A stretch of DNA of 64,000 nucleotides from contig JAJVIF010000003.1 in the NCBI GenBank assembly GCA_022072165.1, positions 310,001-374,000 of the forward strand, given 5' to 3'. The DNA comes from a bacterium (lineage in GTDB: Bacteria > JAJVIF01). The position numbers and the translations under genes are program-made. This document shows, in pieces, positions 1 to 64,000 of this stretch. The stretch's first letter is position 1. Each line of letters starts with the position of its first letter. A model generated the notes under the pieces. The model had not been told where the DNA came from. It searched no databases and saw nothing but the letters and a program-made list of their open reading frames with translations.

Positions 1-1
1 C

Positions 2-619
2 GGTCTCGGCAAGCGGGGCTGTGAGGAAGCGCTACTGCAGGCGCATGAGGAGACCGGTTTCCCGGTCACGATTATTCGTCCGCCCATTGTCAGCGGACCA
101 CTGGACTACACCCTGCGGGATGCGTCGTACTACTATCGTCTGCGCGATGGGGGGCCGTTGCTGGTACCGGCGACCAGCGGGGCGTTTCGGCATGTCGCGG
201 TTCAGGATCTCGCACGGCTGATTCTGCTGACGATTGAAGAGTGGGATGCCAGCCTTGGCGAGGCCTTCAATGCTGGTGGGGGCTCCATATTGTCGCTCTC
301 CGAGTACCTGCAGCTTTTTGCCCGGGTGCTGGGATTGCCAGAGCCGGAAATACTGCCAGTCACCTTTGATCAGCTGGAACAGCGGGTCGGGTTGGCTTCA
401 CAGCCCTTCGGCTATCCGCGGACTGCCATCCCGGACCTGACCAAGGCGCAGTTGCTGCTGGGCTGGACCCCACGTCGCGCCGAGCAGTACTTGCCGGAAG
501 TCACGGCCTGGCTGGAATCGGACTTCCAGGGCGAAAAGCCTGAGAGTTACACCGCGTATCGCGACCGGGAACTGGAGCTGGCGCAGGATTTGATGCGTCA
601 GGGGAGTGTCGTGGGGTAG
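2..619 (+). CDS. NAD-dependent epimerase/dehydratase (SDR), C-terminal part
   Basis: The frame is already open at the left edge, so the N-terminal Rossmann half with its glycine-rich nucleotide motif lies outside the window. The visible 205 residues fit the C-terminal half of an extended short-chain dehydrogenase acting on nucleotide sugars or related substrates: a TIIRPP strand and turn, then FRHVAVQDLARLI, then a FNAGGG strand, and finally an LLLGWTPR segment like the 'LGW.P' end of sugar epimerases. Substrate cannot be told from this part. It ends at TAG 617-619, followed by a hairpin repeat, so it probably ends its transcription unit. Confidence 0.75.
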   Translation, partial: GLGKRGCEEALLQAHEETGFPVTIIRPPIVSGPLDYTLRDASYYYRLRDGGPLLVPATSGAFRHVAVQDLARLILLTIEEWDASLGEAFNAGGGSILSLSEYLQLFARVLGLPEPEILPVTFDQLEQRVGLASQPFGYPRTAIPDLTKAQLLLGWTPRRAEQYLPEVTAWLESDFQGEKPESYTAYRDRELELAQDLMRQGSVVG

Positions 620-641
620 TAGACAGGGCGCGTTTGGAACA

Positions 642-661
642 GGGCGCGATGAATCGCGCCC
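642..661. repeat. Dispersed intergenic hairpin, type A copy 1
   Basis: Palindrome GGGCGCGATGAATCGCGCCC, the reverse complement of the type A hairpin at 7591-7610 and 13202-13221. The flank 628-641 (GCGCGTTTGGAACA) is also shared with the 13.2-kb copy, read on the other strand, so the homologous unit is longer than the hairpin itself. Confidence 0.85.
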
Positions 662-699
662 CTGGCATGTCCCCACGTTGCCAGACCCCTCCCATTTGG

Positions 700-721
700 A
701 CAACGGCGCTTGCGCCGTTGT
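700..721. repeat. Perfect hairpin, GGCGC centre
   Basis: Inverted repeat with arms 700-709 (ACAACGGCGC) and 712-721, centre TT. It lies between the epimerase and the methyltransferase. There is no T-run after it, so it is not a classic intrinsic terminator. The same GGCGC-NN-GCGCC core recurs at 27882-27895. Confidence 0.7.
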
Positions 722-747
722 CAGCTTCGACCCGGCCACGACTGCGA

Positions 748-753
748 TACCCT
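748..753 (+). promoter_or_regulatory. -10 box TACCCT of a leaderless-type promoter
   Basis: TACCCT with 10 nt to the ATG at 764. No Shine-Dalgarno fits in the gap, so this box both suggests a leaderless mRNA and decides the start of the methyltransferase. Confidence 0.5.
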
Positions 754-763
754 GTGCGCCAGC

Positions 764-1567
764 ATGACCTACCCGCTCAAAATTCGCGAAGCGACTCAGG
801 GACAGGGCGAACAGCTCTTCTTCGAGGAGATCGACTACGAGGCCCGGATCGGTCTGTGCCGGGTCGAGCAGCAGACCCACGACTGGGCGCTGGAACTCTT
901 TACCAAAGAGGCGGGCGACCGGCAGCTGGAAGCCGGATGCGGGTTAGGACGCTGGGTCATTTACCTGACACGTCAGGGTTTTGACATCACCGGCGTGGAC
1001 ATCGCAGGGGAGGGGATCGAAGAGCTTCGTCAGCGGTTCCCCGAAGTCAAAGCGGACATCGCCGACCTCAAAGCGCTTCCTTACGCTGATAACACCTTCC
1101 AGGGAATGATCTCCAACGGCGTCGTTGAGCACTTTGAGGAAGGACCGCAGGCCCCATTACGCGAAATGCACCGGGTCCTCCGCCAGGATGGCGTGCTCCT
1201 CTGCATCGTGCCGTATGAGAACACCCTGCGTACCCTGATTCATCGTCCCCTCTGTGCCTTCCGGTATTGGCTCCGGAGTCTGCAGGGCATCACGCTGCAG
1301 TTCGAGGAGTATCGCTACTCTCGACGGCACTATCTGCAGGAGCTGGAAAAGGCGGGCTTTCGGGTCGAGCGGGTGGGCTGGGTCGAGCTCGATGATCCCA
1401 CGCTGAGCTACACGCTCTATGTCGATTACGGCGGCCTGTTTCAGGATCGTCAACGCGGGCAGATTTTCGGCGTGAATGCCATCGGGCGACTGCTGAAGCG
1501 GCTGCTCCATGCCTGCAGTCCCTGGTCCCATTGCGAGGGCATCATCGCGGTCTGTCGGAAAGCTTAG
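764..1567 (+). CDS. Class I SAM-dependent methyltransferase
   Basis: A 267-residue protein with the class I methyltransferase fold. Motif I is LEAGCGLGRW near residues 45-55, with an acidic strand VDIAGEGIE after it, a DI.DL.ALPYADNTFQ segment (motif II region), and an NGVVEHF / EMHRVLRQDGVLLCIVPYEN stretch typical of UbiE/COQ5-like or lipid/sugar O-methyltransferases. The C-terminal half (about 120 residues, aromatic-rich) probably selects the substrate, which I cannot name. I start at 764 rather than the in-frame upstream codon at 710 because the protein similarity and the TACCCT box both begin there. Convergent with cmk, overlapping its end by a few bases. Confidence 0.8.
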   Translation: MTYPLKIREATQGQGEQLFFEEIDYEARIGLCRVEQQTHDWALELFTKEAGDRQLEAGCGLGRWVIYLTRQGFDITGVDIAGEGIEELRQRFPEVKADIADLKALPYADNTFQGMISNGVVEHFEEGPQAPLREMHRVLRQDGVLLCIVPYENTLRTLIHRPLCAFRYWLRSLQGITLQFEEYRYSRRHYLQELEKAGFRVERVGWVELDDPTLSYTLYVDYGGLFQDRQRGQIFGVNAIGRLLKRLLHACSPWSHCEGIIAVCRKA

Positions 1568-2247
1568 GCGTGCAGCACCTGGCGATGGGGCTCGACCAGT
1601 GCCAGGACGCGATTCAGGACTTCATCAGGTGACAGCTCGGTACATTCAATGACCACCGCTTCATCCGCGATTCGGAGGGCCCCGACCGGCTTGTTGCGAT
1701 CCCGCGCATCCCGTTCGGCCATCGCATCCCGAATCTCCGCCAGATCCACATCGAAACCGCGGGAGGCCAGCTCCCAGGTGCGACGTCGTGCCCGCTCCTC
1801 GAGGGTGGCGTCAAGATAGATCTTGATTGTGGCATCGGGAAAGACCACGGTGGTCGTGTCTCGTCCCTCCGCAACGAGGGACTGGGTGCTGGCGAGGCGA
1901 CGCTGGAGTGCCACCATGGCTTCCCGCACGATGGGATGGACACTCACCTGGCTCGCGCCATCACTGATCGCTTCATCGCGGATCGCCTCCGTGATGTCCT
2001 GCGCTCCCAGGAACACGGCCTGCCCGGACTCCGTCATGGCCCCAAAGCGCAGGTCGAGTCGTTCTGCAACCTGCACGAGGGCGACTCCATCGCCCCAGGT
2101 CCGCTGCTGTTCCCGTGCGGCGAGGGCCAGTGCCCGATAGGTCGCGCCTGTATCGAGATAGGTGATGCCGAGGACCTGGGCCAGCTGACGGGCGAGAGTC
2201 GACTTTCCCGCCCCGGCGGGACCATCGATCGCGATTACCAAGGTCAT
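1564..2247 (-). CDS. cmk: Cytidylate kinase
   Basis: A 227-residue (d)CMP kinase, which phosphorylates CMP/dCMP to the diphosphate in pyrimidine salvage. Visible signatures are the P-loop IDGPAGAGKST at residues 7-17, LDTGATYRALAL just after it (CMP-binding, 'LDTGAMYRA' in the family), VAEGRDTTTVVFPDA (the conserved 'GRDIGT.VFPDA' with T for the usual I/M), the LID region with EERARRR, and a DARDRNK near residue 185 ('RD..D..R' in the family). It begins 3 nt after the stop of the upstream TPR gene, so the two are likely co-transcribed. Confidence 0.95.
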   Translation of the reverse strand: MTLVIAIDGPAGAGKSTLARQLAQVLGITYLDTGATYRALALAAREQQRTWGDGVALVQVAERLDLRFGAMTESGQAVFLGAQDITEAIRDEAISDGASQVSVHPIVREAMVALQRRLASTQSLVAEGRDTTTVVFPDATIKIYLDATLEERARRRTWELASRGFDVDLAEIRDAMAERDARDRNKPVGALRIADEAVVIECTELSPDEVLNRVLALVEPHRQVLHA

Positions 2248-2250
2248 CGA

Positions 2251-4275
2251 TTAGCCCTCCACGCCGGCAAGCCGTCCCCGGGGGCGAATGATCGCGGCTT
2301 CATCAGCATAGTCCAGGAACTGAGCCCCACCAGGTGCATTGAGAATCAGGAAGCGCCGACGTTCCGGCTTCCAGCCCCGCGCAACTTTGCCCAGCTCATC
2401 GACCCGCAGGACTTCCACTTCCACGGCCATGACCCCCGGACGTCGCTGGCTGAACTGCACAAGACGATGCTGCCAGCCGGTCCCGAAGCGCAGTTGCGCC
2501 GGATCGTGATACCACGCCGCGAGGGTCGCTAACCGTCCAGGATCCGCTTCCGGGCTGATGACACCGGGCGTGTGAAAGCCCTCCCCGAAGTTCAGCGCCT
2601 GATCGAACGCCAGCAGGAAGGGGGCTGGGTGGTCGCCGGGAGCGGCTGTGGGGTCCGGCGCCAGATTCAGCCAGGCCTCGAGGGCGGCGGCAAACAGCAG
2701 CGCTTCTCCCCGGGCTGGCTCCGGGAGTCCGGCGGCAACGGCAGCCTGGTAATGCTGCAGCGCGATGGGGTACTCACTTCGCAGCTTGCGCAGTCGTCCG
2801 AGCGAAAAGTGACTGAATGGCAAAGCTGCGGACTGCGGTGCGACATCACGCAATACCTGTTCAAAGGCTTCAATGGCGGGGTTGAACTGATGCCGGTCCA
2901 TCAGGTCCCGCGCCAGGAGATACCGCGCTTCACCATAGCGTGGCTCCCGCGCCAGGATGCGCTCGACCAGAGCCCGCCCCTCGGCGGCCTGGCCGGAGTC
3001 ATAGAGTTGAGTCGCCAGGAGCAGATCCCCCTGGAGCGACGGATCCACGATCGGCAGGGCGGCATAGGGCGGCACCCTGTTCACCGCCGCGGCGAGACCC
3101 GCCGGGTCTTCGAGCAGGTCCGCCGAGGCCGTGAGCCAGGCATCGAAGTCCGGCTGATAGCTCGCCAGTCCCCGGGGCAGAGAAGCAAGAAAAGCGGGAT
3201 GGGCGAGGGCCTGCTGGAACTCGGGCTGTCGAAAGCGTTCCTTCAGGAGCCGCAGGAAAAGCCCCATCATCGGTTCGCCGATTTCCGGGGGAATGCGGCT
3301 CAGATTCCGGCTGTCGAGGAGGGACTCCACCGGCGGCAGGAGTCCGGCATCTTTCAGTGCTCTGCAGTAGGCCCCGAGCCCGAGTTGCTCCGTGGTGGTC
3401 CCGCGGATGGCGTCGTCCAGGGCGGCAGGGACCAACGGATAGGGACGTCCGGTCCGCTTGAGTTGGCGCTGCAGTACATCCAGCGCATAAGGCGCGAGCA
3501 TCGGCAGGACATCGTGATCAGAGGGGAAGATCAGATGGACTTCCCGATACCGATAGGCTTCCGCCGCGAGGTCCGCATCGACCGGAAAAAACTTCCGATA
3601 GAGGCGCTCTGATGGATAGAGATAGACAGTCGGGGCAGGGGTATCCGGATCGAGCCCGAGGAAATCAAGGGCTGCTGCCCACTGACGCTCGACCTGGCGG
3701 TAGAAAGCCGGACGATCAGCGGCGGGGATAAGCCAGGGAGGGAGGTAATAGGTGATCCCCCCGATCTGGTTGACCTCTGTCAGCTCTTCATCTCGAATCC
3801 GGATCCGCTGACGCAGGCTGGCAGCAAAGAGGAGACTCCGGGGGGACCCCTCGAAACGGAGCGCTTCATCCAGCAGGATCCGGGCGCGGGCGGTCAGATG
3901 CTGGCTCAGGCAGATGTCGGCGGCATAGAGGCGTGTCCAGAGACCGGCATCGCCCCGGGCGTGGAGTTCGATCGCACGGGAAAAGGCGCTGAGGGCTTCG
4001 CTGTACCGGTTGGCCTCGTAGAGCAGGACCCCCCGGGTGAAGGGGTAGTCCGGAATGGTGGGCTGATTGCGCTCCCAGGTCAGAAGCTCTTCCAGGGCAC
4101 GCGGCACATCGCCGCCGTGGGCGTAGTCCCAGGCGAGGTCCAGTCGCTCCTCGATTTCCTGACGGGCCTGCAGATCGTCAGCCATCGGGAGTTCCACGGT
4201 CTGCGCCGCGACACCCGGTGCCAGCAGCAGCAGGAACAGGACACAGGTCAGTCCGGACCATCGGAAGGTTGGCAT
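2251..4275 (-). CDS. Exported TPR-repeat protein with degenerate peptidase-MA-like region
   Basis: A 674-residue secreted protein. The N-terminus (MPTFRW, then a run of Leu/Val ending APGVAAQ) is a Sec signal peptide. Residues about 30-130 form TPR-like helices (RALEELLTWE, YSEALSAFSRAIELHARGD), residues about 160-380 resemble the fold upstream of gluzincin 'peptidase MA-like' domains but show no HExxH, and further TPR helices (AEGRALVERILAREPRYGEARYLL) follow. An SRPVG-free C-terminal domain of about 80 residues is rich in Phe/Arg. Start chosen at 4275, not the in-frame codon 14 residues upstream, because a TACAAT box lies 9 nt before it and the upstream residues would spoil the signal peptide. 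Function unknown. Confidence 0.75.
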   Translation of the reverse strand: MPTFRWSGLTCVLFLLLLAPGVAAQTVELPMADDLQARQEIEERLDLAWDYAHGGDVPRALEELLTWERNQPTIPDYPFTRGVLLYEANRYSEALSAFSRAIELHARGDAGLWTRLYAADICLSQHLTARARILLDEALRFEGSPRSLLFAASLRQRIRIRDEELTEVNQIGGITYYLPPWLIPAADRPAFYRQVERQWAAALDFLGLDPDTPAPTVYLYPSERLYRKFFPVDADLAAEAYRYREVHLIFPSDHDVLPMLAPYALDVLQRQLKRTGRPYPLVPAALDDAIRGTTTEQLGLGAYCRALKDAGLLPPVESLLDSRNLSRIPPEIGEPMMGLFLRLLKERFRQPEFQQALAHPAFLASLPRGLASYQPDFDAWLTASADLLEDPAGLAAAVNRVPPYAALPIVDPSLQGDLLLATQLYDSGQAAEGRALVERILAREPRYGEARYLLARDLMDRHQFNPAIEAFEQVLRDVAPQSAALPFSHFSLGRLRKLRSEYPIALQHYQAAVAAGLPEPARGEALLFAAALEAWLNLAPDPTAAPGDHPAPFLLAFDQALNFGEGFHTPGVISPEADPGRLATLAAWYHDPAQLRFGTGWQHRLVQFSQRRPGVMAVEVEVLRVDELGKVARGWKPERRRFLILNAPGGAQFLDYADEAAIIRPRGRLAGVEG

Positions 4276-4284
4276 CAGACCTGC

Positions 4285-4290
4285 ATTGTA
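4285..4290 (-). promoter_or_regulatory. -10 box TACAAT of a leaderless-type promoter
   Basis: TACAAT on the minus strand, 9 nt before the ATG at 4275 of the exported TPR gene and probably serving cmk as well. Confidence 0.6.
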
Positions 4291-4372
4291 CCGGGGCGGG
4301 TCAGACTTTCGGACCACGCGCCGATATTAGGTAGGCCATCTCACGAAACCTCCAGAGGAGGATCGCGCCTTC

Positions 4373-4660
4373 ATGACGAATGCCTCCCTGACACGGTGGA
4401 TGCTGGCCGGTGCCTGGCTGGGAATGGCGCTGGCACTAATCATCGGGCTGATGCAGGGGCACAGTCCGGCCTATTGCGCCCTGAACGCGCTGAAGGCAGC
4501 GATCCCACTGGCGGGCCTGGGAGCCCTGATCGCGTCGGTCCCGCTGATGCAAGCGCCCCCTGAAAACCGGATGCAGCATCTGTTACAGACCGCGAAGCGC
4601 CAGTTATCGGACGATGAGCTTCAGGCACTGCTGAAGAGTGCCAACCTGCAAACGCCGTAA
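4373..4660 (+). CDS. Small two-helix membrane protein, unknown
   Basis: A 95-residue protein with two predicted membrane helices (about residues 9-27 and 39-60: MLAGAWLGMALALIIGL and AIPLAGLGALIASVPLM) and a short charged C-terminal tail. An AGGAGG at 4356-4361 lies 11 nt before the ATG, so unlike many neighbours this gene has a leader and a ribosome site. Divergent from the TPR/cmk unit. It is followed 30 nt later by a gene with a noncanonical start, and the two are probably co-transcribed. I do not recognise a family. Confidence 0.65.
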   Translation: MTNASLTRWMLAGAWLGMALALIIGLMQGHSPAYCALNALKAAIPLAGLGALIASVPLMQAPPENRMQHLLQTAKRQLSDDELQALLKSANLQTP

Positions 4661-4690
4661 GGCCAGCGATAACACAGAAGGAGCCGGATC

Positions 4691-5827
4691 ATTAGCAGTA
4701 CCCTCCCCGTCGCCCCTGATGCCATCATCCTGAGCAACATTCAGGAAGCCACTGGCTGTGCTCCGCAGGTGGCGCAGGCTGCCTGGCAGCGGGCGGCAGG
4801 TGATCTCGCCACCGCGGTCGCCTGGGCGGCCCAACAGACCGCCGAGTACCTCCTGCTGGTTATTAGCCTCGAAGAAACCGGCCGCAGCGGTGCCTGCGAG
4901 GGGCTGATCCTGGGGTTCTACGACCTCACGCACCTGCGACCACGTTATGTCCGGGTGCTGATGAGCGCGACCGCAATGGGGACGCTCTCACAGGCTAATC
5001 ACCCGACGCCTCAGGGCTGGACCGACACCATCCGGCACTATTCCGCCGGTGCGACGTCGTACGATAGGTCGCTGGAACGCCAGCTGGAGGACCATCTGCG
5101 ACTGGAAGCGCTCCCGGCCAAAGTCACTGATCTGCTGGCAGCCCCCAAGACCTCCATTGCTCATTACCCCGCCCGGGAGCTGGAACGCAGCGGCCAGGAG
5201 CGCCAGCTCATTGCTGCCCTCGAGCAGTCCCTGGCCCAGCAGATCTCATTCCCCTTCCACTGTAAGGTGGCCTGGTATGCCCTCACCGGGCAGGACTACG
5301 CTGATCTCGCCCAGCAAACCGGCTGGCCCTTGCCCCTGCCCGGAACGGAAACCTCCCCTTCGTCTGACGAAGCATCAGCCGAAACCAAACCCGATGATTT
5401 GGCTCTCAAGAGTGTTCTGCGAGTCAAGGGGACCTTTCTCATCGATTCATCCAATGGCCTGGTGCTGAATGACCTGGAGCCCGGCGACCGGATGGCGGTC
5501 AAGATCACGGATCGCTCGCCGCTCTCGATGCGGATCGGTGAGCATCTGGGGCTCATTAAGAACGGCGAATGGGAGCAGGCCTGGGGCATCGTGCAGTCGA
5601 TCACCGTGACCGAAGGGATGAACCTGCGCCTGGCGGTAGCGCTGACACAGCAGGTCATCTGTGAGGTGTCAGGACTTGCGACTGTCCGGGTAAAGGCGCA
5701 AATCGCCGAGGGTCGACAGCCTGCCAACAACCAGCAGGGAGCGCCGCAGGGTTTCCCGGCACCGTTGATCGTCGCTGCCGGGCTTGTGGTCGTCGGCGTG
5801 CTGCTGGTCGTGTTGTTCGGCCACTAG
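4691..5827 (+). CDS. Unknown protein, UBA-like N-terminus, C-terminal membrane anchor, probable ATT start
   Basis: 378 residues if translation begins at ATT 4691. The first ATG/GTG in frame is GTG 4769, but that falls inside a helical segment (SNIQEATGCAPQVAQAAWQR, then AAGDLATAVAWA) that looks like a UBA/TS-N three-helix unit. The frame stays open upstream to TAA 4670, and AAGGAG at 4678-4683 sits 7 nt before ATT 4691, so ATT is the best start. The middle is mixed alpha/beta with no family I recognise; the last 25 residues are one membrane helix (LIVAAGLVVVGVLLVVLFG), giving a tail-anchored topology. Confidence 0.6.
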   Translation: MSSTLPVAPDAIILSNIQEATGCAPQVAQAAWQRAAGDLATAVAWAAQQTAEYLLLVISLEETGRSGACEGLILGFYDLTHLRPRYVRVLMSATAMGTLSQANHPTPQGWTDTIRHYSAGATSYDRSLERQLEDHLRLEALPAKVTDLLAAPKTSIAHYPARELERSGQERQLIAALEQSLAQQISFPFHCKVAWYALTGQDYADLAQQTGWPLPLPGTETSPSSDEASAETKPDDLALKSVLRVKGTFLIDSSNGLVLNDLEPGDRMAVKITDRSPLSMRIGEHLGLIKNGEWEQAWGIVQSITVTEGMNLRLAVALTQQVICEVSGLATVRVKAQIAEGRQPANNQQGAPQGFPAPLIVAAGLVVVGVLLVVLFGH

Positions 5828-6396
5828 CCAGGACACGCTCCCCGCGAATTCTCCCCGAAGAATCCGATTCCTCCGGGCAGATCCATGCGCAGGGCATGCG
5901 TACAGCGGCGCGGAATCGGGGATGACACTCCTCAAGGAGCCTCTGCCAGGAGCCCCGCTCCTCCCAACGCTGCGGACAACTGGCCGTACAGCCACTGCCT
6001 TTGTCAGATATTCCACTCACCAGTTGTCCACAGCGATCCGCGGGAAGCGCGTTCTTCCCCAGTTACCAGCCACCGGTCTCAGCCACCTATCCCAGGGATC
6101 TGCCTGCGGTTTCCCCAACCGGAAATTCCCTCAATCCCGCATTTTTATTGAGATCAGGCCGGTTCTCCCCGCTTCTCCCGGCCCCTATGACTGCGACTAC
6201 TGCCTTATTCAGTAAAAATTCAGAAATGTCAGAAGCCGAGTCCCCATCGATCGCCACGGGGCACGCGGTTCCTGGAGGCCTGCGGGCTGGGGTCTCTGCG
6301 CTATCATGCCGATCCGGTCCCCTTGGATTGGACCTCATAGCCGTATTCACTGAGCGACCCCCGGGACAGTCCGGGATGGTCAGGCGAGGATCGATC
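5828..6396. other. Gene-free region upstream of dnaN, candidate replication origin
   Basis: 569 bp without a convincing gene. It holds TTGTCCACA at 6024-6032 (an exact match to the DnaA-box form used by many high-GC bacteria) and TGCGGACAA at 5971-5979 (reverse complement TTGTCCGCA, one mismatch). It also holds two AT-rich blocks that stand out from the local base composition: 6141-6153 and 6203-6228, the latter with a repeated ATTCAG. CTCAAT 6130-6135 pairs with ATTGAG 6147-6152. A TATCAT at 6302-6307 may be the dnaN -10 box. dnaA itself is not nearby. Confidence 0.45.
6024..6032 (+). promoter_or_regulatory. DnaA-box-like 9-mer
   Basis: TTGTCCACA, a perfect match to the high-GC DnaA-box consensus. 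A second, one-mismatch copy in the opposite orientation is at 5971-5979. Confidence 0.5.
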
Positions 6397-7554
6397 ATGC
6401 AGTGTGCCTGCCAGCAGGCGGACCTGAGCCGCGCGTTAACGATCGTCAACCGGGCGGTGTCGTCGAAACCGACCCTGCCGATTCTCTCCAATGTGCTGAT
6501 CACAGCGCAGGCTGGACGGCTGATCCTGACCGGATATGACCTGGAGATCGGGATCCGGACCGAGGTGCCGATCCAGGCGGACCTGACGAAATCACAGCGG
6601 TCCGTAGCGGTGCCGGCGAAGGTCATGCAGGAGATGGTGAACGCGATCGGCGAGGGCGAAATCTCGCTGGACCTCACCGAAAATCACGATCTGGTCCTCT
6701 CCAGCAGCCGCGGGCAGTTTACGTTGCGTGGGGCACCGGGCGAAGACTATCCCGATTTCCCGAGTTTCACGGAAGCCGATGGGAAGGAAGCTCCCCGCAG
6801 CTTCGAGATCGTGGCCCGTGAGCTGTTGGGGGGGCTGAGACGGACCATTTTCGCTACGGCCAGGGAAGCCAGTCGGGCCTTTACCAGCGGTGTCTATTTC
6901 GCCACTGAAGGGGATTTGCTGGTGCTTGTGGCCACCGATGGTCGTCGACTGGCACTCGACAAGGTGCCGATGGCGAATCGCGAGGGGCTCAAGAAAAAGG
7001 AACATACGGCCTTGCTGCCGGCGCGCAACATGGAGGACCTCATCACGATCCTCCCCCTGGTGGCAGGTGAAGAGGATGCGGTGACCTTCGCCTTTACATC
7101 GCGCCTTTGCCGAGTCAGCGCCGGGGCCGCTGAAGTGATCCTGCATCTGCTCGATGCCACCTTCCCGGACTATGAGAAGGTCATTCCGCAGGGCTTCAAA
7201 GGGAAAGTCGGACTCCCCCGGGACGAGTTCAACCGGGCGATCAAGCAGGTCGCGATCGTGGCGCGTCAGAAGGAAGGCCGGGACATGGCGATCCTGTCAA
7301 CCGATGGGGATCGCCTGACGATCCAGGCCCGGGTGGACAGCGTCGGCTCCGCCCGCACCGAACTGTCGACCCAGAAAGAGGGCGATGAAATGAAGGTCGC
7401 CTTCAACTATCAGTACCTGCAGGACGCGCTGAGTCATGTCGATGCCGATACCATCGAGCTCAAGTACGCCGGCCAGGTCGATCCTGGTGTCATCCAGCTG
7501 CCATCACACCAGCACTACACCTACGTGCTGATGCCGGTACGTCTGATGGACTAG
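6397..7554 (+). CDS. dnaN: DNA polymerase III beta sliding clamp
   Basis: A 385-residue clamp, the usual length for DnaN, which forms the dimeric ring that tethers Pol III to DNA. The N-terminus (ADLSRALTIVNRAVSSKPTL, then PILSNVLI) and the C-terminus (YVLMPVRLMD, the family's 'YvvMPmRl') are diagnostic, with LVATDGRRLA in the middle domain. The frame is open for 396 nt upstream, but the family begins at MQCACQ, with GAGGA 6 nt before that ATG. A gene-free region with DnaA boxes precedes it and dnaA is absent nearby. Confidence 0.96.
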   Translation: MQCACQQADLSRALTIVNRAVSSKPTLPILSNVLITAQAGRLILTGYDLEIGIRTEVPIQADLTKSQRSVAVPAKVMQEMVNAIGEGEISLDLTENHDLVLSSSRGQFTLRGAPGEDYPDFPSFTEADGKEAPRSFEIVARELLGGLRRTIFATAREASRAFTSGVYFATEGDLLVLVATDGRRLALDKVPMANREGLKKKEHTALLPARNMEDLITILPLVAGEEDAVTFAFTSRLCRVSAGAAEVILHLLDATFPDYEKVIPQGFKGKVGLPRDEFNRAIKQVAIVARQKEGRDMAILSTDGDRLTIQARVDSVGSARTELSTQKEGDEMKVAFNYQYLQDALSHVDADTIELKYAGQVDPGVIQLPSHQHYTYVLMPVRLMD

Positions 7555-7590
7555 GCCGAAGCGGCCACCCAAACGCGGGACAGATGTTAG

Positions 7591-7698
7591 GGGCGCGATT
7601 CATCGCGCCCTGTTTTGTCGGCATGATTTCGGCATCGCGCCCTGGGTTTTGGGGTGGACTTCACAGGTTGCGATTGCAGGCTGCGATAAATCGCAGCC
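7591..7698. repeat. Composite hairpin element A+B, copy 2
   Basis: Hairpin A (GGGCGCGATTCATCGCGCCC, 7591-7610) and hairpin B (GGCTGCGATAAATCGCAGCC, 7679-7698) lie 68 bp apart in the gap between dnaN and a convergent membrane gene. The same A-then-B order is found at 13202-13282. Loops are TTCA and TAAA. The 5' flank ATGTTAGG resembles ATGTTGGG at the other copy. Confidence 0.85.
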
Positions 7699-7714
7699 CT
7701 GACATCAATCCAGA

Positions 7715-8755
7715 TCACGATGTCGGTACAAACCCGGGATCCGGCGGGGGTTCGGGCGGCGTCTCCTGCAAGGGGGGCTGATCGCCCAGCAGGAAGTAGA
7801 GATCGAATTGTTCCGACCGTACCCGGATATCGATGTAGAGCAGCGCCACCAGGATGTAGCTCAGGGGCAACAGAAAGACTGTCGCCAGCGTCTGGAGGAT
7901 GGTCAGAATAGCGAGTTCGTATCGGGGAAAGAGGAGGATCAGGAGGGGTCCGCTGATGCCGACACTGAGGCTCTGGATGATCTGGGTGATGATGCCGAGG
8001 ATCAGGGTTGCGCCGAAGATGCGCCACCAGTGCCCCTGGACCATAGCAAGCGAGCGTCGGATGGCACCCCAGGGTGTGAGGTTCTCGACAATCAGCGCGC
8101 ATTCGGTCAGGTACAGCGCGATCACCAGCCAGATGAGAATGATGTAGCTCGGGATGATCACCAGCACAAAGGCGACCAGGGCCACCGGATTGGGACTGGA
8201 GAGATCGGCAAGACTGAAGTACCCCAGCAGCAGCGCTGGCACAAAGAGCACGAAGATGATGATGCCCTGCAGCAGGCCGGCGAGAAACGCACGCCAGGTG
8301 AAGCGACGGGCCAGCATCCCGACACCGCTCCAGGTGGGCTCGATCCCGAGAATCCGCTGACTGGTGAGTCCCACCAGGATCACCTTGAGCACGATTGCCG
8401 CCAGGGAAGCGAACAGCAGAAAGAGCCCGGCCATCCCCAGGATCCGCAGCCAGTCATCGAGGGTCTGGCCGACCGTCCAAGTCAGATCAAGGCCCATTTC
8501 TTCGAGCATGACGGCGGTGAAGCCGGCCCAGGAGATATCAGCATCGCTGGCGAGATCCGGATTCTCCTGCACCCGGATCGAGAATTGCTGGATCGTAGTG
8601 GCCGCGAAGAAGAGTGGCGCGAAGGGGAGTCCCTGCAGCAGGATGGTCGTCAGGGCCGCGAAGGGAAAGATGCGCTGATAGAGCCGGAAGGTGTAATCGA
8701 GGATCTCCCCCAGTCCCAGGGGTCGCAGGTCATAGGCAGGTGTGAGCGCCGGCAT
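7715..8755 (-). CDS. Polytopic membrane protein, unknown
   Basis: 346 residues with about six to seven membrane helices, for example LRILGMAGLFLLFASLAAIV, FLAGLLQGIIIFVLFVPALL and VFLLPLSYILVALLYI, and a cytoplasmic Pro-rich tail (about the last 20 residues). The N-terminal motif LGLGEILDYTFRLYQR and a later WGAIRRSLAMVQGHWWRIFG helix-turn resemble the YciC/DUF975-like membrane proteins often annotated as glycerophosphodiester phosphodiesterase membrane domains; no catalytic residues can be proposed. Transcribed from a TACAAT box 8 nt upstream of the ATG, divergent from the methyltransferase at 8795. Confidence 0.7.
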   Translation of the reverse strand: MPALTPAYDLRPLGLGEILDYTFRLYQRIFPFAALTTILLQGLPFAPLFFAATTIQQFSIRVQENPDLASDADISWAGFTAVMLEEMGLDLTWTVGQTLDDWLRILGMAGLFLLFASLAAIVLKVILVGLTSQRILGIEPTWSGVGMLARRFTWRAFLAGLLQGIIIFVLFVPALLLGYFSLADLSSPNPVALVAFVLVIIPSYIILIWLVIALYLTECALIVENLTPWGAIRRSLAMVQGHWWRIFGATLILGIITQIIQSLSVGISGPLLILLFPRYELAILTILQTLATVFLLPLSYILVALLYIDIRVRSEQFDLYFLLGDQPPLQETPPEPPPDPGFVPTS

Positions 8756-8763
8756 CGCCCTTC

Positions 8764-8769
8764 ATTGTA
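8764..8769 (-). promoter_or_regulatory. -10 box TACAAT of a leaderless-type promoter
   Basis: TACAAT on the minus strand, 8 nt before the ATG of the membrane protein at 8755. It lies back to back with the plus-strand box at 8782. Confidence 0.6.
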
Positions 8770-8781
8770 GAGGGAGCGGGC

Positions 8782-8787
8782 GATAAT
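8782..8787 (+). promoter_or_regulatory. -10 box GATAAT of a leaderless-type promoter
   Basis: GATAAT, 7 nt before the ATG at 8795. The divergent boxes at 8764 and 8782 are only 12 bp apart. Confidence 0.5.
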
Positions 8788-8794
8788 CGGACCC

Positions 8795-9370
8795 ATGACC
8801 CCTTCGAGCTTCGACCCGGCGCGGCAGGCAGTCCTCTTCGCACCGGAGCGCCAGGTGCTCCTTCCCCGACCGGACATCCTTCGCTTCGCACAACTCACAC
8901 CAGGCATGCATGTCGCGGACCTGGGATGCGGTAATGGCTATCTGCTGCGCCCTTTGAGCGCTGCTGTCGGGACCTCAGGACAGGTGCTTGGCTCCGACCT
9001 GCAGACGGCGATGCTGGAAGGTGCCAAAGCACATGTGTGGGAGGAAGGGCTCGACAATGTGGTGCTGGCGCAGGCATCAGAGAACACGATCCCGGTTGCG
9101 GATGGGGTCTGCGACCGGGCGTTGCTTTGTCATGTCTGGCACGACCTGGCGGATCAGGCGGCGTACTTGCAGGAAGTGCGACGCATCCTGAGTCCGCAGG
9201 GCGAACTGATCATCATCAACTGGGAAGCGATCTGGACCGGGATCGGTCCCCGGGTGCACCGACGCTGGAGTCCGATGCGGACACTCACTTTTCTGGCGGA
9301 TCAGGGCTGGGAAGTCATCCGGGCCAGGAGTCTCACCTGGGCGAACTACGCCATCGCGGCGACTCCTTAA
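8795..9370 (+). CDS. Class I SAM-dependent methyltransferase (UbiE-like)
   Basis: 191 residues. Motif I is VADLGCGNGYLL near residues 40-51, motif II/III appears as QVLGSDLQTAML and AEN-like SENTIPVADGVCDRALLCHVWHD, and motif post-I as VRRILSPQGELIIINW, all as in small UbiE/methyltransf_11 proteins. The C-terminal arm is short. The substrate is not evident. Its stop codon overlaps the end of a convergent pseudogene by two bases. Confidence 0.8.
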   Translation: MTPSSFDPARQAVLFAPERQVLLPRPDILRFAQLTPGMHVADLGCGNGYLLRPLSAAVGTSGQVLGSDLQTAMLEGAKAHVWEEGLDNVVLAQASENTIPVADGVCDRALLCHVWHDLADQAAYLQEVRRILSPQGELIIINWEAIWTGIGPRVHRRWSPMRTLTFLADQGWEVIRARSLTWANYAIAATP

Positions 9371-10844
9371 GGCAACGGCATTCCGGGTCGGGGATGTTGA
9401 GTGCTCAGCCAGCCCTCTGGACTCTCCGGCAGCCGGTCGGGCCAGGGGAGACGGGTCCAGGCATAGAGCTGCGTGCCATACGGGCCCGAGTCGGTGGGGG
9501 GTGGTATATCCAGACGTCCCATCGACATCGATACCAGTGTCACCAGGAGATCTGATCCCTGGTGCGCTACCTGATTCAGCGCGAAAGCGGCGAGGGGGAG
9601 CTGTTGCATCCGGGGTGCCGCCAGCAGTGCCAAGTCGCGGGTGAGACAGGGCTCAGGGAAAAGCGGGAGGGTCCGGTGGGCGTCATCCGTACTGCTTTCA
9701 GCGCACCGGCGTGGTAGACCGATGTCGGCTCGGTGCCGGTCGGCAGCAGATGCTCGACCGGCATCCCGATGCGCAGTTCGCCGGGCCCACGAATTTCAAG
9801 TTCTTCAATGACGCCACCGACATAGTGAGTCGGCGAGCCCCCCTGCGCCTGAAAGAAGTTTCCGATAGCGTTGTCCCGTAGCAGCTTTGGTGTCATCTGC
9901 CCAATGCCAGTGAATCGGGGATCATCAGGAGCGACTTCGGTCAGCGCACCGTTGACCAAATCGAGGAGAACCCGACGAGAGCCCTGCATCGGCCTGGCGG
10001 TGACTCCCAGTAAAGCTGTGTTGTCGATAGCTCAGGCAGGCCAGATCACCCCGAGGTCCTCGATGATGGTGCTCCAGGGGAGCGGCGAGGTTGGGGATGG
10101 TTGTCCGGGATCAAGCAGGCAGAAGCCACAACGGGACACAGCAGGAGTCGGGCCAGTCGGCGGGGAGACAGTCGCCGAGATTTGTACCACCAGCCGACCA
10201 TCAGGCAGCGTCGCAGGGATTTCGATCCCATACCATTCGCGCACTGCTTCACTAGTTTCGAGGCTGGGCATGCTCAGCAGCGGCAAGCGCCAGCGGCCTG
10301 TCTCCTGCCAGGTCCGGGCATCGAGGCGACGGATCGTGTCCTGTCCATCGCTGGCGGGTTGCTCAATGTAGTAGAGGCCTTGTGCGTCCCGATGACGGAA
10401 CCAGCTGAAGTCGGATGGCAGAAGCCGGTTGAGCTTCGGTGACTGCACAACCTGCCGGGGGAGGCTCAGCAGGGAGTAGCTGCCAGTACGGAATCGTTCG
10501 GGATAGCGATTGGACATCACTGGGGCGTAGCCAACGACCGGGTCCGGGGTGGCGAGGATGAACCCGCCGACCATGTCGTGCTCGCTTTCCCGGTGGCGGA
10601 GCCACTCGCGCCAGCCTTCATGTGGCAGCGCGGGAGCCCCGGATGAGAGTAACGCTTCATCAGGTGGGATGAGCGTGGTGTTTGGCGGCGACGGCAGCGC
10701 TGCGTGCTGGGTCGCATATGCGGCAGGACTGGCAGGAGGCAGCGGGATGTCGGCAGGAGCCTGTCGTAGCAGCAGGGCGAAGATTCACACGGCCACCACA
10801 GAATTGATGACAAGTACCAGCGATAGGGTGGTGCGTCGCGTCAT
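9367..10844 (-). pseudogene. Decayed exported/anchored protein gene: two in-frame TGA codons and a frameshift
   Basis: One reading frame can be followed on the minus strand from ATG 10844 (MTRRTTLSLVLVINSVVAV) across TGA 10787-10785 (codon 20, inside the hydrophobic anchor), through about 250 good codons, across TGA 10034-10032 (codon 271), and on to about 9660. There a one-frame slip moves the signal to another frame ending at TAA 9369-9367. Protein-like text continues on both sides of each lesion, and TGA is a normal stop elsewhere in the window. A TACACT box 6 nt before the ATG is still intact. No family recognised; N-terminal anchor and a Pro-rich spacer are visible. Confidence 0.75.
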
Positions 10845-10850
10845 GGACCA

Positions 10851-10856
10851 AGTGTA
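10851..10856 (-). promoter_or_regulatory. -10 box TACACT retained by the pseudogene
   Basis: TACACT on the minus strand, 6 nt before ATG 10844. Confidence 0.45.
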
Positions 10857-10884
10857 CCGGGTTTACGCAACCTGTGAGGTGGTC

Positions 10885-12162
10885 CTAACGGGCGAGCCAG
10901 CGACGGGTCGCTTCGGCGACAAAGTCTGCACCGATGGGCAGCACGGCTTCGTCGAAGTCGAAGCGGGGATGATGGTGATAGTAGGTTTCGGCCTTGCGGT
11001 ACGCACTGCCGAGAAAGACATAGCAGCCGGGGACCAGTTCCTGATAGAAAGCGTGATCTTCGCCCCCCATGCTGGGCTCTGGGTCCACGACATTGCGACG
11101 TCCGACGATATCGATTGCGACCTCCCGGCAGAAGTCCGCCATGCCGGCATCGTTCACCAGCGCCGGATTCTCCCGGTGATACGCCAGGGTGCCCCGGGCT
11201 CCGAAGCCTTTCGGGAGGTCGCGGACGAGGGCGGTCATTCGCTGCTCGACCCGGTCCTGGACTGCCCGGTCGAAGCTCCGGACGGTCCCTTCCATCGTCA
11301 CGCGCGGCGGGATCACGTTGAACGCGTTGCCCGCATGGATCTGTCCGACTGTCACGACGGCTGTCGAGAAGGGATTGATGTTGCGTCCGACAATGGACTG
11401 AAACGCCGTGACCAGCTGGGCGGCAATAACAATGGGGTCGATAGCGCGATGAGGCATCGCTGCATGGCCGCCGGTCCCCTCGATGACGATCTCGAAACGG
11501 TCGACTGCCGCCATGGCGGGGCCGGTCACGACCCCGATCTTGCCGACTGGCAGGTGCTGCCAGATGTGGTAGCCGATGGTGGCATCGACCCCTGTCAGGA
11601 TGCCGGCTTCGATCATGGCCCCGGCTCCGTTCAGGCCCTCCTCCGCCGGCTGGAAGTTGTAGCGCACCGTGCCTCTGGCAGGGGGAAGTTGTTTCAGCTG
11701 GCGGGCGGCACCGAGAAGAATCGCGACATGGGCATCGTGCCCGCACGCATGCATCACCCGGGCGTGCTGACTGGCGAACCCGTGGGCATTTTCTTCCTGA
11801 ATCGGGAGGGCATCGATGTCGCTGCGGAGCATGAGGCAGCGCCCGGCGGTCTTCGACTTCTGGTCGGCCATGACCCCGGTCCCGGCCAGCCGCTTCCCTT
11901 TCAGTCCCAGCGCGGCGAGTTCTTCCAGGATGAGCTCTTGGGTCAGATTTTCCTGAAAGCCGAGCTCCGGGAACATGTGCACGGTCCGGCGCAGCCAGGC
12001 GAGGTCTGCCTGCGTGGTGCCGCGGGGATCCGGCGTGCTGTCCGAGAAGGTTTTCGCGGCGGCGGCGCGACGTTCTGCCAGGGTGAGACGGACTTTTTCC
12101 TGGGGGGGATGTCCGGGACGATCCGCATGGGAACGGGGGAGTTCGCAGGGGGTGGCTTTCAT
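10885..12162 (-). CDS. M20 family metal-dependent amidohydrolase
   Basis: 425 residues, related to hippurate/N-acyl-amino-acid amidohydrolases (M20D), which hydrolyse N-acylated amino acids with two metal ions. Visible metal-site motifs are HACGHDAH (first His/Asp ligands), FQPAEEG (catalytic Glu pair), YHIWQHLPVG, and GGEDHAFY near the C-terminus. The dimerisation/lid domain is IEGTGGHAAMPHRAIDP. Start set at 12162 since a TACAAT box is 7 nt upstream; the open frame continues 58 codons further but overlaps the promoter and the next gene. There is a roughly 45-residue extension before the usual catalytic domain start. No signal peptide. Confidence 0.88.
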   Translation of the reverse strand: MKATPCELPRSHADRPGHPPQEKVRLTLAERRAAAAKTFSDSTPDPRGTTQADLAWLRRTVHMFPELGFQENLTQELILEELAALGLKGKRLAGTGVMADQKSKTAGRCLMLRSDIDALPIQEENAHGFASQHARVMHACGHDAHVAILLGAARQLKQLPPARGTVRYNFQPAEEGLNGAGAMIEAGILTGVDATIGYHIWQHLPVGKIGVVTGPAMAAVDRFEIVIEGTGGHAAMPHRAIDPIVIAAQLVTAFQSIVGRNINPFSTAVVTVGQIHAGNAFNVIPPRVTMEGTVRSFDRAVQDRVEQRMTALVRDLPKGFGARGTLAYHRENPALVNDAGMADFCREVAIDIVGRRNVVDPEPSMGGEDHAFYQELVPGCYVFLGSAYRKAETYYHHHPRFDFDEAVLPIGADFVAEATRRWLAR

Positions 12163-12169
12163 GTCGCTG

Positions 12170-12175
12170 ATTGTA
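12170..12175 (-). promoter_or_regulatory. -10 box TACAAT of a leaderless-type promoter
   Basis: TACAAT on the minus strand, 7 nt before ATG 12162 of the M20 amidohydrolase; this decides the start. Confidence 0.6.
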
Positions 12176-12211
12176 GTGGCGAGAGTGCGATCTGCGAGGC
12201 AGTCCGCGATC

Positions 12212-12964
12212 TCAGCGGCGCATCTGCCGCTCCAGCGCCTTGAGTTCGCGGATGAGCCCGAGGTACTGCTGGATGGTCCTGGCCACCGGGAGCTTGCTGG
12301 CCCCTTCCTTGAGGTCATAGCGAAGGACGAGTCCAACTTCGTCGATTCGGGCCTGAATCAGATGCAGCTTGATCAGAATTTCTGCCATGCAGGCAAAGCC
12401 CCGCTGGGTGACCAGCCCCGCAGGTCCGTAGGTCTCAAACGCCCGTTGCAGCGTCGCCACCCGATACGCCCGAAAGCCGCAGGTGTAGTCCCGCGCTCCG
12501 GGAATGGGGAACGCGGAACTCAGGAGCCACGATGCGCCGCGACTCAGGATCTGCCGGTGCTTCGCCAGGCCGACCTCGGCGCCACCGGGGGCATAGCGAC
12601 TGGCGATGACTACATCCGCCGTGTCGTTCGCAATCCTCGCGGTCATGGTGTCGATGAGCGTCGCCGGATGGGTGTTGTCAGCATCGAGGGCGACTACGAC
12701 ATCGTGGGGGGTCTCGACATGTGCGCTGACCCAGGCAAAGCCGGTCGCCATCGCCTGCCCCAGGCCCCGGTTGCGGTCGTGGGGCTCCACAATGACCGGC
12801 CAGTCGCGGGCCGCCTCCCGGGCGAGCGCTTGTGTGGCATCGGCTGAGCCGTCATCCACCACGAGGATGCGATAGTCGCGTCCCTGCAGGGCGGTCCCCA
12901 GGGCTGGCAGGAGTTTGGGGAGAGCTGCCGCTTCGTTGTAGGCCGGGAGGAGGCAGGTGAGCAT
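12212..12964 (-). CDS. Family 2 glycosyltransferase (polyprenyl-phosphate type)
   Basis: 250 residues of a GT-A fold. It opens with LLPAYNEAAALPKLLPAL, then RILVVDDGSADAT, NRGLGQAMATGF, and the DxD site VVALDADNTHP, the pattern of dolichol/undecaprenyl-phosphate sugar transferases. It transfers a sugar from a nucleotide donor to a lipid carrier or glycan. There are no clear membrane helices at the C-terminus, unlike DpmI/ArnC forms, so the enzyme looks soluble. TATCCT on the minus strand 9 nt before the ATG may be its -10 box. Confidence 0.85.
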   Translation of the reverse strand: MLTCLLPAYNEAAALPKLLPALGTALQGRDYRILVVDDGSADATQALAREAARDWPVIVEPHDRNRGLGQAMATGFAWVSAHVETPHDVVVALDADNTHPATLIDTMTARIANDTADVVIASRYAPGGAEVGLAKHRQILSRGASWLLSSAFPIPGARDYTCGFRAYRVATLQRAFETYGPAGLVTQRGFACMAEILIKLHLIQARIDEVGLVLRYDLKEGASKLPVARTIQQYLGLIRELKALERQMRR

Positions 12965-12973
12965 GCGGGGGGA

Positions 12974-12979
12974 AGGATA
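12974..12979 (-). promoter_or_regulatory. -10 box TATCCT, leaderless type
   Basis: TATCCT on the minus strand, 9 nt before ATG 12964. Overlaps an inverted repeat (ATACCCGC / GCGGGTAT) shared with the divergent tRNA promoter. Confidence 0.4.
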
Positions 12980-12994
12980 CCCGCATCCGGCGGG

Positions 12995-13000
12995 TATACT
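12995..13000 (+). promoter_or_regulatory. -10 box TATACT of tRNA-Pro
   Basis: TATACT 13 nt before the first base of the mature tRNA. Confidence 0.5.
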
Positions 13001-13013
13001 CCGAAGGCCGGAA

Positions 13014-13090
13014 CGGGGCGTAGCGCAGCCCGGTAGCGCGTCTGGTTTGGGACCAGAAGGCCGTCAGTTCAAGTCTGACCGCCCCGACCA
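13014..13090 (+). tRNA. tRNA-Pro (anticodon UGG)
   Basis: Cloverleaf folds by eye: acceptor arms CGGGGCG 13014-13020 and CGCCCCG 13080-13086, discriminator A, and an encoded CCA at 13088-13090. The anticodon stem TCTGG/CCAGA encloses loop TTTGGGA with anticodon TGG at 13048-13050. The T-loop is GTTCAAGTC. A terminator hairpin follows at once. Confidence 0.95.
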
Positions 13091-13097
13091 TTTTGAA

Positions 13098-13128
13098 GCA
13101 AACCCCCGCGGACATCGTGGGGGTTTGC
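13098..13128 (+). terminator. Intrinsic-type terminator after tRNA-Pro
   Basis: GCAAACCCCC (13098-13107) pairs perfectly with GGGGGTTTGC (13119-13128) across an 11-nt loop. The downstream sequence TGTGTGTTGTGTT is T-rich but interrupted by G. Confidence 0.7.
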
Positions 13129-13201
13129 TGTGTGTTGTGTTCGGCCACGCCCGAGCGCTCTTGTAAAAAAGGGGAATGTGGACATCGGTGGGAAATGTTG
13201 G

Positions 13202-13282
13202 GGGTGCGATTCATCGCGCCCTGTTCCAAACGCGCCGCGTCAGCGAAGTGCCCAGATGCACAGGCTGCGATAATTCGCAGCC
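13202..13282. repeat. Composite hairpin element A+B, copy 3
   Basis: Hairpin A (13202-13221, one G-for-C arm change) and hairpin B (13263-13282, GGCTGCGATAATTCGCAGCC), 41 bp apart, same order as at 7.6 kb. TGTTCCAAACGCGC after hairpin A is the reverse complement of the flank at copy 1. The rest of 13129-13341 has no gene that I can support. Confidence 0.85.
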
Positions 13283-13329
13283 TACATCGGTTCTCCTGCT
13301 CTCAGGCCAGCCTAGCATGAACTTCCTGA

Positions 13330-13335
13330 TACGCT
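13330..13335 (+). promoter_or_regulatory. -10 box TACGCT of a leaderless-type promoter
   Basis: TACGCT preceded by TGA, 6 nt before GTG 13342. Confidence 0.4.
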
Positions 13336-13341
13336 GATGCT

Positions 13342-15048
13342 GTGCAGTGGCTCGGCCGGGTGCTGATTATTGGCGGATTGCTGGGCGCGCTGGCAGTCGC
13401 GCTCCTGATCGCCGTGTGGATGGTGCGACCTGCACCGTCGAGCGTGCTGCTGCAGGTCCGTGGGCACTACCCCCCCGCAGATCGTGAGTTGATTCAGCTC
13501 CTCGGTGAGGGCCAGCGCGCGCTGGAAACGATTGATCCCACCGACCGTCCCGCCGTCTCACCGATAAAAAGAGCCATCTCCGCTCCATTTTTGGAACAGC
13601 AGGAAGAGCAGACCAGTGCGGCGCGGAAGGCATACCGCATTTCGCCCAGGGGCTATGAGCCCGGGACCGAACTGGAAGTCAGCACATTCAGGCATGTCGC
13701 CGATGAAGTGACGAAGCAGGGACTGGCGGCGCAGGATCTGGTACGTCTGGCTGCTGAAGCACAGACAGCGAGGCTGACCCGTGGCTATAGTGTCCCGGGT
13801 CTCGTGATCCGGGCGGCGCAGCCGAACTATCGCGCTGTGATCACGGGTCGCGAAGCCACCGCGATGCGGAACAGCGGCATCCGGGGACATTTGACTGGAG
13901 TCCCGGTCCCGACCGATGCACCGCTGGATCCCTGCTATCCGCTGGCGGTCAGTGCGGCGCTCCATCCAGAGGGACTTGGAGCGTCTCTCGCCGGAGTGAG
14001 CCAGATGCCGGGCTGGTCGCAGCAGGACCGGATCGCCACCGCCTTCAGTCTGGGGTGTCTCTTCTGGTGGTCCCGGGAGCCCGATCCGGAGCGCCTGTTC
14101 GCCATGCTGGAGCAGGATGCAGCGGGCGACCCGCTGTTGCGCCTGGCAGCGCTCTCAGGCGTCGTGCAGGGACTCAACAACTTCCTGATGGCCGATGACC
14201 CGCTGGAGAAGGAAGAGATCATCGCGTTTAACCGGACCTGGGCGAACACGATCGAGTCACCCTGGGTGGATGACGCCGCCACTGCGTGGATGCAGGGACC
14301 GAAAGATGTCGAGTCGTTTGTGCTGCTGGGACGGTGTCCGGCGTATCAGGGCTATGTCGAGCGGATTCCTGCCTGGGTAGCGAGCAGTGAACCAGGGGAG
14401 CAATTGCTGGCTACTTCGTTTATGGCTCAGCCAGGCTATGTCGGCTTCCTGGCCTTTGCGCATCGCGCCAGCTGGGAGGAGATCGTTGCCGGTGCACCTT
14501 ATGCCGATCGCGAGTTCAACCGGCTGCTGTTCCTCGCCTATGCCGATGAAGTGATGCGGATGGAGGAGGCGGGACCGGCCGCCTGGCCGACCATGGTCCG
14601 GACCGGCCTGCAGGCGGAGCGGATCGACAGCCGGGTGCTAAGTCGGGTCCTGGGATCCCGTGCCGCTGGAACGTGGCAGACAGTCTGGCCCGCGCTGAAG
14701 TCAGCCATTCTGCAGCTGGAGTCGACCTCGCCAGGGAGTTCCCTCCAACAGACGTGGCCCTTTTTGCCGGTCCTGACCATTCCGGTCTGTCCGGTCCCGG
14801 GGGGACGGGGAACCGAAGACCCGGCGTTCCTCGATGCGGTCGATGGCGCGCTGCACGACTCCTGGAACTCCGGGAACGCCGCATTGCAGGCCGCGATTGT
14901 CGAATGGCATCTGCCGCGTATGCTGGAACACGGTGCGGGGCTGGCACGCTGGCAGAGTCGGCGCGATGTCCTGCGTCCCTGGCTGGCAGGAATGCAGGAT
15001 CGGGAGCAGGCGTCGATGGTCCTGGCAGCGCTGGATGCGGCTCCCTGA
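13342..15048 (+). CDS. Membrane-anchored protein of unknown function
   Basis: 568 residues starting at GTG. Residues 5-27 (GRVLIIGGLLGALAVALLIA) form one N-terminal membrane anchor; the remainder should lie outside the membrane. It is largely helical and Ala/Leu-rich, without metal or nucleotide motifs I can identify. The end of this gene and the start of the histidine kinase gene are 33 nt apart, so they may form a pair, with this protein a candidate sensor partner; that is inference from position only. Confidence 0.65.
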   Translation: MQWLGRVLIIGGLLGALAVALLIAVWMVRPAPSSVLLQVRGHYPPADRELIQLLGEGQRALETIDPTDRPAVSPIKRAISAPFLEQQEEQTSAARKAYRISPRGYEPGTELEVSTFRHVADEVTKQGLAAQDLVRLAAEAQTARLTRGYSVPGLVIRAAQPNYRAVITGREATAMRNSGIRGHLTGVPVPTDAPLDPCYPLAVSAALHPEGLGASLAGVSQMPGWSQQDRIATAFSLGCLFWWSREPDPERLFAMLEQDAAGDPLLRLAALSGVVQGLNNFLMADDPLEKEEIIAFNRTWANTIESPWVDDAATAWMQGPKDVESFVLLGRCPAYQGYVERIPAWVASSEPGEQLLATSFMAQPGYVGFLAFAHRASWEEIVAGAPYADREFNRLLFLAYADEVMRMEEAGPAAWPTMVRTGLQAERIDSRVLSRVLGSRAAGTWQTVWPALKSAILQLESTSPGSSLQQTWPFLPVLTIPVCPVPGGRGTEDPAFLDAVDGALHDSWNSGNAALQAAIVEWHLPRMLEHGAGLARWQSRRDVLRPWLAGMQDREQASMVLAALDAAP

Positions 15049-15081
15049 GCAGGAGGCAGCCGTGTCACAATCGCCGGACCG

Positions 15082-16536
15082 ATGGCATCACTACACGCAG
15101 CTTCATCATTGACGGCTCTGCGGCTGGCGGGGGGGCTCCTGGATGCTGCAGGGTCTCTGACGGTCGCGAACGCTGCGCTGGGATCGCTGCTGGGCTGGAC
15201 TACAGCAGCGGTGACATCGCGGATCGGGCAGCCCTTTGCCACGCTCTTCGAAGATCTCTCGGCCCCGCTGGCTGCTGAGATAGTGCGGATCGCCAGCACA
15301 GAGGGGCAGTGGCATGGCGAGGTCTTCTTCCAGGATGCCCGGGGATTTGCAGTCCCGATTTATCTGGTGGTGTCGGAACTTGCTGATGCTGACACCACCA
15401 GCGCGAATCTGCTCTTTCTCGCGCTCAACTATGCCGAGCAGCACTATGCGCTGAGTGATCAGCTGCGTCGTCACACCCTGCTGCAGCGACTGTGGCATAC
15501 GGTCCCCCTGGGCGTGATCGCAACCGACGGGGCCGGGACGGTGGTGCAGGTCAATGACGCGGCCCGGGAGTTGTGGGGATCGACCGGCGTCGTGCCGGAC
15601 CCGGGAACAGCAGTGCATGACTGGCTCGCGCCCCTCGCCGGGGAAGTGCAGCTACTGATTCAGGAAGCACTCCAGCGGGGGACCGGGGGGCGGCTCAGTG
15701 ATGCTCCCTTCACCGCTGCGGCGACCCCGATCGTCCATCTGGAGGTCCAGCCACAGGTGCGTCGCGGGCAGGTGGAGTCGGTGTTTGTGTTTGTCGAAGA
15801 TCGGACTGCGGATTGTCTGCTGGAGGAACGCTTGCGCGAGAGTGAGCGCTTCGCCTCGCTCGGTTTCATGGCGGCGAATCTCGCCCACGACATCAACAGC
15901 CCCTTACAGAGTCTGCAGGGAGCCCTGGAGCGGATGCAACGGCGGGTCTCTGCCGGGGAGCCGGACCTCCGGGAGCTGGACGAGACCATCACCCGCAGTC
16001 TGAGTGTGGTGTCGCGGATCGCCGGCATTATTGGACCGGTGCTGGATCTGGCGCGTACTCCCACACCGCAACAGGTGCGACTGCCAGTCGCCAAACTGCT
16101 GGAGCAGCTCGTCGAGGAATTGCAGATGCATCGACGCATGACCAGTGTCGAACTGCTGGTTGAAGTCGCGGGGGATGCCGGGCTGGTGGAGACCGATCCC
16201 GGGGTCGTGCAGCAGATCCTGACGAATCTCGTCATCAATGGCATCCAGGCGCAGGGTGGAACAGGTCGGGTCATGCTGCAGGCGACGAAAGACGACGATG
16301 GCACCGTGCGCTTCCGGGTGCAGGATTGCGGACCGGGCGTCCCACTGGAAGTCATCCCGCATCTCTTTACCCCTTTTTTCACGACGAAACCGGTGGGGGA
16401 GGGGACCGGCCTCGGGCTCTATGGCAGCCGGGCCCTGGCGATCAAGCTGGGGGGCTGGCTCAGTTATCTCCCGCAGGAAGAGTCTGGTGCGTGCTTCGAA
16501 TTGACCCTGCCCGGCGTGGTCGCGGACGCGCCCTGA
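15082..16536 (+). CDS. Soluble PAS-domain sensor histidine kinase
   Basis: 484 residues, no membrane helices. Two PAS-like domains are at about 10-120 and 135-245 (VIATDGAGTVVQVNDAAREL is a typical PAS start). The dimerisation/phosphoacceptor helix is ANLAHDINSPLQSL, with the phosphorylated His at about residue 269. The ATPase domain shows the N-box (ILTNLVINGIQ), G1 (DCGPGVP), F-box (FTPFFTTK) and G2 (GEGTGLGLYGS). This is the HisKA/NtrB-like arrangement. No response regulator gene is adjacent, so it is an orphan kinase. ATG 15082 is the only start that keeps the first PAS domain intact. Confidence 0.9.
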   Translation: MASLHAASSLTALRLAGGLLDAAGSLTVANAALGSLLGWTTAAVTSRIGQPFATLFEDLSAPLAAEIVRIASTEGQWHGEVFFQDARGFAVPIYLVVSELADADTTSANLLFLALNYAEQHYALSDQLRRHTLLQRLWHTVPLGVIATDGAGTVVQVNDAARELWGSTGVVPDPGTAVHDWLAPLAGEVQLLIQEALQRGTGGRLSDAPFTAAATPIVHLEVQPQVRRGQVESVFVFVEDRTADCLLEERLRESERFASLGFMAANLAHDINSPLQSLQGALERMQRRVSAGEPDLRELDETITRSLSVVSRIAGIIGPVLDLARTPTPQQVRLPVAKLLEQLVEELQMHRRMTSVELLVEVAGDAGLVETDPGVVQQILTNLVINGIQAQGGTGRVMLQATKDDDGTVRFRVQDCGPGVPLEVIPHLFTPFFTTKPVGEGTGLGLYGSRALAIKLGGWLSYLPQEESGACFELTLPGVVADAP

Positions 16537-16572
16537 TCCCCCCCGATCCAGCCAGAACTGATCTGTGTGTGA

Positions 16573-16578
16573 TACATT
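16573..16578 (+). promoter_or_regulatory. -10 box TACATT, leaderless type, efflux operon
   Basis: TACATT, 7 nt before ATG 16586, the first gene of the metal-efflux run. Confidence 0.5.
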
Positions 16579-16585
16579 CCTGCCA

Positions 16586-17011
16586 ATGGTCCGGACAGGA
16601 CATACCGTGCAACGACTGCAGGCTGGTCTCCTGATATGGGGACTGGCAGCGATGATCTGGCTCGGGATGGTCCCGCTGGTGCTCTGCCAGGGTGCTTTCG
16701 GTGATCGTCGGATCGAGCAGGGATTTCCGGCGATGTGCTGCCAGGAATCCCAGCCGGATGCCGGGACGCTCTGCTGCGCGCCGGAGACCGACGCCTGCGT
16801 CGATGTTGCACTCTCGCCCGTGGTCCGACGTCCGGACCGGGTCCAGCAGGAAACACTTCAAGTTGTGATGCCCGACAGCTGGCTCCCCGGGCAAGTCGTA
16901 CGGCTCTGGCCGGGTGCGCAGACCCGATCACCGGATGGCGTGATCAGGATTGATCCGGAGATGCCATCGTTGACGTTGTTGCTCATGCGCAGTGTCGTGC
17001 TGTTGATGTAA
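16586..17011 (+). CDS. Small exported Cys-rich protein leading the metal-efflux operon
   Basis: 141 residues. A Sec signal peptide (GLLIWGLAAMIWLGMVPLVL, then CQG) is followed by a short mature region with CCQES, LCCAPETDAC within about 25 residues, a candidate metal-binding patch, and it ends in a hydrophobic stretch LTLLLMRSVVLLM. It is 85 nt upstream of the TolC-like gene in the same direction. By position it could be a small periplasmic sensor or chaperone like CzcI/NccX, but I see no homology and the role is inferred. Confidence 0.6.
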   Translation: MVRTGHTVQRLQAGLLIWGLAAMIWLGMVPLVLCQGAFGDRRIEQGFPAMCCQESQPDAGTLCCAPETDACVDVALSPVVRRPDRVQQETLQVVMPDSWLPGQVVRLWPGAQTRSPDGVIRIDPEMPSLTLLLMRSVVLLM

Positions 17012-17096
17012 AGGCCTGGCTGGCGATATCGAAGTCGCCGCAGACATCAGGCTGATCACGGGAACTGGTTTATGTGATCCTCGCAGGAGGTGCGGG

Positions 17097-18392
17097 ATGA
17101 ACGTGTTGCTGAACAGGCGCCTGAGGGCGCTGGGCTGCTGTGCAGTGCTGCTCACAGGGGGCCATGTCCAGGCGCTGGCTTCGGAGCCTCAGATTCCCTG
17201 GACCCTGGAAGCGCTCCAGGCGACAGCGCTGGCACGAGATCCCTGGCTGCAGAGCGAAGGACTCCTGGCGGCACAGCAATCCGCAGCGGAGGCGCAGGGC
17301 CGTCGTCGTCCGGCCCCCTCGTGGTCGCTGGAGCTGGAGGATGTCCTCGGGTCCGGGGATTACACCGGCCTTAAGAGTGGCAGTCTGCGCTGGTCGTACT
17401 CCCAGGACCTCGAGCCAGGCGCGCGTCGGACTGCCCGGGTGCAGCTGGCACAGCAGGAGCGCCTGGTCGCGGAGCTGGAACTGGCGCGGTATCGCCACGA
17501 CCTGCGCATGGAGGTCACGGCGGCCTGGCAGGAGTGGCTGCTGGCGGGGTCGCGACGTGCGCTGGCGGAGCAGGAAGCTGGCTGGTATGGGCAAATGGCG
17601 GAGGTGGTGCGGCAGCGGGTCGATGCCGGAGTCGCGGCCGAGGTGGATTATCAGCGCGCCCGGATCGCCCTGGAGCAGAGTCAGCTCGCGATTGATCGGG
17701 CCATCGCACATCAGGCGCTCGCCCGGGCAGGGCTCGCGCAGTTTGCCGGTGTCGCCCCCGAGGAAATGGTGCTGGAAGCCGCCACGCTGCCGGAGCCGGA
17801 GCCGCTTGCTCCATTGGAAAGCTGGTTGAAGCTGATGGGCACCCATCCCGAATTGCGCTGGATGGATGCGCGATTGGGAGTGCTGGAAGCGACTGCGGTG
17901 CTACAACTGGCAGAGGGGCAGTCCGAGCAAAGCTGGAGCGTCGGGATCACCGCGCATCAGGACCCGTCGGATGTTTCCTTCACTGGCGAATGGTACTGGA
18001 CGTGGCCCCGGGGAAACCGGCAACGGGATGCGGCACAGGTGACACGTCTGGAGGCGGCCCGGCTTGTCCAGGAGCAGGCCTCGCTGGCGCTCGCACTGGA
18101 GCGATCCTTGCGTCAGCAGTACAGCAGGACCGCGAGTGCACGTCAGGCCATCACTGCGCTGGAATCGACGCTCCTCCCGCAGGCCCGGGAAGTCGCCCTC
18201 CTCATGCGGGAGGCGTATCAGGCCGGGAAGATCGGGCTGATCAGTGCGCTGGATGCCGAAGGGGAATGGTTTGCGTTATTGGAGGAGCGACTGGAGTTGC
18301 TGGAGGCCTGGCACGAGGCCCGTCTGGAGTTGCAGCGTACGAGTGGCCAGCCCAGGCTGCTGACATCGTCGATGACCGGGGAGGCGCTATGA
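17097..18392 (+). CDS. TolC-family outer-membrane efflux protein (CzcC-like)
   Basis: 431 residues with signal peptide (LGCCAVLLTGGHVQALASE) and long amphipathic coiled coils typical of the TolC trimer: an early WTLEALQATALARDPWL, then EGLLAAQQSAAEAQGRRRP, and a repeated second half. It would form the outer-membrane duct of the tripartite exporter with the two following genes. AGGAGG lies 7 nt before the ATG. The stop overlaps the next start (ATGA), so the three are translationally coupled. Confidence 0.88.
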   Translation: MNVLLNRRLRALGCCAVLLTGGHVQALASEPQIPWTLEALQATALARDPWLQSEGLLAAQQSAAEAQGRRRPAPSWSLELEDVLGSGDYTGLKSGSLRWSYSQDLEPGARRTARVQLAQQERLVAELELARYRHDLRMEVTAAWQEWLLAGSRRALAEQEAGWYGQMAEVVRQRVDAGVAAEVDYQRARIALEQSQLAIDRAIAHQALARAGLAQFAGVAPEEMVLEAATLPEPEPLAPLESWLKLMGTHPELRWMDARLGVLEATAVLQLAEGQSEQSWSVGITAHQDPSDVSFTGEWYWTWPRGNRQRDAAQVTRLEAARLVQEQASLALALERSLRQQYSRTASARQAITALESTLLPQAREVALLMREAYQAGKIGLISALDAEGEWFALLEERLELLEAWHEARLELQRTSGQPRLLTSSMTGEAL

Positions 18393-19660
18393 ACGTCCGA
18401 TACACCCTGTTGCTCTGCTGGTGCGGCGCGTTACTGCTGGGATGCCAGGGGGGAGCGAGAGCCTCCAAAACGGAAGCCGCCGACCCTCATGAAGCCCATG
18501 CAGCTCACGCGCATGATGACCGCGACCATGATGATCACGCGGGGCACGATCACGAAGGTGATGCCCACGATGACCATGCCCACGACGATCACGAAGGCCA
18601 CGACGACGTTCACCTGGATCTGGCGGCCCTGCGATCCCGGGGGGTGGAAGTCGGGGCGGCAGGTCCCGGACGGCTGCAGCAGGCGCTGGAGCTGACCGGT
18701 GAGGTGGTGCTGAACGCCGATGCCCTGGGGCATGTCATGCCCCGGATCACGGGGGAAGTGGTGGCAGTCCATGCCGGACTGGGAGATCAGGTCCGGCAGG
18801 GGCAGACGCTGGTGGTGCTGCGGAGCCGCGAGCTGGCCAGCGCGATGGCGTCGTGGCGGGCTGCGCGCAGTCGGGTCGCTATCGCACAGGTCCGGGCGGA
18901 CCGGGAGCAGCAACTATTCGAGCGGGGGATTAGTCCACAGATCGATGCGCTGAACGCTGCCCACGACCTGGAGACGACCCGCATCGATGCGGACCTCGCG
19001 CTGCAGCAGCTGATGGCCCTGGGGTTGAGCCGTCAGCGGGCGGAGCAGCTGCCGGATCGTCCGGGTGCTGGTGAGGATCAGCTGGCGATAGCCGCGCCGA
19101 TGCGGGGGGTCGTGCTGGAGCGTCATGTGTCGGTCGGTGAGATCGTGGACCCCGGCCGGGATCTCTTTCTGATAGCCGATCTGGAAAGCGTCTGGGTCCA
19201 GCTCGATGTGCCGGCGAGTGACCTGCGCAATGTGTCGCCGGGGCAGCGGGTGGATCTGCGGGATCAGAGCGGGCGTCAGGCCTCGGGAACGATCAGTGTC
19301 ATAAGCCCGATGACAGATGGAGCCTCGCGCAGCGCAATCGCCCGGGTCATTCTCCCCAATCCGGAGCGTCACTGGCAGCCCGGTCAATTTGTCACCGCCC
19401 AGGTCTCAGGCGAAGGCCAGGAGGTGGCGTTGTGGCTCCCGATGACCGCATTGCAGACCAACGGCAGTCAGGTCCAGGTGTATGTGACGGATAACGCCGG
19501 CGGAGTCGCGCCGCGGGAAGTCACCCTGGGTCGCAGGGATGCGCAGGGTGCGGAGGTGCTCTCCGGACTCACGGCTGGTGAACAGGTGGTGTTGCAGGGG
19601 GTGTACCTGGTCAAGGCAGAGCTCGGCAAAGCGGAGGCAGATCATGGCGATGCGCACTGA
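18389..19660 (+). CDS. Periplasmic adaptor (membrane-fusion) lipoprotein with His-rich segment, CzcB-like
   Basis: 423 residues. The lipobox LLLGC puts the acylated Cys near residue 19. Residues about 35-75 are an extreme His/Asp repeat (HDDRDHDDHAGHDHEGDAH and onward), likely a metal-binding tether. The barrel-sandwich/lipoyl half is GEVVAVHAGLGDQVRQGQTL, the hairpin follows, and the second lipoyl half is APMRGVVLERHVSVGEIVDPG. This is the HlyD/CzcB family, which links the RND pump to the outer-membrane duct and hands over metal. Confidence 0.92.
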   Translation: MNVRYTLLLCWCGALLLGCQGGARASKTEAADPHEAHAAHAHDDRDHDDHAGHDHEGDAHDDHAHDDHEGHDDVHLDLAALRSRGVEVGAAGPGRLQQALELTGEVVLNADALGHVMPRITGEVVAVHAGLGDQVRQGQTLVVLRSRELASAMASWRAARSRVAIAQVRADREQQLFERGISPQIDALNAAHDLETTRIDADLALQQLMALGLSRQRAEQLPDRPGAGEDQLAIAAPMRGVVLERHVSVGEIVDPGRDLFLIADLESVWVQLDVPASDLRNVSPGQRVDLRDQSGRQASGTISVISPMTDGASRSAIARVILPNPERHWQPGQFVTAQVSGEGQEVALWLPMTALQTNGSQVQVYVTDNAGGVAPREVTLGRRDAQGAEVLSGLTAGEQVVLQGVYLVKAELGKAEADHGDAH

Positions 19661-19695
19661 TGCCGGTTCCCACGCCCTGAGGGGAGGCGCTGCCG

Positions 19696-22600
19696 ATGCT
19701 TGAGCGCCTGCTCCGATTCGCCGTCGACCACCGGGTCCTGGTCGTCCTGCTGGCGCTGCTGGCAGGAGCCTTTGGTGTCCAGGCGCTACTGGAGCTCCCG
19801 ATCGATGCGGTGCCGGACATCACCAATAACCAGGTCCAGATCAACATCGAAGCGCCATCGTTGTCACCGGAGGAGGTGGAGCGACGGGTCACGTTGCCTC
19901 TGGAGGTCGCTCTGGCCGGCACACCAGGGCTTGATTACACCCGCTCCCTCACCCGCAACGGCTTCGCGCAGATTACGGCGGTCTTTCATGACCGGGTGGA
20001 TATCTATCTCGCGCGGCAGCTCATCGCGGAACGGCTGCGGGAAGCGTCCGACTCGATCCCGTCGGGGGTGGAGCCCCAGCTCGGACCAATCGCGACAGGG
20101 CTGGGAGAGGTGTACATGTACGCCGTCGACTTCGCCCCTTTCGGCAGTAGCCGGACACGGGGTGATGTCCCGGGCTGGCAGCCCGATGGGCGGTATCTGA
20201 CCCCGGAGGGGCAGTGGCTATCGACAGCTGAGGAGCGACTGACCTATCTGCGAACCGTGCAGGACTGGATCATCGCGCCACGTCTGAGTCGCGTGCCCCA
20301 GGTGGCGGCGGTGGACGCCATCGGCGGATTCGAGCGTCGCTTTGTGGTGCAGCCGGACACCCGGGAGCTCCTGGCCTATGGCCTGACCACGACCGATTTG
20401 GTCGAAGCGCTGGAAGCGAACAATCTCAACAGCGGTGCCGGGACGCTGGAGTCAGGGGGCGAAGCCTGGGTGGTCCGGGGTGAGGGACGTCTCCAAACGG
20501 TGGGGGACCTCGCGGACATCGTGGTCGGGACACGACAGGGGACTCCCATCCGGTTGCGTCAGGTGGCAACGATCACAGAAGGAACGGCGTATCGCACGGG
20601 GTCCGGATCGCACAACGGCGAGGAGTCAGTGATCGGGACCGCCATCATGCTGCTGGGGGCGAACAGCCGGACCGTAGCGGCGGGGGTCGATGCCGCCATG
20701 ACGGAGATTCGTCCGAGTCTCCCGCCGGACATTGAAGTGACGACTCTCCTGAATCGGATGAAGCTGGTGGATGCCACGATCCACACGGTGGAGAAGAATC
20801 TCACCGAAGGGGCCTTGCTGGTCATCGTGGTGCTGTTCCTGCTGCTGGGGAACATCCGGGCAGCGCTGATCGCGGCCCTCGCGATCCCGCTGTCGATGCT
20901 GTATGCCGCCATCGGGATGCGGCAGCTGGGGATCAGCGGCAATCTGATGAGCCTCGGGGCGCTCGACTTCGGGCTGATTGTGGATGGCGCGGTCATCATT
21001 GTCGAGAACTGCCTGCGGGTACTGGGGGAGCGTCAGAAAGCCCTGGGGCGACTGCTGACACAGGAAGAGCGACTGCAGGCGGTGTTTGAGGCGAGTCGGC
21101 AGGTACGGTCGGCGACCGCATTTGGTGAGGCGATCATCATCACGGTGTACATCCCGATCCTGATGCTGACCGGTGTCGAAGGCAAAATGTTTCAGCCGAT
21201 GGCGGCGACCGTCATCTGCGCACTCATCGGGGCGTTCATCCTGTCACTGACGCTGGTCCCGGCTCTGGTCGCGCTCTGGGTGACCGGCCCTGTATCGGCA
21301 CATGAGCATGTCCTGATCGGCCCCCTGCAGCGGCTTTATCGTCCGACGCTGAAGCTGGCACTCCGCTGGCGCTGGGCAGTAGTGGGGAGTGCTATGGCAC
21401 TGGTCCTGGGGACTGGACTGGTCTGGCAGGGACTCGGGCGAGAGTTCATCCCGACCCTGGATGAGCAGGATGTCGCCATCCATGCCCTGCGGATTCCGAG
21501 TACGGGGCTGGTGCAGTCGACCGCGATGCAGCTGGAAGTGGAAGAGAGACTGCTTGCGATGCCGGAAGTGATGCATGTCTTCTCCAAGACCGGGACCGCA
21601 GAGGTCGCATCGGACCCCATGCCCCCCAGTGTGTCGGACACGGTCGTGATCCTGCATCCGCGTCGCGACTGGCCAGCGGGGAGCGGAGACAAGCGTGCCC
21701 TGCTGGACCGGATGACCAGCGCGTTGCAGGCGATCCCGGGGCACAACTACGAGTTCACGCAGCCGATCGAGATGCGGTTCAACGAGCTCATCGCCGGTGT
21801 ACGAAGCGATGTCGCGCTGAAACTATACGGCGATGACTTCGGGCAACTGGAAGCCAAAGCGGCGGAGCTGACCGCTGTGCTGGAGCGGATTCCGGGAGCG
21901 GCGGATGTCCGGGCGGATCAGGTCAGCGGCCTGCCGGTCCTGACACTGACCACCGACCGGGCTGCGCTGGCGCGCTATGGCCTCCATGTCGCAGATGTTC
22001 ATCAGGTGCTGCAGGTCGCGGTGGCGGGGACCGAAGCCGGGGACATCTACGACGGCGACAGGCGGATTCCGATTCTTGTCAGGGCACCGGAGGCGATGCG
22101 GACGGACCTGGATGCTCTCCATGCCCTGCCGGTCCCGCTGCATGACAGTGAGGGAGGGGGGATGGTGGGTCATGTGCCGCTGGGGATGGTGGCGCAACTG
22201 TCGCTGAGTGAGGGGGTGAATCAGGTGACCCGGGAAAATGGACGTCGCCGCCTCGTGGTGCAGACCAATGTCCGGGGACGGGACCTGGGGAGCTTTGTCG
22301 AGGAAGCCCAGTCGCGGGTCCGGGAGGAAGTGGAGCTGCCGACCGGGATGTGGATCGAGTGGGGCGGGCAATACGAGAATCTGGAAAGCGCCGGTGCTCG
22401 CCTGCGACTGGTGGTGCCGCTCTGCTTCGCGCTGATTCTGCTGCTGCTCTACACGACCCTGGGGACCTGGCGTCATGCCCTGCTGGTTTTTGTAGCAGTG
22501 CCGCTGGCGCTGACCGGCGGCATCGGTGCGCTGGTCGTTACCGGACAGTCCTTTTCGATCTCGGCGGCAGTCGGCTGCATCGCCCTGTCGGGGATTGCGG

Positions 22601-22905
22601 TTCTCAACGGGCTGGTGCTGGTGACGTTCATCAATCAGCTCCGGGCCGATGGCAGTCCCCTGGACGACGCGATTCTGGAAGGGTGTGCTGTCAGGCTTCG
22701 GCCAGTCCTGATGACAGCGCTGGTGGCGAGTCTCGGGTTCCTGCCGATGGCCCTGGCGCACGGCACCGGCGCGGAAGTGCAGCGTCCCATCGCGACCGTG
22801 GTCATCGGCGGGCTGATCAGCGCGACACTGCTGACGCTCGTGGTGCTGCCAGCGCTGTATCGCCTCACGGAGGGGTGGGCGGAAGGCAGGAGTCATCAGG
22901 CGTAG
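19696..22905 (+). CDS. czcA: Heavy-metal RND efflux pump (CzcA-like)
   Basis: 1069 residues, full-length RND transporter using the proton gradient to export metal from the periplasm. N-terminal ELPIDAVPDITNNQVQINIE is the HME hallmark. The TM4 proton relay reads DFGLIVDGAVIIVEN with Asp-Asp-Glu, as in divalent-cation (Zn/Co/Cd/Ni) pumps rather than the Cu/Ag type, which has a different TM4 motif. The C-terminal half repeats the topology. It follows the adaptor by 35 nt, with GGAGG upstream. Metal choice among divalent ions is not decided by sequence alone. Confidence 0.95.
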   Translation: MLERLLRFAVDHRVLVVLLALLAGAFGVQALLELPIDAVPDITNNQVQINIEAPSLSPEEVERRVTLPLEVALAGTPGLDYTRSLTRNGFAQITAVFHDRVDIYLARQLIAERLREASDSIPSGVEPQLGPIATGLGEVYMYAVDFAPFGSSRTRGDVPGWQPDGRYLTPEGQWLSTAEERLTYLRTVQDWIIAPRLSRVPQVAAVDAIGGFERRFVVQPDTRELLAYGLTTTDLVEALEANNLNSGAGTLESGGEAWVVRGEGRLQTVGDLADIVVGTRQGTPIRLRQVATITEGTAYRTGSGSHNGEESVIGTAIMLLGANSRTVAAGVDAAMTEIRPSLPPDIEVTTLLNRMKLVDATIHTVEKNLTEGALLVIVVLFLLLGNIRAALIAALAIPLSMLYAAIGMRQLGISGNLMSLGALDFGLIVDGAVIIVENCLRVLGERQKALGRLLTQEERLQAVFEASRQVRSATAFGEAIIITVYIPILMLTGVEGKMFQPMAATVICALIGAFILSLTLVPALVALWVTGPVSAHEHVLIGPLQRLYRPTLKLALRWRWAVVGSAMALVLGTGLVWQGLGREFIPTLDEQDVAIHALRIPSTGLVQSTAMQLEVEERLLAMPEVMHVFSKTGTAEVASDPMPPSVSDTVVILHPRRDWPAGSGDKRALLDRMTSALQAIPGHNYEFTQPIEMRFNELIAGVRSDVALKLYGDDFGQLEAKAAELTAVLERIPGAADVRADQVSGLPVLTLTTDRAALARYGLHVADVHQVLQVAVAGTEAGDIYDGDRRIPILVRAPEAMRTDLDALHALPVPLHDSEGGGMVGHVPLGMVAQLSLSEGVNQVTRENGRRRLVVQTNVRGRDLGSFVEEAQSRVREEVELPTGMWIEWGGQYENLESAGARLRLVVPLCFALILLLLYTTLGTWRHALLVFVAVPLALTGGIGALVVTGQSFSISAAVGCIALSGIAVLNGLVLVTFINQLRADGSPLDDAILEGCAVRLRPVLMTALVASLGFLPMALAHGTGAEVQRPIATVVIGGLISATLLTLVVLPALYRLTEGWAEGRSHQA

Positions 22906-22906
22906 C

Positions 22907-22912
22907 TATACT
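22907..22912 (+). promoter_or_regulatory. -10 box TATACT upstream of the aldolase
   Basis: TATACT begins 2 nt after the czcA stop and is 46 nt before ATG 22959. The aldolase therefore has its own promoter with a leader and a GGAAAGG-like ribosome site. Confidence 0.5.
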
Positions 22913-22958
22913 CGCCCCCGGCCCGGGATCGTGGTGTCGGGCACGGAAAGGATCGCGC

Positions 22959-23903
22959 ATGGAACCCCTGAGTCATCTGTTGCCGGAACGTGTCCGGGAG
23001 ATCCTGAGCTGGTATCCCGCAGACAATCCGGGGACCAAGACCAACCTGGTGCGCCTGCTGATGCAGGGGCGTCTGGCCGGGACCGGCCGACTGCTGATCC
23101 TGCCGGTCGACCAGGGGTGGGAACATGGCCCCGGACGGTCCTTTGGGATGAACCCGGCGGCGTATGACCCGCGTTACCACTTCCGGCTGGCGGTGGAGGC
23201 GGGGTTGTCGGCTTACGCTGCTCCGCTGGGCTTTCTGGAAGCTGCGGCGGATGCGCCGGGGGCCATTCCGCTGATTCTGAAGGCGAACAACCACGACATC
23301 CTCATGGAGGAAGCGAACCCGCTGTCGGCCCTGACCGCGACGGTGGATGATGCCCTGCGCCTGGGGTGTGTCGGCATCGGTTACACGATCTATCCGGGGA
23401 CCGCCGAGCGGGGAAGCAGCTATGAGCAGCTCCGGGAGGTGATCGCGGAGGCCAAAGCGGCGGGCCTGGTGGTGGTGGTCTGGTCGTATCCCCGGGGTGG
23501 CGATCTGAGCAAGAGTGACGAAACCGCCCTGGATGTGATCGCGTATGCGGCGCACATCGCGGCGGAGCTCGGGGGGCACATCATTAAGGTGAAGCTGCCA
23601 TCTGCGGCCCTCGGCGAGGCCGGGAGCCTGAAGGCGACCCGCCAGCTTTACGAATCCGAGGGGATTCCGCGGGAGCCGTTGAGTGCCCGGGTGGCGCATG
23701 TGGTGCAGGCGACTTTTGCCGGACGTCGGCTGGTGATTTTCTCCGGGGGCGCGAAGGCGACCGACGAGACGCTATATGAGGAAGCCCGGGCGATTGTCGA
23801 CGGGGGCGGGCACGGGTCGATCATGGGCCGGAACGCCTTCCAGCGTCCGCAGGCAGCGGCCCTGTCGCTACTGAGCCAGCTGCTCGATATCTATAAGGGA
23901 TAG
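22959..23903 (+). CDS. Class I fructose-bisphosphate aldolase, DhnA type
   Basis: 314 residues. LPVDQGWEHGPGRSF near residues 48-62 and FSGGAKATDE near 250 are the DhnA signatures; the Schiff-base Lys is in HIIKVKLP near residue 207, and GSIMGRNAFQRP closes the phosphate site. The enzyme splits fructose 1,6-bisphosphate to DHAP and glyceraldehyde 3-phosphate, or a related phospho-sugar. The open frame runs upstream into czcA but homology starts at MEPLSHLL. Confidence 0.92.
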   Translation: MEPLSHLLPERVREILSWYPADNPGTKTNLVRLLMQGRLAGTGRLLILPVDQGWEHGPGRSFGMNPAAYDPRYHFRLAVEAGLSAYAAPLGFLEAAADAPGAIPLILKANNHDILMEEANPLSALTATVDDALRLGCVGIGYTIYPGTAERGSSYEQLREVIAEAKAAGLVVVVWSYPRGGDLSKSDETALDVIAYAAHIAAELGGHIIKVKLPSAALGEAGSLKATRQLYESEGIPREPLSARVAHVVQATFAGRRLVIFSGGAKATDETLYEEARAIVDGGGHGSIMGRNAFQRPQAAALSLLSQLLDIYKG

Positions 23904-23916
23904 CAGCAAGAGGGGC

Positions 23917-23944
23917 CTGCCGCTGCCGGAAGCGTGTGCGGCAG
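23917..23944. terminator. Hairpin between convergent genes
   Basis: CTGCCGC 23917-23923 pairs with GCGGCAG 23938-23944. No U-tract on either side, so this is a weak terminator candidate between the aldolase and the convergent GH3 gene. Confidence 0.35.
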
Positions 23945-23964
23945 TCCAACAGGAATAGTGAGCG

Positions 23965-25185
23965 CTAGAAGAAGGGTTGCGGTTCCCGCGTCACCTGTGG
24001 AGTCGCCGCAGGTGTGACACTGGGGTCCAGGGGTGCCCAGTGCTCCTGCAGATGCGCTTTGAGGAGCAGAATGCGATTAAGTGAAGCCTCCAGGTCTGCC
24101 CGATCAAGCCAGCCCTCGCGGTAGTACTTCACCAGCGCTTTATGAATCGCCCGGAGAGTCGCGGGCTCCCGGGAGACCAGGAGCAGATCGATCCCGGCGC
24201 GTCGCATGGCGATAGCGCTGTCGACCGGATTTGGCAGCGCCTTCATCAGGAGGTCATCGCTCCAGATGACCGCCTCCTCCCCGACTCCGAGTTCCTGGCG
24301 GAGTGTCTGCTGCAGCAGCGGCCGCGAGAAGCCGGTGGGGGCATCGTTCCCCGTGAGGGCGGGCCAGCGCAGGTGCGCGATCATTATGCCGAGCGGGGCA
24401 GGTCCGGTCTGCAACAGCTGATGCCGGAAGAGGTCGCGATAGACGCTCCCCTCCAGTTGCAACCATTCGCGCTGGGATTGCTGGACCGTCGGGAGGGTGA
24501 GATGCGAATCGAAATCGGCGTAGCCATGCCCGGGGAAATGCTTGAGGACCGGGACCGCCCCGACATGCCAGGCGGCATCCACGAAAGCGCGCCCGCCCCG
24601 CAGGACCGCTGCAGGATCGCCGCCAAAGCTCCGCTCATGCTTCCCGATGGCGTCGTTGAGGGGCTCGGCATCGATGTCGATGACCGGCGCGAGGAGGACA
24701 TCGACCCCCACGGCATGGGTTCCCTGAATCATCGTGACGAGGGCGGACTCCATCGCGGCATCGGGCAGAAGGCTGAGCTGTAGTGCGGACGGGGCGACCA
24801 CGACCCCTTCAGTTATCGCCGCTACTTTCCCGCCTTCCTGATCAGCGCAGAGGAGCGGCGGAACCGGGGTGGCGGGGGTGGTCCGCAGAAAGCGGGCCAG
24901 GGCCAGGACCTGGTCCCGGCTACGGACCGGTTTCGTGGTGAGGAGGACCCCGCCGATGGGGACAGGCGGCAGGTCGCCGCTTCCCTCGAGGATGGGGGTC
25001 AGGTCCTCGGGGCGATTGGTGGAGCCCCAGATGAGGAGCTGTCCGACCTGCTCCTCTAAGGTCCATTGCGAGAAGTCCGGCAGCTGGGCTGCGGCATCCG
25101 CCCGTTGCTCTCCGGAACCGGCGAGCAACAACAGGCACCAGATGAGGCTGAGCAGCCAGGCGCGGGATTCGGTGGCGCAGCGCAT
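23965..25185 (-). CDS. Exported family GH3 beta-N-acetylhexosaminidase-like glycosidase
   Basis: 406 residues with a signal peptide (WLLSLIWCLLLLAGSGEQ). GH3 landmarks in order: CADQEGGKV at about 113-121, a KHERSFGGDP loop at about 182-191, KHFPGHG at 215-221 with DSH a few residues on (the His-Asp acid/base pair of NagZ-type enzymes), and IWSDDLL with the nucleophile Asp near 310. NagZ is normally cytoplasmic; a signal peptide here suggests an exported form acting on peptidoglycan or chitin fragments. Its ATG overlaps the stop of the VOC gene (TGATG), so the pair is coupled. Confidence 0.88.
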   Translation of the reverse strand: MRCATESRAWLLSLIWCLLLLAGSGEQRADAAAQLPDFSQWTLEEQVGQLLIWGSTNRPEDLTPILEGSGDLPPVPIGGVLLTTKPVRSRDQVLALARFLRTTPATPVPPLLCADQEGGKVAAITEGVVVAPSALQLSLLPDAAMESALVTMIQGTHAVGVDVLLAPVIDIDAEPLNDAIGKHERSFGGDPAAVLRGGRAFVDAAWHVGAVPVLKHFPGHGYADFDSHLTLPTVQQSQREWLQLEGSVYRDLFRHQLLQTGPAPLGIMIAHLRWPALTGNDAPTGFSRPLLQQTLRQELGVGEEAVIWSDDLLMKALPNPVDSAIAMRRAGIDLLLVSREPATLRAIHKALVKYYREGWLDRADLEASLNRILLLKAHLQEHWAPLDPSVTPAATPQVTREPQPFF

Positions 25186-25571
25186 CAGGACGCCGCCTCA
25201 GCCGGAGGCTGCATGAGCTTCAGCAGATTGCCATCGGGGTCCTGCAAAGTCGCCAGACTCCCCCAGGGCTCGTGGGCGAGGGGTCCCAGAAATGTGACAC
25301 CGGCAGCACTTAGAGTGGCGACAGTGGTGGCGATGTCTTCGGTCCGGAGCGTCAGAACCGCCCCGCAGTGGGGTCCGTGGGCATCATGAGGAATCGGCGG
25401 CACCGGATCGCCGCCGGTGTAGTGGAGTCCCAGTCGTACACCCCCGCAGTCGAAGGCGGACCACCAGTCGGTCGCTTCCAGAGGGGTGAGACCCAGCAGA
25501 TCGCGATAGAAGGCGGTCGCCCGGGCCATGTCGCTGACATTGAGGTAGATGTCCTGGACGCCTGTGATCAT
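25185..25571 (-). CDS. VOC/glyoxalase-family protein
   Basis: 128 residues with the beta-alpha-beta-beta-beta VOC fold twice: VQDIYLNVSDMARATAFYRD and then LRTEDIATTVATLSAAGV. The C-terminal LQDPDGNLLKLMQP matches the 'DPDGN.iel.q' signature. It may be a lyase, isomerase or dioxygenase-like enzyme, or a binding protein; the type is not evident. I start at ATG 25571, not GTG 25577, because the TACAAT box is 7 nt from the ATG. Divergent from the tryptophan dioxygenase gene. Confidence 0.82.
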   Translation of the reverse strand: MITGVQDIYLNVSDMARATAFYRDLLGLTPLEATDWWSAFDCGGVRLGLHYTGGDPVPPIPHDAHGPHCGAVLTLRTEDIATTVATLSAAGVTFLGPLAHEPWGSLATLQDPDGNLLKLMQPPAEAAS

Positions 25572-25578
25572 GCTCACG

Positions 25579-25584
25579 ATTGTA
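25579..25584 (-). promoter_or_regulatory. -10 box TACAAT of a leaderless-type promoter
   Basis: TACAAT on the minus strand, 7 nt before ATG 25571. It is 1 nt from the alternative GTG, which therefore cannot be the start of a transcript from this box. Confidence 0.6.
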
Positions 25585-25608
25585 GGGGACGGCCCGAGAG
25601 GTCGGGGC

Positions 25609-25614
25609 TACACT
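25609..25614 (+). promoter_or_regulatory. -10 box TACACT of a leaderless-type promoter
   Basis: TACACT, 6 nt before the ATG of the tryptophan dioxygenase gene. Confidence 0.6.
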
Positions 25615-25620
25615 GACCGC

Positions 25621-26502
25621 ATGACAGACGCCCCCCTCCCCGGCGGTACGGAATATCACCGCCTGACGCTGCAGTCGCTGAACTACGAAAGTTATCTCAA
25701 GGTGCCGGAGTTGCTGTCGCTCCAGCAGCGACTGTCCGATCCGCCGCACCACGACGAGATGTTCTTTATCGTCATTCATCAGGCGTTCGAGCTCTGGTTT
25801 CGCCTGTTACTGCACGAGACCGATCATCTGGTGAGCTTTCTTGATGCCGGGTCGATGTCCCGTGCGCTGAAAGTCCTCAAGCGGCAGATTGCGATCATGG
25901 ACCTCCTGGTAGATCAGATTGAGCTCCTCGCCACGCTGACCCCGGTGGAGTTCGGAGGCTTCCGGGACAAACTGAAGCCAGCCTCGGGTTTTCAGTCAGT
26001 GCAGTACCGGGAAATGGAGTTCGCCTACGGCAACAAGGACCCCTTCTTTCTGCAGTTCTTTGCCGGACGAACCCGGGAGCTGACCCAGCTGGAAGCACGT
26101 CTGGCGAGTCCCAGCGTGTATCACCACTACTGGCGGGCATTGCAGCAGGCGGGGTATCCCGTACCGGAAGAGATGCTGGAGAAGACCGGACCGGGACTGG
26201 GGCATGCGGCCCCCCGGGTACCGGCTTCGGAGGCAGGTGTGGCGTTCCTCAAGGAGCTGTACGAGCATCCGGGGACCGAGTTCCACTGGGTGCTGTTAAG
26301 TGAGGCGTTGCTCGACTTCGACATGCTGGTCGCCCAGTGGCGTCGGACCCACCAGCTGATGGTGGACCGGACTATCGGCGGCAAGACTGGCACCGGGGGG
26401 TCGAGTGGCGCGGAGTTTCTCAAGAGCCGGATGGATGTCCGGTTCTTCCCGGAGCTCTGGAGTGTCCGGGGGGTCATCAGCGAGGCCGACGGGAGCTACT
26501 AA
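25621..26502 (+). CDS. kynA: Tryptophan 2,3-dioxygenase
   Basis: A 293-residue haem enzyme that opens the indole ring of tryptophan to N-formylkynurenine. HDEMFFIVIHQAFELWF at about 40-56 is the family signature, FRDKLKPASGFQSVQYREME follows, and WRRTHQLMV (haem-ligand His) leads into RTIGGKTGTGGSSGAEFLK near 255-280. No signal peptide. It heads the catabolic region; the formamidase for the next step is at 35.1 kb. Confidence 0.96.
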   Translation: MTDAPLPGGTEYHRLTLQSLNYESYLKVPELLSLQQRLSDPPHHDEMFFIVIHQAFELWFRLLLHETDHLVSFLDAGSMSRALKVLKRQIAIMDLLVDQIELLATLTPVEFGGFRDKLKPASGFQSVQYREMEFAYGNKDPFFLQFFAGRTRELTQLEARLASPSVYHHYWRALQQAGYPVPEEMLEKTGPGLGHAAPRVPASEAGVAFLKELYEHPGTEFHWVLLSEALLDFDMLVAQWRRTHQLMVDRTIGGKTGTGGSSGAEFLKSRMDVRFFPELWSVRGVISEADGSY

Positions 26503-26630
26503 GCGCGTTTGCGTTTGCGTGCCGAAGCCTTTTGAACTCGCAATCCTCCAGCCGCTGTTATATCTGTCGGTGCCCTGCGTAAATCTCCACGATGGTGGGC
26601 CTCCCGCCGGGCAGGATCCTGGCCCTCCCC

Positions 26631-26636
26631 TACAAT
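26631..26636 (+). promoter_or_regulatory. -10 box TACAAT of a leaderless-type promoter
   Basis: TACAAT, 10 nt before ATG 26647. Confidence 0.5.
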
Positions 26637-26646
26637 CAGCAGCGCC

Positions 26647-27849
26647 ATGGAATTCGACGTCTTCTTCTCCATCTGCCAGACGCCGGTGGACGGCTACCTG
26701 CCGGATGAAGCCACCATGCTGCGGCACTTCCTGGAACAGGTCCAGGTCGCAGACCGCCTGGGAGCCGGCTGCGCCTGGATCGCGGAGTCGCATCTCTCCT
26801 GCCAGGTGCAGAAGCAGAATCCGGGGGCGGTGATTCCGCATTTCGAGGGCGAGATCGCGGTCAATGTCGATTTTTTGCAGCTCGCGACCCGGGTCTTCGC
26901 CGAGACCGACCGTATCCATTGCGGCTCCGCGATTATGAACATCCTCTCCAATGGCGGACCAATCGCGGCGGCGGAGCGAATCCGCGCCTTTCTCCTGCTG
27001 CATGGCTTGCGAGCGGGGGAGCAGCGCCAGCTGGAGGTCGGGTTTGCGGCCGGACGCTTCCCCTTTATCTACGCCCCCTACGGCATCGTGCCCCGTAATG
27101 CAGTCGAGGCGGCGGCCTGGCATGCGGTGCTGACGGAGACGTTTGAGGAAGCGACCGAAATCTTCCTGCGGCTACTGAAGGGGGAGACCCTCTCCTCGGA
27201 TCAGCTGGTGCCCCGGGTCCTGACCCGGGAGGATGTCCGGACCGATGAGGACTGGGACCGGGTGATGAAGGCCCACGGGCGGTACACCCCTGCCATTCCC
27301 CTCGCACCCCGCTGGACCTTCCCGCAGATTAAAATCGTGCCGCAGGACCCCACGCTGGATCACCTGCGTCTGACCATTGGATCGCACTACCCGGCAACCC
27401 AGATTTTCGCGAACACCATCCTCCCCTGCGGGGTCTTCAATCTCTCCATCACGCCAGGAGCCGAGATCGAGACGACCCATCAGCGGATGCTCCAGCATTT
27501 CCACCCGGATGGCGGAGCCTGGCATCGTCGCCTCATGCCGCGGACAGTCCTCGTCTTTATCAACGAGGACCCTGGCTGTACGCCCGCCGAGAAGAATCGT
27601 CGCGCCCGGGAGCAGGCGGACAAGGCGATCGCGAATTACTGGCTGGCGGTGGAGGGGACGCTCGACCCGATGAAGATCGCAAAGGCGACCGACAATGCCC
27701 TGGTCGGGGATGCCGCCACGATCCGGTCGCAGCTGGCGGAGCGCTTTGACCCGGAGGATCGTCTGATGCTCTGGTTCGACTTCCACAACCACGATTCCGG
27801 GCAGGTCATCCGTGGCATGGAAGCGTTTTTCGGCAGCATGCGGGAGTAG
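26647..27849 (+). CDS. Luciferase-like (LLM-class) flavin-dependent oxidoreductase
   Basis: 400 residues of a TIM-barrel bacterial-luciferase-like flavoprotein. Typical parts are FLEQVQVADRLGAGCAWIAE (helix 1 and strand 2, with SHL), a RIHCGSAIMNILSNGGPIAAAER segment near the FMN site, and an ETFEEATEIFLRLLKGE helix. It is about 50 residues longer than many members, with an insert containing HFHPDGGAWHRRL. It would use reduced flavin and O2 for a monooxygenation. Placement between kynA and the aldehyde dehydrogenase suggests it acts on a kynurenine-pathway intermediate, but the substrate is unknown. Confidence 0.82.
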   Translation: MEFDVFFSICQTPVDGYLPDEATMLRHFLEQVQVADRLGAGCAWIAESHLSCQVQKQNPGAVIPHFEGEIAVNVDFLQLATRVFAETDRIHCGSAIMNILSNGGPIAAAERIRAFLLLHGLRAGEQRQLEVGFAAGRFPFIYAPYGIVPRNAVEAAAWHAVLTETFEEATEIFLRLLKGETLSSDQLVPRVLTREDVRTDEDWDRVMKAHGRYTPAIPLAPRWTFPQIKIVPQDPTLDHLRLTIGSHYPATQIFANTILPCGVFNLSITPGAEIETTHQRMLQHFHPDGGAWHRRLMPRTVLVFINEDPGCTPAEKNRRAREQADKAIANYWLAVEGTLDPMKIAKATDNALVGDAATIRSQLAERFDPEDRLMLWFDFHNHDSGQVIRGMEAFFGSMRE

Positions 27850-27881
27850 GATCGCTCTGGTGTTTCGCTGACGGCACCCAG

Positions 27882-27895
27882 CGGCGCATGCGCCG
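27882..27895. repeat. Short perfect palindrome, GGCGC core
   Basis: CGGCGCATGCGCCG between the flavoprotein gene and the asparaginase-like gene. It shares the GGCGC-NN-GCGCC core with 700-721. Confidence 0.6.
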
Positions 27896-27953
27896 TCCTC
27901 CTGGATGACCGGACCCGGTAAGAGTGGCATCGACTGTGGCGAGAAGCCGCGCG

Positions 27954-27959
27954 TACACT
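27954..27959 (+). promoter_or_regulatory. -10 box TACACT of a leaderless-type promoter
   Basis: TACACT, 7 nt before ATG 27967, the first gene of a tightly coupled run to about 32.6 kb. Confidence 0.6.
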
Positions 27960-27966
27960 CTCTCCC

Positions 27967-29070
27967 ATGACCGACCTCGCTCCTGTCCCTGCTGCTACCG
28001 ATGCCCCGGTCTATGTCGACTGGAAGCCCCTGGTCGACTACCGGCGCAACGGCATCGCCGAAACCACCATCCACGGCGCTGTTTCGTGGGTCCACGGACG
28101 CGACCTCTTTTACTCTTTTGGGGGGAATGTCCTGGTCTATGGCCGGTCGATGATGAAGCCGGTGGCGATGAAGGTCTTCGCTGAGGATTTCCGCGAGACC
28201 CTCACCTGGGAAGAGAAGGCGCTGGCGGTGGCGAGCCACAACGCCGACACCGAACACATACGGGTCGTGAAGGGGATGCTCTCGGAGTATGAGCTGGGGC
28301 TGATGCAGACACCGTTTGATGTGCCGCTCATGCAGTTCGGACGCCAGGTGCGGCGTCCGCGACGCTGGTACCACTGCTGCTCGGGGGAGCATGCCGCCAT
28401 CATCCGGGGCTGCAAGATCAAGGGCTGGCCCCGGGTCGGCTATGTCTGGCCTCATCATCCCTTCACGCAGGGGTTCATCACGACCTGTCAGCGGATGCTC
28501 GGGGAGGACTGGTATCCCGCGCAAATCGCGAAAGACGGTTGCGGGCTGCCGACCCTCTCGATGACGGTCACGGAACTTGCGACCTGTTTTGCCGCGCTGG
28601 TCCGGGAGAAGGACGAGGACTGGATCTGGGAGGCGATGATTCGTCACCCGGACCTGGTGGGGGGGTTCAATCGCCTCGACTCCACCATCCTCAAGGCGGG
28701 GCAGGGGAAGGTCATCGCCAAGGAAGGAGCAGATGGGCTCCTGGGGATGGCGATCGAGCATCCGGAGTTCCCCGAGGGGCTCGGAGTCGTGATCAAAATC
28801 GCCCACGGCTGGAACATGCAGGCAACCTGGTATGTCGCGCGGATGGTCCTGGCGGTCCTGGGTATCGACCTCAGGAATCCCTACAAACTGCATCGCCAGA
28901 AGGCGTTCATCGTGCAGGAAGTCATTCCGCCGGCGCTGCGGGAGCGTCTGGCGGGCTATGAGCTGTGGGATGACTGGGACCCGGACATCGACCGCTGGGA
29001 GTTTGATCCCCGGGATTACAACGATGAATTCGCGGCACTGCTGACACCCCCTTCCGAGGACCGGGCATGA
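27967..29070 (+). CDS. Asparaginase-II-like amidohydrolase
   Basis: 367 residues matching the thermolabile L-asparaginase II family (AnsA of Rhizobium etli; serine-dependent, unlike E. coli AnsB). Conserved blocks are [11 protein letters not shown] near 60-70 ('RSs.KP.Q' in the family), [29 protein letters not shown] ('nCSGkHAgml'), and [12 protein letters not shown] ('vDGCGvPvf'). Within this catabolic run a simple asparaginase is unexpected; an amide of the aromatic pathway is a possible substrate (inference). Its stop overlaps the next ATG by four bases (ATGA). Confidence 0.82.
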
Positions 29071-30563
29071 GCTTCTACAACCCGCGGCTAGAGGAGCAGC
29101 TCAATGCCGCCCAGCTGCCACAAGCGCGGCAGTTCATCAACGGTGCGTTCGTGGCATCGCAGTCCGGAGACGTCCTCGATGACATCGAGCCGGCGACCGG
29201 GGAAACACTCGCGCGGATCCCCCGGGGGAATGCTGCCGATGTCGAGGCCGCTGTGGCAGCTGCCTGGGACGCGGCTTCGGAGTGGGGTGCGCTCCCGGCC
29301 TCTGAGCGGAGCGCCTGGCTCCTGAAGCTCGCCGATGGCATCGAGGCGCGATTTGATGAACTCGCGACCCTCGAAGCCCGCGACACCGGGAAGCCGATCT
29401 CGCTCGCCCGGACCATGGACATCCCCCGGGCGATCCACAACTTCCGTTTCTTCGCCGGGGCGATCCTGCATGAACGTGACCACGCCCTGCATCAGCCGGG
29501 GGTGCTGACCTACACGCAGCATCGTCCGGTGGGAGTCGCAGCCCTCATCAGTCCCTGGAATCTGCCGCTCTACCTCCTGACCTGGAAGATCGCGCCCTGT
29601 CTGGCCTGGGGGAACTGTGCGGTGGCCAAGCCGAGCGAACTGGCACCCCTGACCGCCCACGCCCTGGCGGAGATTGCGGCCGAGATCGGGCTGCCGCCAG
29701 GGGTCCTGAACATCGTGCATGGCCTCGGGCCGGAGGTTGGGCAGGCGCTGATCGACCATCCGCGCATTCCCGCGATTTCCTTCACGGGGGGGACCGCGAC
29801 TGGTCGACTGGTCGCTCAGGCGGCGGCGGGTCGGTTCGCCAAGACCTCGCTGGAACTGGGGGGCAAAAATCCGAACATCGTTTTCAGCGATGCCGATTTC
29901 GATGCCGCGCTGGCGATGACGGTCCGTTCCAGCTTCGCCAATCAGGGCGAGATCTGTCTCTGTGGGTCGCGGATATTCGTGGAGCGGACGAGTTACTTCC
30001 CCTTTGTCGAGGGACTCATCGAGCGGGCGGCGGCGCTGGTGATCGGCGATCCGCTGCAGGAGTCCACGCAGATGGGAGCGCTTATCAGTGCGGCTCATCG
30101 GGAAAAAGTGCAGGGGTATATCGCGCTGGCGGAGGCCGAGGGGGGGCGGGTGCTCGGTGGCGGACAGGTCCCATCGGGGCTGCCAGCCTCCCATAGCGGG
30201 GGATTTTACCTGGAGCCGACTGTGATTGGCGGAGTCGCGCCATCAGGACGCTGTATGCAGGAAGAGATCTTCGGTCCGGTGGTGACAGTCACGCCCTTCG
30301 ATGACGAGACGGAGGTCATCGCCTGGGCAAACGGGGTGGACTATGGGCTGTCGGCGTCGGTCTGGACCCGGGACGTCTCGCGGGCGCACCGGGTGGCAGC
30401 GTCGCTGCAGGCAGGAACCGTCTGGGTCAATACCTGGTTGCTGCGGGACCTCAGAGCCCCCTTTGGCGGGGTGAAGGCATCAGGACTGGGACGCGAAGGG
30501 GGGCAGGACTCCCGGGAGTTCTTCACGGAGGCACAGACAGTCTGTGTGAAAATGGAGTCATGA
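29067..30563 (+). CDS. amnC: 2-aminomuconic semialdehyde dehydrogenase-like aldehyde dehydrogenase
   Basis: 498 residues, NAD-type aldehyde dehydrogenase. [26 protein letters not shown], the Glu motif [12 protein letters not shown], and the nucleophile block [15 protein letters not shown] are present, and the last closely matches vertebrate ALDH8A1 ([13 protein letters not shown]), the enzyme now assigned to 2-aminomuconate semialdehyde oxidation. [16 protein letters not shown] and [16 protein letters not shown] complete the fold. It converts the aldehyde made by the extradiol dioxygenase to 2-aminomuconate. Coupled by 4-bp overlaps to both neighbours. Confidence 0.88.
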
Positions 30564-30846
30564 CACTCCTGGACGAATTGCGGTCCCGACGGGAGGAGAT
30601 CCTCGCTATCGCGCAGCGGCGAGGTGTGCGGAACATCCGGATTTTTGGATCGGCTGTCCGGGGTGAGGAACGGCCGGAGAGTGACATCGATCTGCTGGTG
30701 GAGATGGACTCCAACCGGTCGTATCTGGACCTGGGAGGATTTGCCGTCGAGGTCGGCTCCATTTTCTCGCGGCGGTGTGATGCTACGACTGAGCGGATGC
30801 TGCATCAGCTCATACGGGATCAGGTCCTGGGGGAAGCGGTCCCATT

Positions 30847-30850
<4 letters not shown>
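30560..30850 (+). CDS. mntA: MNT-type nucleotidyltransferase (MntA-like antitoxin)
   Basis: 96 residues. The core is [19 protein letters not shown] at about 36-54, the minimal nucleotidyltransferase motif G-S-x(2)-R-G...S-D-x-D-L. In MntA/HepT pairs this protein neutralises the HEPN RNase by AMPylating a Tyr next to its active site. It overlaps the upstream aldehyde dehydrogenase by ATGA and the HepT-like gene by GTGA. Location inside a catabolic operon is unusual. Confidence 0.9.
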
Positions 30851-32189
<1,339 letters not shown>

Positions 32190-32233
32190 CTTTTGACACT
32201 CAGACCGCAAGCCAGCAAAGAAGGGAACAGGCC

Positions 32234-32632
32234 ATGACAGACTCAGAATGGGGCTTCGATGAAGTCTTCGACGTCACATCATCGGTCAAGGCCATTGAGT
32301 CTGACATCGACTCCATCAAAGATTCGGTCAGCACCCTTGAGCCCACCACAGTCACCATCAAATGTTCGGTCGACACCATTGAGACCGACATAGACACCAT
32401 CAAAGATTCGGTCAGCACCATTGAGACCGACATAGACACCATCAAATATTCGGTCGACACCATTGAGACCGACATAGGCTCCATCAAAGATTCGGTCAGC
32501 ACCATTGAGACTGGCATGGAGGGGGTGGAAGATCACCTCTCCAATATCGAATTGGCGCTTGACAGTATCCTCGATGTTTTGCGGGACATCGCGGACAAGC
32601 TAGATGACATCAAGACCAACACTGAGTCTTGA
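32234..32632 (+). CDS. Coiled-coil protein built from 14-residue tandem repeats
   Basis: 132 residues. Residues 17-100 are six copies of a 14-residue unit of the form SV(D/S)TIETDIDTIKD; hydrophobics at 2, 5, 9, 12 give the 3-4 spacing of a continuous coiled coil, and the Ser-Val-Asp and Ser-Val-Ser forms alternate. The C-terminus continues helical (LDSILDVLRDIADKL). It lies between the two dioxygenase subunit genes in the same direction, AAGGGAA upstream. I do not recognise a family; oligomerisation or scaffolding is a guess. Confidence 0.7.
   Translation: MTDSEWGFDEVFDVTSSVKAIESDIDSIKDSVSTLEPTTVTIKCSVDTIETDIDTIKDSVSTIETDIDTIKYSVDTIETDIGSIKDSVSTIETGMEGVEDHLSNIELALDSILDVLRDIADKLDDIKTNTES
32282..32533 (+). 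repeat. 42-bp tandem repeats, six units
   Basis: Six in-frame 42-bp units inside the coiled-coil gene. Units 3-5 are nearly identical at DNA level; units 1, 2 and 6 have diverged. This kind of array can gain or lose copies without breaking the frame. Confidence 0.85.
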
Positions 32633-32653
32633 GCTTCAACCACGGGGTCGCCG

Positions 32654-32659
32654 TAGAAT
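32654..32659 (+). promoter_or_regulatory. -10 box TAGAAT of a leaderless-type promoter
   Basis: TAGAAT, 7 nt before ATG 32667, so the AmnA-AmnD fusion can be expressed independently of the upstream run. Confidence 0.5.
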
Positions 32660-32666
32660 GCATGCC

Positions 32667-34052
32667 ATGCATCCCGACCCCTGTATTGCCAGGGCCTGCC
32701 TGGTCCCCGGACTCCCCCACATCTACCTCGCCCCGGAGAAGAATCCGGGCTGGCAGTCGCTGCACGACGCCTACGCCGGGCTGCGGGAGGAACTCGCGCA
32801 GGTCGAAGCCGACGTGATGCTGATCTACTCCACGCAATGGTTGTCAGTCATCGGGCATCTCTTCCAGACCGACCCCGCACCGGAATGGACCCTGGTGGAT
32901 CAGAACTGGTATGAGTACGGCTCGATCCCGTACAAGCTGCGGGTCGATCCCGATTTCGGTGCGACCTATGCCGCCTGCGCCCGGGAACTGGGAATGCAGG
33001 CGAGTACCGTGGCCTATTACGGCTTTCCGGTGGATCCCGGCACGGTCATCGCGGCGAAGCTGCTGAATCCGGACAATCGCTTTCCCCTGAGCATGGTGAG
33101 CTGCAACATGTACGCCGAGCGCGACGAAACCCTGCGTCTGGCAGCAGCAGGACGTCTGGCGCTGGAGCGAAGCGGCAAGCGGGCGATTGTGGTGCTCGTG
33201 AGCGGCCTGTCGCATCGCTTCTTCACGACCCCCATCGACCCCGCCAACGACCGGATCCATTCCCTCAAAGATGACGAATGGAATCGCAAGATTCTGGAGC
33301 TCCTGGGAGAAGGACGCCTCGAGGATGTCGCGCAGGTCGCCCGGGATGTCGCGCGGCAGGCCAATGGCGACATGGGCTTCAAGGGGATCTGGTGGCTGGC
33401 CGGCATCACCGGACAGCACAATCGCTTCACCGGACAGGTGTACGCCTATGCCCCGGTCTGGGGGACCGGCGCAGCGGTGGTGTCGCTGACCCCCGCGCTG
33501 AAGGAGACCCTGGAGAAGGAAGTCGACGAAGCGCCGATAGCTGCGACAGCTCCCGTTTCCATGACCGCGGAAGCAGCCCCCGTACGCACTACTCCCCGTC
33601 AGGGCGACGCCGCGACTGCCGTGTCCGAGGCCGGCAGTCAGGCGGTGGTGAGCGGAGTCGCGCCGGAACCGGTAGGACCCTATCCCCATGCGCGACGGGT
33701 CGGGAATCTCCTCTTTGTCTCCGGCATCGGACCGCGGCAGCGGGGGAGCCAGGAGATCCCGGGGGTGACCTTCGGGAAGGGGGGCAAGAAAGTGGTGGCC
33801 CACGACATCCGGGTGCAGACCCGCGCCTGCATCGAGAACATCCGCGCCATCCTCGAGGAGGCGGGCGGCAGTCTGGCCAACGTGGTGGATGTCCAGGCCT
33901 TTTTGACCGACCTGGACGACGATTTTGCGGGATTCAACGAGGTCTACGGCGAGTACTTCGCCGCCATCGGCCCCACGAGGACGACGGTTGAAGTCGAAAA
34001 GCTGCCGACCCCGATCCATGTGGAGCTGAAGGTGATCGCGGTCATTGGGTAA
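32667..34052 (+). CDS. amnA: Fusion: 2-aminophenol dioxygenase alpha-like subunit + RidA-type 2-aminomuconate deaminase
   Basis: 461 residues in two parts. Residues 1 to about 285 are a LigB-fold protein like AmnB, but the iron-binding SPHW block is changed to YSTQWLSVIG, as expected of the non-catalytic AmnA subunit. A linker rich in Ala, Thr and Pro covers about 290-330. Residues about 331-461 are a RidA/YjgF domain (VGPYPHARRVGNLLFVSG; PTRTTVEVEKLP with the Arg that binds substrate), as in AmnD, which removes ammonia from 2-aminomuconate. Known AmnA and AmnD are separate proteins. Start set by the TAGAAT box. Confidence 0.85.
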   Translation: MHPDPCIARACLVPGLPHIYLAPEKNPGWQSLHDAYAGLREELAQVEADVMLIYSTQWLSVIGHLFQTDPAPEWTLVDQNWYEYGSIPYKLRVDPDFGATYAACARELGMQASTVAYYGFPVDPGTVIAAKLLNPDNRFPLSMVSCNMYAERDETLRLAAAGRLALERSGKRAIVVLVSGLSHRFFTTPIDPANDRIHSLKDDEWNRKILELLGEGRLEDVAQVARDVARQANGDMGFKGIWWLAGITGQHNRFTGQVYAYAPVWGTGAAVVSLTPALKETLEKEVDEAPIAATAPVSMTAEAAPVRTTPRQGDAATAVSEAGSQAVVSGVAPEPVGPYPHARRVGNLLFVSGIGPRQRGSQEIPGVTFGKGGKKVVAHDIRVQTRACIENIRAILEEAGGSLANVVDVQAFLTDLDDDFAGFNEVYGEYFAAIGPTRTTVEVEKLPTPIHVELKVIAVIG

Positions 34053-34120
34053 ACGATATTTTAGTCGGTTTTGGCCACAATAGGGCTGACTTCAGGTCGA
34101 GGGTGGTGCATACTAAACGC

Positions 34121-34303
34121 ATGCACACATCTGTCGCCATCCCCTACGAGTCCCCACTGTATCCGGTCGCGGTGACCTGCCGCTGGCTGGGGCGCGGCTG
34201 GCGCCTGCTGATCCGGGTCTCCGACCGCATCTGGGGGCTGTTGCTGCAGGTCATGGCCCTCTCGGGGCTGGGGCTCATCGGCTGGTGGCAGTTGGTGGGG
34301 TAG
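34121..34303 (+). CDS. Small single-pass membrane protein, unknown
   Basis: 60 residues from ATG 34121; CATACT at 34109-34114 is 6 nt upstream and may be the -10 box. The C-terminal third is one hydrophobic helix (LLLQVMALSGLGLIGWW) after a basic stretch (RWLGRGWRLLIR). No family recognised; coding status is supported only by the promoter position and the membrane-like composition. Confidence 0.4.
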   Translation: MHTSVAIPYESPLYPVAVTCRWLGRGWRLLIRVSDRIWGLLLQVMALSGLGLIGWWQLVG

Positions 34304-34350
34304 CCCGACCACTCTCATGGGCGAGCATTGCATGACGGCGAATTTGAACG

Positions 34351-34734
34351 TCAGGGATCAAGAGTCGTACTGAGACGGACGATGACTTCAGCCCGGAGCA
34401 AAACGCAATACTCCAGGACCGCCTCAATCGTGTCAGGAGGTGGGACCTCAAGGTAATAACGCAACGCGACTGCGAACTCGTTCATCTGCTCCAGAAGCTC
34501 GGACTGCTCAAGCGAGAGCGCCAGATCGGGTAGCAGTTCCTGATAGAGAAACAACAGGTCGTGCGTACGAAGCAGCGGACTGCCGCGATGTGCCAGGAGT
34601 GCCTTGAGATACTTTTCCGCTGCCTGTTGCAGCAGGAAGCAGGCGATTCGGGGCTGGGCATCCGGTGGGGCCAGCAGTTTGCGGGCGGCGGCGAGGTCTT
34701 CATCACCCAGACGGATCCAGCGATTGGCAATCAT
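34351..34734 (-). CDS. HEPN-domain protein (second MNT/HEPN pair)
   Basis: 127 residues. FLLQQAAEKYLKALLAHRG and LRTHDLLFLYQEL are the conserved helices of the PF05168-type HEPN domain ('a.f..QqA.EkalKAlL' then 'tHdL..L'). It is the downstream gene of a two-gene minus-strand operon, overlapping the MNT gene by ATGA. Proteins of this type pair with an MNT antitoxin, or act as adaptor HEPN proteins; RNase residues are less clear here than in the 30.8-kb copy. Confidence 0.82.
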   Translation of the reverse strand: MIANRWIRLGDEDLAAARKLLAPPDAQPRIACFLLQQAAEKYLKALLAHRGSPLLRTHDLLFLYQELLPDLALSLEQSELLEQMNEFAVALRYYLEVPPPDTIEAVLEYCVLLRAEVIVRLSTTLDP

Positions 34735-35069
34735 GAGAGACGCAGTGTCTGGCCGGTCCGTTCCAGCTCAGCCCAGAGAAGTGGCTCGTTCTCTGGCAGT
34801 GCGGCAAACTCCGCAGGCTTCAGCAGCAGCAGATCCAGGGGAAACGGCGACGGACACAGCCATCGCATCCGCGCGGCGACTTTGTGCCGCGGCTCGGCGA
34901 AATCCATCACCAGTAAGAGATCGACATCCGACCCCAGTCCGGCGCGCCCTGTGGCGTAGGAGCCAAAGAGCATCGCCCGCTCCACCGGAAAGTGACCGGC
35001 GATCGCCGACACAAAGTCCGCGATCTCCTGCCGGGTTGTCAGGCCAGTTTCGGACCAGCTCACCGCCAT
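34731..35069 (-). CDS. MNT-type nucleotidyltransferase (second pair)
   Basis: 112 residues. The motif GSYATGRAGLGSDVDLLLV lies at about 36-54, then a third acidic strand (FPLDLLLLK). Upstream of and overlapping the HEPN gene. TATTCT on the minus strand is 7 nt before the ATG. Its promoter faces the kynB promoter, with the two -10 boxes only 33 bp apart. Confidence 0.85.
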   Translation of the reverse strand: MAVSWSETGLTTRQEIADFVSAIAGHFPVERAMLFGSYATGRAGLGSDVDLLLVMDFAEPRHKVAARMRWLCPSPFPLDLLLLKPAEFAALPENEPLLWAELERTGQTLRLS

Positions 35070-35076
35070 GACAGAC

Positions 35077-35082
35077 AGAATA
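35077..35082 (-). promoter_or_regulatory. -10 box TATTCT of a leaderless-type promoter
   Basis: TATTCT on the minus strand, 7 nt before ATG 35069. Confidence 0.45.
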
Positions 35083-35115
35083 CCAGAGCGCTTCCCGCTT
35101 CAGTGCCGGGGAGCG

Positions 35116-35121
35116 TATCCT
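35116..35121 (+). promoter_or_regulatory. -10 box TATCCT of a leaderless-type promoter
   Basis: TATCCT, 6 nt before ATG 35128 of kynB; the start upstream at 35068 would lie before the promoter. Confidence 0.5.
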
Positions 35122-35127
35122 CCCCGC

Positions 35128-35760
35128 ATGGTTCTGCACGACATCAGCCCGCCACTTCATCCTGGCATCGCGGTCTGGCCCGGCGACACCCCCTTCACCC
35201 GCGAGTGCCTGCTCGCCATCAGCGCCGGCGACAACATCGACCTCTCCACCATTCACACGACCGTCCACCTCGGCGCGCACACCGACGCCCCCAGTCACTA
35301 TGTCGCCGCCGGTGCCGGCATCGACACCCGTCCGCTGGACCTCTACCTCGGCCCCTGCCTCGTGGTGGCCGTCACGGTCGCCCCCGGCGCTCGCATCTAC
35401 CCATCGGACCTCCCCCAAGACCTCCCCGACCCGCTGCCCGGACGGGTTCTTTTTTGCACCGGCACCTTCCCGGACCCCGATGTCTGGAACGCGGATTTCG
35501 CCAGCCTCTCGCCGGAGCTTATCGCCTGGTGCCACGACCGCGGGGCGCGGCTCCTGGGCCTCGACACCCCCAGCATCGATCCCTTCGACTCCAAGGGGCT
35601 AGAGAGTCATCAGGCGATCGCGGCGCGGGACATGGCGATTCTGGAGGGGGTGGTGCTGACCGGGGTCGCGCCCGGCATGTACGAGCTCATTGCGTTGCCG
35701 TTGCGGCTGGTGGGGGCTGACGCCAGTCCGGTGCGTGCGGTGTTACGGTCGCTCGCCTAG
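35128..35760 (+). CDS. kynB: Kynurenine formamidase (cyclase family)
   Basis: 210 residues, the standard KynB length. It is a metal-dependent hydrolase that turns N-formylkynurenine into kynurenine plus formate. The metal motif is VHLGAHTDAPSHY near residues 48-60 ('H.GtH.DaP.Hf' in the family), with GDTPF and WPGDTPF upstream, and SIDPFDSKGLESH at about 150-163 matching the 'S.DP.....H' end of the active site. MVLHDISPPLHPGIAVWPGD is the typical N-terminus, which confirms the start. It is separated from kynA by about 8.6 kb. Confidence 0.9.
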   Translation: MVLHDISPPLHPGIAVWPGDTPFTRECLLAISAGDNIDLSTIHTTVHLGAHTDAPSHYVAAGAGIDTRPLDLYLGPCLVVAVTVAPGARIYPSDLPQDLPDPLPGRVLFCTGTFPDPDVWNADFASLSPELIAWCHDRGARLLGLDTPSIDPFDSKGLESHQAIAARDMAILEGVVLTGVAPGMYELIALPLRLVGADASPVRAVLRSLA

Positions 35761-35801
35761 TGCTCGACCTGTGATTGGGGAATTGTCCCGGAGGGGCGAC
35801 G

Positions 35802-38800
35802 CTACTCCTGAAACCGCCTTGCCAGCAGCTCGTTGACCGTGACAACGTGCTCGAATCGAGGCGGATGCTCCTGATCTTGCAGCGCTGCAACATGCGCTTT
35901 CCCGCACCTGATCTTGTCTGCTTCAGTTCGGCGCAGGTCCAGCGTGAGATCGGTACTTTTGGTCTCAACTACAAAGTAGACACGCTCTCCCGCATCTGTT
36001 GCCACGACGACCGCCCAGTCCGGATTGTAAGGACCCAGCGGAGTGGGGATCACGAATTTCGGTGGCAGCTTGGCATACACGCGAATTGCGTCGTTGGCTT
36101 CCAGCTGCTCGACAAACTCCCTTTCGACTGAGCTGTCGTAGCGCACATGCTGAAAGACGGATCGCCTGGTGTTCTGAACCAGGTTGGTGAGGTATCCCGT
36201 CAACTCAGCAGCCTCGAACAACTCCTGGGCGTAGTAGCACTCCTCACCAAGCCGCTGATACCGGATGCCATCCACCAGGGTATGCGACAGACAACGCTTG
36301 ATGAGGACCACTGCCCGATCCAGAAACTCCTGCGGATTGAGGATGAACACAGCCATGCCACCGCTCAATCGCAGGATTTCAGCCAGGGAGCGCCGGGTTA
36401 GCCCAGTCCGTTCCTGAAGAATAGTCAGGATATCCGGCAGCTCCGGCACCGGTTGATCGAGGCGACGCAGTGCTCCACTACGGACCTTTTTGGCTTCGAC
36501 GCCGGACTCCGCGATATCAAGAATGGCGCGGTGCTCCTGCATGGTAGGTACCGAGACCGTGGACAGGTGATCACGGATGGCCTGTGCACAATCGCGGATC
36601 AGGGTGTCGGAATTGAAGTGAACTCGATACGTCGTGCGGTGTTTGATCCGATCCCACAGGGCCTGGAACTCTTCTCCACAGTAGACCTCCTTGTTAAGGG
36701 GTATCGCGATCCGTTCGCGGGCATCTTTGATATCGATACGGCCGGCTCGCTTTGTCAGCAACTCGACAATCTGCGGGAGAGCTGCTGCAAATGCCGGAGG
36801 GACGGTTAATGTGCCGTCGCGCAATTCCCCGCGCAGGGCATCCTGAATCCGCCCGTTCGCATCCACAAAATGCCGTGATCGAAGCCACTGGTACAGTTCG
36901 CGCGATGCCTCGAGGCCCAGCGGTGCCGATGATTCCGCATCTGCGTCGCCTGGGAGATGCGCAAAATCGTGGGACTCGAGCACACCAAAGCGAACGCCCG
37001 TGTCCTTTTCGATCTCGTGCTGCAGGTTGTCTGCGAAAGCCTGGTAACTCTCCGTCGCGACGACTGTCAGAGTGTTGACTGCGAAGCCACGCACCCGGTT
37101 GCCAGTTTGATCAACACAGAGTCGCAATCCCCGACCGATGGTCTGCCGACGCCTGCGCTCGGTCCCGAATTCACGCATCGCGCAAATCTGGAAGACATTG
37201 GGGTTGTCCCAGCCTTCCTGCAGGGCCGAATGCGAAAAGATGAACCGTAGCGGAGTCTCGAAACTGAGCAGCTTCTCTTTCTCCTTCATGATGAGCTCAT
37301 AGGCGCGACCGGCATTGTCCCGGTTGGTCTGATTGGATTCGGCCCCATCTTCAGCCAGATCCGCCCATGCGCCCTTCTTGTCGATCGCGAAGTAACCCTC
37401 GTGCACCCTGGATGGGTCCGCGTCCAGGTCCGCACCTTCGAACAATTCGACAAAATCCGGATGCTGCACCCAGCGGCGATACTCCTCCTCGAAAATCTGC
37501 GCGAGCGGTCCTTTCTGCGCGACTCCTTCAGCGGAATATTGGCGGTACGCCGCGACTTCCGGCACGAAGAACAGACTCAGGACCTTGATGCCCAGTGGGC
37601 GCAGGCGCTGTTCCTTCTCCAGATGCTGCCGGATGGTCATCTGGATCATTTGTCGCTGCACGACCAGCGGATCGACCCCACCGATAGAGTCCCCCACTTT
37701 GAGGTATCGCTCTCCAGCCGTGGAACGCAGTTCCACCCAACTGTCGCCTCGAGCGCGACGAATCTCCCCAATCCGCATCCCGGCATAGATGTCGCGCCCG
37801 GTCAGGTGCTGCAGGTCATCGCCATCCTGTACGGTCATCTCAGTTCTGCGAACATCCGATGACGTGGCGATGTCGATTTCGACTTTGGCCTTCGGCAATC
37901 CAGTGCGACCGCCGGGGATCGCAATCACCTTCAGGTACGGCGCGTTGTGCCCGGTCTGGAAGTCGATAGACGCGACCTCGATTTGCTTCACCAGCTGCCG
38001 CTGATACGCATCGACTGCATCGAGCCGATAGACCATGTGATGCTTGTGCGCATGGGTTGCGGAGTACCGGAGCGTACACAGCGGCTCCATCCGGCGTAGT
38101 GCCTGACTCCCCTGGCTGTTGAGAACGCGGGTCCCTTCGACACTCTGAGGCTCATCGACAATCACCACCGGATGTGTCCGGCGAATCAGGTCGATGGGCA
38201 GGTCACCTCCCGTCTTCTCGGTGTCCTTGTAGAGGTTGTTGATGTCCTTCTTGTTTATTGCCCCTACCGTCACCACCATGATCTGGATGCCGCTCGCCGT
38301 GGCAAATTGACGCACCTGCCCGAGCTTCGCGCTGTCGTAGAGGAAGTACTCGTAGTACAGGCCGCCGAAGTGTGTACGGAAGTGCTCCTCCGTCATCTGC
38401 AGGGACTTGTAGACCCCTTCCTTGATGGCGATTGACGGCACCACAATGACAAATTTGGTGAAACCGTAGCGCTGGTGCAGTTCAAGCATCGTGCGCAGAT
38501 AAACATAGGTCTTGCCGGTGCCAGTCTCCATCTCAACCGTAAACTGAAGATCATCCAGCGGCCCGAGGGCTTCCGACGGAGGGAGATGCTGCCTGCGTTG
38601 CACCGCCTGCAAATTTTCCAGCAACCTGCTTTCGCTGAGGGAGAGGACGTTGCCGTAGCCTCGATCGGTCATGGGCAGGGAGAGCCCGGGAGCCAGTTCC
38701 ATGGGTACCTGCACTGAGAAGGACGAATGGAAGCGCTCCTGTCCCTGGAACAGGTCGCAGACTGCTTCGATGGCCGCCTGCTGATAGTCGAGATCTGGCT

Positions 38801-38822
38801 CGAACCGGATGCGCATGGTCAT
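35802..38822 (-). CDS. res: Type III restriction enzyme, Res subunit
   Basis: 1006 residues. Superfamily 2 helicase motor: VEMETGTGKTYVYL (Walker A), VVIVDEPQSVEG (DEPQ box II), LRYSATHAHKH (motif III SAT), QEGWDNPNVFQI and QTIGRGLRLCV (motifs V/VI). The endonuclease domain at the C-terminus has YNPDWAVV and VVETKST, the PD-ETK nuclease motif. It cuts DNA after ATP-driven communication between two recognition sites, in complex with Mod. It starts 2 nt after the mod stop codon. Confidence 0.95.
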   Translation of the reverse strand: MTMRIRFEPDLDYQQAAIEAVCDLFQGQERFHSSFSVQVPMELAPGLSLPMTDRGYGNVLSLSESRLLENLQAVQRRQHLPPSEALGPLDDLQFTVEMETGTGKTYVYLRTMLELHQRYGFTKFVIVVPSIAIKEGVYKSLQMTEEHFRTHFGGLYYEYFLYDSAKLGQVRQFATASGIQIMVVTVGAINKKDINNLYKDTEKTGGDLPIDLIRRTHPVVIVDEPQSVEGTRVLNSQGSQALRRMEPLCTLRYSATHAHKHHMVYRLDAVDAYQRQLVKQIEVASIDFQTGHNAPYLKVIAIPGGRTGLPKAKVEIDIATSSDVRRTEMTVQDGDDLQHLTGRDIYAGMRIGEIRRARGDSWVELRSTAGERYLKVGDSIGGVDPLVVQRQMIQMTIRQHLEKEQRLRPLGIKVLSLFFVPEVAAYRQYSAEGVAQKGPLAQIFEEEYRRWVQHPDFVELFEGADLDADPSRVHEGYFAIDKKGAWADLAEDGAESNQTNRDNAGRAYELIMKEKEKLLSFETPLRFIFSHSALQEGWDNPNVFQICAMREFGTERRRRQTIGRGLRLCVDQTGNRVRGFAVNTLTVVATESYQAFADNLQHEIEKDTGVRFGVLESHDFAHLPGDADAESSAPLGLEASRELYQWLRSRHFVDANGRIQDALRGELRDGTLTVPPAFAAALPQIVELLTKRAGRIDIKDARERIAIPLNKEVYCGEEFQALWDRIKHRTTYRVHFNSDTLIRDCAQAIRDHLSTVSVPTMQEHRAILDIAESGVEAKKVRSGALRRLDQPVPELPDILTILQERTGLTRRSLAEILRLSGGMAVFILNPQEFLDRAVVLIKRCLSHTLVDGIRYQRLGEECYYAQELFEAAELTGYLTNLVQNTRRSVFQHVRYDSSVEREFVEQLEANDAIRVYAKLPPKFVIPTPLGPYNPDWAVVVATDAGERVYFVVETKSTDLTLDLRRTEADKIRCGKAHVAALQDQEHPPRFEHVVTVNELLARRFQE

Positions 38823-38824
38823 CG

Positions 38825-40849
38825 TTACAGACTCAATACGTTGGTCAGCCCATGCTGCGCCAGGATCTGCGTGAGATTGACCTTCGCCACATCATCGACA
38901 AAGGCGTTGTCCCGGAAGATGGCGGTCGCATCCGGTGGGGACCCCAGTTCCTCATACCACTGGGTGATTCCGAGAGCGAGGGCCTCGTAATCAGCGCTGG
39001 TGATGTGATGGTCCAGACAGGCAAAGAGGAGGCGTCCGCCCGGGTCTCCGGCAGCGTAGACTGTCCGCTGCGTGATACTGCGGGCTTCTACCGGCACAGT
39101 CAGTTCGAGGCCGAGTTTCAGGAGAATCTCATAGAGCAGATCAAGCTCGGCGCGGCCTTCCAGCAGGTGCTCGACACTCTCCAGCATTGCCTGCACAGGC
39201 TGGTCTGGACGAGGATGCCAGGCGCGGATGTTGGAGGTATCGAGCTTGAAGACGCGGAATCCGGTATCGCCGGTGAAGAGAGGATTTTCAGTTTTTATTT
39301 TTCGACCAGCGCGCCGGAGGCGTTCTTTTGTGAGCTCGGCGATGTTGCGCGGGACTCCCAGGGAGTCGCAGAATTCTGCTGCCGCCTTTTGCTCGGCTAT
39401 TGTGTGATCCAACGGCTCCGGCAGCTGGACGAGAATATACTGACGATAGCTTGCATCGGCCAAGTTCTGCTCCATAACGGAATGCCCCGACGCCCCAGAG
39501 CCAGCAAAAAAATCCAAAATAATATCTCCTCCTGATGAGGCGAATTCCACAAACTCTGACAGCACAGTCTCATCCTTGGGATAGGAAAAGACGTCAATAC
39601 CCATCAACGATCTTAATCGCTTGGTGGCAGCTCTGCCATCCTTGTAGAATACACTGTATGGCGCTGAACGTTCTCGATCTCGAAGATATGCTTTTATGCA
39701 AGGGACGGAAAGCTCGTCTACACCAAACTGGACTCGATCTTCTTCAATCCAAGCTTTCATTTTAGCAGGATCACTGGTCATCCAGCCACGAGATGGAACT
39801 CGAACAGGCTTCAGTGTCTCGGGATGAAGAACTTCATACTGAGGCCCACCCCCCCCTGGCCATGAGATATTATCAGGAAAGTATACGCCTCTCCTGTCAA
39901 CCTTGTTATAATGATCGTGCGCCTTTGCAGGATGGCTGTCAGGAAGTGATTTGTACCAAGCCTTAAGCTGAGCGCTAATAGCGTCATAGTCAGTCCCCAG
40001 CTGAGCCAGCAACTGATCGTACTTCGCGTAAATCTCGTCCAGTCCTTTCTTTCTCTGCCTCCATAGGACTGCGCTGCTCCGCAGGTGATCAGTGCTCTTT
40101 GCGTAACATAGGATGTACTCGTGTGACACGGACACCAATTTAGAGTCATTCTTTCGTCCTGCCGCCCACACAAAGTCCGCTACAAAATTCTCCAAGCCAA
40201 AGATCTCGTCTAACATGAGGCGGATACGAGGTTGCTCAATTTCATCGCAAGATGCAAGGATAACTCCATCCTCCCGCAGCAGTTCTCGGGCAAGGCGCAG
40301 GCGTGGATACATCATGTTTAGCCAGTTCGTGTGGAACCGACCAGAGGTCTCAGTATTCGAGCTGACTCTCCTCCGCTGTCCAGCTTCATCACTGTCAATC
40401 TGGCCTGTCAGCTCCAGATAGTTACGAATGCCGTCCCGGTAGTCGTCGGGATAGACAAAATCCTTGCCAGTGTTATACGGCGGGTCGATGTAGATCAGCT
40501 TCACCTTGCCCGCGTAGCTCTTTTGAAGCAGTTTAAGGACCTCCAGGTTGTCTCCCTCGATCATCAGGTGCGTTGTCCCCTCCCAGTCAACCGATTCTTC
40601 CGGACAAGGGCGGAGCGTCCCCGTGCTGGGAGTCATCGCCAGTTGCCTGGCGCGGCGCTTGCCATGCCAGTTCAGTCCGTACTTCTCATCTGATTCCTCG
40701 ACGGCATCGCCCAACAACTCGCGCAACAGATCAAAGTCGATCTGTCCATCGGAAAGGGCTTCCGGAAAACACTGCTTCAGGCGTTCGATGTTGCCATCAC
40801 GCAGATCGGGAGTGCGGGATTCAGGGTCGCCAGGCTCAATGCGTCGCAT
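38825..40849 (-). CDS. mod: Type III DNA methyltransferase, Mod subunit
   Basis: 674 residues, beta-class N6-adenine methyltransferase that also provides specificity to the complex. IYIDPPYNTGKDFVY is catalytic motif IV and DFFAGSGASGHSV is the SAM-binding FxGxG, in the DPPY-first order of beta enzymes. The part between them (about 39.5-40.35 kb) is the target-recognition domain and is visibly more AT-rich than the rest. The C-terminal third binds Res. Start set at ATG 40849 by TATACT 8 nt upstream; the frame continues upstream without homology into the hairpin-rich spacer. Confidence 0.95.
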   Translation of the reverse strand: MRRIEPGDPESRTPDLRDGNIERLKQCFPEALSDGQIDFDLLRELLGDAVEESDEKYGLNWHGKRRARQLAMTPSTGTLRPCPEESVDWEGTTHLMIEGDNLEVLKLLQKSYAGKVKLIYIDPPYNTGKDFVYPDDYRDGIRNYLELTGQIDSDEAGQRRRVSSNTETSGRFHTNWLNMMYPRLRLARELLREDGVILASCDEIEQPRIRLMLDEIFGLENFVADFVWAAGRKNDSKLVSVSHEYILCYAKSTDHLRSSAVLWRQRKKGLDEIYAKYDQLLAQLGTDYDAISAQLKAWYKSLPDSHPAKAHDHYNKVDRRGVYFPDNISWPGGGGPQYEVLHPETLKPVRVPSRGWMTSDPAKMKAWIEEDRVQFGVDELSVPCIKAYLRDRERSAPYSVFYKDGRAATKRLRSLMGIDVFSYPKDETVLSEFVEFASSGGDIILDFFAGSGASGHSVMEQNLADASYRQYILVQLPEPLDHTIAEQKAAAEFCDSLGVPRNIAELTKERLRRAGRKIKTENPLFTGDTGFRVFKLDTSNIRAWHPRPDQPVQAMLESVEHLLEGRAELDLLYEILLKLGLELTVPVEARSITQRTVYAAGDPGGRLLFACLDHHITSADYEALALGITQWYEELGSPPDATAIFRDNAFVDDVAKVNLTQILAQHGLTNVLSL

Positions 40850-40857
40850 GGGTCCGG

Positions 40858-40863
40858 AGTATA
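40858..40863 (-). promoter_or_regulatory. -10 box TATACT of the mod-res operon
   Basis: TATACT on the minus strand, 8 nt before ATG 40849. Confidence 0.6.
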
Positions 40864-40922
40864 CAAAACGGTAACTGCAGTGGTGGCTGGTCCGGGGGAG
40901 AGGGCTGGACGCGGGGCGCGGT

Positions 40923-41241
40923 CCGGGTCTAAAGACCCGGCCTCCGGGAGGGAGAGGGGACAGGGGGGGAAGGGGGTAGGGGAGAGGGCCGGACGCGGGG
41001 CGCGTCCGGGGCCCACCGACGAGGCGTCGGGAGACCGGGCGACCGGGGGTCGCCCCTCCGGGGTGGGGTGTGGCAAGGGGAGCGGCGCAGCAAGCCACGC
41101 CGCTACGGCTGGGGGGTCGACCTCCAGGTCGACCGGGATGTCGACTTCCAAGTCGATGGGCGTAGGGACTTCAGTCCCCGGTGGCAGGACGCTAAAAAAG
41201 CGAGCGGAGACAGCTTCACGTCCCGGGTCTAAAGACCCGGG
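40923..41241. repeat. Cluster of seven or more perfect mini-hairpins
   Basis: The 409-bp gap between mod and the next gene carries no gene I can support. It is packed with short perfect inverted repeats: 40923-40940 (GGGTC-TAAA-GACCC core), 40989-41009 (9-bp arms, GGG loop), 41016-41030 (CCGACG arms), 41037-41055 (GGGCGACC arms), 41116-41135 (GGTCGACCT arms, CC loop), 41142-41157 (TCGACTT arms, CC loop), 41165-41178 (GGGAC-TTCA-GTCCC), and 41222-41241, a second copy of the first. Confidence 0.8.
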
Positions 41242-41258
41242 GTCCGGGAGTGACATAA

Positions 41259-41597
41259 CTACCGGCGGGATTTGGCGACCCGGCCCCAGAGCGCCCAGCC
41301 CAGCAACATCGCCCCCGCCACCAGCATCGCCCCCGCCGTGCTGAACAACGGACGGACTTCCCCCTCGATGTCCCCTGCAATCAAAAAGAGGGTCGCGGTG
41401 TTCTCACACTTCACCTTCTCCGCAATCAGGACCCCGACCCCGGACTGCTCGATCGTCGCATCCGTGGCAGTCAGGACGGTCGCCACACTGTTCCGCATAT
41501 AGAGATCGTCGGTCATCGCGCCGGTGAAGCGGGACTCCGAATAGAGGAGCCGTCGGGGCGCTTCCTGACGATAGCCTTCCGGGGTGGGGTCGGTCAT
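41259..41597 (-). CDS. Small membrane-associated protein, unknown
   Basis: 112 residues from ATG 41597, with AAGGAG 5 nt upstream. The middle is a beta-rich stretch of the form VATVLTATDATIEQSGVGVL then AEKVKCENTATLFLIAGDIE, resembling a short parallel beta-helix, and the C-terminus is one membrane helix (AGAMLVAGAMLLGWALWG) with a basic end. A small unnamed family with this 'turn of helix then anchor' plan exists in several phyla; function unknown. Lies just downstream of rarA. Confidence 0.6.
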   Translation of the reverse strand: MTDPTPEGYRQEAPRRLLYSESRFTGAMTDDLYMRNSVATVLTATDATIEQSGVGVLIAEKVKCENTATLFLIAGDIEGEVRPLFSTAGAMLVAGAMLLGWALWGRVAKSRR

Positions 41598-41630
41598 GGG
41601 GACTCCTTCACCAGGCACCAGGTCAGCCGC

Positions 41631-42908
41631 TTAGCTGCCCGACGGCGGTGTTTTGAGGTGTTTGAGCCAGGCGGCGATGTCGCGCTCCTCGCCGATGGGC
41701 TTGGGACGATAGTACGGCAGATTGGTGACGCCGTCGGGGAGGTACTGCTGGGGGAGCCAGCCGGTGGGGGAGTCGTGGGGATAGCGATACCCGACACTCA
41801 TGCCATGCTCCCGGGCCATCTGGGGGACCGGCGCGTTGCGCAGATGGAGGGGGACCGGAGGGACCGGTCCCTGCTGGACCGCCTTACGGGCAGCATGAAG
41901 GGCGGAGCCGGCGGTGTTGGACTTGGGGGACGCCGCCAGATAGACCGTCGCCTGCGCCAGGGGGTAGTGGGCCTCGGGCATCCCGAGATGCTCGACCGCG
42001 TCGCGGCAGGCGTTGGCGACCACGAGTCCCATGGCGTTGGCGAGACCGATGTCCTCGCTGGCGGCAATGACCAGACGTCGGGCGATAAACGCCGGGTCTT
42101 CGCCGGCCTCCAGCATCCGGGCGAGGTAGTGGAGGGCGGCATCGACATCGGAGCCCCGAATACTCTTGATGAAAGCGGAGATGGTGTCGTAGTGCTGGTC
42201 GCCGGTTTTGTCGTAGAGGAGCTGTCGTTGCTGCAGCACCTGCTCGATGACAGTGGCGGTGATTGCATGGTCCGGGGCGATGGTGCAGGCGACTTCGAGG
42301 GCGCCGAGGACAAAGCGGGCATCGCCGCCGGCGAGGTCGAGGAGGAGCTGCCGGGCGTCGGAATCAAGGGAGATAGCGGCGTGGTCGGTGCCGAGCGTCG
42401 CGAGGGCGCGGTCGAGGATGAGGGAGAGGTCATCGGGGGTCAGGGCCTGGAGCTGGTAGATCTTCAGGCGGGAGCGCAAGGCGGCGTTGATGGAGAAGTA
42501 GGGGTTTTCGGTGGTCGCGCCCAGGAGGATGATGGTCCCCTGCTCGACATGGGGGAGAAAGGCGTCCTGCTGCGCTTTGTTGAAGCGATGGAGTTCATCG
42601 ATGAAGACGGCAGTCTGGCCCTCGCCGGCCTCGAGTCGGGCGCGGGCTTCGGCGATGACCTGCCGGACTTCGGCGATGCCGCTGGTGACGGCGCTGAACT
42701 CGACCAGGGGGATGCCGGTTTCGGTGGCGAGGAGGCGGATGAGGGTGGTTTTGCCGCAGCCGGGGGGTCCCCAGAGGACCAGGGAGTGGAGGGTGCGGGC
42801 GTCGACCAGGCGTCGGAGGACCCCACCGGGGCCGACCAGGGGGGTCTGGCCGACGAAGTCGGTGAGGCTCGCGGGTCGGAGGCGTGCGGCCAGCGGGAGA
42901 GCGGGCAT
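41631..42908 (-). CDS. rarA: Replication-associated recombination protein A, AAA+ ATPase
   Basis: 425 residues, clamp-loader-like ATPase that acts at stalled forks. LAARLRPASLTDFVGQTPLV at the N-terminus is typical (usual: 'LA.RmRP..l.e..GQ..L'). Walker A is GPPGCGKTTL near 50-59, Walker B is VFIDELHRFNKAQQD near 105-119, sensor 1 is LGATTENPYF. The C-terminal tetramerisation part contains SAFIKSIRGSDVDAALHYLARM and ASEDIGLANA. Start by homology and a TACAAT box 8 nt upstream. Confidence 0.95.
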   Translation of the reverse strand: MPALPLAARLRPASLTDFVGQTPLVGPGGVLRRLVDARTLHSLVLWGPPGCGKTTLIRLLATETGIPLVEFSAVTSGIAEVRQVIAEARARLEAGEGQTAVFIDELHRFNKAQQDAFLPHVEQGTIILLGATTENPYFSINAALRSRLKIYQLQALTPDDLSLILDRALATLGTDHAAISLDSDARQLLLDLAGGDARFVLGALEVACTIAPDHAITATVIEQVLQQRQLLYDKTGDQHYDTISAFIKSIRGSDVDAALHYLARMLEAGEDPAFIARRLVIAASEDIGLANAMGLVVANACRDAVEHLGMPEAHYPLAQATVYLAASPKSNTAGSALHAARKAVQQGPVPPVPLHLRNAPVPQMAREHGMSVGYRYPHDSPTGWLPQQYLPDGVTNLPYYRPKPIGEERDIAAWLKHLKTPPSGS

Positions 42909-42916
42909 GGCAGGGG

Positions 42917-42922
42917 ATTGTA
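42917..42922 (-). promoter_or_regulatory. -10 box TACAAT of rarA
   Basis: TACAAT on the minus strand, 8 nt before ATG 42908. Confidence 0.6.
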
Positions 42923-42960
42923 GTGGCGTCGGGGGGGGCGGGAAGTGGCGGAAAGTCTGG

Positions 42961-42966
42961 TACATT
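42961..42966 (+). promoter_or_regulatory. -10 box TACATT of the higBA-like operon
   Basis: TACATT, 38 bp before the toxin ATG; unlike most genes here this leaves a leader of roughly 30 nt. Confidence 0.5.
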
Positions 42967-42973
42967 GTGTTAA

Positions 42974-42999
42974 CCTCCCGCATTAAGCAAAACGGGAGG
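42974..42999 (+). promoter_or_regulatory. Leader hairpin that pairs the ribosome site of the toxin gene
   Basis: CCTCCCG 42974-42980 is complementary to CGGGAGG 42993-42999 across a 12-nt AT-rich loop. The second arm contains the GGGAGG Shine-Dalgarno, 4 nt before ATG 43004. The hairpin would hide the ribosome site in the transcript; it may also serve as an operator for the HTH antitoxin. Confidence 0.55.
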
Positions 43000-43003
43000 C
43001 TGC

Positions 43004-43357
43004 ATGGAAGTCCGCTTCCAGTCCCATAAACTCCAGAAGCAGTGCGAGAGCGATGCTCAGCGGGTCAGGAAGTACGGACCAGAGCAGGCCCAGGAACTGC
43101 AGAAGCGACTGGATGACCTGGAAGCGGCTGAGTCGCTGGCGGACTTTGGGCAGCGTCCGGGGTTCACGCCCCTCCCTGGCCGGTGTCATCCCCTCACCAA
43201 CCGGGATCATGAGCTGTCGTTGAATCTCAAGCACCCGTATCGCCTGATCCTGCGACCGGATCACGATCCCCAGCCGCTGCGCGCCGACGGGTCCCTCGAC
43301 TGGTCTCGCGTCACCAAAGTACTCATTCTGCGGATCGAGGACACCCATGACTCCTAA
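43004..43357 (+). CDS. higB: RelE/HigB-family toxin
   Basis: 117 residues. MEVRFQSHKLQKQCESD, the helix RVRKYGPEQAQELQKRLDDLE, and the strand GRCHPLTNRDHELSLNL followed by KHPYRLILRPDHDP match the RelE/HigB ribosome-dependent mRNase family ('hpL.gd....siri..p.RliF'). The last catalytic-type residues are Arg/His on the final strands. It overlaps the antitoxin gene by 11 nt. Annotated as a toxin by family and by its HTH-ImmA partner. Confidence 0.85.
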   Translation: MEVRFQSHKLQKQCESDAQRVRKYGPEQAQELQKRLDDLEAAESLADFGQRPGFTPLPGRCHPLTNRDHELSLNLKHPYRLILRPDHDPQPLRADGSLDWSRVTKVLILRIEDTHDS

Positions 43358-44468
43358 AAAGGACACCAGGCTCTATCAGCCGGAGAGTGTTTCTGCCCCT
43401 GGGGAAACGCTGGCGGAGGTGCTCTCCGAAGCAGGGATGACACAGGACGAGCTGGCCCGCCGGATGCGGCGGTCGCCGCAGATGGTGAATCGCCTCCTGC
43501 AGGGGAAGGTGCCGCTGACAGTCGAAACTGCGCTGCAACTGGAACGGGCGGTCCGGATCCCGGCGCGCTTCTGGATGAGTCGGGAGGCGCGCTATCAGGA
43601 GTTTCGGGCACGTCAGGAGGAAGCGGTGCGGCTCCGGTCGGACCTCGACTGGATGAAGGAACTACCGCTGGCAGCCATGATCCGGTACGGGTGGGTGGAG
43701 CGACTGAAAGTCCCGGAACTGCAACTGGCAGCGCTGCTTGAGTACTTCCAGGTGGCATCAGTCCAGGCCTGGCGCGACCAGTGGGAACACGAGGCCGTGG
43801 CGTGGCGACGGAGCGACAAAGCAGCGATTAGTTTTGGAGCGGTCGTGGCCTGGCTCTGGCAGGGAGAGCGGCAGTCCCGGGAGTTGCAGGTGGCACCGTA
43901 CGAGGAGGCGGCATTTCGGAAGGTGCTGAAGCAATGTCGCGCCCTGAGTCAGCAGCCGGTGCAGGAGTCGCTGCCAAAACTCGTGCAGGCGTTCAGGGAT
44001 GCTGGAGTCGCGCTTGTTGTGGTGCCGGAGTTGCCAGGGGCTCCGGTCTCCGGGGCGAGTCGGTGGTTACATCCTGACCAGGCGCTGATTCAGCTGAGTC
44101 TGCGCTTTAAGCGGGATGATCAGTTCTGGTTCAGCCTTTATCACGAGGCAGCCCATGTTTTGCTACATCAAAAGCGGCAGACCTTCATCGATGGGACGGC
44201 GTCGGACTCTGAATCTGCGGTCGAGCAGGAGGCTAACGAGTTCGCGGCAGAGCTGCTGATTCCGTCGTCACACTACGCCGCTTTTCTGGAGACCAGATTT
44301 ATCTCTGCCCAGGCGGTCAAGGCATTTGCTGCGAGCATCGACATTGCGCCGGGCATAGTGGTTGGACGGCTCCAGCATGATGGGCTCCTTCGGCAAAGTC
44401 ACCTCAACGGACTCAAGCGCTCGCTGCGCTGGGATCACGCTGGCCAACGGGTGGAGGACGCCTCCTAG
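43347..44468 (+). CDS. higA: HigA-like antitoxin fused to ImmA/IrrE-type metalloprotease domain
   Basis: 373 residues. An XRE helix-turn-helix lies at about 20-75 (GETLAEVLSEAGMTQDELAR). The C-terminal half, about 225-340, is an ImmA/IrrE domain with the zinc motif FSLYHEAAHVLLH (HExxH) and a downstream EQEANEFAAELLIP with the third ligand Glu. In such fusions the protein binds its own promoter and the toxin; the protease part may allow regulated removal. The middle 100 residues are helical. Stop overlaps the end of a convergent 46-residue gene by two bases. Confidence 0.9.
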   Translation: MTPKKDTRLYQPESVSAPGETLAEVLSEAGMTQDELARRMRRSPQMVNRLLQGKVPLTVETALQLERAVRIPARFWMSREARYQEFRARQEEAVRLRSDLDWMKELPLAAMIRYGWVERLKVPELQLAALLEYFQVASVQAWRDQWEHEAVAWRRSDKAAISFGAVVAWLWQGERQSRELQVAPYEEAAFRKVLKQCRALSQQPVQESLPKLVQAFRDAGVALVVVPELPGAPVSGASRWLHPDQALIQLSLRFKRDDQFWFSLYHEAAHVLLHQKRQTFIDGTASDSESAVEQEANEFAAELLIPSSHYAAFLETRFISAQAVKAFAASIDIAPGIVVGRLQHDGLLRQSHLNGLKRSLRWDHAGQRVEDAS

Positions 44469-44605
44469 CTCCTGAGCAGGACGCCCCACATGGTCCAGGC
44501 GTGGGCCAGCCAGACGCGAGTACCGGGGTTCAGCACCAGCCAGTCGACCAGCAACACCAGGAGCGCTACCGCGCACCAGCGTTCATGACGCGGACCCATC
44601 AACAT
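44465..44605 (-). CDS. 46-residue membrane peptide coupled to the upstream membrane protein
   Basis: ATG 44605 overlaps the TGA stop of the 638-residue membrane protein (TGATG), which favours translation. The 46 residues contain one hydrophobic helix (CAVALLVLLVDWLVL) and a second, weaker one (VWLAHAWTMWGVLL). No homology recognised. Support comes from the overlap and composition only. Confidence 0.5.
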   Translation of the reverse strand: MLMGPRHERWCAVALLVLLVDWLVLNPGTRVWLAHAWTMWGVLLRS

Positions 44606-46521
44606 CAATGGGCCTCCTTCAGTCGCAGGGCATAGAGTCGGTAGTTGCGGAGCGTGAAGGTCGAGCCCGACGCCATCAGGCGAAACTCGAGCTCCGGGGC
44701 CTGGTCGGTGAGTTGCTGCAAGAGTCCCTCCCGGGTGCGTCCGGCATCGATGCGCTGGACCCGTTCTTCTTCGGCGAGCAGCAGCCAGGTGGTTCCGCGA
44801 CTCGCGAGGGCCGAGGTGCGTGAAAACGCGGTCGGCGACAGGTAGCGGATCTTGGCTGACAGATCATTGGGAAGGGCCCGTCCGGTGGCCCGCAAGGGCT
44901 GGACATAGAGGACCGTGTCGCCGGGTCGCAGGAGCTGGCTGGTCCACCAGTACGCCGCGCCGTCATAAGCATAGAAACGGTCCGGAATGAGGGCGGCGTC
45001 ATCGATGGGGACCAGACTCCAGGGCAACAACAGGAGGGTCAGGGCAAGACTCAGGGTGAGGATGGTGCTGGCGAGTGTCCGGAGCAGGATCCCGGCATGG
45101 GTCAGCAGGAGCGCCAGGGCGATGGTGGTGAAGGCGGGCCAGTGCGCCGCGAAGCGCGGGACCATCGGGACCGGATTCAGGAGCGCCAGGGTCGCGGCGA
45201 AAGCCATGAGCAGGAGCGCGACTCCCCGCTGCGGCGGCGCAGCCGAGTCCCGGGCGAGGAGCCACCATCCGAGGGCGACTGTCCCGGCGATGCTGACCTG
45301 GGGTCCGAACCATTCCCTCGCCCACATGAGCTGCAGACGCAAATCGCCGCCGAAGTACCCGAAGTAGCGTGCAACTCCCAGGCGCCAGGGGTCGCGACTG
45401 CCGACATAGAGGCCATCGATGCTCTCGATGTGCGCGGCATAGGGGCCAGCGGGTCCGGCGAAGAGGGTCCAGGGTCCCAGCGCGATAGTCCAGGGGTGGA
45501 ACGGATTGCCATACCACCACCACGACCGGAGGTACCACCATCCCGCCAGGGCCAGGAGGATGTACGCCGCCAGCGGCAGACAACGCTGCCAGCGTATGGC
45601 CGGGAGTCCGGCATCCCGCAACCATGCCCACCCCAAAAGCGTGAGGAGGCCCAGTGCCGGGAGTCCGGAGGCCTTGCAACCGGCGGCGAGTCCGGCAGCT
45701 ACCAGCCCCCACCAGACTGCCGGCCAGTCATGGGTACGACGCGCTGTCAGCAGGAGCGCCAGACTCGCCAGGAGGGCCGATGCCATCGGCAGATCGCAGT
45801 AGGTTGCGCTGGCGTAGGCGATGACAAACGGCGACAGCAGCAGGCTGAGACAGGCGAGAGCGATAGCGAAGGGATGCCCATCGAAGTGTCGGGCGATCAC
45901 TGCGATGCTGCCAAAGAGGAGCGCGAGGAAGAGGAGATTGGGGAGATCGGCGAATCGCAAGTGAGGGAAAAAAGCCAGCGCCAGAGCGGAGAGGACCTCG
46001 ACATTCTGCGGATAGCTGTTGGCCCAGTCCCAGTAGGTCTCGATCCGGACAATCCGCCCCTCCTGGACCCAGGCGACCGGCCCCAGCAGGTGGTAGCCGA
46101 GGGAGTCAACCCCGGTGGGAGGGAGTCGCAGGATCTGCAGCGCCAGCATCGCGAAGGAGAGGGCGCAGGCGAGGTAGAGGAGTCGTTCCGGGCGGGGACG
46201 TTGCCAGATGAGTGACGGCAGATCACGCCACCAGCCGGGAGCGGCGGGGGAGGTCGTGCCGCGCAGGATGAGGAGTGTCAGCATCAGGGCGACCAGTACC
46301 AGGGGCCAGGGACGCAGGCCCCCTGGTATCGCGCCTGCCAGGAGGATGGTCGCGAGGGCGAGTGTCCAGCAGGCGAGTCCGGCGATGACCCCCCGCTCCA
46401 GGTGGGTCAGTCCGGCAGGTCCGGCGGCAAGTCGCAGGCTGCTACAGCTGAGCAGGAGCCCGAGTACGAGCGCGGCGGGCCAGTCGGGACCTGGGGGTAT
46501 CACGAGTAGGGATGATGCCAT
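44605..46521 (-). CDS. Polytopic membrane protein, GT-C glycosyltransferase-like
   Basis: 638 residues with about 11-13 membrane helices. The acidic loop LPPTGVDSLGYHLLGPVAWV after the third helix is placed like the catalytic loop of GT-C enzymes (Asp plus aromatic residues), and the C-terminal 130 residues form a soluble domain. GT-C enzymes transfer sugars from lipid carriers on the outer membrane-facing side. A sugar-transfer role is inferred from topology. Head-to-head with the gene at 46557. Confidence 0.7.
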   Translation of the reverse strand: MASSLLVIPPGPDWPAALVLGLLLSCSSLRLAAGPAGLTHLERGVIAGLACWTLALATILLAGAIPGGLRPWPLVLVALMLTLLILRGTTSPAAPGWWRDLPSLIWQRPRPERLLYLACALSFAMLALQILRLPPTGVDSLGYHLLGPVAWVQEGRIVRIETYWDWANSYPQNVEVLSALALAFFPHLRFADLPNLLFLALLFGSIAVIARHFDGHPFAIALACLSLLLSPFVIAYASATYCDLPMASALLASLALLLTARRTHDWPAVWWGLVAAGLAAGCKASGLPALGLLTLLGWAWLRDAGLPAIRWQRCLPLAAYILLALAGWWYLRSWWWYGNPFHPWTIALGPWTLFAGPAGPYAAHIESIDGLYVGSRDPWRLGVARYFGYFGGDLRLQLMWAREWFGPQVSIAGTVALGWWLLARDSAAPPQRGVALLLMAFAATLALLNPVPMVPRFAAHWPAFTTIALALLLTHAGILLRTLASTILTLSLALTLLLLPWSLVPIDDAALIPDRFYAYDGAAYWWTSQLLRPGDTVLYVQPLRATGRALPNDLSAKIRYLSPTAFSRTSALASRGTTWLLLAEEERVQRIDAGRTREGLLQQLTDQAPELEFRLMASGSTFTLRNYRLYALRLKEAH

Positions 46522-46542
46522 CCTGTGGGCTGGCGGCTGTGG

Positions 46543-46548
46543 TCTAAT
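46543..46548 (+). promoter_or_regulatory. -10 box TCTAAT of a leaderless-type promoter
   Basis: TCTAAT, 8 nt before GTG 46557. Confidence 0.45.
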
Positions 46549-46556
46549 GCTGTCAC

Positions 46557-49355
46557 GTGGCAGTGGCGGCGGTCCCGATCCGGGCTTTTCCCCAACGCTG
46601 GTTGCAGCACTGGCGGGAATCCGCCATGGCAGTCGCGGTGCACCCTGACCGGAATCCCTGGCTGGTTCATGAGCTGAATCTCATTCAGCGGGATCGAAGG
46701 TTCCTGGGGATCGCGGTGGTGGGACTCGCGGCGATCTGGCTGGAACTGAGCCTGGCGGCGCGTCAGCCCACCCTGCCGGGACTGACCCTGCTGCTGGAGT
46801 TGCTGCCTCTGACGGTCCTGCTCTTTTGCTTTGTCCATCTGCAGTACCGACTGTCACGTCCTCATGTCCGGTACCACGGTGAAAACGCGGTCTTTTTATG
46901 CGTCCTGCCGCGGGATGGCCGGGAGCTGTTGTACTGCCAGACGGTGGCGGTGCTCTTCCAGCCAATCCTCCTCTGGATGCTGTTGCTGCCGGGGATCCTG
47001 CTGCTGGTCGGGATGGGAGCGGTGAGCTATCCCCAGCTGCTTTTCAAGCTGGTGCTGATGCTGTTGACGCTCTGGACTGTCGCGGTGCATGGAGTGACCC
47101 GGGTGCCACGCGTCCCGGCGATTTTCTTCGGGCTCCCGATCGCGACATTCCTCTTCGTGGCGGGGATGGGGACCCTGAGTGGCACCATCATCAGCGTGAT
47201 GTCCATGATCAGTCAGGCCCTGGGCTGGAGCAACGCTGATGATGTCGTGGCCTTCTTCATGCTCTTCAGCATTTCGATAGTTGCCCTGCCGATTCTGGTC
47301 TACTACGCCATCCAGAATCCGGTCTTCACGTGGCTGATGCAGACCTCCGTCTACGGCACGATGATCCGCAACAGTGAAGCGATGCCGGTGCTGGCTGCTC
47401 CTTTTACGATGCTGCTCAATCTCGCGTCCTCCTTTGCGCCTCCTGGGACTCTTTTTGCCGGGAGTCTGGGGACGCTGGGACGTCTCCTCGATTTTTGCTG
47501 GTCTGTTCCCCTCTTCTCGGGCTTCAACTGGGCCTTCCTGCTGGGGATCCATTTGCTTTTCACGCGGGATGCCTTTGCCCGGGGGCAGGACCAGTTCGAA
47601 TTTTTCCGGGTGCGGGGGTATCCCGAGCGGCTGGCAGAACTCCGCTGGCTGGAGCGTCAGCGCCTCCAGACCCGGAATGTCCGGACCCTGTCGGCGCAGT
47701 TGTATCCCCGGGGGCAATGGATCGACCAGCGGGTTCCGGCGCGGCTGCGTCAGCCTGCACGCTGGCTTCTGGCATGGTGCTGGCGCTTCGCGGCCCCGCG
47801 CCTGGCGTATCGGGCCATCACCATGGAACCGGAAGCGTTGTTTGCCTGGCAGGAGGCGCGCAGGTCCCGACGCGCCCCGGCGAGTCGCCCCCGACGGCTC
47901 CCGCCGGCGCAACAGTCGCGACAAGCCCCGCCTGTTGCAGCAGTGGAACTCCAGACATCAGTACCGTCGCCCGCTAGCCAGACGTCCGCACTGCCGCAGC
48001 AGACCCCGGTGCCGACGGTCGCAGCGGCGGCGCCCGTCATGACATCCCAGCCGGCCGCTATACCGGCACCGGCGATGGCGGTCGCGCCGGTGGCACCGAT
48101 GCCCGTACCGGTGCTGGCCATCGATGGGGTGGAGCCCAAACCGGCGCGTCCGTTGCCCTGGGGGTTCCGGCATCTGGCGCAGGGGATCGGAATCCTCGTC
48201 GCGCTTACCGGGCGCATCGTGCCGGAGACACTGCGTCAGAATCCCTTCTTCGCCCGGGACTGGCGGGCGTTGCAGCGGGTGCTCCAGGGGAAGCAGGAGG
48301 GGCAGTGGGGCTATAGCTGGACCATCCTGCTGGTGGTGAATGTCACCATCGCGAGCTTCGCGCTCTTTATCGCCTGTACCGGAGCCACGCTCTACGCGCT
48401 CATGGAAGTCAGTGTGGCGTTGCGGAACGTTTCGCTCTACAACTCGCACGACTCGGTCAATCTGCGCTGGACTCAGGAGTTTGCCTACACCTGGTTGCGG
48501 TGGATGTTCCAGAGCTGTCCGCTGGTGATGCTGGGACTGCCGATCTACAGCTGGTTGCGGGAGCGGAAGCGTCCGGACTGGGAAATCACCCTGCTCAATC
48601 CGCAGATGGGGGCCGGCTGGCTGGCGGGACGCTGGGCGTTTTTTGTGCAGCTGGCCTGCTTCGGGATGCTGTTAATCGTCCTGGTATTACTGGTGCTCGA
48701 CCCCCTGCTCTGGCTGGGGTTCGTGCCACGGTACATCTATGGTTCGCGGGTCGTGGAATGGCAGGCGCAGTTCCTGGAGCCCCTGAGCGCGATGGGGTAC
48801 CTGGTCCTGGCGGCGGCGCAAATGGCCTGGCTCTATCAGCTCACGCAACTGGGACTCCTGGTGGTGCTCTGCCTGCCGCATCCGAAGGGAAAGGCCGGCA
48901 CAATGACCGCCATCTGGGTCCTGACTGGCTGTCTGTTGCTGGTGGTGGTGGTGCTGGAAGCGCTGGGAGGCGGACGGCTGCTGTATCTGCTCGCTGACCG
49001 GCTGGCGTATCCGCTGGACGTCCTGCGAATCCTGATCTGGGAGCCGCTGGGGACCATCTGGCATTTTGTGTCGCAGGGGATGATGCACCTCCTGCCGCTC
49101 CTCCCCTCGGACCTCTGGAACTGGTACTGGGGGACTTCTTTCAATGTCATGGATGTGCCGGCCCGGAGCCTGCAGGACGTGGTCAGCTGGTCGCTGACCT
49201 TCGGGATGTATGTCATCACTGCCCTGGGACTCCACCGTCTCTCGGCGGCGCTCTTTGAGAGCCGGATCCGGTCGCTGGAGCCCCGGGTCTTCCGTCTGCT
49301 GCGCAAGCGACGCAGGCGCGTGGCCGCGCCGGACGTGGTTCAATCCGGCGCATGA
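46557..49355 (+). CDS. Large membrane protein made of two similar halves
   Basis: 932 residues starting at GTG. There are two blocks of about 6-7 membrane helices (roughly 50-320 and 600-900), joined by a Pro/Ala/Val-rich soluble linker (about 440-530). Each block opens with a similar amphipathic start: NPWLVHELNLIQRDRR and NPFFARDWRALQRVLQ, and each then has a cytosolic loop near a long helix (LPRDGRELLYCQTVAV; LNPQMGAGWLAGRW). This is the pattern of ABC-2-like permease subunits joined in tandem, but no ATPase gene is adjacent. Function unknown. Its stop overlaps the kdsC start (ATGA). Confidence 0.7.
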   Translation: MAVAAVPIRAFPQRWLQHWRESAMAVAVHPDRNPWLVHELNLIQRDRRFLGIAVVGLAAIWLELSLAARQPTLPGLTLLLELLPLTVLLFCFVHLQYRLSRPHVRYHGENAVFLCVLPRDGRELLYCQTVAVLFQPILLWMLLLPGILLLVGMGAVSYPQLLFKLVLMLLTLWTVAVHGVTRVPRVPAIFFGLPIATFLFVAGMGTLSGTIISVMSMISQALGWSNADDVVAFFMLFSISIVALPILVYYAIQNPVFTWLMQTSVYGTMIRNSEAMPVLAAPFTMLLNLASSFAPPGTLFAGSLGTLGRLLDFCWSVPLFSGFNWAFLLGIHLLFTRDAFARGQDQFEFFRVRGYPERLAELRWLERQRLQTRNVRTLSAQLYPRGQWIDQRVPARLRQPARWLLAWCWRFAAPRLAYRAITMEPEALFAWQEARRSRRAPASRPRRLPPAQQSRQAPPVAAVELQTSVPSPASQTSALPQQTPVPTVAAAAPVMTSQPAAIPAPAMAVAPVAPMPVPVLAIDGVEPKPARPLPWGFRHLAQGIGILVALTGRIVPETLRQNPFFARDWRALQRVLQGKQEGQWGYSWTILLVVNVTIASFALFIACTGATLYALMEVSVALRNVSLYNSHDSVNLRWTQEFAYTWLRWMFQSCPLVMLGLPIYSWLRERKRPDWEITLLNPQMGAGWLAGRWAFFVQLACFGMLLIVLVLLVLDPLLWLGFVPRYIYGSRVVEWQAQFLEPLSAMGYLVLAAAQMAWLYQLTQLGLLVVLCLPHPKGKAGTMTAIWVLTGCLLLVVVVLEALGGGRLLYLLADRLAYPLDVLRILIWEPLGTIWHFVSQGMMHLLPLLPSDLWNWYWGTSFNVMDVPARSLQDVVSWSLTFGMYVITALGLHRLSAALFESRIRSLEPRVFRLLRKRRRRVAAPDVVQSGA

Positions 49356-49918
49356 ACGCGCTCTACCCACAACTGGCAGACATCAGGTTGCTTGTCCTGG
49401 ATGTCGATGGTGTCCTGACAGATGGGGGTCTCATCTACGACCGGACTGGTCTTGCCTTCAAACGGTTTCAGGCCAAGGATGGTCTCGGACTGAAGCTCCT
49501 GATGCTGGGACGCATCGAAGTCGCGTTGCTCAGCGGCGACCCCTCTCCCATCACCGAAGCCAGGGCACAGCGCCTGGGGATCCGGCAGGTGTTGCTGGGG
49601 ATCGATGACAAACTGGAAGCCTTGCGGACCCTGGCGGCGCAGTCGCGGCTGGCATTCAATCAGGTGGCGTATATGGGAGATGATCTGAATGATCTCCCCT
49701 GTTTGTCGCGAGTGGGGTTCGGAGCCTGCCCGGCGGATGCGGTGCCGGAGGTCCTGAAGGCGGTGCACTATGTGGCGCAGTTGCCGGGGGGAGCCGGTTG
49801 TGTCCGGGAAATCTGCGATCTGATCCGCCACGCCCAGCGTCTGCCGGTGCCGGAGACCCTGCAGGGGCCGCCGGATGGCACGCCGGTCGTGGATGTTCCT
49901 TTCTCCGCCGCGCCATAG
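49352..49918 (+). CDS. kdsC: KdsC-type HAD phosphatase
   Basis: 188 residues of the small HAD family without a cap. DVDGVLTDGGLIYD carries the nucleophile and acid/base Asp, LLSGDPSPITEARAQRLG is motif II (Ser), MGDDLNDLPCLSRVG is motif III/IV, and GGAGCVREICDLI is the C-terminal segment of KdsC that closes over Kdo-8-phosphate. The enzyme makes free Kdo for LPS. The C-terminus is about 20 residues longer than in E. coli. It indicates an outer membrane with Kdo. Confidence 0.9.
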   Translation: MNALYPQLADIRLLVLDVDGVLTDGGLIYDRTGLAFKRFQAKDGLGLKLLMLGRIEVALLSGDPSPITEARAQRLGIRQVLLGIDDKLEALRTLAAQSRLAFNQVAYMGDDLNDLPCLSRVGFGACPADAVPEVLKAVHYVAQLPGGAGCVREICDLIRHAQRLPVPETLQGPPDGTPVVDVPFSAAP

Positions 49919-50082
49919 GCTGGAGCCAGCAGCAGTCGTGCCGGGTCATACATGCTCTCCGCAGATTACTGTCAACATGGCATCAACACTGGTAAAGCAG
50001 GGGAGTGGTACCCTCTTGCGCTGGTACGCCCCGGTGCTGACAGCCGGGGTGCTTAGCGCTGTCCGGACCCGAGGCACTGTTC

Positions 50083-51144
50083 GTGGCGACCTCCCGACGC
50101 TCCTATCCCCTGGGACTTTCCAGCATTTTGGCCCGTGGCAATGACCCGGTGGGCCCCAACATCGGGGGCGAGCCCTCCAGCCGGGGGGAATCGGCGTACT
50201 CATCGAGCCTCGAGTTCAACGAAGACAACTGGGAAGAGTTCGAGGAGATCGAAGAGTTGCCGGACCAGGACCTGCGACCCAAGATTCTCATTACCGGGGC
50301 CAATGGCCAGCTGGGGCATGACCTGACAGAAATCCTGAAGAAGGATTACAACGTCATGGCGGTCTCCCGGCACGAGATGGATGTGGTGAAGCCGGATGAA
50401 GTGGTGGCGACCTTCACCCTCTTTGAGCCGAACATCGTGATCCATCCGGCGGCCTACACGAAGGTCGATGCCTGCGAGGAAGACCCGGAGAAGGCGTTCC
50501 TGGTGAATGCCATGGGGACCCAGAATCTGGCCCTCGCCTGTGAAGAATTCGGGAGCCTGATGGTCTACATCAGCACCGACTATGTGTTCGATGGCACCAA
50601 GGGGACTCCCTACCGCGAGTACGACCATCCCCATCCAATCAATGTCTATGGGGAGTCGAAACTGCTGGGGGAGGAATACGTCAAGCAGCTGCTGATTCGC
50701 CATTTCATCATCCGGACCTCCTGGCTGGTCGGGAAGCGGGGGAGCAACTTCGTCAAGACCATCGCGAATCTGGCGCGGGAGCGGAAGGAACTGAGCGTGG
50801 TGAACGACCAGTTTGGCCGTCCCACCTTCACCAGCGACCTGGCCGCCGCGATCCGGCAGCTGATTGAGACGCCGTACTACGGCCTTTATCACGTCACCAA
50901 TCAGGGGGCGACCAGCTGGTTCGAGTTCGCCGAAGAGATCCTGCGACAGACCGGACAGCTGGAAGGGATGGCACTGAAGCCGCAGGGGTCCGCGGAACTG
51001 GATCGCCCGGCGAAACGTCCGAGCTACTCGGTGCTGGATGACTTCATCTGGCGGGTCCGGGGTTTCGCGCCGATGCGGGACTGGAAAGTCGCGCTGGCGG
51101 AATATCTGCAGGACAAAGATGTGCGCCGGGAACTGGGAATCTAG
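50083..51144 (+). CDS. rmlD: dTDP-4-dehydrorhamnose reductase, with long acidic N-terminal extension
   Basis: 353 residues. From residue about 67, KILITGANGQLGHDL is the NAD(P)H site; VIHPAAYTKVDACEEDPEKA, STDYVFDGTKGTPYRE and YGESKLLGEEYV (Tyr-x3-Lys) are RmlD signatures. It reduces dTDP-4-keto-L-rhamnose to dTDP-L-rhamnose. The 65-residue stretch before it is polar and acidic (NEDNWEEFEEIEELPDQD) and not part of known RmlD; GTG 50083 is the first usable start after TGA 50038. No rmlA-C genes are nearby. Confidence 0.87.
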   Translation: MATSRRSYPLGLSSILARGNDPVGPNIGGEPSSRGESAYSSSLEFNEDNWEEFEEIEELPDQDLRPKILITGANGQLGHDLTEILKKDYNVMAVSRHEMDVVKPDEVVATFTLFEPNIVIHPAAYTKVDACEEDPEKAFLVNAMGTQNLALACEEFGSLMVYISTDYVFDGTKGTPYREYDHPHPINVYGESKLLGEEYVKQLLIRHFIIRTSWLVGKRGSNFVKTIANLARERKELSVVNDQFGRPTFTSDLAAAIRQLIETPYYGLYHVTNQGATSWFEFAEEILRQTGQLEGMALKPQGSAELDRPAKRPSYSVLDDFIWRVRGFAPMRDWKVALAEYLQDKDVRRELGI

Positions 51145-52130
51145 GGCGCGTCTGCTGGCTGGAGCGTGATCTGCCGTAGCTGCTCCAGGGCAGCGCTGAA
51201 GGCGGGGTCCTGGGAGAGGGCGCTGTCGGGAAAGCGGGCATCGAGGACCCGGAGCCAGCGGTCGGGCGATTCGGCGGTGGGGTCGGTGGCGGAACGCTGC
51301 TGGACCAGCGATCGCAGGGTGAGAATCAGCGTTTGCAGGAGTGCAGGATGTTGCAGTCGGGGGTCATCGGGTGGGATGTCTTCCAGGAGCAGCAGGAGCA
51401 TGGCACGACCGGCTGGGGCGAATGGTTGCCCGAAGACCCGGGGATCGAGGCCGAGGGCCTCGGGCAGGAGCAATTCCGACTGGAGTTGCGCCAGTGTTTT
51501 ATTGATCCAGGCGGCGCGCAACAGTGAAACGTCATCCGGTGTCAGTGCTGCTGCGGCCAGCGGTAATCCGGGAGTGAGCGAGATGTCCGTTGGGGCATCG
51601 CAGGCGAGGAGCAAGCGTGAGAGGGCCTGCTCGGCGACTCCGAGGCGGGCTTCGGGAAAGTCCCCGGTGGCGACATACAGCGCTGGCAGGGTCCTGGGAA
51701 CAAAGCTCATCAGGAGTGCGAGAGCATCTACGGCGGGCTGATGCAGCGGGGGGTCGTACTGAAAGAGCGACTCCCCGTTGGCCCGAAGCCAGGCATCGAG
51801 GGTGGTGGGGTCCGGCGGTGGCAGGAGAAGGGGGACCAGGGAAGCGGCGATGGCCGCCCCGGGCGGCAGATCAGCGTCCTGGTACTTGCCACTCCACCAT
51901 CGGAGCCAGGCGAGTTGCCCTTTGGTCGCGGCTGGGTAATGGCGGGTGTACTGCTCCAGCGGGAGCCGGACTGCCGGGAGCTGGCGCAGGGTGTCGGGGG
52001 TCGGTATCTCGCCGGTGGAGGGGAGCACAGCCAGCACTCCCCGGAGGAGCTGCAGACTCTCCCGCTCCCGGAGGGGGATGGCATCCTCCGGGTCGCGCTG
52101 GCAGCCAGGGATCGTACTGACCAGGAGCAC
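51141..52130 (-). CDS. Putative lipoprotein, unknown, uncertain start
   Basis: At least 329 residues. The sequence around the first codons reads as a lipoprotein signal: a hydrophobic run HLTLLLAGVLLVSTIPGC, the last Cys being the lipidation site. That run begins about 8-10 codons upstream of GTG 52130, between it and the TAG of the next gene (52171), where there is no ATG/GTG/TTG in frame; the true start is therefore either GTG 52130 with a very short signal or a rarer codon. The mature part is helical, Leu/Pro-rich, no family recognised. Confidence 0.55.
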   Translation of the reverse strand: MLLVSTIPGCQRDPEDAIPLRERESLQLLRGVLAVLPSTGEIPTPDTLRQLPAVRLPLEQYTRHYPAATKGQLAWLRWWSGKYQDADLPPGAAIAASLVPLLLPPPDPTTLDAWLRANGESLFQYDPPLHQPAVDALALLMSFVPRTLPALYVATGDFPEARLGVAEQALSRLLLACDAPTDISLTPGLPLAAAALTPDDVSLLRAAWINKTLAQLQSELLLPEALGLDPRVFGQPFAPAGRAMLLLLLEDIPPDDPRLQHPALLQTLILTLRSLVQQRSATDPTAESPDRWLRVLDARFPDSALSQDPAFSAALEQLRQITLQPADAP

Positions 52131-52170
52131 TCCGGCCAGCAGCAGGGTCAGGTGACTGGTGGCGGGACTG

Positions 52171-52902
52171 CTAAATGCTGGTGCCCCCGGACTGGGCGAC
52201 AGCCCCGTCTTTCAGGAACGCCTTCTCAAAGGCCTTGATCAGGTGGGCCTCGCCGCCGAAGCCTTCGAGCCGTTCCACCAGACGTCCCTCGCGATCCACA
52301 AAGAGGGTGAGCGGAATGCTCATTGCCTTGAAATCTTTCGCGACTTTCATGGCAGTGTCGTGGGCGACCGGGTAGGTGATCTTGCGCTGCTCCACCATTT
52401 TGGTGACCGCGGCGGCGGCTTTCGGGTCGTCCAGGGAGATGGCGATGAATTCGACTTCTTTGCCGTACTGGTCATAGAGCTTCTGGATGACCGGGATTTC
52501 ATGGAGGCAGGGACCGCACCAGGTCGCCCAGAGAGTGATGCTGACCGGTTTGGTCCCGTAGAGGACCGTCGAATCGAGGGTGCGTCCATCGAGGGTGGTG
52601 ACGACAAAGTCGGGGGCGCGACCCTCTTCCTTCGTCACCGACTTCGATGTCGAGGCGGGGACATCGGCCTGGATCCATTCCCCCTCATCGGCGGAGGCTT
52701 CCTGTCCGGCGGCATCGGTGGCTGGTTCAGTCGCGGACTCCGACGCCTCGGATGGGGGAGGAGCCGGTTCCGGATCGGCAGGGGCCTGAGCGGGGCCTGC
52801 AGCATCGCGCGATGCGGGCGTGGGGGTGTCGGCCTCCTGGGACTGGGGAGTCGCGGAGCAGCCGAGGATGAAACAGAGCGGGAGGCACAGCAGGGTGCGC
52901 AT
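52171..52902 (-). CDS. TlpA-like thioredoxin lipoprotein
   Basis: 243 residues. The lipobox is CFILGC near residues 10-15, followed by a Pro/Ala/Glu-rich linker of about 60 residues, then a thioredoxin-fold domain (FVVTTLDGRTLD, WATWCGPCLHEIP). WCGPC is the redox-active pair; SIPLTLFVDREGRL gives the cis-Pro. This is the ResA/TlpA type, which reduces periplasmic disulfides, for example during cytochrome c assembly. The next gene encodes a paralogue. Confidence 0.9.
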   Translation of the reverse strand: MRTLLCLPLCFILGCSATPQSQEADTPTPASRDAAGPAQAPADPEPAPPPSEASESATEPATDAAGQEASADEGEWIQADVPASTSKSVTKEEGRAPDFVVTTLDGRTLDSTVLYGTKPVSITLWATWCGPCLHEIPVIQKLYDQYGKEVEFIAISLDDPKAAAAVTKMVEQRKITYPVAHDTAMKVAKDFKAMSIPLTLFVDREGRLVERLEGFGGEAHLIKAFEKAFLKDGAVAQSGGTSI

Positions 52903-53006
52903 GGGAGCAGGACCTCAGCGATGGAGTCGTCGTCAGAAGCGAACCGGGTGCAGCAGGGCCGCACCCGGTAAGCGTACAGTCTATTGGTGTCTGGGGGGAT
53001 GTCCGA

Positions 53007-53537
53007 TCAGGATTGCAGACTCTTGACGAAGCTCCGGAGGTTTTCTTCGCTGGTGAGTCCGACCTTGGTGTGGCCATTGCCCTTGAGGTCGACGCCATAA
53101 ATCATCGGGATGGCGGTGATTTTGAAGCGCTGGGAGAGGGAGCGGTCGGTATCGATGGCGACTGTGTAGTCGATGCCATGTTTGGTCATCGCGCCCCGGA
53201 CCAGCTTGTCGAGTTCTTCCGGTGTTTTGGCGGTGTCGACACTGACACCGATGAACTGCACCTTGTCGCCGAACTCCTTGGCGAGCGTCTTAATGGCGGG
53301 GATCTCTTTCAGGCAGGGACCGCACCAGGTCGCCCAATAGACCAGCACGACGGGCTTTTTGCCATAGAGCTCCAGGCTGGAGAGCTCCACCGGTTCCTCA
53401 TCGAGGGTGGTGACCACGAATCCCAGGGCATCCCCTTTGGTGGGATTGCTGTCTTTGGCGGGGGCTTCGGCCAGGGCTGCTCCGGGGAGGAGCAACGCCA
53501 GGATCAGCAGGGGAAGGAGCAAGAGGGGTCGGAACAT
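53007..53537 (-). CDS. TlpA-like periplasmic thioredoxin
   Basis: 176 residues with a cleavable signal peptide (LLLLPLLILALLLPGAALA). The domain is closely related to its neighbour at 52171 (FVVTTLDEEPVELS, YWATWCGPCLKEIPAIK), with cis-Pro in ITAIPMIYGVD. Likely a tandem duplication in which one copy is soluble and the other is membrane-tethered. A c-type cytochrome operon begins 1.6 kb away, so a role in haem-thiol reduction is plausible. Confidence 0.9.
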   Translation of the reverse strand: MFRPLLLLPLLILALLLPGAALAEAPAKDSNPTKGDALGFVVTTLDEEPVELSSLELYGKKPVVLVYWATWCGPCLKEIPAIKTLAKEFGDKVQFIGVSVDTAKTPEELDKLVRGAMTKHGIDYTVAIDTDRSLSQRFKITAIPMIYGVDLKGNGHTKVGLTSEENLRSFVKSLQS

Positions 53538-53672
53538 AGTCAGCCTCCGGTGGAAGACATGCAGGAAGTCGGACGGGTGTCAGTATCGCAGACTGTCCTG
53601 GTGAAAGGGCCAGTCGTGTCTGCAATGTGACCAACAATTGCGGGTCGGGGTTGATTCCGGGACCAGGCAGAT

Positions 53673-54209
53673 TTAGCTTCCGGCGGCTTTGCGCATTTCC
53701 TGCTCGATAGCCTCCGCCAGGGCGTTGTCCCCCGCCGCCCGGGCACGTTCCGCCTGCACTCGCGGATGGGAGTTGTAGAGCTCAATCGCGAAGTACAGGA
53801 ACGCCACCAGGCTCCCCACGATGAGGATCGCCCGGAAGTGGGGGTCTGCCAGGACCGACAGCGTGAGGCAACTAACGCCGACAAACAGCGTCGTCAGTTG
53901 TGGACGAAGACGGAGTTTGACTTGCCGACTCAGACTTGATCCCCCTTCGAGGGTGCGAATCTGCGCCGGGGTAGTCAACGGCTCCCGCTTCAGCGCGCCC
54001 GCCTCCTCGATGGCGGTCTGATACGCCGGATCCGTGAGACTCCTGAGGCGCTCAGCGGACTCCGGGTCGCTCAGGGTGTAGTCGAGCAGGTGCTGCCGGA
54101 GCCAGGGACTTGCGTGCCCACCGATCAGGACCCCCCAGTCCTCTTCGGAGGGGGCGAGGGGGAGCTCCGCACCGGTCACGAGATAGACCTCGGGGGTGGA
54201 GTCGGTCAT
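53673..54209 (-). CDS. Membrane protein coupled to the sigma factor; possible anti-sigma factor
   Basis: 178 residues; the ATG overlaps the TGA of the sigma gene (ATGA). About 110 soluble N-terminal residues are followed by two hydrophobic helices at about 112-145 (LTTLFVGVSCLTLSVLADP; AILIVGSLVAFLYFAI) and a charged C-terminal helix. No zinc motif (HxxxCxxC) is present. By gene order it may be the anti-sigma partner, but there is no sequence evidence for that. Confidence 0.6.
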   Translation of the reverse strand: MTDSTPEVYLVTGAELPLAPSEEDWGVLIGGHASPWLRQHLLDYTLSDPESAERLRSLTDPAYQTAIEEAGALKREPLTTPAQIRTLEGGSSLSRQVKLRLRPQLTTLFVGVSCLTLSVLADPHFRAILIVGSLVAFLYFAIELYNSHPRVQAERARAAGDNALAEAIEQEMRKAAGS

Positions 54210-54850
54210 GGGGGGCCTCCGACGAGGGGAGATGGCGTACTGCTGCTGGCGGTGTCGCGCTCCTGCAGTCGCTGCTGCATGGACTCCAGGGCGCGGTAGG
54301 CCCGGCTGGTGACCGCCCTTTCCGAGAGTCCGGTCAGCTGGGCAATCGCCTGCCAGGGAAAGCCCTGCTCGAACCGGAGGCGCAGGATCTGCCAGGTGAG
54401 GGGGTCGAGACCCTCCCGGGCAAAGGCGACATCGGCGGCAGCGCTCAGGCGCTCGATGAGCTGCTCATGCTCCGGCACCGCGCTGAGGGCTTCCTGCCTC
54501 AGGTGCGCCCGCTGTTCCCGCTCCCGTCGACGGAACTCCGCCCGCATCCGCTCCCGGACGACATTGAGGGTCACGACCCCCAGCCACTCCTCCAGATGAC
54601 ACCGGTAGGCGAAATTCTGCAGACGAGCGGCAGAATTGGCGAGTAATCGGCGCTCCACTTCGGCGATGGCATCGTTCACATCGGCCTCCGAGAGCTGATA
54701 CCGCCGACTGAGGCCCTGGAGCAGGACTTCGAGCATCTGATGCAGCCGCTCGAACGCCGCCGGCTCTCCAAGGAGGAGGGCCTGGACCAGTCGACGATCA
54801 TCATCGGCCGGGGAGGCTGCGGCGGGTCGGGGTCGGGGAGCGGAGCCCAT
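54206..54850 (-). CDS. ECF-like sigma-70 family RNA polymerase sigma factor
   Basis: 214 residues. Region 2 is at about 25-110 (AAFERLHQMLEVLLQGLSRR and FAYRCHLEEWLGVVTLNVVRERMRAEFRRRERE), region 4 at about 150-200 (LTWQILRLRFEQGFPWQAIA then ALTGLSERAVTSRAYRAL), the helix-turn-helix. The gene starts 9 nt after a TACAAT box, the standard vegetative-type box here, so it is not evidently autoregulated. Divergent from the respiratory operon 243 bp away. Confidence 0.88.
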   Translation of the reverse strand: MGSAPRPRPAAASPADDDRRLVQALLLGEPAAFERLHQMLEVLLQGLSRRYQLSEADVNDAIAEVERRLLANSAARLQNFAYRCHLEEWLGVVTLNVVRERMRAEFRRREREQRAHLRQEALSAVPEHEQLIERLSAAADVAFAREGLDPLTWQILRLRFEQGFPWQAIAQLTGLSERAVTSRAYRALESMQQRLQERDTASSSTPSPLVGGPP

Positions 54851-54859
54851 TTGAATCTG

Positions 54860-54865
54860 ATTGTA
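54860..54865 (-). promoter_or_regulatory. -10 box TACAAT of a leaderless-type promoter
   Basis: TACAAT on the minus strand, 9 nt before ATG 54850. Confidence 0.55.
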
Positions 54866-54949
54866 GCGAGGGACGACGGAATCAGCTTGACCAGACTGCG
54901 CCGGGCGGGGTACCGTCCCCGCTGGTTCGCAACACTCGCATCAGAGCAG

Positions 54950-54967
54950 GACCCCGCAGGCGGGGTC
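54950..54967. repeat. Mini-hairpin GACCCCGC-AG-GCGGGGTC
   Basis: Perfect 8-bp inverted repeat in the sigma/ccoN spacer; another, GCGGGG/CCCCGC with a 6-nt loop, is at 54905-54922. Confidence 0.65.
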
Positions 54968-55021
54968 GCGCAGGTCACTGAGGCTCGCCCCAGCCGTTTG
55001 CGGTTGGGGGAGCGACAGTGC

Positions 55022-55027
55022 TACACT
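55022..55027 (+). promoter_or_regulatory. -10 box TACACT of the respiratory operon
   Basis: TACACT, 66 bp before ATG 55094, so this operon has a leader of about 60 nt. A CRP-type palindrome begins 6 bp further on. Confidence 0.55.
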
Positions 55028-55030
55028 GCG

Positions 55031-55050
55031 CTTGTGAAAACTTTCACAAG
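55031..55050. promoter_or_regulatory. Perfect CRP/FNR-family operator over the transcription start
   Basis: CTTGTGAAAACTTTCACAAG: nine-bp perfect arms with a 2-bp centre; it contains TGTGA-N6-TCACA (55033-55048), the consensus for CRP-type regulators. It starts 4 bp after the -10 box, so it overlaps the predicted start site, a position that fits repression better than activation. Confidence 0.75.
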
Positions 55051-55093
55051 CGGATGCGCCGACGTCAGTCAGCGCTAAGCGCAGGGGTCTGGT

Positions 55094-56476
55094 ATGCCGA
55101 AGGTCAAGCAGCTCTCGGTCGCGATGTACTTCTGGGGGGCCCTCATTTTCCTCCCACTGGGCGTGACCTACGGGCTGTTCAGCGCGACGCACTTCATCAT
55201 GCCCACCTGGGTGGAAGGGATTCCGCAGCTTTCCTTCGGGCGGATGCGGCCGGTCCATATTCACCTGGTGGCCTTCGGCTGGCTGAGCATGGCGTATGTG
55301 GGTGCCATGTACTACATGATCCCGAAGATGTGTAAGACGCCCCTCTGGTCGGAGACGCTGGGGCGCTGGACCGCAGTGGCGCACTTTGGCTGGGTCTGGG
55401 CGGCGGTGATCTGCCTGTCGAATGGGATTACCGAAGCCCGGGAATACGCCGAAGCTCCCTGGTTCCTCGACATTATTTTCCTCCTCTATCTGGTGGCGGT
55501 GGCGGTCAATCTGTTCATGACCATCGCCAACCGGACCCAGAAAAAGCTCTATGTCAGCATCTGGTACTTCACCGGGACGCTGATCTGGTTCCCCTGCGTG
55601 TACATCCTCGGGAACCGGGTGTTTATGCGCCTCGATGGCCTGAACGACGCCATCGCGAACTGGTTCTACGGGCACAACATTCTCGGGCTCTGGTTCACGA
55701 CGGTGGGTGTCGGGATCACCTACTACCTGATGCCGCTCCTGGTGCGCCGTCCGATTTACTCCCACAAGCTGAGCATGATCGGCTTCTGGGCCATCGCGCT
55801 CTTCTATGCGCCGACCGGGACCCACCACATCCTGCAGTCGCCGGTCCCCTACTGGCTGAAGTCCCTGGCGGTCGTGAGCTCCATCGGGCTGCTCGTGCCA
55901 GTGCTGACAGTCCTCTTCAACTTCTTCCTGACCCTCGACAAGAAGTGGCCGCAGGCCTATGCGAACTACACCCTCCGCTTTTTGATTTCGGGGTGTGTGT
56001 TCTACCTGATCACCTGCGTACAGGGTCCGTTCCAGGCGACCCGGTGGGTGAACTGGTACATCCACTTCACGCAGTGGGTGGTGGCGCACGCGCACCTGGC
56101 GCTGCTGGGGACTTTCACCAACATGTCGATCGCGGCGATCTACTACATCGTGCCGCGTATCACCGGCCGGCCCATTTTCAGCCGTCCGGCGATGGCCTGG
56201 CACTGGTGGCTCACGCAGTTCGGCTTCACGCAGTTCTTCGTGGCGCTGACCATCGCCGGTCTGGTGCAGGCGGCAGGGTGGCGCTACGGCTACCCGATCG
56301 TGCAGTGGGTCCAGGCGATGTATCCGGAGCAGGTGGTCCGCTGGCTCGGCGGCATCATGATCGTGGTGGGGCAGTACATCTTCGCCTGGAACATTTACCG
56401 GACCTTCTTCACGCCAGTGGAGGTCGAGGAAGATTCTGACGCGCCGGTCGCAACCCCTGCGACGCAGGCCGCGTAG
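55094..56476 (+). CDS. ccoN: cbb3-type cytochrome c oxidase catalytic subunit
   Basis: 460 residues, haem-copper oxidase subunit I of the cbb3 class with 12 membrane helices. Haem and Cu ligands are visible: RPVHIHLVAFGWLSMAY (low-spin haem), NWFYGHNILGLWFT (CuB His), GTHHILQSPVP (CuB pair), and WVVAHAHLALLG (haem b3 and low-spin haem). It reduces O2 to water at low oxygen. First gene of a co-directional run to the right edge, under the CRP-type operator. Confidence 0.95.
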   Translation: MPKVKQLSVAMYFWGALIFLPLGVTYGLFSATHFIMPTWVEGIPQLSFGRMRPVHIHLVAFGWLSMAYVGAMYYMIPKMCKTPLWSETLGRWTAVAHFGWVWAAVICLSNGITEAREYAEAPWFLDIIFLLYLVAVAVNLFMTIANRTQKKLYVSIWYFTGTLIWFPCVYILGNRVFMRLDGLNDAIANWFYGHNILGLWFTTVGVGITYYLMPLLVRRPIYSHKLSMIGFWAIALFYAPTGTHHILQSPVPYWLKSLAVVSSIGLLVPVLTVLFNFFLTLDKKWPQAYANYTLRFLISGCVFYLITCVQGPFQATRWVNWYIHFTQWVVAHAHLALLGTFTNMSIAAIYYIVPRITGRPIFSRPAMAWHWWLTQFGFTQFFVALTIAGLVQAAGWRYGYPIVQWVQAMYPEQVVRWLGGIMIVVGQYIFAWNIYRTFFTPVEVEEDSDAPVATPATQAA

Positions 56477-56491
56477 AGGAGGGCAACGCTC

Positions 56492-57673
56492 ATGCAGGTC
56501 CGGCAAAAAGACTACGCCTTCCTGGTGGCCTTCGTTTCCGCCACGTTCCTCAGCATCGTCTTTATGACGGTGATCCTGCCGAACATGGTGTTCCAGCCGC
56601 AGCCTTCGGACTATGTGGAAGCGCTGACGGTCCAGGAGCTCCGGGGGCGGGAGGTCTACAAGAAAGAAGGGTGCTGGTACTGCCATACGCAGTTTGTCCG
56701 GCCCCAGGACCGCAATGAAGGACCGGTGGCCCTCTCCGGGGACTTCGAGTTCAAGGAAGAGACGGTCCAGCTTGCCAAAGAGCACGGCTATCAGCTCGTG
56801 CATCTGCTCGGCACGGAGCGGACCGGTCCGGACCTGAGCCTTATCGGCGGCAAGATGCCCGATGCCTGGCACAAGGCGCATCACGCCAATCCGCAGGCCT
56901 TCAATCCCGGGTCGATCATGCCGAAGTACAACTACCTCTCCGAGCAGGAGATGGACGACCTGGTGGCGTATCTGCAGACCCTGGGTCGGAAGAAGAACGC
57001 CCTTTCCCGGCAGGCGCATGAGACATTCCGGGGGAACTTCAATGCGGCGTATCAGACAACTACCGAGGGGGGCGTCTCCCTGGGCTATCTGATCGAGCCG
57101 GAAGTTCCCTGGGAGTTCAAGCAGTTCTACGAGAAGAAGTACAAGAACCAGAACCCCATCAAGTACGAGAACCGGTACATCGCCGGGGCCCGGGGGATCT
57201 ACAACAACAAGTGCGCCCACTGTCATGGTGTCCAGGGGGACGGCAACGGTCCCCGGGCCCTGTCACTGACCGAACGTCCGGCAAACTTCCAGTCCAATGA
57301 CCCGAACATGGGTTACGACGAGTGGTCGGACATCAAGTGGTACTGGAAGATCGCTGAGGGGGCCGGCCCCGGCGCGGTGATGCCGCGCTGGAATGGAGTC
57401 CTGCATCCCGACCAGATCTGGTACCTGGTGATCTACTGCCGCTACCTGGCGGCGGACCGGACGCTGCCGCTGCCCCCCCGCGATGAGCCGTTGCGGGCAC
57501 CGGAGCTGGGTGGTCGGACCTTCCATTACGAAGGGGATGACCTGGTGGTGAGCTATCCCGAGCCTCCGCCCGGGATGCCCCAGTCTGATCCGGCCCTGGA
57601 CCCCGGGCTCACCCTGCAGGTCGATGAAGAGCTGGCGGAGACCGGGCAGCCGGTCGGTGCCGCAGGTAACTGA
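56492..57673 (+). CDS. ccoO: Two-haem CcoO-like subunit (CcoO with an added cytochrome c domain)
   Basis: 393 residues. An N-terminal anchor (YAFLVAFVSATFLSIVFM) leads to the CcoO domain with CWYCHTQFVRPQDR (haem c) and RTGPDLSLIGGK then SIMPKYNYL (Met ligand). A second cytochrome c domain from about residue 210 has NNKCAHCHGVQGDG and GAVMPRWNG. Normal CcoO is about 200-240 residues with one haem; the extra domain takes the place of CcoP, which is missing here. C-terminal tail is Pro/acidic-rich. GGAGG before the ATG. Confidence 0.92.
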   Translation: MQVRQKDYAFLVAFVSATFLSIVFMTVILPNMVFQPQPSDYVEALTVQELRGREVYKKEGCWYCHTQFVRPQDRNEGPVALSGDFEFKEETVQLAKEHGYQLVHLLGTERTGPDLSLIGGKMPDAWHKAHHANPQAFNPGSIMPKYNYLSEQEMDDLVAYLQTLGRKKNALSRQAHETFRGNFNAAYQTTTEGGVSLGYLIEPEVPWEFKQFYEKKYKNQNPIKYENRYIAGARGIYNNKCAHCHGVQGDGNGPRALSLTERPANFQSNDPNMGYDEWSDIKWYWKIAEGAGPGAVMPRWNGVLHPDQIWYLVIYCRYLAADRTLPLPPRDEPLRAPELGGRTFHYEGDDLVVSYPEPPPGMPQSDPALDPGLTLQVDEELAETGQPVGAAGN

Positions 57674-57716
57674 CCGCATCATCAACGTCTGAGCTCCGAC
57701 GAGGAGGACACCAGTC

Positions 57717-57893
57717 ATGCTGACCCACAATCTCTACAGCGCGCACTACCTGGTGATCTTTCTGTCACTGGCTTTCGGAGCCATCGCCATCGGAGCCGCC
57801 CTCTGGAGCATCCGGCATGGCCACTTCCAGTACATGGAAGGGGTTAAGTACTCCATCTTTGATCCGGATGACGACGAGTCGCTGACCGACTAG
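57717..57893 (+). CDS. ccoS: CcoS-like small membrane protein (first)
   Basis: 58 residues: one membrane helix (LVIFLSLAFGAIAIGAALWS), then HGHFQYMEGVKYSIFDPDDDE. This matches the CcoS plan (helix, 'sGqfddle.p..rIL.DD'). CcoS is needed for cofactor insertion into CcoN. GAGGAGGA lies 9 nt before the ATG. Confidence 0.75.
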   Translation: MLTHNLYSAHYLVIFLSLAFGAIAIGAALWSIRHGHFQYMEGVKYSIFDPDDDESLTD

Positions 57894-57923
57894 GCCACAG
57901 GGCCGCAACGAAGGGAGGGGACC

Positions 57924-58115
57924 ATGGGCTGTCCCAACTGTGCAGCAAAACTGGCAGAGCTGGGACCGGGCTGGTGGGCCGCTTTTTTCATCGTGGGGCT
58001 GTTCGGGATGCTGGCGGGCTTCATGCTCCTGGCGAACCGGAATGGCCTCGGAGGCCGGGACGAGGATCATCTGGAAGTGAAGTACGCCATTCTCGACTGC
58101 GAGGATGACGACTAG
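57924..58115 (+). CDS. CcoS-like small membrane protein (second), with N-terminal CPNC
   Basis: 63 residues. One membrane helix (AAFFIVGLFGMLAGFMLLA) and a tail VKYAILDCEDDD almost the same as VKYSIFDPDDDE in the previous gene, so the two are paralogues. The N-terminus has CPNC, a possible metal or thiol site absent from the first copy. GAAGGGAGGGG upstream. Confidence 0.7.
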   Translation: MGCPNCAAKLAELGPGWWAAFFIVGLFGMLAGFMLLANRNGLGGRDEDHLEVKYAILDCEDDD

Positions 58116-58153
58116 CCCCGGAGCGGGGAGCGCAGGATGGCAAAGGAGCAGTC

Positions 58154-58333
58154 ATGTCGGAAGAAGGCACATCCGTAGAGGCCACCAAGGCGGTGGAGTA
58201 CGGTGAGTACGAAGTCGACGCGGATGTCGGGAATGTCCCGGCGCTGCTGATCTGGATCTTTGTCGGCGTCCTGCTGTGGGGAATCTTCTCGTGGGTTCCG
58301 TTCTTCGGCGGGGTGGAAGGCAGTCAGTGGTAG
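58154..58333 (+). CDS. Small single-pass oxidase accessory protein
   Basis: 59 residues: acidic N-terminus (EEGTSVEATKAVEYGEYEVD), then one helix (VPALLIWIFVGVLLWGIF) and a short tail. Resembles CcoQ or the N-terminal anchor of CcoP in size and position, without any haem motif. AAAGGAG upstream. Function inferred from place in the operon. Confidence 0.65.
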   Translation: MSEEGTSVEATKAVEYGEYEVDADVGNVPALLIWIFVGVLLWGIFSWVPFFGGVEGSQW

Positions 58334-58364
58334 GTCGCCAGGCGGCCGGAGAGAAGGGGAAGGC

Positions 58365-59345
58365 ATGAGCGCAAGTCGTCATGGGCAACTGACAGGGGTG
58401 CGGGTCCTGAGCGGGCTCGGGCTGTCGCTGACCCTGCTGCTGGGGGCTGCCTGTGGGGCAGCACCAACCGGAGGACGGGCGGTGAATGCGACGCTGGTGA
58501 CCGGCACTGAGCTCGCCCATCATTCGCCGGAGCGGCCGAGTCGGTACCTCGGCAAGTTCATCTATCAGCAGAACTGCTCGGGCTGCCATGGTCAGGTGGG
58601 GCCCATGCCCCCGTATAACCTCGATGTGCCGGGCAAGCGGCTCAGCACCGAGCGGATTGAGATGCTCGATGCGCAAAAAGCTGCCCGCATGGAGATCCGC
58701 AAGTCGGAACCGGACCCCTTCTATCCGCCGGTCCAGGGCCCCTATGAAGACATGTACGACTTCCGCTGGTTTGCCAATGGCGGCGAGTTCAGCCGCTACG
58801 CGAACGGCGCCAAGTCCCCCCTGTCGGACTATACCTACCACCAGATTTTCGAGATGCTCTCCCATGGCGAGCATGGTGATGCGAATCAGAAGTACAACTA
58901 CAAGGACCGGCTCTCCGACCGTGAACGGTGGGCAGTGGTCTACTACATCGCCAACATGGGGCTCGATAACGGCCAGGCGGACTGGCAGGAAGCCTGGGAT
59001 CAGCAGGTCGCTCTGCGGAAGACGATCTATGGCACCCATTGCTCCATCTGTCACGGGGCCGTGGGTCGTGGGGATGGTCCCGAAGGGCACAAACTGGTGC
59101 CCAAGCCGATGAACTTCACTTACCTCGACTGGTCCGCCGGTGTGAAGGCGGGCTACCCGGTGACCGACGAATATCTGTACGAAATCATCGCGAACGGCAA
59201 GATTCATCCGGGTTCCATCGAGGGGACGCCGGGGAATCCGGAGCCCCGGTGGACCGGGATGCCGTTCTGGAAAGACACCCTGCGCGAAGAAGACATGTGG
59301 GGTCTCGTGGAATTCATCCGCAGCCTGAGCTACGTGCAGGACTAA
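58365..59345 (+). CDS. Dihaem cytochrome c lipoprotein
   Basis: 326 residues. Lipobox LLGAAC puts the acylated Cys at residue 30. Haem sites are NCSGCHG (Cys71, Cys74, His75) and HCSICHG near residue 228, each followed by a C-terminal Met-type segment (GMPFWKDTLREEDMW for the second). It is a candidate membrane-tethered electron carrier between the Rieske/cytochrome b module downstream and the oxidase upstream. Family as in CcoP-like or photosynthetic-type two-domain cytochromes. Confidence 0.9.
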   Translation: MSASRHGQLTGVRVLSGLGLSLTLLLGAACGAAPTGGRAVNATLVTGTELAHHSPERPSRYLGKFIYQQNCSGCHGQVGPMPPYNLDVPGKRLSTERIEMLDAQKAARMEIRKSEPDPFYPPVQGPYEDMYDFRWFANGGEFSRYANGAKSPLSDYTYHQIFEMLSHGEHGDANQKYNYKDRLSDRERWAVVYYIANMGLDNGQADWQEAWDQQVALRKTIYGTHCSICHGAVGRGDGPEGHKLVPKPMNFTYLDWSAGVKAGYPVTDEYLYEIIANGKIHPGSIEGTPGNPEPRWTGMPFWKDTLREEDMWGLVEFIRSLSYVQD

Positions 59346-59360
59346 GGGGAGACGCGCGTC

Positions 59361-60023
59361 ATGGAGAAAAGTCTGAGCCGACGCAACTTCATGGCCGCCT
59401 GGCTGGGGGCGCTGCCGGGCTTCGGCCTGCTGGCGTACCTCATCCCGGTCTGGTGGCGCTTTTTGTTCCCCACCATGGAGCCATACGGCTTCTTCTCCGA
59501 ACAGGTGCTGGGGACCGAAAAGGAACAGTACGTTGAGAACGTCTCGAACATGAAGAATCCCTGGGACTTCCGGCCCTTCGAGTTTGTCCGGCAGGCCCGC
59601 CTCTTCACTTCCGACGGGATCTACAACACCCGGGTGCCCGGGTTCCTGGTGGCGATTCCGAAAGACCCTTCCAATCCGAAGGCAGGCGAAGTGGAATACC
59701 GGGCGTTCTCCCGTATCTGTGTCCACCTTGGCTGCGTGTTTGACTACGTGGTGGGCCGGGATGCCATCAAGACCGGCTTCAATTACGCCGTGCCGCTGAA
59801 CGAGGTCCACTTCGGGTGCCCGTGTCACCTCTCGGTGTATGACCTGTCGCAGCTGATCCCGATTCCAGGCGTGTCCATCAGTCCGGAAGACAAAGACTGG
59901 ATGCTGGGACCCAAAGTGGTCTCGGGCCCTGCGCCGCGTCCGGCCCGCCCCTTCAAGGTGAGGGTGGATGAGCAGAGTGGGGACATCTTTATCGTGCAAC
60001 TCGAAGGCGGAGGCCTGAGCTAA
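59361..60023 (+). CDS. Rieske [2Fe-2S] protein
   Basis: 220 residues. SLSRRNFMAAWLGAL at the N-terminus is a twin-arginine-type anchor. The Rieske ligands are CVHLGC and CPCHLS; the disulfide Cys of the classic motif (C-T-H-L-G-C ... C-P-C-H-G-S) are also present, with Ser after the second His instead of Gly-Ser. The insertion between the two boxes is long (about 35 residues). It passes electrons from quinol to cytochrome c. Its stop overlaps the cytochrome b start (TAATGG). Confidence 0.92.
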   Translation: MEKSLSRRNFMAAWLGALPGFGLLAYLIPVWWRFLFPTMEPYGFFSEQVLGTEKEQYVENVSNMKNPWDFRPFEFVRQARLFTSDGIYNTRVPGFLVAIPKDPSNPKAGEVEYRAFSRICVHLGCVFDYVVGRDAIKTGFNYAVPLNEVHFGCPCHLSVYDLSQLIPIPGVSISPEDKDWMLGPKVVSGPAPRPARPFKVRVDEQSGDIFIVQLEGGGLS

Positions 60024-61249
60024 TGGCGACCAACGCCGCGCTCATCAAAGGCGCACCGGACATCCTGCAGCAGGCCCAGGCCTGGTTGTCGGAGCGGCTG
60101 GCCGTAATGGATCTCTTCGATGAGACCTTTACGGACCGGGCGAAAACGAACCCCTGGTATGCCATCGGCGGGATGTTCTATCTCTCCTGGGTGATCGTGC
60201 TGGTCACCGGCTTCTGGCTCTGGATGTGGTACACGCCGACCATCGAGCAGGGATATGCCAGCATCGAGCGGATCCAGCATGAGATCCCCTACGGCTGGCT
60301 GTTCCGGGCGGTCCACAAGTACGCCGGGGACGCCATGATCATCCTGGCGACCATGCGGGCCTATCGCTTTGTCTTCACAGGGGACTACAAGAAGCCCTAC
60401 GAGATCGTCTACTTCATTTCGATCTTCGCCATCATTCTCTGTATGTACTCGGGGCTCACCGGGTATCTGCTGATCTGGAATCAGCGGGCCTTCTGGGCCA
60501 CGAAGGTGATGGTGACGTTCCCGACCTACATCGACTACACCCCTGGGCTGGGCTTCCAGTACTTCGGCCGCAACACCGCGTTCTGGTGGCTGGGGGGCGG
60601 GTCCATTGGTCAGGGGACGATGACGAACTTCCTGACGGCGCACTATGCGCTGTCAATCATTGCGTTCCTGCTGATCGAGCAGTACTTCTGGAAGACCAAG
60701 CACCGCCGGATCAATCTCTCCGTGCCGCAGATGATCACGACCTTCGCGATCATCGTGGGCGTCGTCTTCATGCGCCCGTCAGAAATGGGCACGTTCGCCA
60801 ATCCGACCGTGACCCCGAACCCGATTCTGTCGGACTGGTACTTCCTGGCGCTCTACCAGCTGATGAAATATCAGCATCCGGTGACGGCGACCTGGGTGAC
60901 GGTGGCGATTCCGGCGGTGGCGATTCTCTGTGCCTTCCTGGATGTCCGGCCGGAGCGTTCCCTCTGGCAACGTCCGGGGATGGCAGTCTGCTCGATCGCC
61001 GCGCTGCTGCAGTTCATCGCACTGAGCGTCCTGATCATTCTCAACATCGCGGACATTCAGCGGGACCCCCCGTTCTGGTATCTGAGCCTGATGCTGCCGG
61101 GGGTCCTGGCCGGCTGGCTCGAGTGGCAGCACTTTAAGAAGACGAAAGTTCCGAAGGGTCTCTGGGCGCTGCCGGTCTTCGCCAATCAGGTGATGAAGCG
61201 TCCGGAAGCCCCACCACAGACCCGTCCGCAGGCCACTCCGGCGGAGTAG
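60023..61249 (+). CDS. Cytochrome b lacking the haem bH ligands
   Basis: 408 residues, about 8-9 membrane helices, cytochrome b/b6 plus subunit-IV-like half. The helix B/D ligand His are His98 and His207 (haem bL pair). The second pair, expected 14 residues on, is Arg112 (ATMRAYRF) and Tyr221 (IEQYFW), so haem bH is not obviously bound. The Qo motif is LSDWYFLALYQLMKY at 269-283 (SDWY in place of PEWY). The protein overlaps the Rieske gene and is followed by two small membrane genes and a second cytochrome b. Confidence 0.85.
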   Translation: MATNAALIKGAPDILQQAQAWLSERLAVMDLFDETFTDRAKTNPWYAIGGMFYLSWVIVLVTGFWLWMWYTPTIEQGYASIERIQHEIPYGWLFRAVHKYAGDAMIILATMRAYRFVFTGDYKKPYEIVYFISIFAIILCMYSGLTGYLLIWNQRAFWATKVMVTFPTYIDYTPGLGFQYFGRNTAFWWLGGGSIGQGTMTNFLTAHYALSIIAFLLIEQYFWKTKHRRINLSVPQMITTFAIIVGVVFMRPSEMGTFANPTVTPNPILSDWYFLALYQLMKYQHPVTATWVTVAIPAVAILCAFLDVRPERSLWQRPGMAVCSIAALLQFIALSVLIILNIADIQRDPPFWYLSLMLPGVLAGWLEWQHFKKTKVPKGLWALPVFANQVMKRPEAPPQTRPQATPAE

Positions 61250-61300
61250 TCTGGCTGGTCTGATGCCGGAGCGAATCCGGCAGAGAGGAGCCCCGGCACC

Positions 61301-61585
61301 ATGTTCTGGTGGATGCTGGTGGCGATCGCGGCAGGGGCGCTGATGCTGCTGCTGCAGTGTGTGGGAGTCCTGACCGGCACACGGGAAGGGACTCCTGGGC
61401 CGGAGCATGTGCTGGGCCTCATCCTGAGCGTCGCTGGTCTGGCTACGACGATGCCTGTGATCGTCTTTCTGGACTACAAGTCGCAAAAAAAGAAGGGGAA
61501 AGTGGTCCGCCAGATTCCCCTGTTCGAAAAGGCGCTCACCATCGCTGATCAGCAGCGTCGGGAGCCGGAAGCGAAGGAGCCGTAA
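61301..61585 (+). CDS. Small two-helix membrane protein of the respiratory operon
   Basis: 94 residues with two membrane helices (MLVAIAAGALMLLLQCVGVL and HVLGLILSVAGLATTMPVIV) and a basic, then acidic C-terminal tail (KSQKKKGK). No cofactor motif. GAGAGGAG upstream; last base of its stop overlaps the next ATG. Likely an accessory subunit of the complex, by position. Confidence 0.65.
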   Translation: MFWWMLVAIAAGALMLLLQCVGVLTGTREGTPGPEHVLGLILSVAGLATTMPVIVFLDYKSQKKKGKVVRQIPLFEKALTIADQQRREPEAKEP

Positions 61586-61941
61586 TGGCCGGGCACGAAC
61601 CGCCGAAGCTGAATACCGGAACCGCACTGAACCTCGTGGTGTCAGCGTGGTCGCTCACCTGGGCTGGCCTGGGTGGAGTCGTGGTGCTGCTGATCCTCTG
61701 GCTGGAGACGTTTTACGTCACCTTCGACAAGGAAGCCCAGCAGTACCTGCATAGCGTGACGCTCCCCTTCGCTGTGCCCGGATTTGGCCGGGCGGTGCTG
61801 TCGACAGTGGAGTTCCAGCAGGTGACGCTGATCCTGTTCGGGTTCGCGCTGATCTGCACCGGTCTGGCGATCATGCCGCTGTACCAGAAGGATGAGCCGG
61901 CGGCCGCGCTGGCTCCTGAGAGTGACGCCAGCGGCGCATAG
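61585..61941 (+). CDS. Small two-helix membrane protein of the respiratory operon
   Basis: 118 residues with helices LGGVVVLLILWLETFYV and VTLILFGFALICTGLAIM. No cofactor motif or known family. Start overlaps the previous stop (TAATGG), which suggests coupled synthesis. Likely an accessory subunit. Confidence 0.65.
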   Translation: MAGHEPPKLNTGTALNLVVSAWSLTWAGLGGVVVLLILWLETFYVTFDKEAQQYLHSVTLPFAVPGFGRAVLSTVEFQQVTLILFGFALICTGLAIMPLYQKDEPAAALAPESDASGA

Positions 61942-61968
61942 CGTTGCTGCCCAGAGAGAGGACTGACG

Positions 61969-63231
61969 ATGGCGACATCGATCCAGGAAGTCATCACGAA
62001 GCCCCAGATCCAGCAGACCTATGTTGAGGTCTTCTGGCGGGCTGTGCTCTGGATGGAAGACAAGGTCAACCGGGCGTTCAACAACCGGCTGAATCCCTTT
62101 TACTACCACGGAGCGCTCCCGAACTTCTTCCTCTTTACGCTGTTTGCGACGGGCATCTTCCTGATGTTCCACTACATCCCCACCCGGCCCCGGGCGTATA
62201 CGGAAATCGAGTTCATGACGAACTCGGTGCCGTTCGGGGTCTGGATGCGGGGGGTCCATCGCTACGCGGCTGACGGGATGATGATCGTGGTGCTGGTGCA
62301 CATGTTCCGGGTCTGGTTCACCGACCGGTACCGGGGCTCCCGCATCCTCCCCTGGCTCACCGGCGTCGGGCTCCTCTGGATGCTGTATATCGTCGGCATC
62401 ACCGGGTACATGCTGATCTGGGATGGCCGGGCACAGATCGTGACCGCCATGACCCTGGATATGTTCTCTACGGTGCCGTTGATCGGCGGCTGGCTGCAGG
62501 ACTTCCTGCGGGGCGGCGAGGCTATCACCGACAACACGCTGGGTCGTTACTTTTCGATCCACATCATGTTCGCGGTGGGGATCTTCTTCTTCCTGGTGCT
62601 GCATTACATCCGGTTGTACAAACCGAAGACTTCGACCCCCATGCCCCTCTGGATGGTGTTCCTGGGGATCACGTTCATCATCGCCGGGGCGGTGCCGGTG
62701 ACGGCAGATCTGCCGACCCCGCTGATATTCCCGGGGACTGGTGACAACGTGGCCGGGTATTCCCGGAGCATGGGCATCAGCTACGACGAGGCCGTGAGCA
62801 TGGCGGCGCAGGCTGCCGGCGCGGAGCTCGCGGCTGGTGACGCCTCCTGGACCATCGACTGGCTGTACATGTGGCCCTATGGTCTGTACTACTCCATCGG
62901 ACCGGGAGCCTTCTGGCTCTTCATGGCCCTGATTACGGTGCTCTTCTTTGTGCCGTACTTCGTGAAGACGCACCGGCCTTTTGCCTACGTCATCGAGGAA
63001 GCCTGTGTCGGCTGCCAGCTCTGCTACCTCGACTGCCCCTTCAACGCCATCGAAATGATCGAGAAGCCGAGCCTCAAGAAGGGGCGCAAACCGAAACTGC
63101 TGGCGATCGTGTACGAAGCGCGCTGCACCTCCTGTGGAGTCTGCGTCGGTTCCTGCGCGTATGAGGCGATCGAGATCCCGCGAGTCCGCTCGCAGGAGAT
63201 CGAGGCCGCGGTCGCGGCGCTGTGCAGCTAG
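61969..63231 (+). CDS. Cytochrome b fused to a 2x[4Fe-4S] ferredoxin domain
   Basis: 420 residues. The first 340 are a cytochrome b with both ligand pairs intact: His97/His111 (VHRYAADGMMIVVLVH) and His198/His212 (IHIMFAVGIFFFLVLH). A helix-rich C-terminal part has IDWLYMWPYG in the place of a PEWY-type motif. Residues 346-356 and 386-396 are CxxCxxCxxxC clusters (CVGCQLCYLDCP; CTSCGVCVGSCA), on the cytoplasmic side by topology. It would carry electrons from the quinone pool to a soluble iron-sulfur partner, or the reverse. Confidence 0.87.
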   Translation: MATSIQEVITKPQIQQTYVEVFWRAVLWMEDKVNRAFNNRLNPFYYHGALPNFFLFTLFATGIFLMFHYIPTRPRAYTEIEFMTNSVPFGVWMRGVHRYAADGMMIVVLVHMFRVWFTDRYRGSRILPWLTGVGLLWMLYIVGITGYMLIWDGRAQIVTAMTLDMFSTVPLIGGWLQDFLRGGEAITDNTLGRYFSIHIMFAVGIFFFLVLHYIRLYKPKTSTPMPLWMVFLGITFIIAGAVPVTADLPTPLIFPGTGDNVAGYSRSMGISYDEAVSMAAQAAGAELAAGDASWTIDWLYMWPYGLYYSIGPGAFWLFMALITVLFFVPYFVKTHRPFAYVIEEACVGCQLCYLDCPFNAIEMIEKPSLKKGRKPKLLAIVYEARCTSCGVCVGSCAYEAIEIPRVRSQEIEAAVAALCS

Positions 63232-63259
63232 ACTGGAAAGCCGTCAGAGAGGACCTGCC

Positions 63260-63760
63260 GTGAGCGAGACTGCCACCGCTGTCGGAGCCCCAGAGAAAGT
63301 CCGGATCATCGGCTTTGTCTGCGAACGGGCGTACGACCTGGAGAAAATCCTGAACGCCGACGGGACCCTGAAAGCGGATCCTGATGTCCGGCTCATCGCC
63401 CTGCCCTGCAGTGGCATGGTGCAGCCGGGGTTCATCGAAAAGGCGCTGGAGGCAGGCGCGCAGGGCGCTTTCGTTATGGGCTGCCTCCTTGGCGACTGCT
63501 ACTTTCGGGACGGGAACTACGTCATCAAAGAGCGGATCGAACGGACCCGGCGGCCGCAGATCAAGCGCAAGTACAACCTCGAGCAGATCGGGACCATCTG
63601 GTTCTCCCGGGCCATGATGGAAGAAGAACTCTACGGTCTCATCGCCAGTTTCAAGGACCGGGCGCTTTCCTTCTGTAAGGAGCATCCGGAGAAGATGCCA
63701 GCGGCTATCGCCGCGCACGAGGCGGAGCTCCGCCGGTCCCGCGCTGCCGCCCGGAAGTAA
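63260..63760 (+). CDS. MvhD/HdrD-like iron-sulfur subunit
   Basis: 166 residues from GTG 63260. Family match: FVCERAYDL near 19-27, LPCSGMVQPGFIEKALEAGA at 48-67, VMGCLLGDCYF at 72-82, GNYVIKERIERTR. Cys21, Cys50, Cys75 and Cys80 remain; the usual second Cys of the first pair (CxxC) is Arg-Ala and the usual His after GDC is Tyr. In archaea MvhD links hydrogenase to heterodisulfide reductase through a [2Fe-2S] centre. Placed right after the ferredoxin-cytochrome b, it probably takes its electrons. Confidence 0.82.
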   Translation: MSETATAVGAPEKVRIIGFVCERAYDLEKILNADGTLKADPDVRLIALPCSGMVQPGFIEKALEAGAQGAFVMGCLLGDCYFRDGNYVIKERIERTRRPQIKRKYNLEQIGTIWFSRAMMEEELYGLIASFKDRALSFCKEHPEKMPAAIAAHEAELRRSRAAARK

Positions 63761-63810
63761 CGACCGGACGTTCCGTTCGTATCGCAGTCTCATCGCTGGA
63801 GGGCCCGCTG

Positions 63811-63951
63811 ATGGCCAAGCCTGACATCCCGAAGCCGCCGGTCGATCCCCGCGAAGTCACCGCGGTCGATATCCGGTATGTGGCGTACTTCGCCTTCTTC
63901 GCCTTTATTCTCTACATCATCGCCAGCTTCGGCCTCATCGCCGAGGTCTAA
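63811..63951 (+). CDS. Small single-pass membrane protein of the respiratory operon
   Basis: 46 residues: Pro-rich cytosolic N-terminus (AKPDIPKPPVDPREVTAVD) and one helix (YVAYFAFFAFILYIIASFGL). GGAGGG lies 12 nt before the ATG. Probably an accessory subunit by position. Confidence 0.6.
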   Translation: MAKPDIPKPPVDPREVTAVDIRYVAYFAFFAFILYIIASFGLIAEV

Positions 63952-63972
63952 GCGTCAAAGGACCCGCTGCGC

Positions 63973-64000
63973 ATGGAACCGGTCCAGTACGGCTATCTTT
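63973..64000 (+). CDS. Next gene of the operon, first nine codons only
   Basis: ATG 63973 opens a frame (MEPVQYGYL) that runs off the right edge. It is 21 nt after the previous stop in the same direction. Nothing can be said about its product. Confidence 0.4.

Follow-up and report, generated by a model that had tools for sequence, protein, structure and literature searches.

An operon of a C-type oxidase, a Rieske protein, an MvhD-like protein and two different cytochromes b, one of them without ligands for haem bH

Gene content of the block

The window analysed here is a stretch of 64,000 nucleotides of bacterial DNA, from a genome of 3.26 Mb in 4 contigs that is 99.1% complete. Within it we find a block of ~14 genes on the forward strand, beginning with CcoN at 55094 and ending beyond the window at about 64116, where a strong hairpin with a 9-bp stem follows. 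Its main products are, from 5' to 3', the subunits of a C-type haem-copper oxidase, a cytochrome c with two haems, the Rieske protein, a first cytochrome b (no. 1), a pair of small membrane proteins, a second cytochrome b (no. 2) with a 2x[4Fe-4S] end and an MvhD-like [2Fe-2S] protein; more small membrane proteins follow. The individual genes are as follows.

55094..56476, +, CcoN-like haem-copper oxidase subunit I, 460 aa (PF00115, E 1.8e-83)
56492..57673, +, CcoO fused to a second cytochrome c domain (FixO PF02433, Cytochrome_CBB3; two CxxCH motifs)
57717..57893, +, small single-TM protein
57924..58115, +, small single-TM protein with positional equivalents in relatives
58154..58333, +, small single-TM protein with positional equivalents in relatives
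58365..59345, +, dihaem cytochrome c (PF13442; two CxxCH motifs, at residues 71 and 226)
59361..60023, +, Rieske [2Fe-2S] protein, with C-x-H-x-G-C ... C-P-C-H intact
60023..61249, +, cytochrome b no. 1, the putative Qo half, with bL ligands only (PF00033 and PF00032)
61301..61585, +, 2-TM small subunit 1, with a positional equivalent in relatives
61585..61941, +, 2-TM small subunit 2, with a positional equivalent in relatives
61969..63231, +, cytochrome b no. 2, with ligands for both b haems, ending in a 2x[4Fe-4S] ferredoxin
63260..63760, +, MvhD/FlpD-like [2Fe-2S] protein, likely start GTG at 63260 (PF02662, E 2e-20)
63811..63951, +, small single-TM protein ending ..ASFGLIAEV, with a similar protein in the same place in relatives
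63973..64000, +, start of a 47-aa single-TM ORF that ends at about 64116, outside the window

A sequence-only reading had described a Rieske protein, a split cytochrome b, a ferredoxin and MvhD within a cbb3 operon, spanning 59361 to 63951. Open reading frame and family scans of the window recovered all of its gene calls; the motifs are intact and the gene order recurs in relatives, so the block is real. The operon is longer than that span, and 'two different cytochromes b' fits the pair better than 'split cytochrome b'.

The CcoN-like protein scores 259 bits against the ccoN model. This is below the equivalog cut-off, and the protein is therefore a divergent C-type subunit. It carries a Tyr six residues ahead of the HH pair, where we take the cross-linked Tyr of the C-family to lie. 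With this Tyr in CcoN and a CcoO gene alongside, the oxidase has the features of the cbb3 type (C-family), though divergent. The Pfam match of the Rieske protein is weak (E 0.0026, under the cut-off); the cluster ligands and disulphide pair (C120, H122, C125, C153, C155 and H156) are invariant across 29 sequences. The MvhD-like protein aligns with the solved MvhD structure 5odc (E 1.4e-14), and its four Cys are conserved in 42/42 relatives in which MvhD is a separate protein. For the small proteins encoded between the two cytochrome b genes and at the 3' end, every relative inspected has a counterpart in the same position.

Haem ligands of the two cytochromes b

The Rieske and no. 1 reading frames share a single base, at 60023, where the stop of the one meets the start of the other. 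AlphaFold (AF2) models of no. 1 and no. 2, each with a mean pLDDT of 81, match bc-type cytochromes b; the models contain no haem, and their Foldseek TM-scores are moderate, at about 0.6 and 0.45.

The bL ligands of no. 1, H98 and H207, are His in all 38 sequences compared, and the bH ligands are lost in every one. When PDB alignments are read by hand, Arg112 lies at the second helix-B His ligand of b6, and Tyr221 at the second helix-D His. Position 112 is Arg in 33 and Lys in 5 of the 38 sequences, and at 221 there is Tyr, Arg or Phe, never His. Since the bL His are kept and both bH His replaced, no. 1 is expected to bind haem bL and lacks the normal ligands for bH. The partner of a Rieske protein in a bc-type complex has four His, of which no. 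1 thus retains the bL pair. The helix-B motif is clear in 54 of the rows compared, 47 with His and seven with Arg, and all seven Arg belong to members of this block. The cytochromes b without bH ligands form one clade in the tree (support 100/99). Alignment error as the source of the apparent loss is unlikely, as the PDB alignments, the 38 relatives and the control cytochromes b agree. The loss of haem bH in no. 1, which the sequence-only reading had overlooked, is the most informative feature of the block.

The region of the missing ligands does hold an invariant Glu219 (38/38) together with the aromatic or Arg residue, which would be compatible with a second haem held in no. 1 by unusual ligands, making it an ordinary bc-type protomer. 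We know of no b haem with Arg/Lys and Tyr/Arg/Phe as its axial pair, and we regard this explanation as very improbable.

Elements of a quinol-oxidising site are retained in no. 1. The Qo motif SDWYF is present in 38/38 sequences, as is the cd1 motif WNQ..(F/L)WA.K, with Tyr in place of F/L in one of them. The pattern in no. 2 is the converse. All four haem His (H97, H111, H198 and H212) are present in 46/46 sequences and the eight cluster Cys of the ferredoxin are invariant, and the cd1 motif that lines Qo is lost. The alignment, read by hand, gives the cd1 position that corresponds to the engineered Qo-blocking substitution G158W; Ala stands there in 38/38 sequences of no. 1, and a bulky aliphatic residue (Leu, Ile, Val or Met) in 46/46 of no. 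2. One Asp of the Qo motif remains in no. 2 (44/46), and because of this conservation no. 2 may bind quinol.

Relatives with and without a Rieske gene

A scan of genome contigs with the cytochrome b-ferredoxin of the window as a single sequence gave no relatives; an alignment-based scan found them, and 80 loci from named genomes were kept. These divide cleanly into two kinds, 41 with a separate MvhD gene and 39 in which cytochrome b, ferredoxin and MvhD form one protein of about 500-750 aa.

At 37 of the 41 loci of the first kind the Rieske gene and the first cytochrome b gene lie just upstream; the other four are mostly on short or cut contigs. Searching relatives for the block, as the sequence-only reading had proposed, therefore returned the same gene order, contrary to the situation in which these genes are never near the Rieske gene. 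CcoO, Rieske, cytochrome b, cytochrome b-ferredoxin and MvhD occur together in the same order at 31 of the 80 loci, an association that is far beyond chance. By their labels the metagenome-assembled genomes (MAGs) with separate MvhD include Vampirovibrionales, Obscuribacterales and other Melainabacteria, Holophagaceae and other Acidobacteria, Fimbriimonadaceae, Armatimonadetes and one member of Bacillota. The operon is common to several unrelated phyla, with the same order in MAGs of Vampirovibrionia, Acidobacteriota and Armatimonadota.

In a survey of 385 genomes across the domain, which included three other genomes of the same class, none closer, a cytochrome b without bH ligands was found in six, and the cytochrome b-ferredoxin gene is adjacent in 6/6. 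In two genomes of the same class that carry the genes for the cytochrome c, no. 1, cytochrome b-ferredoxin and MvhD, no Rieske gene was detected; these genomes are 92% and 82% complete, so the gene may have been lost or simply missed. The pairwise distances of no. 1, no. 2 and the Rieske protein correlate with r 0.95-0.97, a figure that includes shared ancestry.

The 39 loci of the second kind are differently composed, with a Rieske gene in 0/39 and a SCO gene in 27/39. The oxidase next to the fused homologues lacks the C-family catalytic Tyr, and we infer that these oxidases are NO-reductase-like. NuoF lies beside or between the cytochrome b-ferredoxin-MvhD genes at seven loci in Nitrospirota, Nitrospinota and Deltaproteobacteria, several with 4-base overlaps. 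Four of these NuoF proteins were checked, and have FMN, SLBB and 4Fe-4S domains. This suggests that electrons pass in the direction NADH to FMN to Fe-S to b haems where NuoF accompanies the fused protein. The cytochrome b-ferredoxin-MvhD module is widespread, in some loci with NuoF, and probably feeds haem-copper NO reductases.

Since fused proteins exist at 39 loci that lack Rieske, the module can work without that partner. The operon might then encode two complexes, a quinol oxidase of Rieske protein and no. 1 and an independent donor:quinone reductase of no. 2, ferredoxin and MvhD, linked solely by the quinone pool. No. 1 would then be left with no route for the second electron after bL, and separate complexes would sit poorly with the strict co-occurrence (6/6 genomes and 37/41 loci) and the small subunits kept between the two cytochrome b genes. 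We consider this arrangement unlikely.

Proposed path of electrons and comparison with known systems

The sequences themselves show the order and co-occurrence of the genes, which haem ligands are lost or kept, the cluster ligands and the absence of the Qo-lining motif from no. 2; what we say of function is deduced from these genomic features. Ordinary bc-type complexes pass the second electron of quinol from bL to bH inside one subunit. Because no. 1 is without bH ligands, its second electron would have to cross to the bL of no. 2. No. 1 and the Rieske protein would form the quinol-oxidising (Qo) half of the complex. The first electron would pass from the Qo site via the Rieske protein and cytochrome c to the oxidase, and the second to haem bL of no. 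1. From there it would cross the interface of a heterodimer to bL of no. 2, and go on to bH of no. 2 at the cytoplasmic side, where quinone would be reduced. A donor in the cytoplasm, probably a flavoprotein of the NuoF type that oxidises NADH, may also feed the half containing no. 2 through the [2Fe-2S] cluster of MvhD and the 2x[4Fe-4S] ferredoxin.

A heterodimer with bL-bL transfer would be the simplest working arrangement, although no. 1 and no. 2 might each pair with a copy of itself. We see about an even chance that the block encodes a Rieske/cytochrome b complex connected to a cbb3-type oxidase, with its b-haem chain divided over two proteins. The fuller proposal is held more tentatively, as possible but somewhat short of that. 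It is of a natural obligate heterodimer using bL-bL transfer in every turnover, with its cytoplasmic half also fed by NADH through MvhD and ferredoxin, so that NADH oxidation, complex III and complex IV would be combined in one assembly. If true, the Rieske complex would possess a direct electron arm on the cytoplasmic side.

The sequence-only reading had instead taken the arm as an exit, in a quinol-oxidising complex working with the cbb3 oxidase. In such a scheme the same heterodimer would send the low-potential electron from bifurcation at Qo via bL, bL' and bH' to ferredoxin, MvhD and a soluble acceptor. The anatomy is compatible with this. MvhD belongs to bifurcating Hdr systems, and ferredoxin and MvhD together resemble the C-terminal part of HdrA2 (NCBIfam match). 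In both HdrA2 and the MvhD of MvhAGD-HdrABC the 2x[4Fe-4S] unit is followed by an MvhD domain, as in our block; here, however, the ferredoxin is joined to cytochrome b and not to the HdrA flavoprotein. The exit route would take electrons from the P to the N side with the membrane potential opposing them, which makes a low-potential exit energetically unlikely.

An HdrABC-MvhAGD system further requires HdrB/CCG and NiFe hydrogenase in the genome. Family searches of the source genome, with positive controls, gave 0 matches for CCG/HdrB proteins, 0 for NiFe hydrogenase and no second FlpD, so that the copy in the block is the sole one. The genes downstream of the block are apparently unrelated, with no Hdr or hydrogenase gene among them, and the suggested link to Hdr or hydrogenase finds no support. 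Since the fused homologues accompany electron-consuming NO-reductase-like oxidases and, in seven loci, NuoF, entry of electrons is favoured. The conserved unit and its cytoplasmic ferredoxin/MvhD arm are upheld, and the exit we judge improbable. The source genome has two NuoF genes, both elsewhere than the block, and the regions flanking the Rieske-type loci yielded none. A NuoF-type flavoprotein oxidizing NADH may be the donor by analogy with the fused homologues, from which it is borrowed.

The block resembles bc1/b6f (complex III) in its Rieske protein, its cytochrome b fold with bL ligands and Qo motif, and its cytochrome c. It differs in having two non-identical cytochromes b, a Rieske partner without bH, and ferredoxin and MvhD subunits. 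To our knowledge, crossing of electrons between two cytochromes b has to date been demonstrated in engineered complexes only. Such bc1 heterodimers (B-B and BS-B) carry H212N (bH) in one half and G158W (Qo) in the other to isolate the bL-bL route (PMC4330944), and the same paper calls bL-bL crossing during catalysis in dimeric cytochrome bc1 'a still controversial issue'. The heterodimer proposed here would resemble them, with one half lacking functional bH, a blocked Qo in the other, and the bL-bL bridge as the sole connection. Theirs are man-made from near-identical subunits, whereas the block has two diverged wild genes whose products would have to heterodimerize. Many wild lineages seem to have built the cross-inactivated arrangement into their genomes, and the bL-bL question could therefore be tested in a natural enzyme.

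A combination of complexes III and IV in Melainabacteria, with petB/petC-like genes beside a C-type oxidase, is described in an earlier account (PMC6349859). The block shares those genes, and many of its loci come from the same group; the passages of that account on the combination mention no second cytochrome b-ferredoxin, MvhD or haem loss. A search confined to the open-access literature found no description of Rieske with MvhD, of a ferredoxin/MvhD arm or of haem bH loss.

The likely setting of the fused homologues is the sNOR operon, which in Nitrosomonas is norSY-senC-orf1 (PMC3764937). It would supply the COX2-like protein, the haem-copper oxidase subunit without Tyr and the SCO protein, and we infer that orf1 is the fused cytochrome b-ferredoxin-MvhD protein. 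It is unlike the block in being without Rieske and without a bH-less cytochrome b. Of the two kinds of locus only the fused homologues fit sNOR, defined by a subunit without Tyr, SCO and no Rieske; the window has both the Tyr in CcoN and a Rieske gene. The only full-length homologue in a search of plasmids, from Defluviimonas, belongs to the fused Rieske-less branch.

Neighbouring and related genes in the same genome

A pair of thioredoxin-like genes, transcribed in the opposite direction to the operon, lies immediately upstream of it; their WCGPC motif indicates TlpA/ResA-type proteins. Elsewhere in the genome (G000) there are two more Rieske/cytochrome b pairs besides that of the block, and the pair in L049 has the normal helix-B His ligands. 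A fused NuoE-NuoF-like protein is encoded outside complex I, and is possibly a soluble partner of MvhD or a component of another dehydrogenase.

Window 52171-53537, - strand: two thioredoxin-like genes
G000:C1:528983-529962 (L049): further Rieske/cytochrome b pair
G000:C1:773845-774626 (L048): further Rieske/cytochrome b pair
G000:C1:671121-671633 (L170 6474-8378): fused NuoE-NuoF-like protein, 634 aa

Rieske-less and fused versions

In the same-class genomes G001 and G003 we find a version of the block lacking the Rieske gene (loci L035, 1-6512, and L036), whose MvhD is extended at the N-terminus by a long acidic stretch. In L035 the CcoN reading frame is broken, which may reflect an assembly error.

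A NuoF gene adjoins or lies between fused cytb-Fd-MvhD genes in seven loci (L119, L120, L123, L125, L137, L146 and L148), with 4-base overlaps in several. NO-reductase-like oxidase genes are also present, and such loci could possibly encode an NADH-linked NO reductase. A Defluviimonas plasmid carries another fused set, whose oxidase is annotated as cbb3-type yet lacks the C-family Tyr.

L123 2933-8459: example of NuoF with fused cytb-Fd-MvhD
L034 7972-13575 (plasmid NZ_CP156080.1): COX2-like, oxidase, cyoE, SCO and cytb-Fd-MvhD genes together
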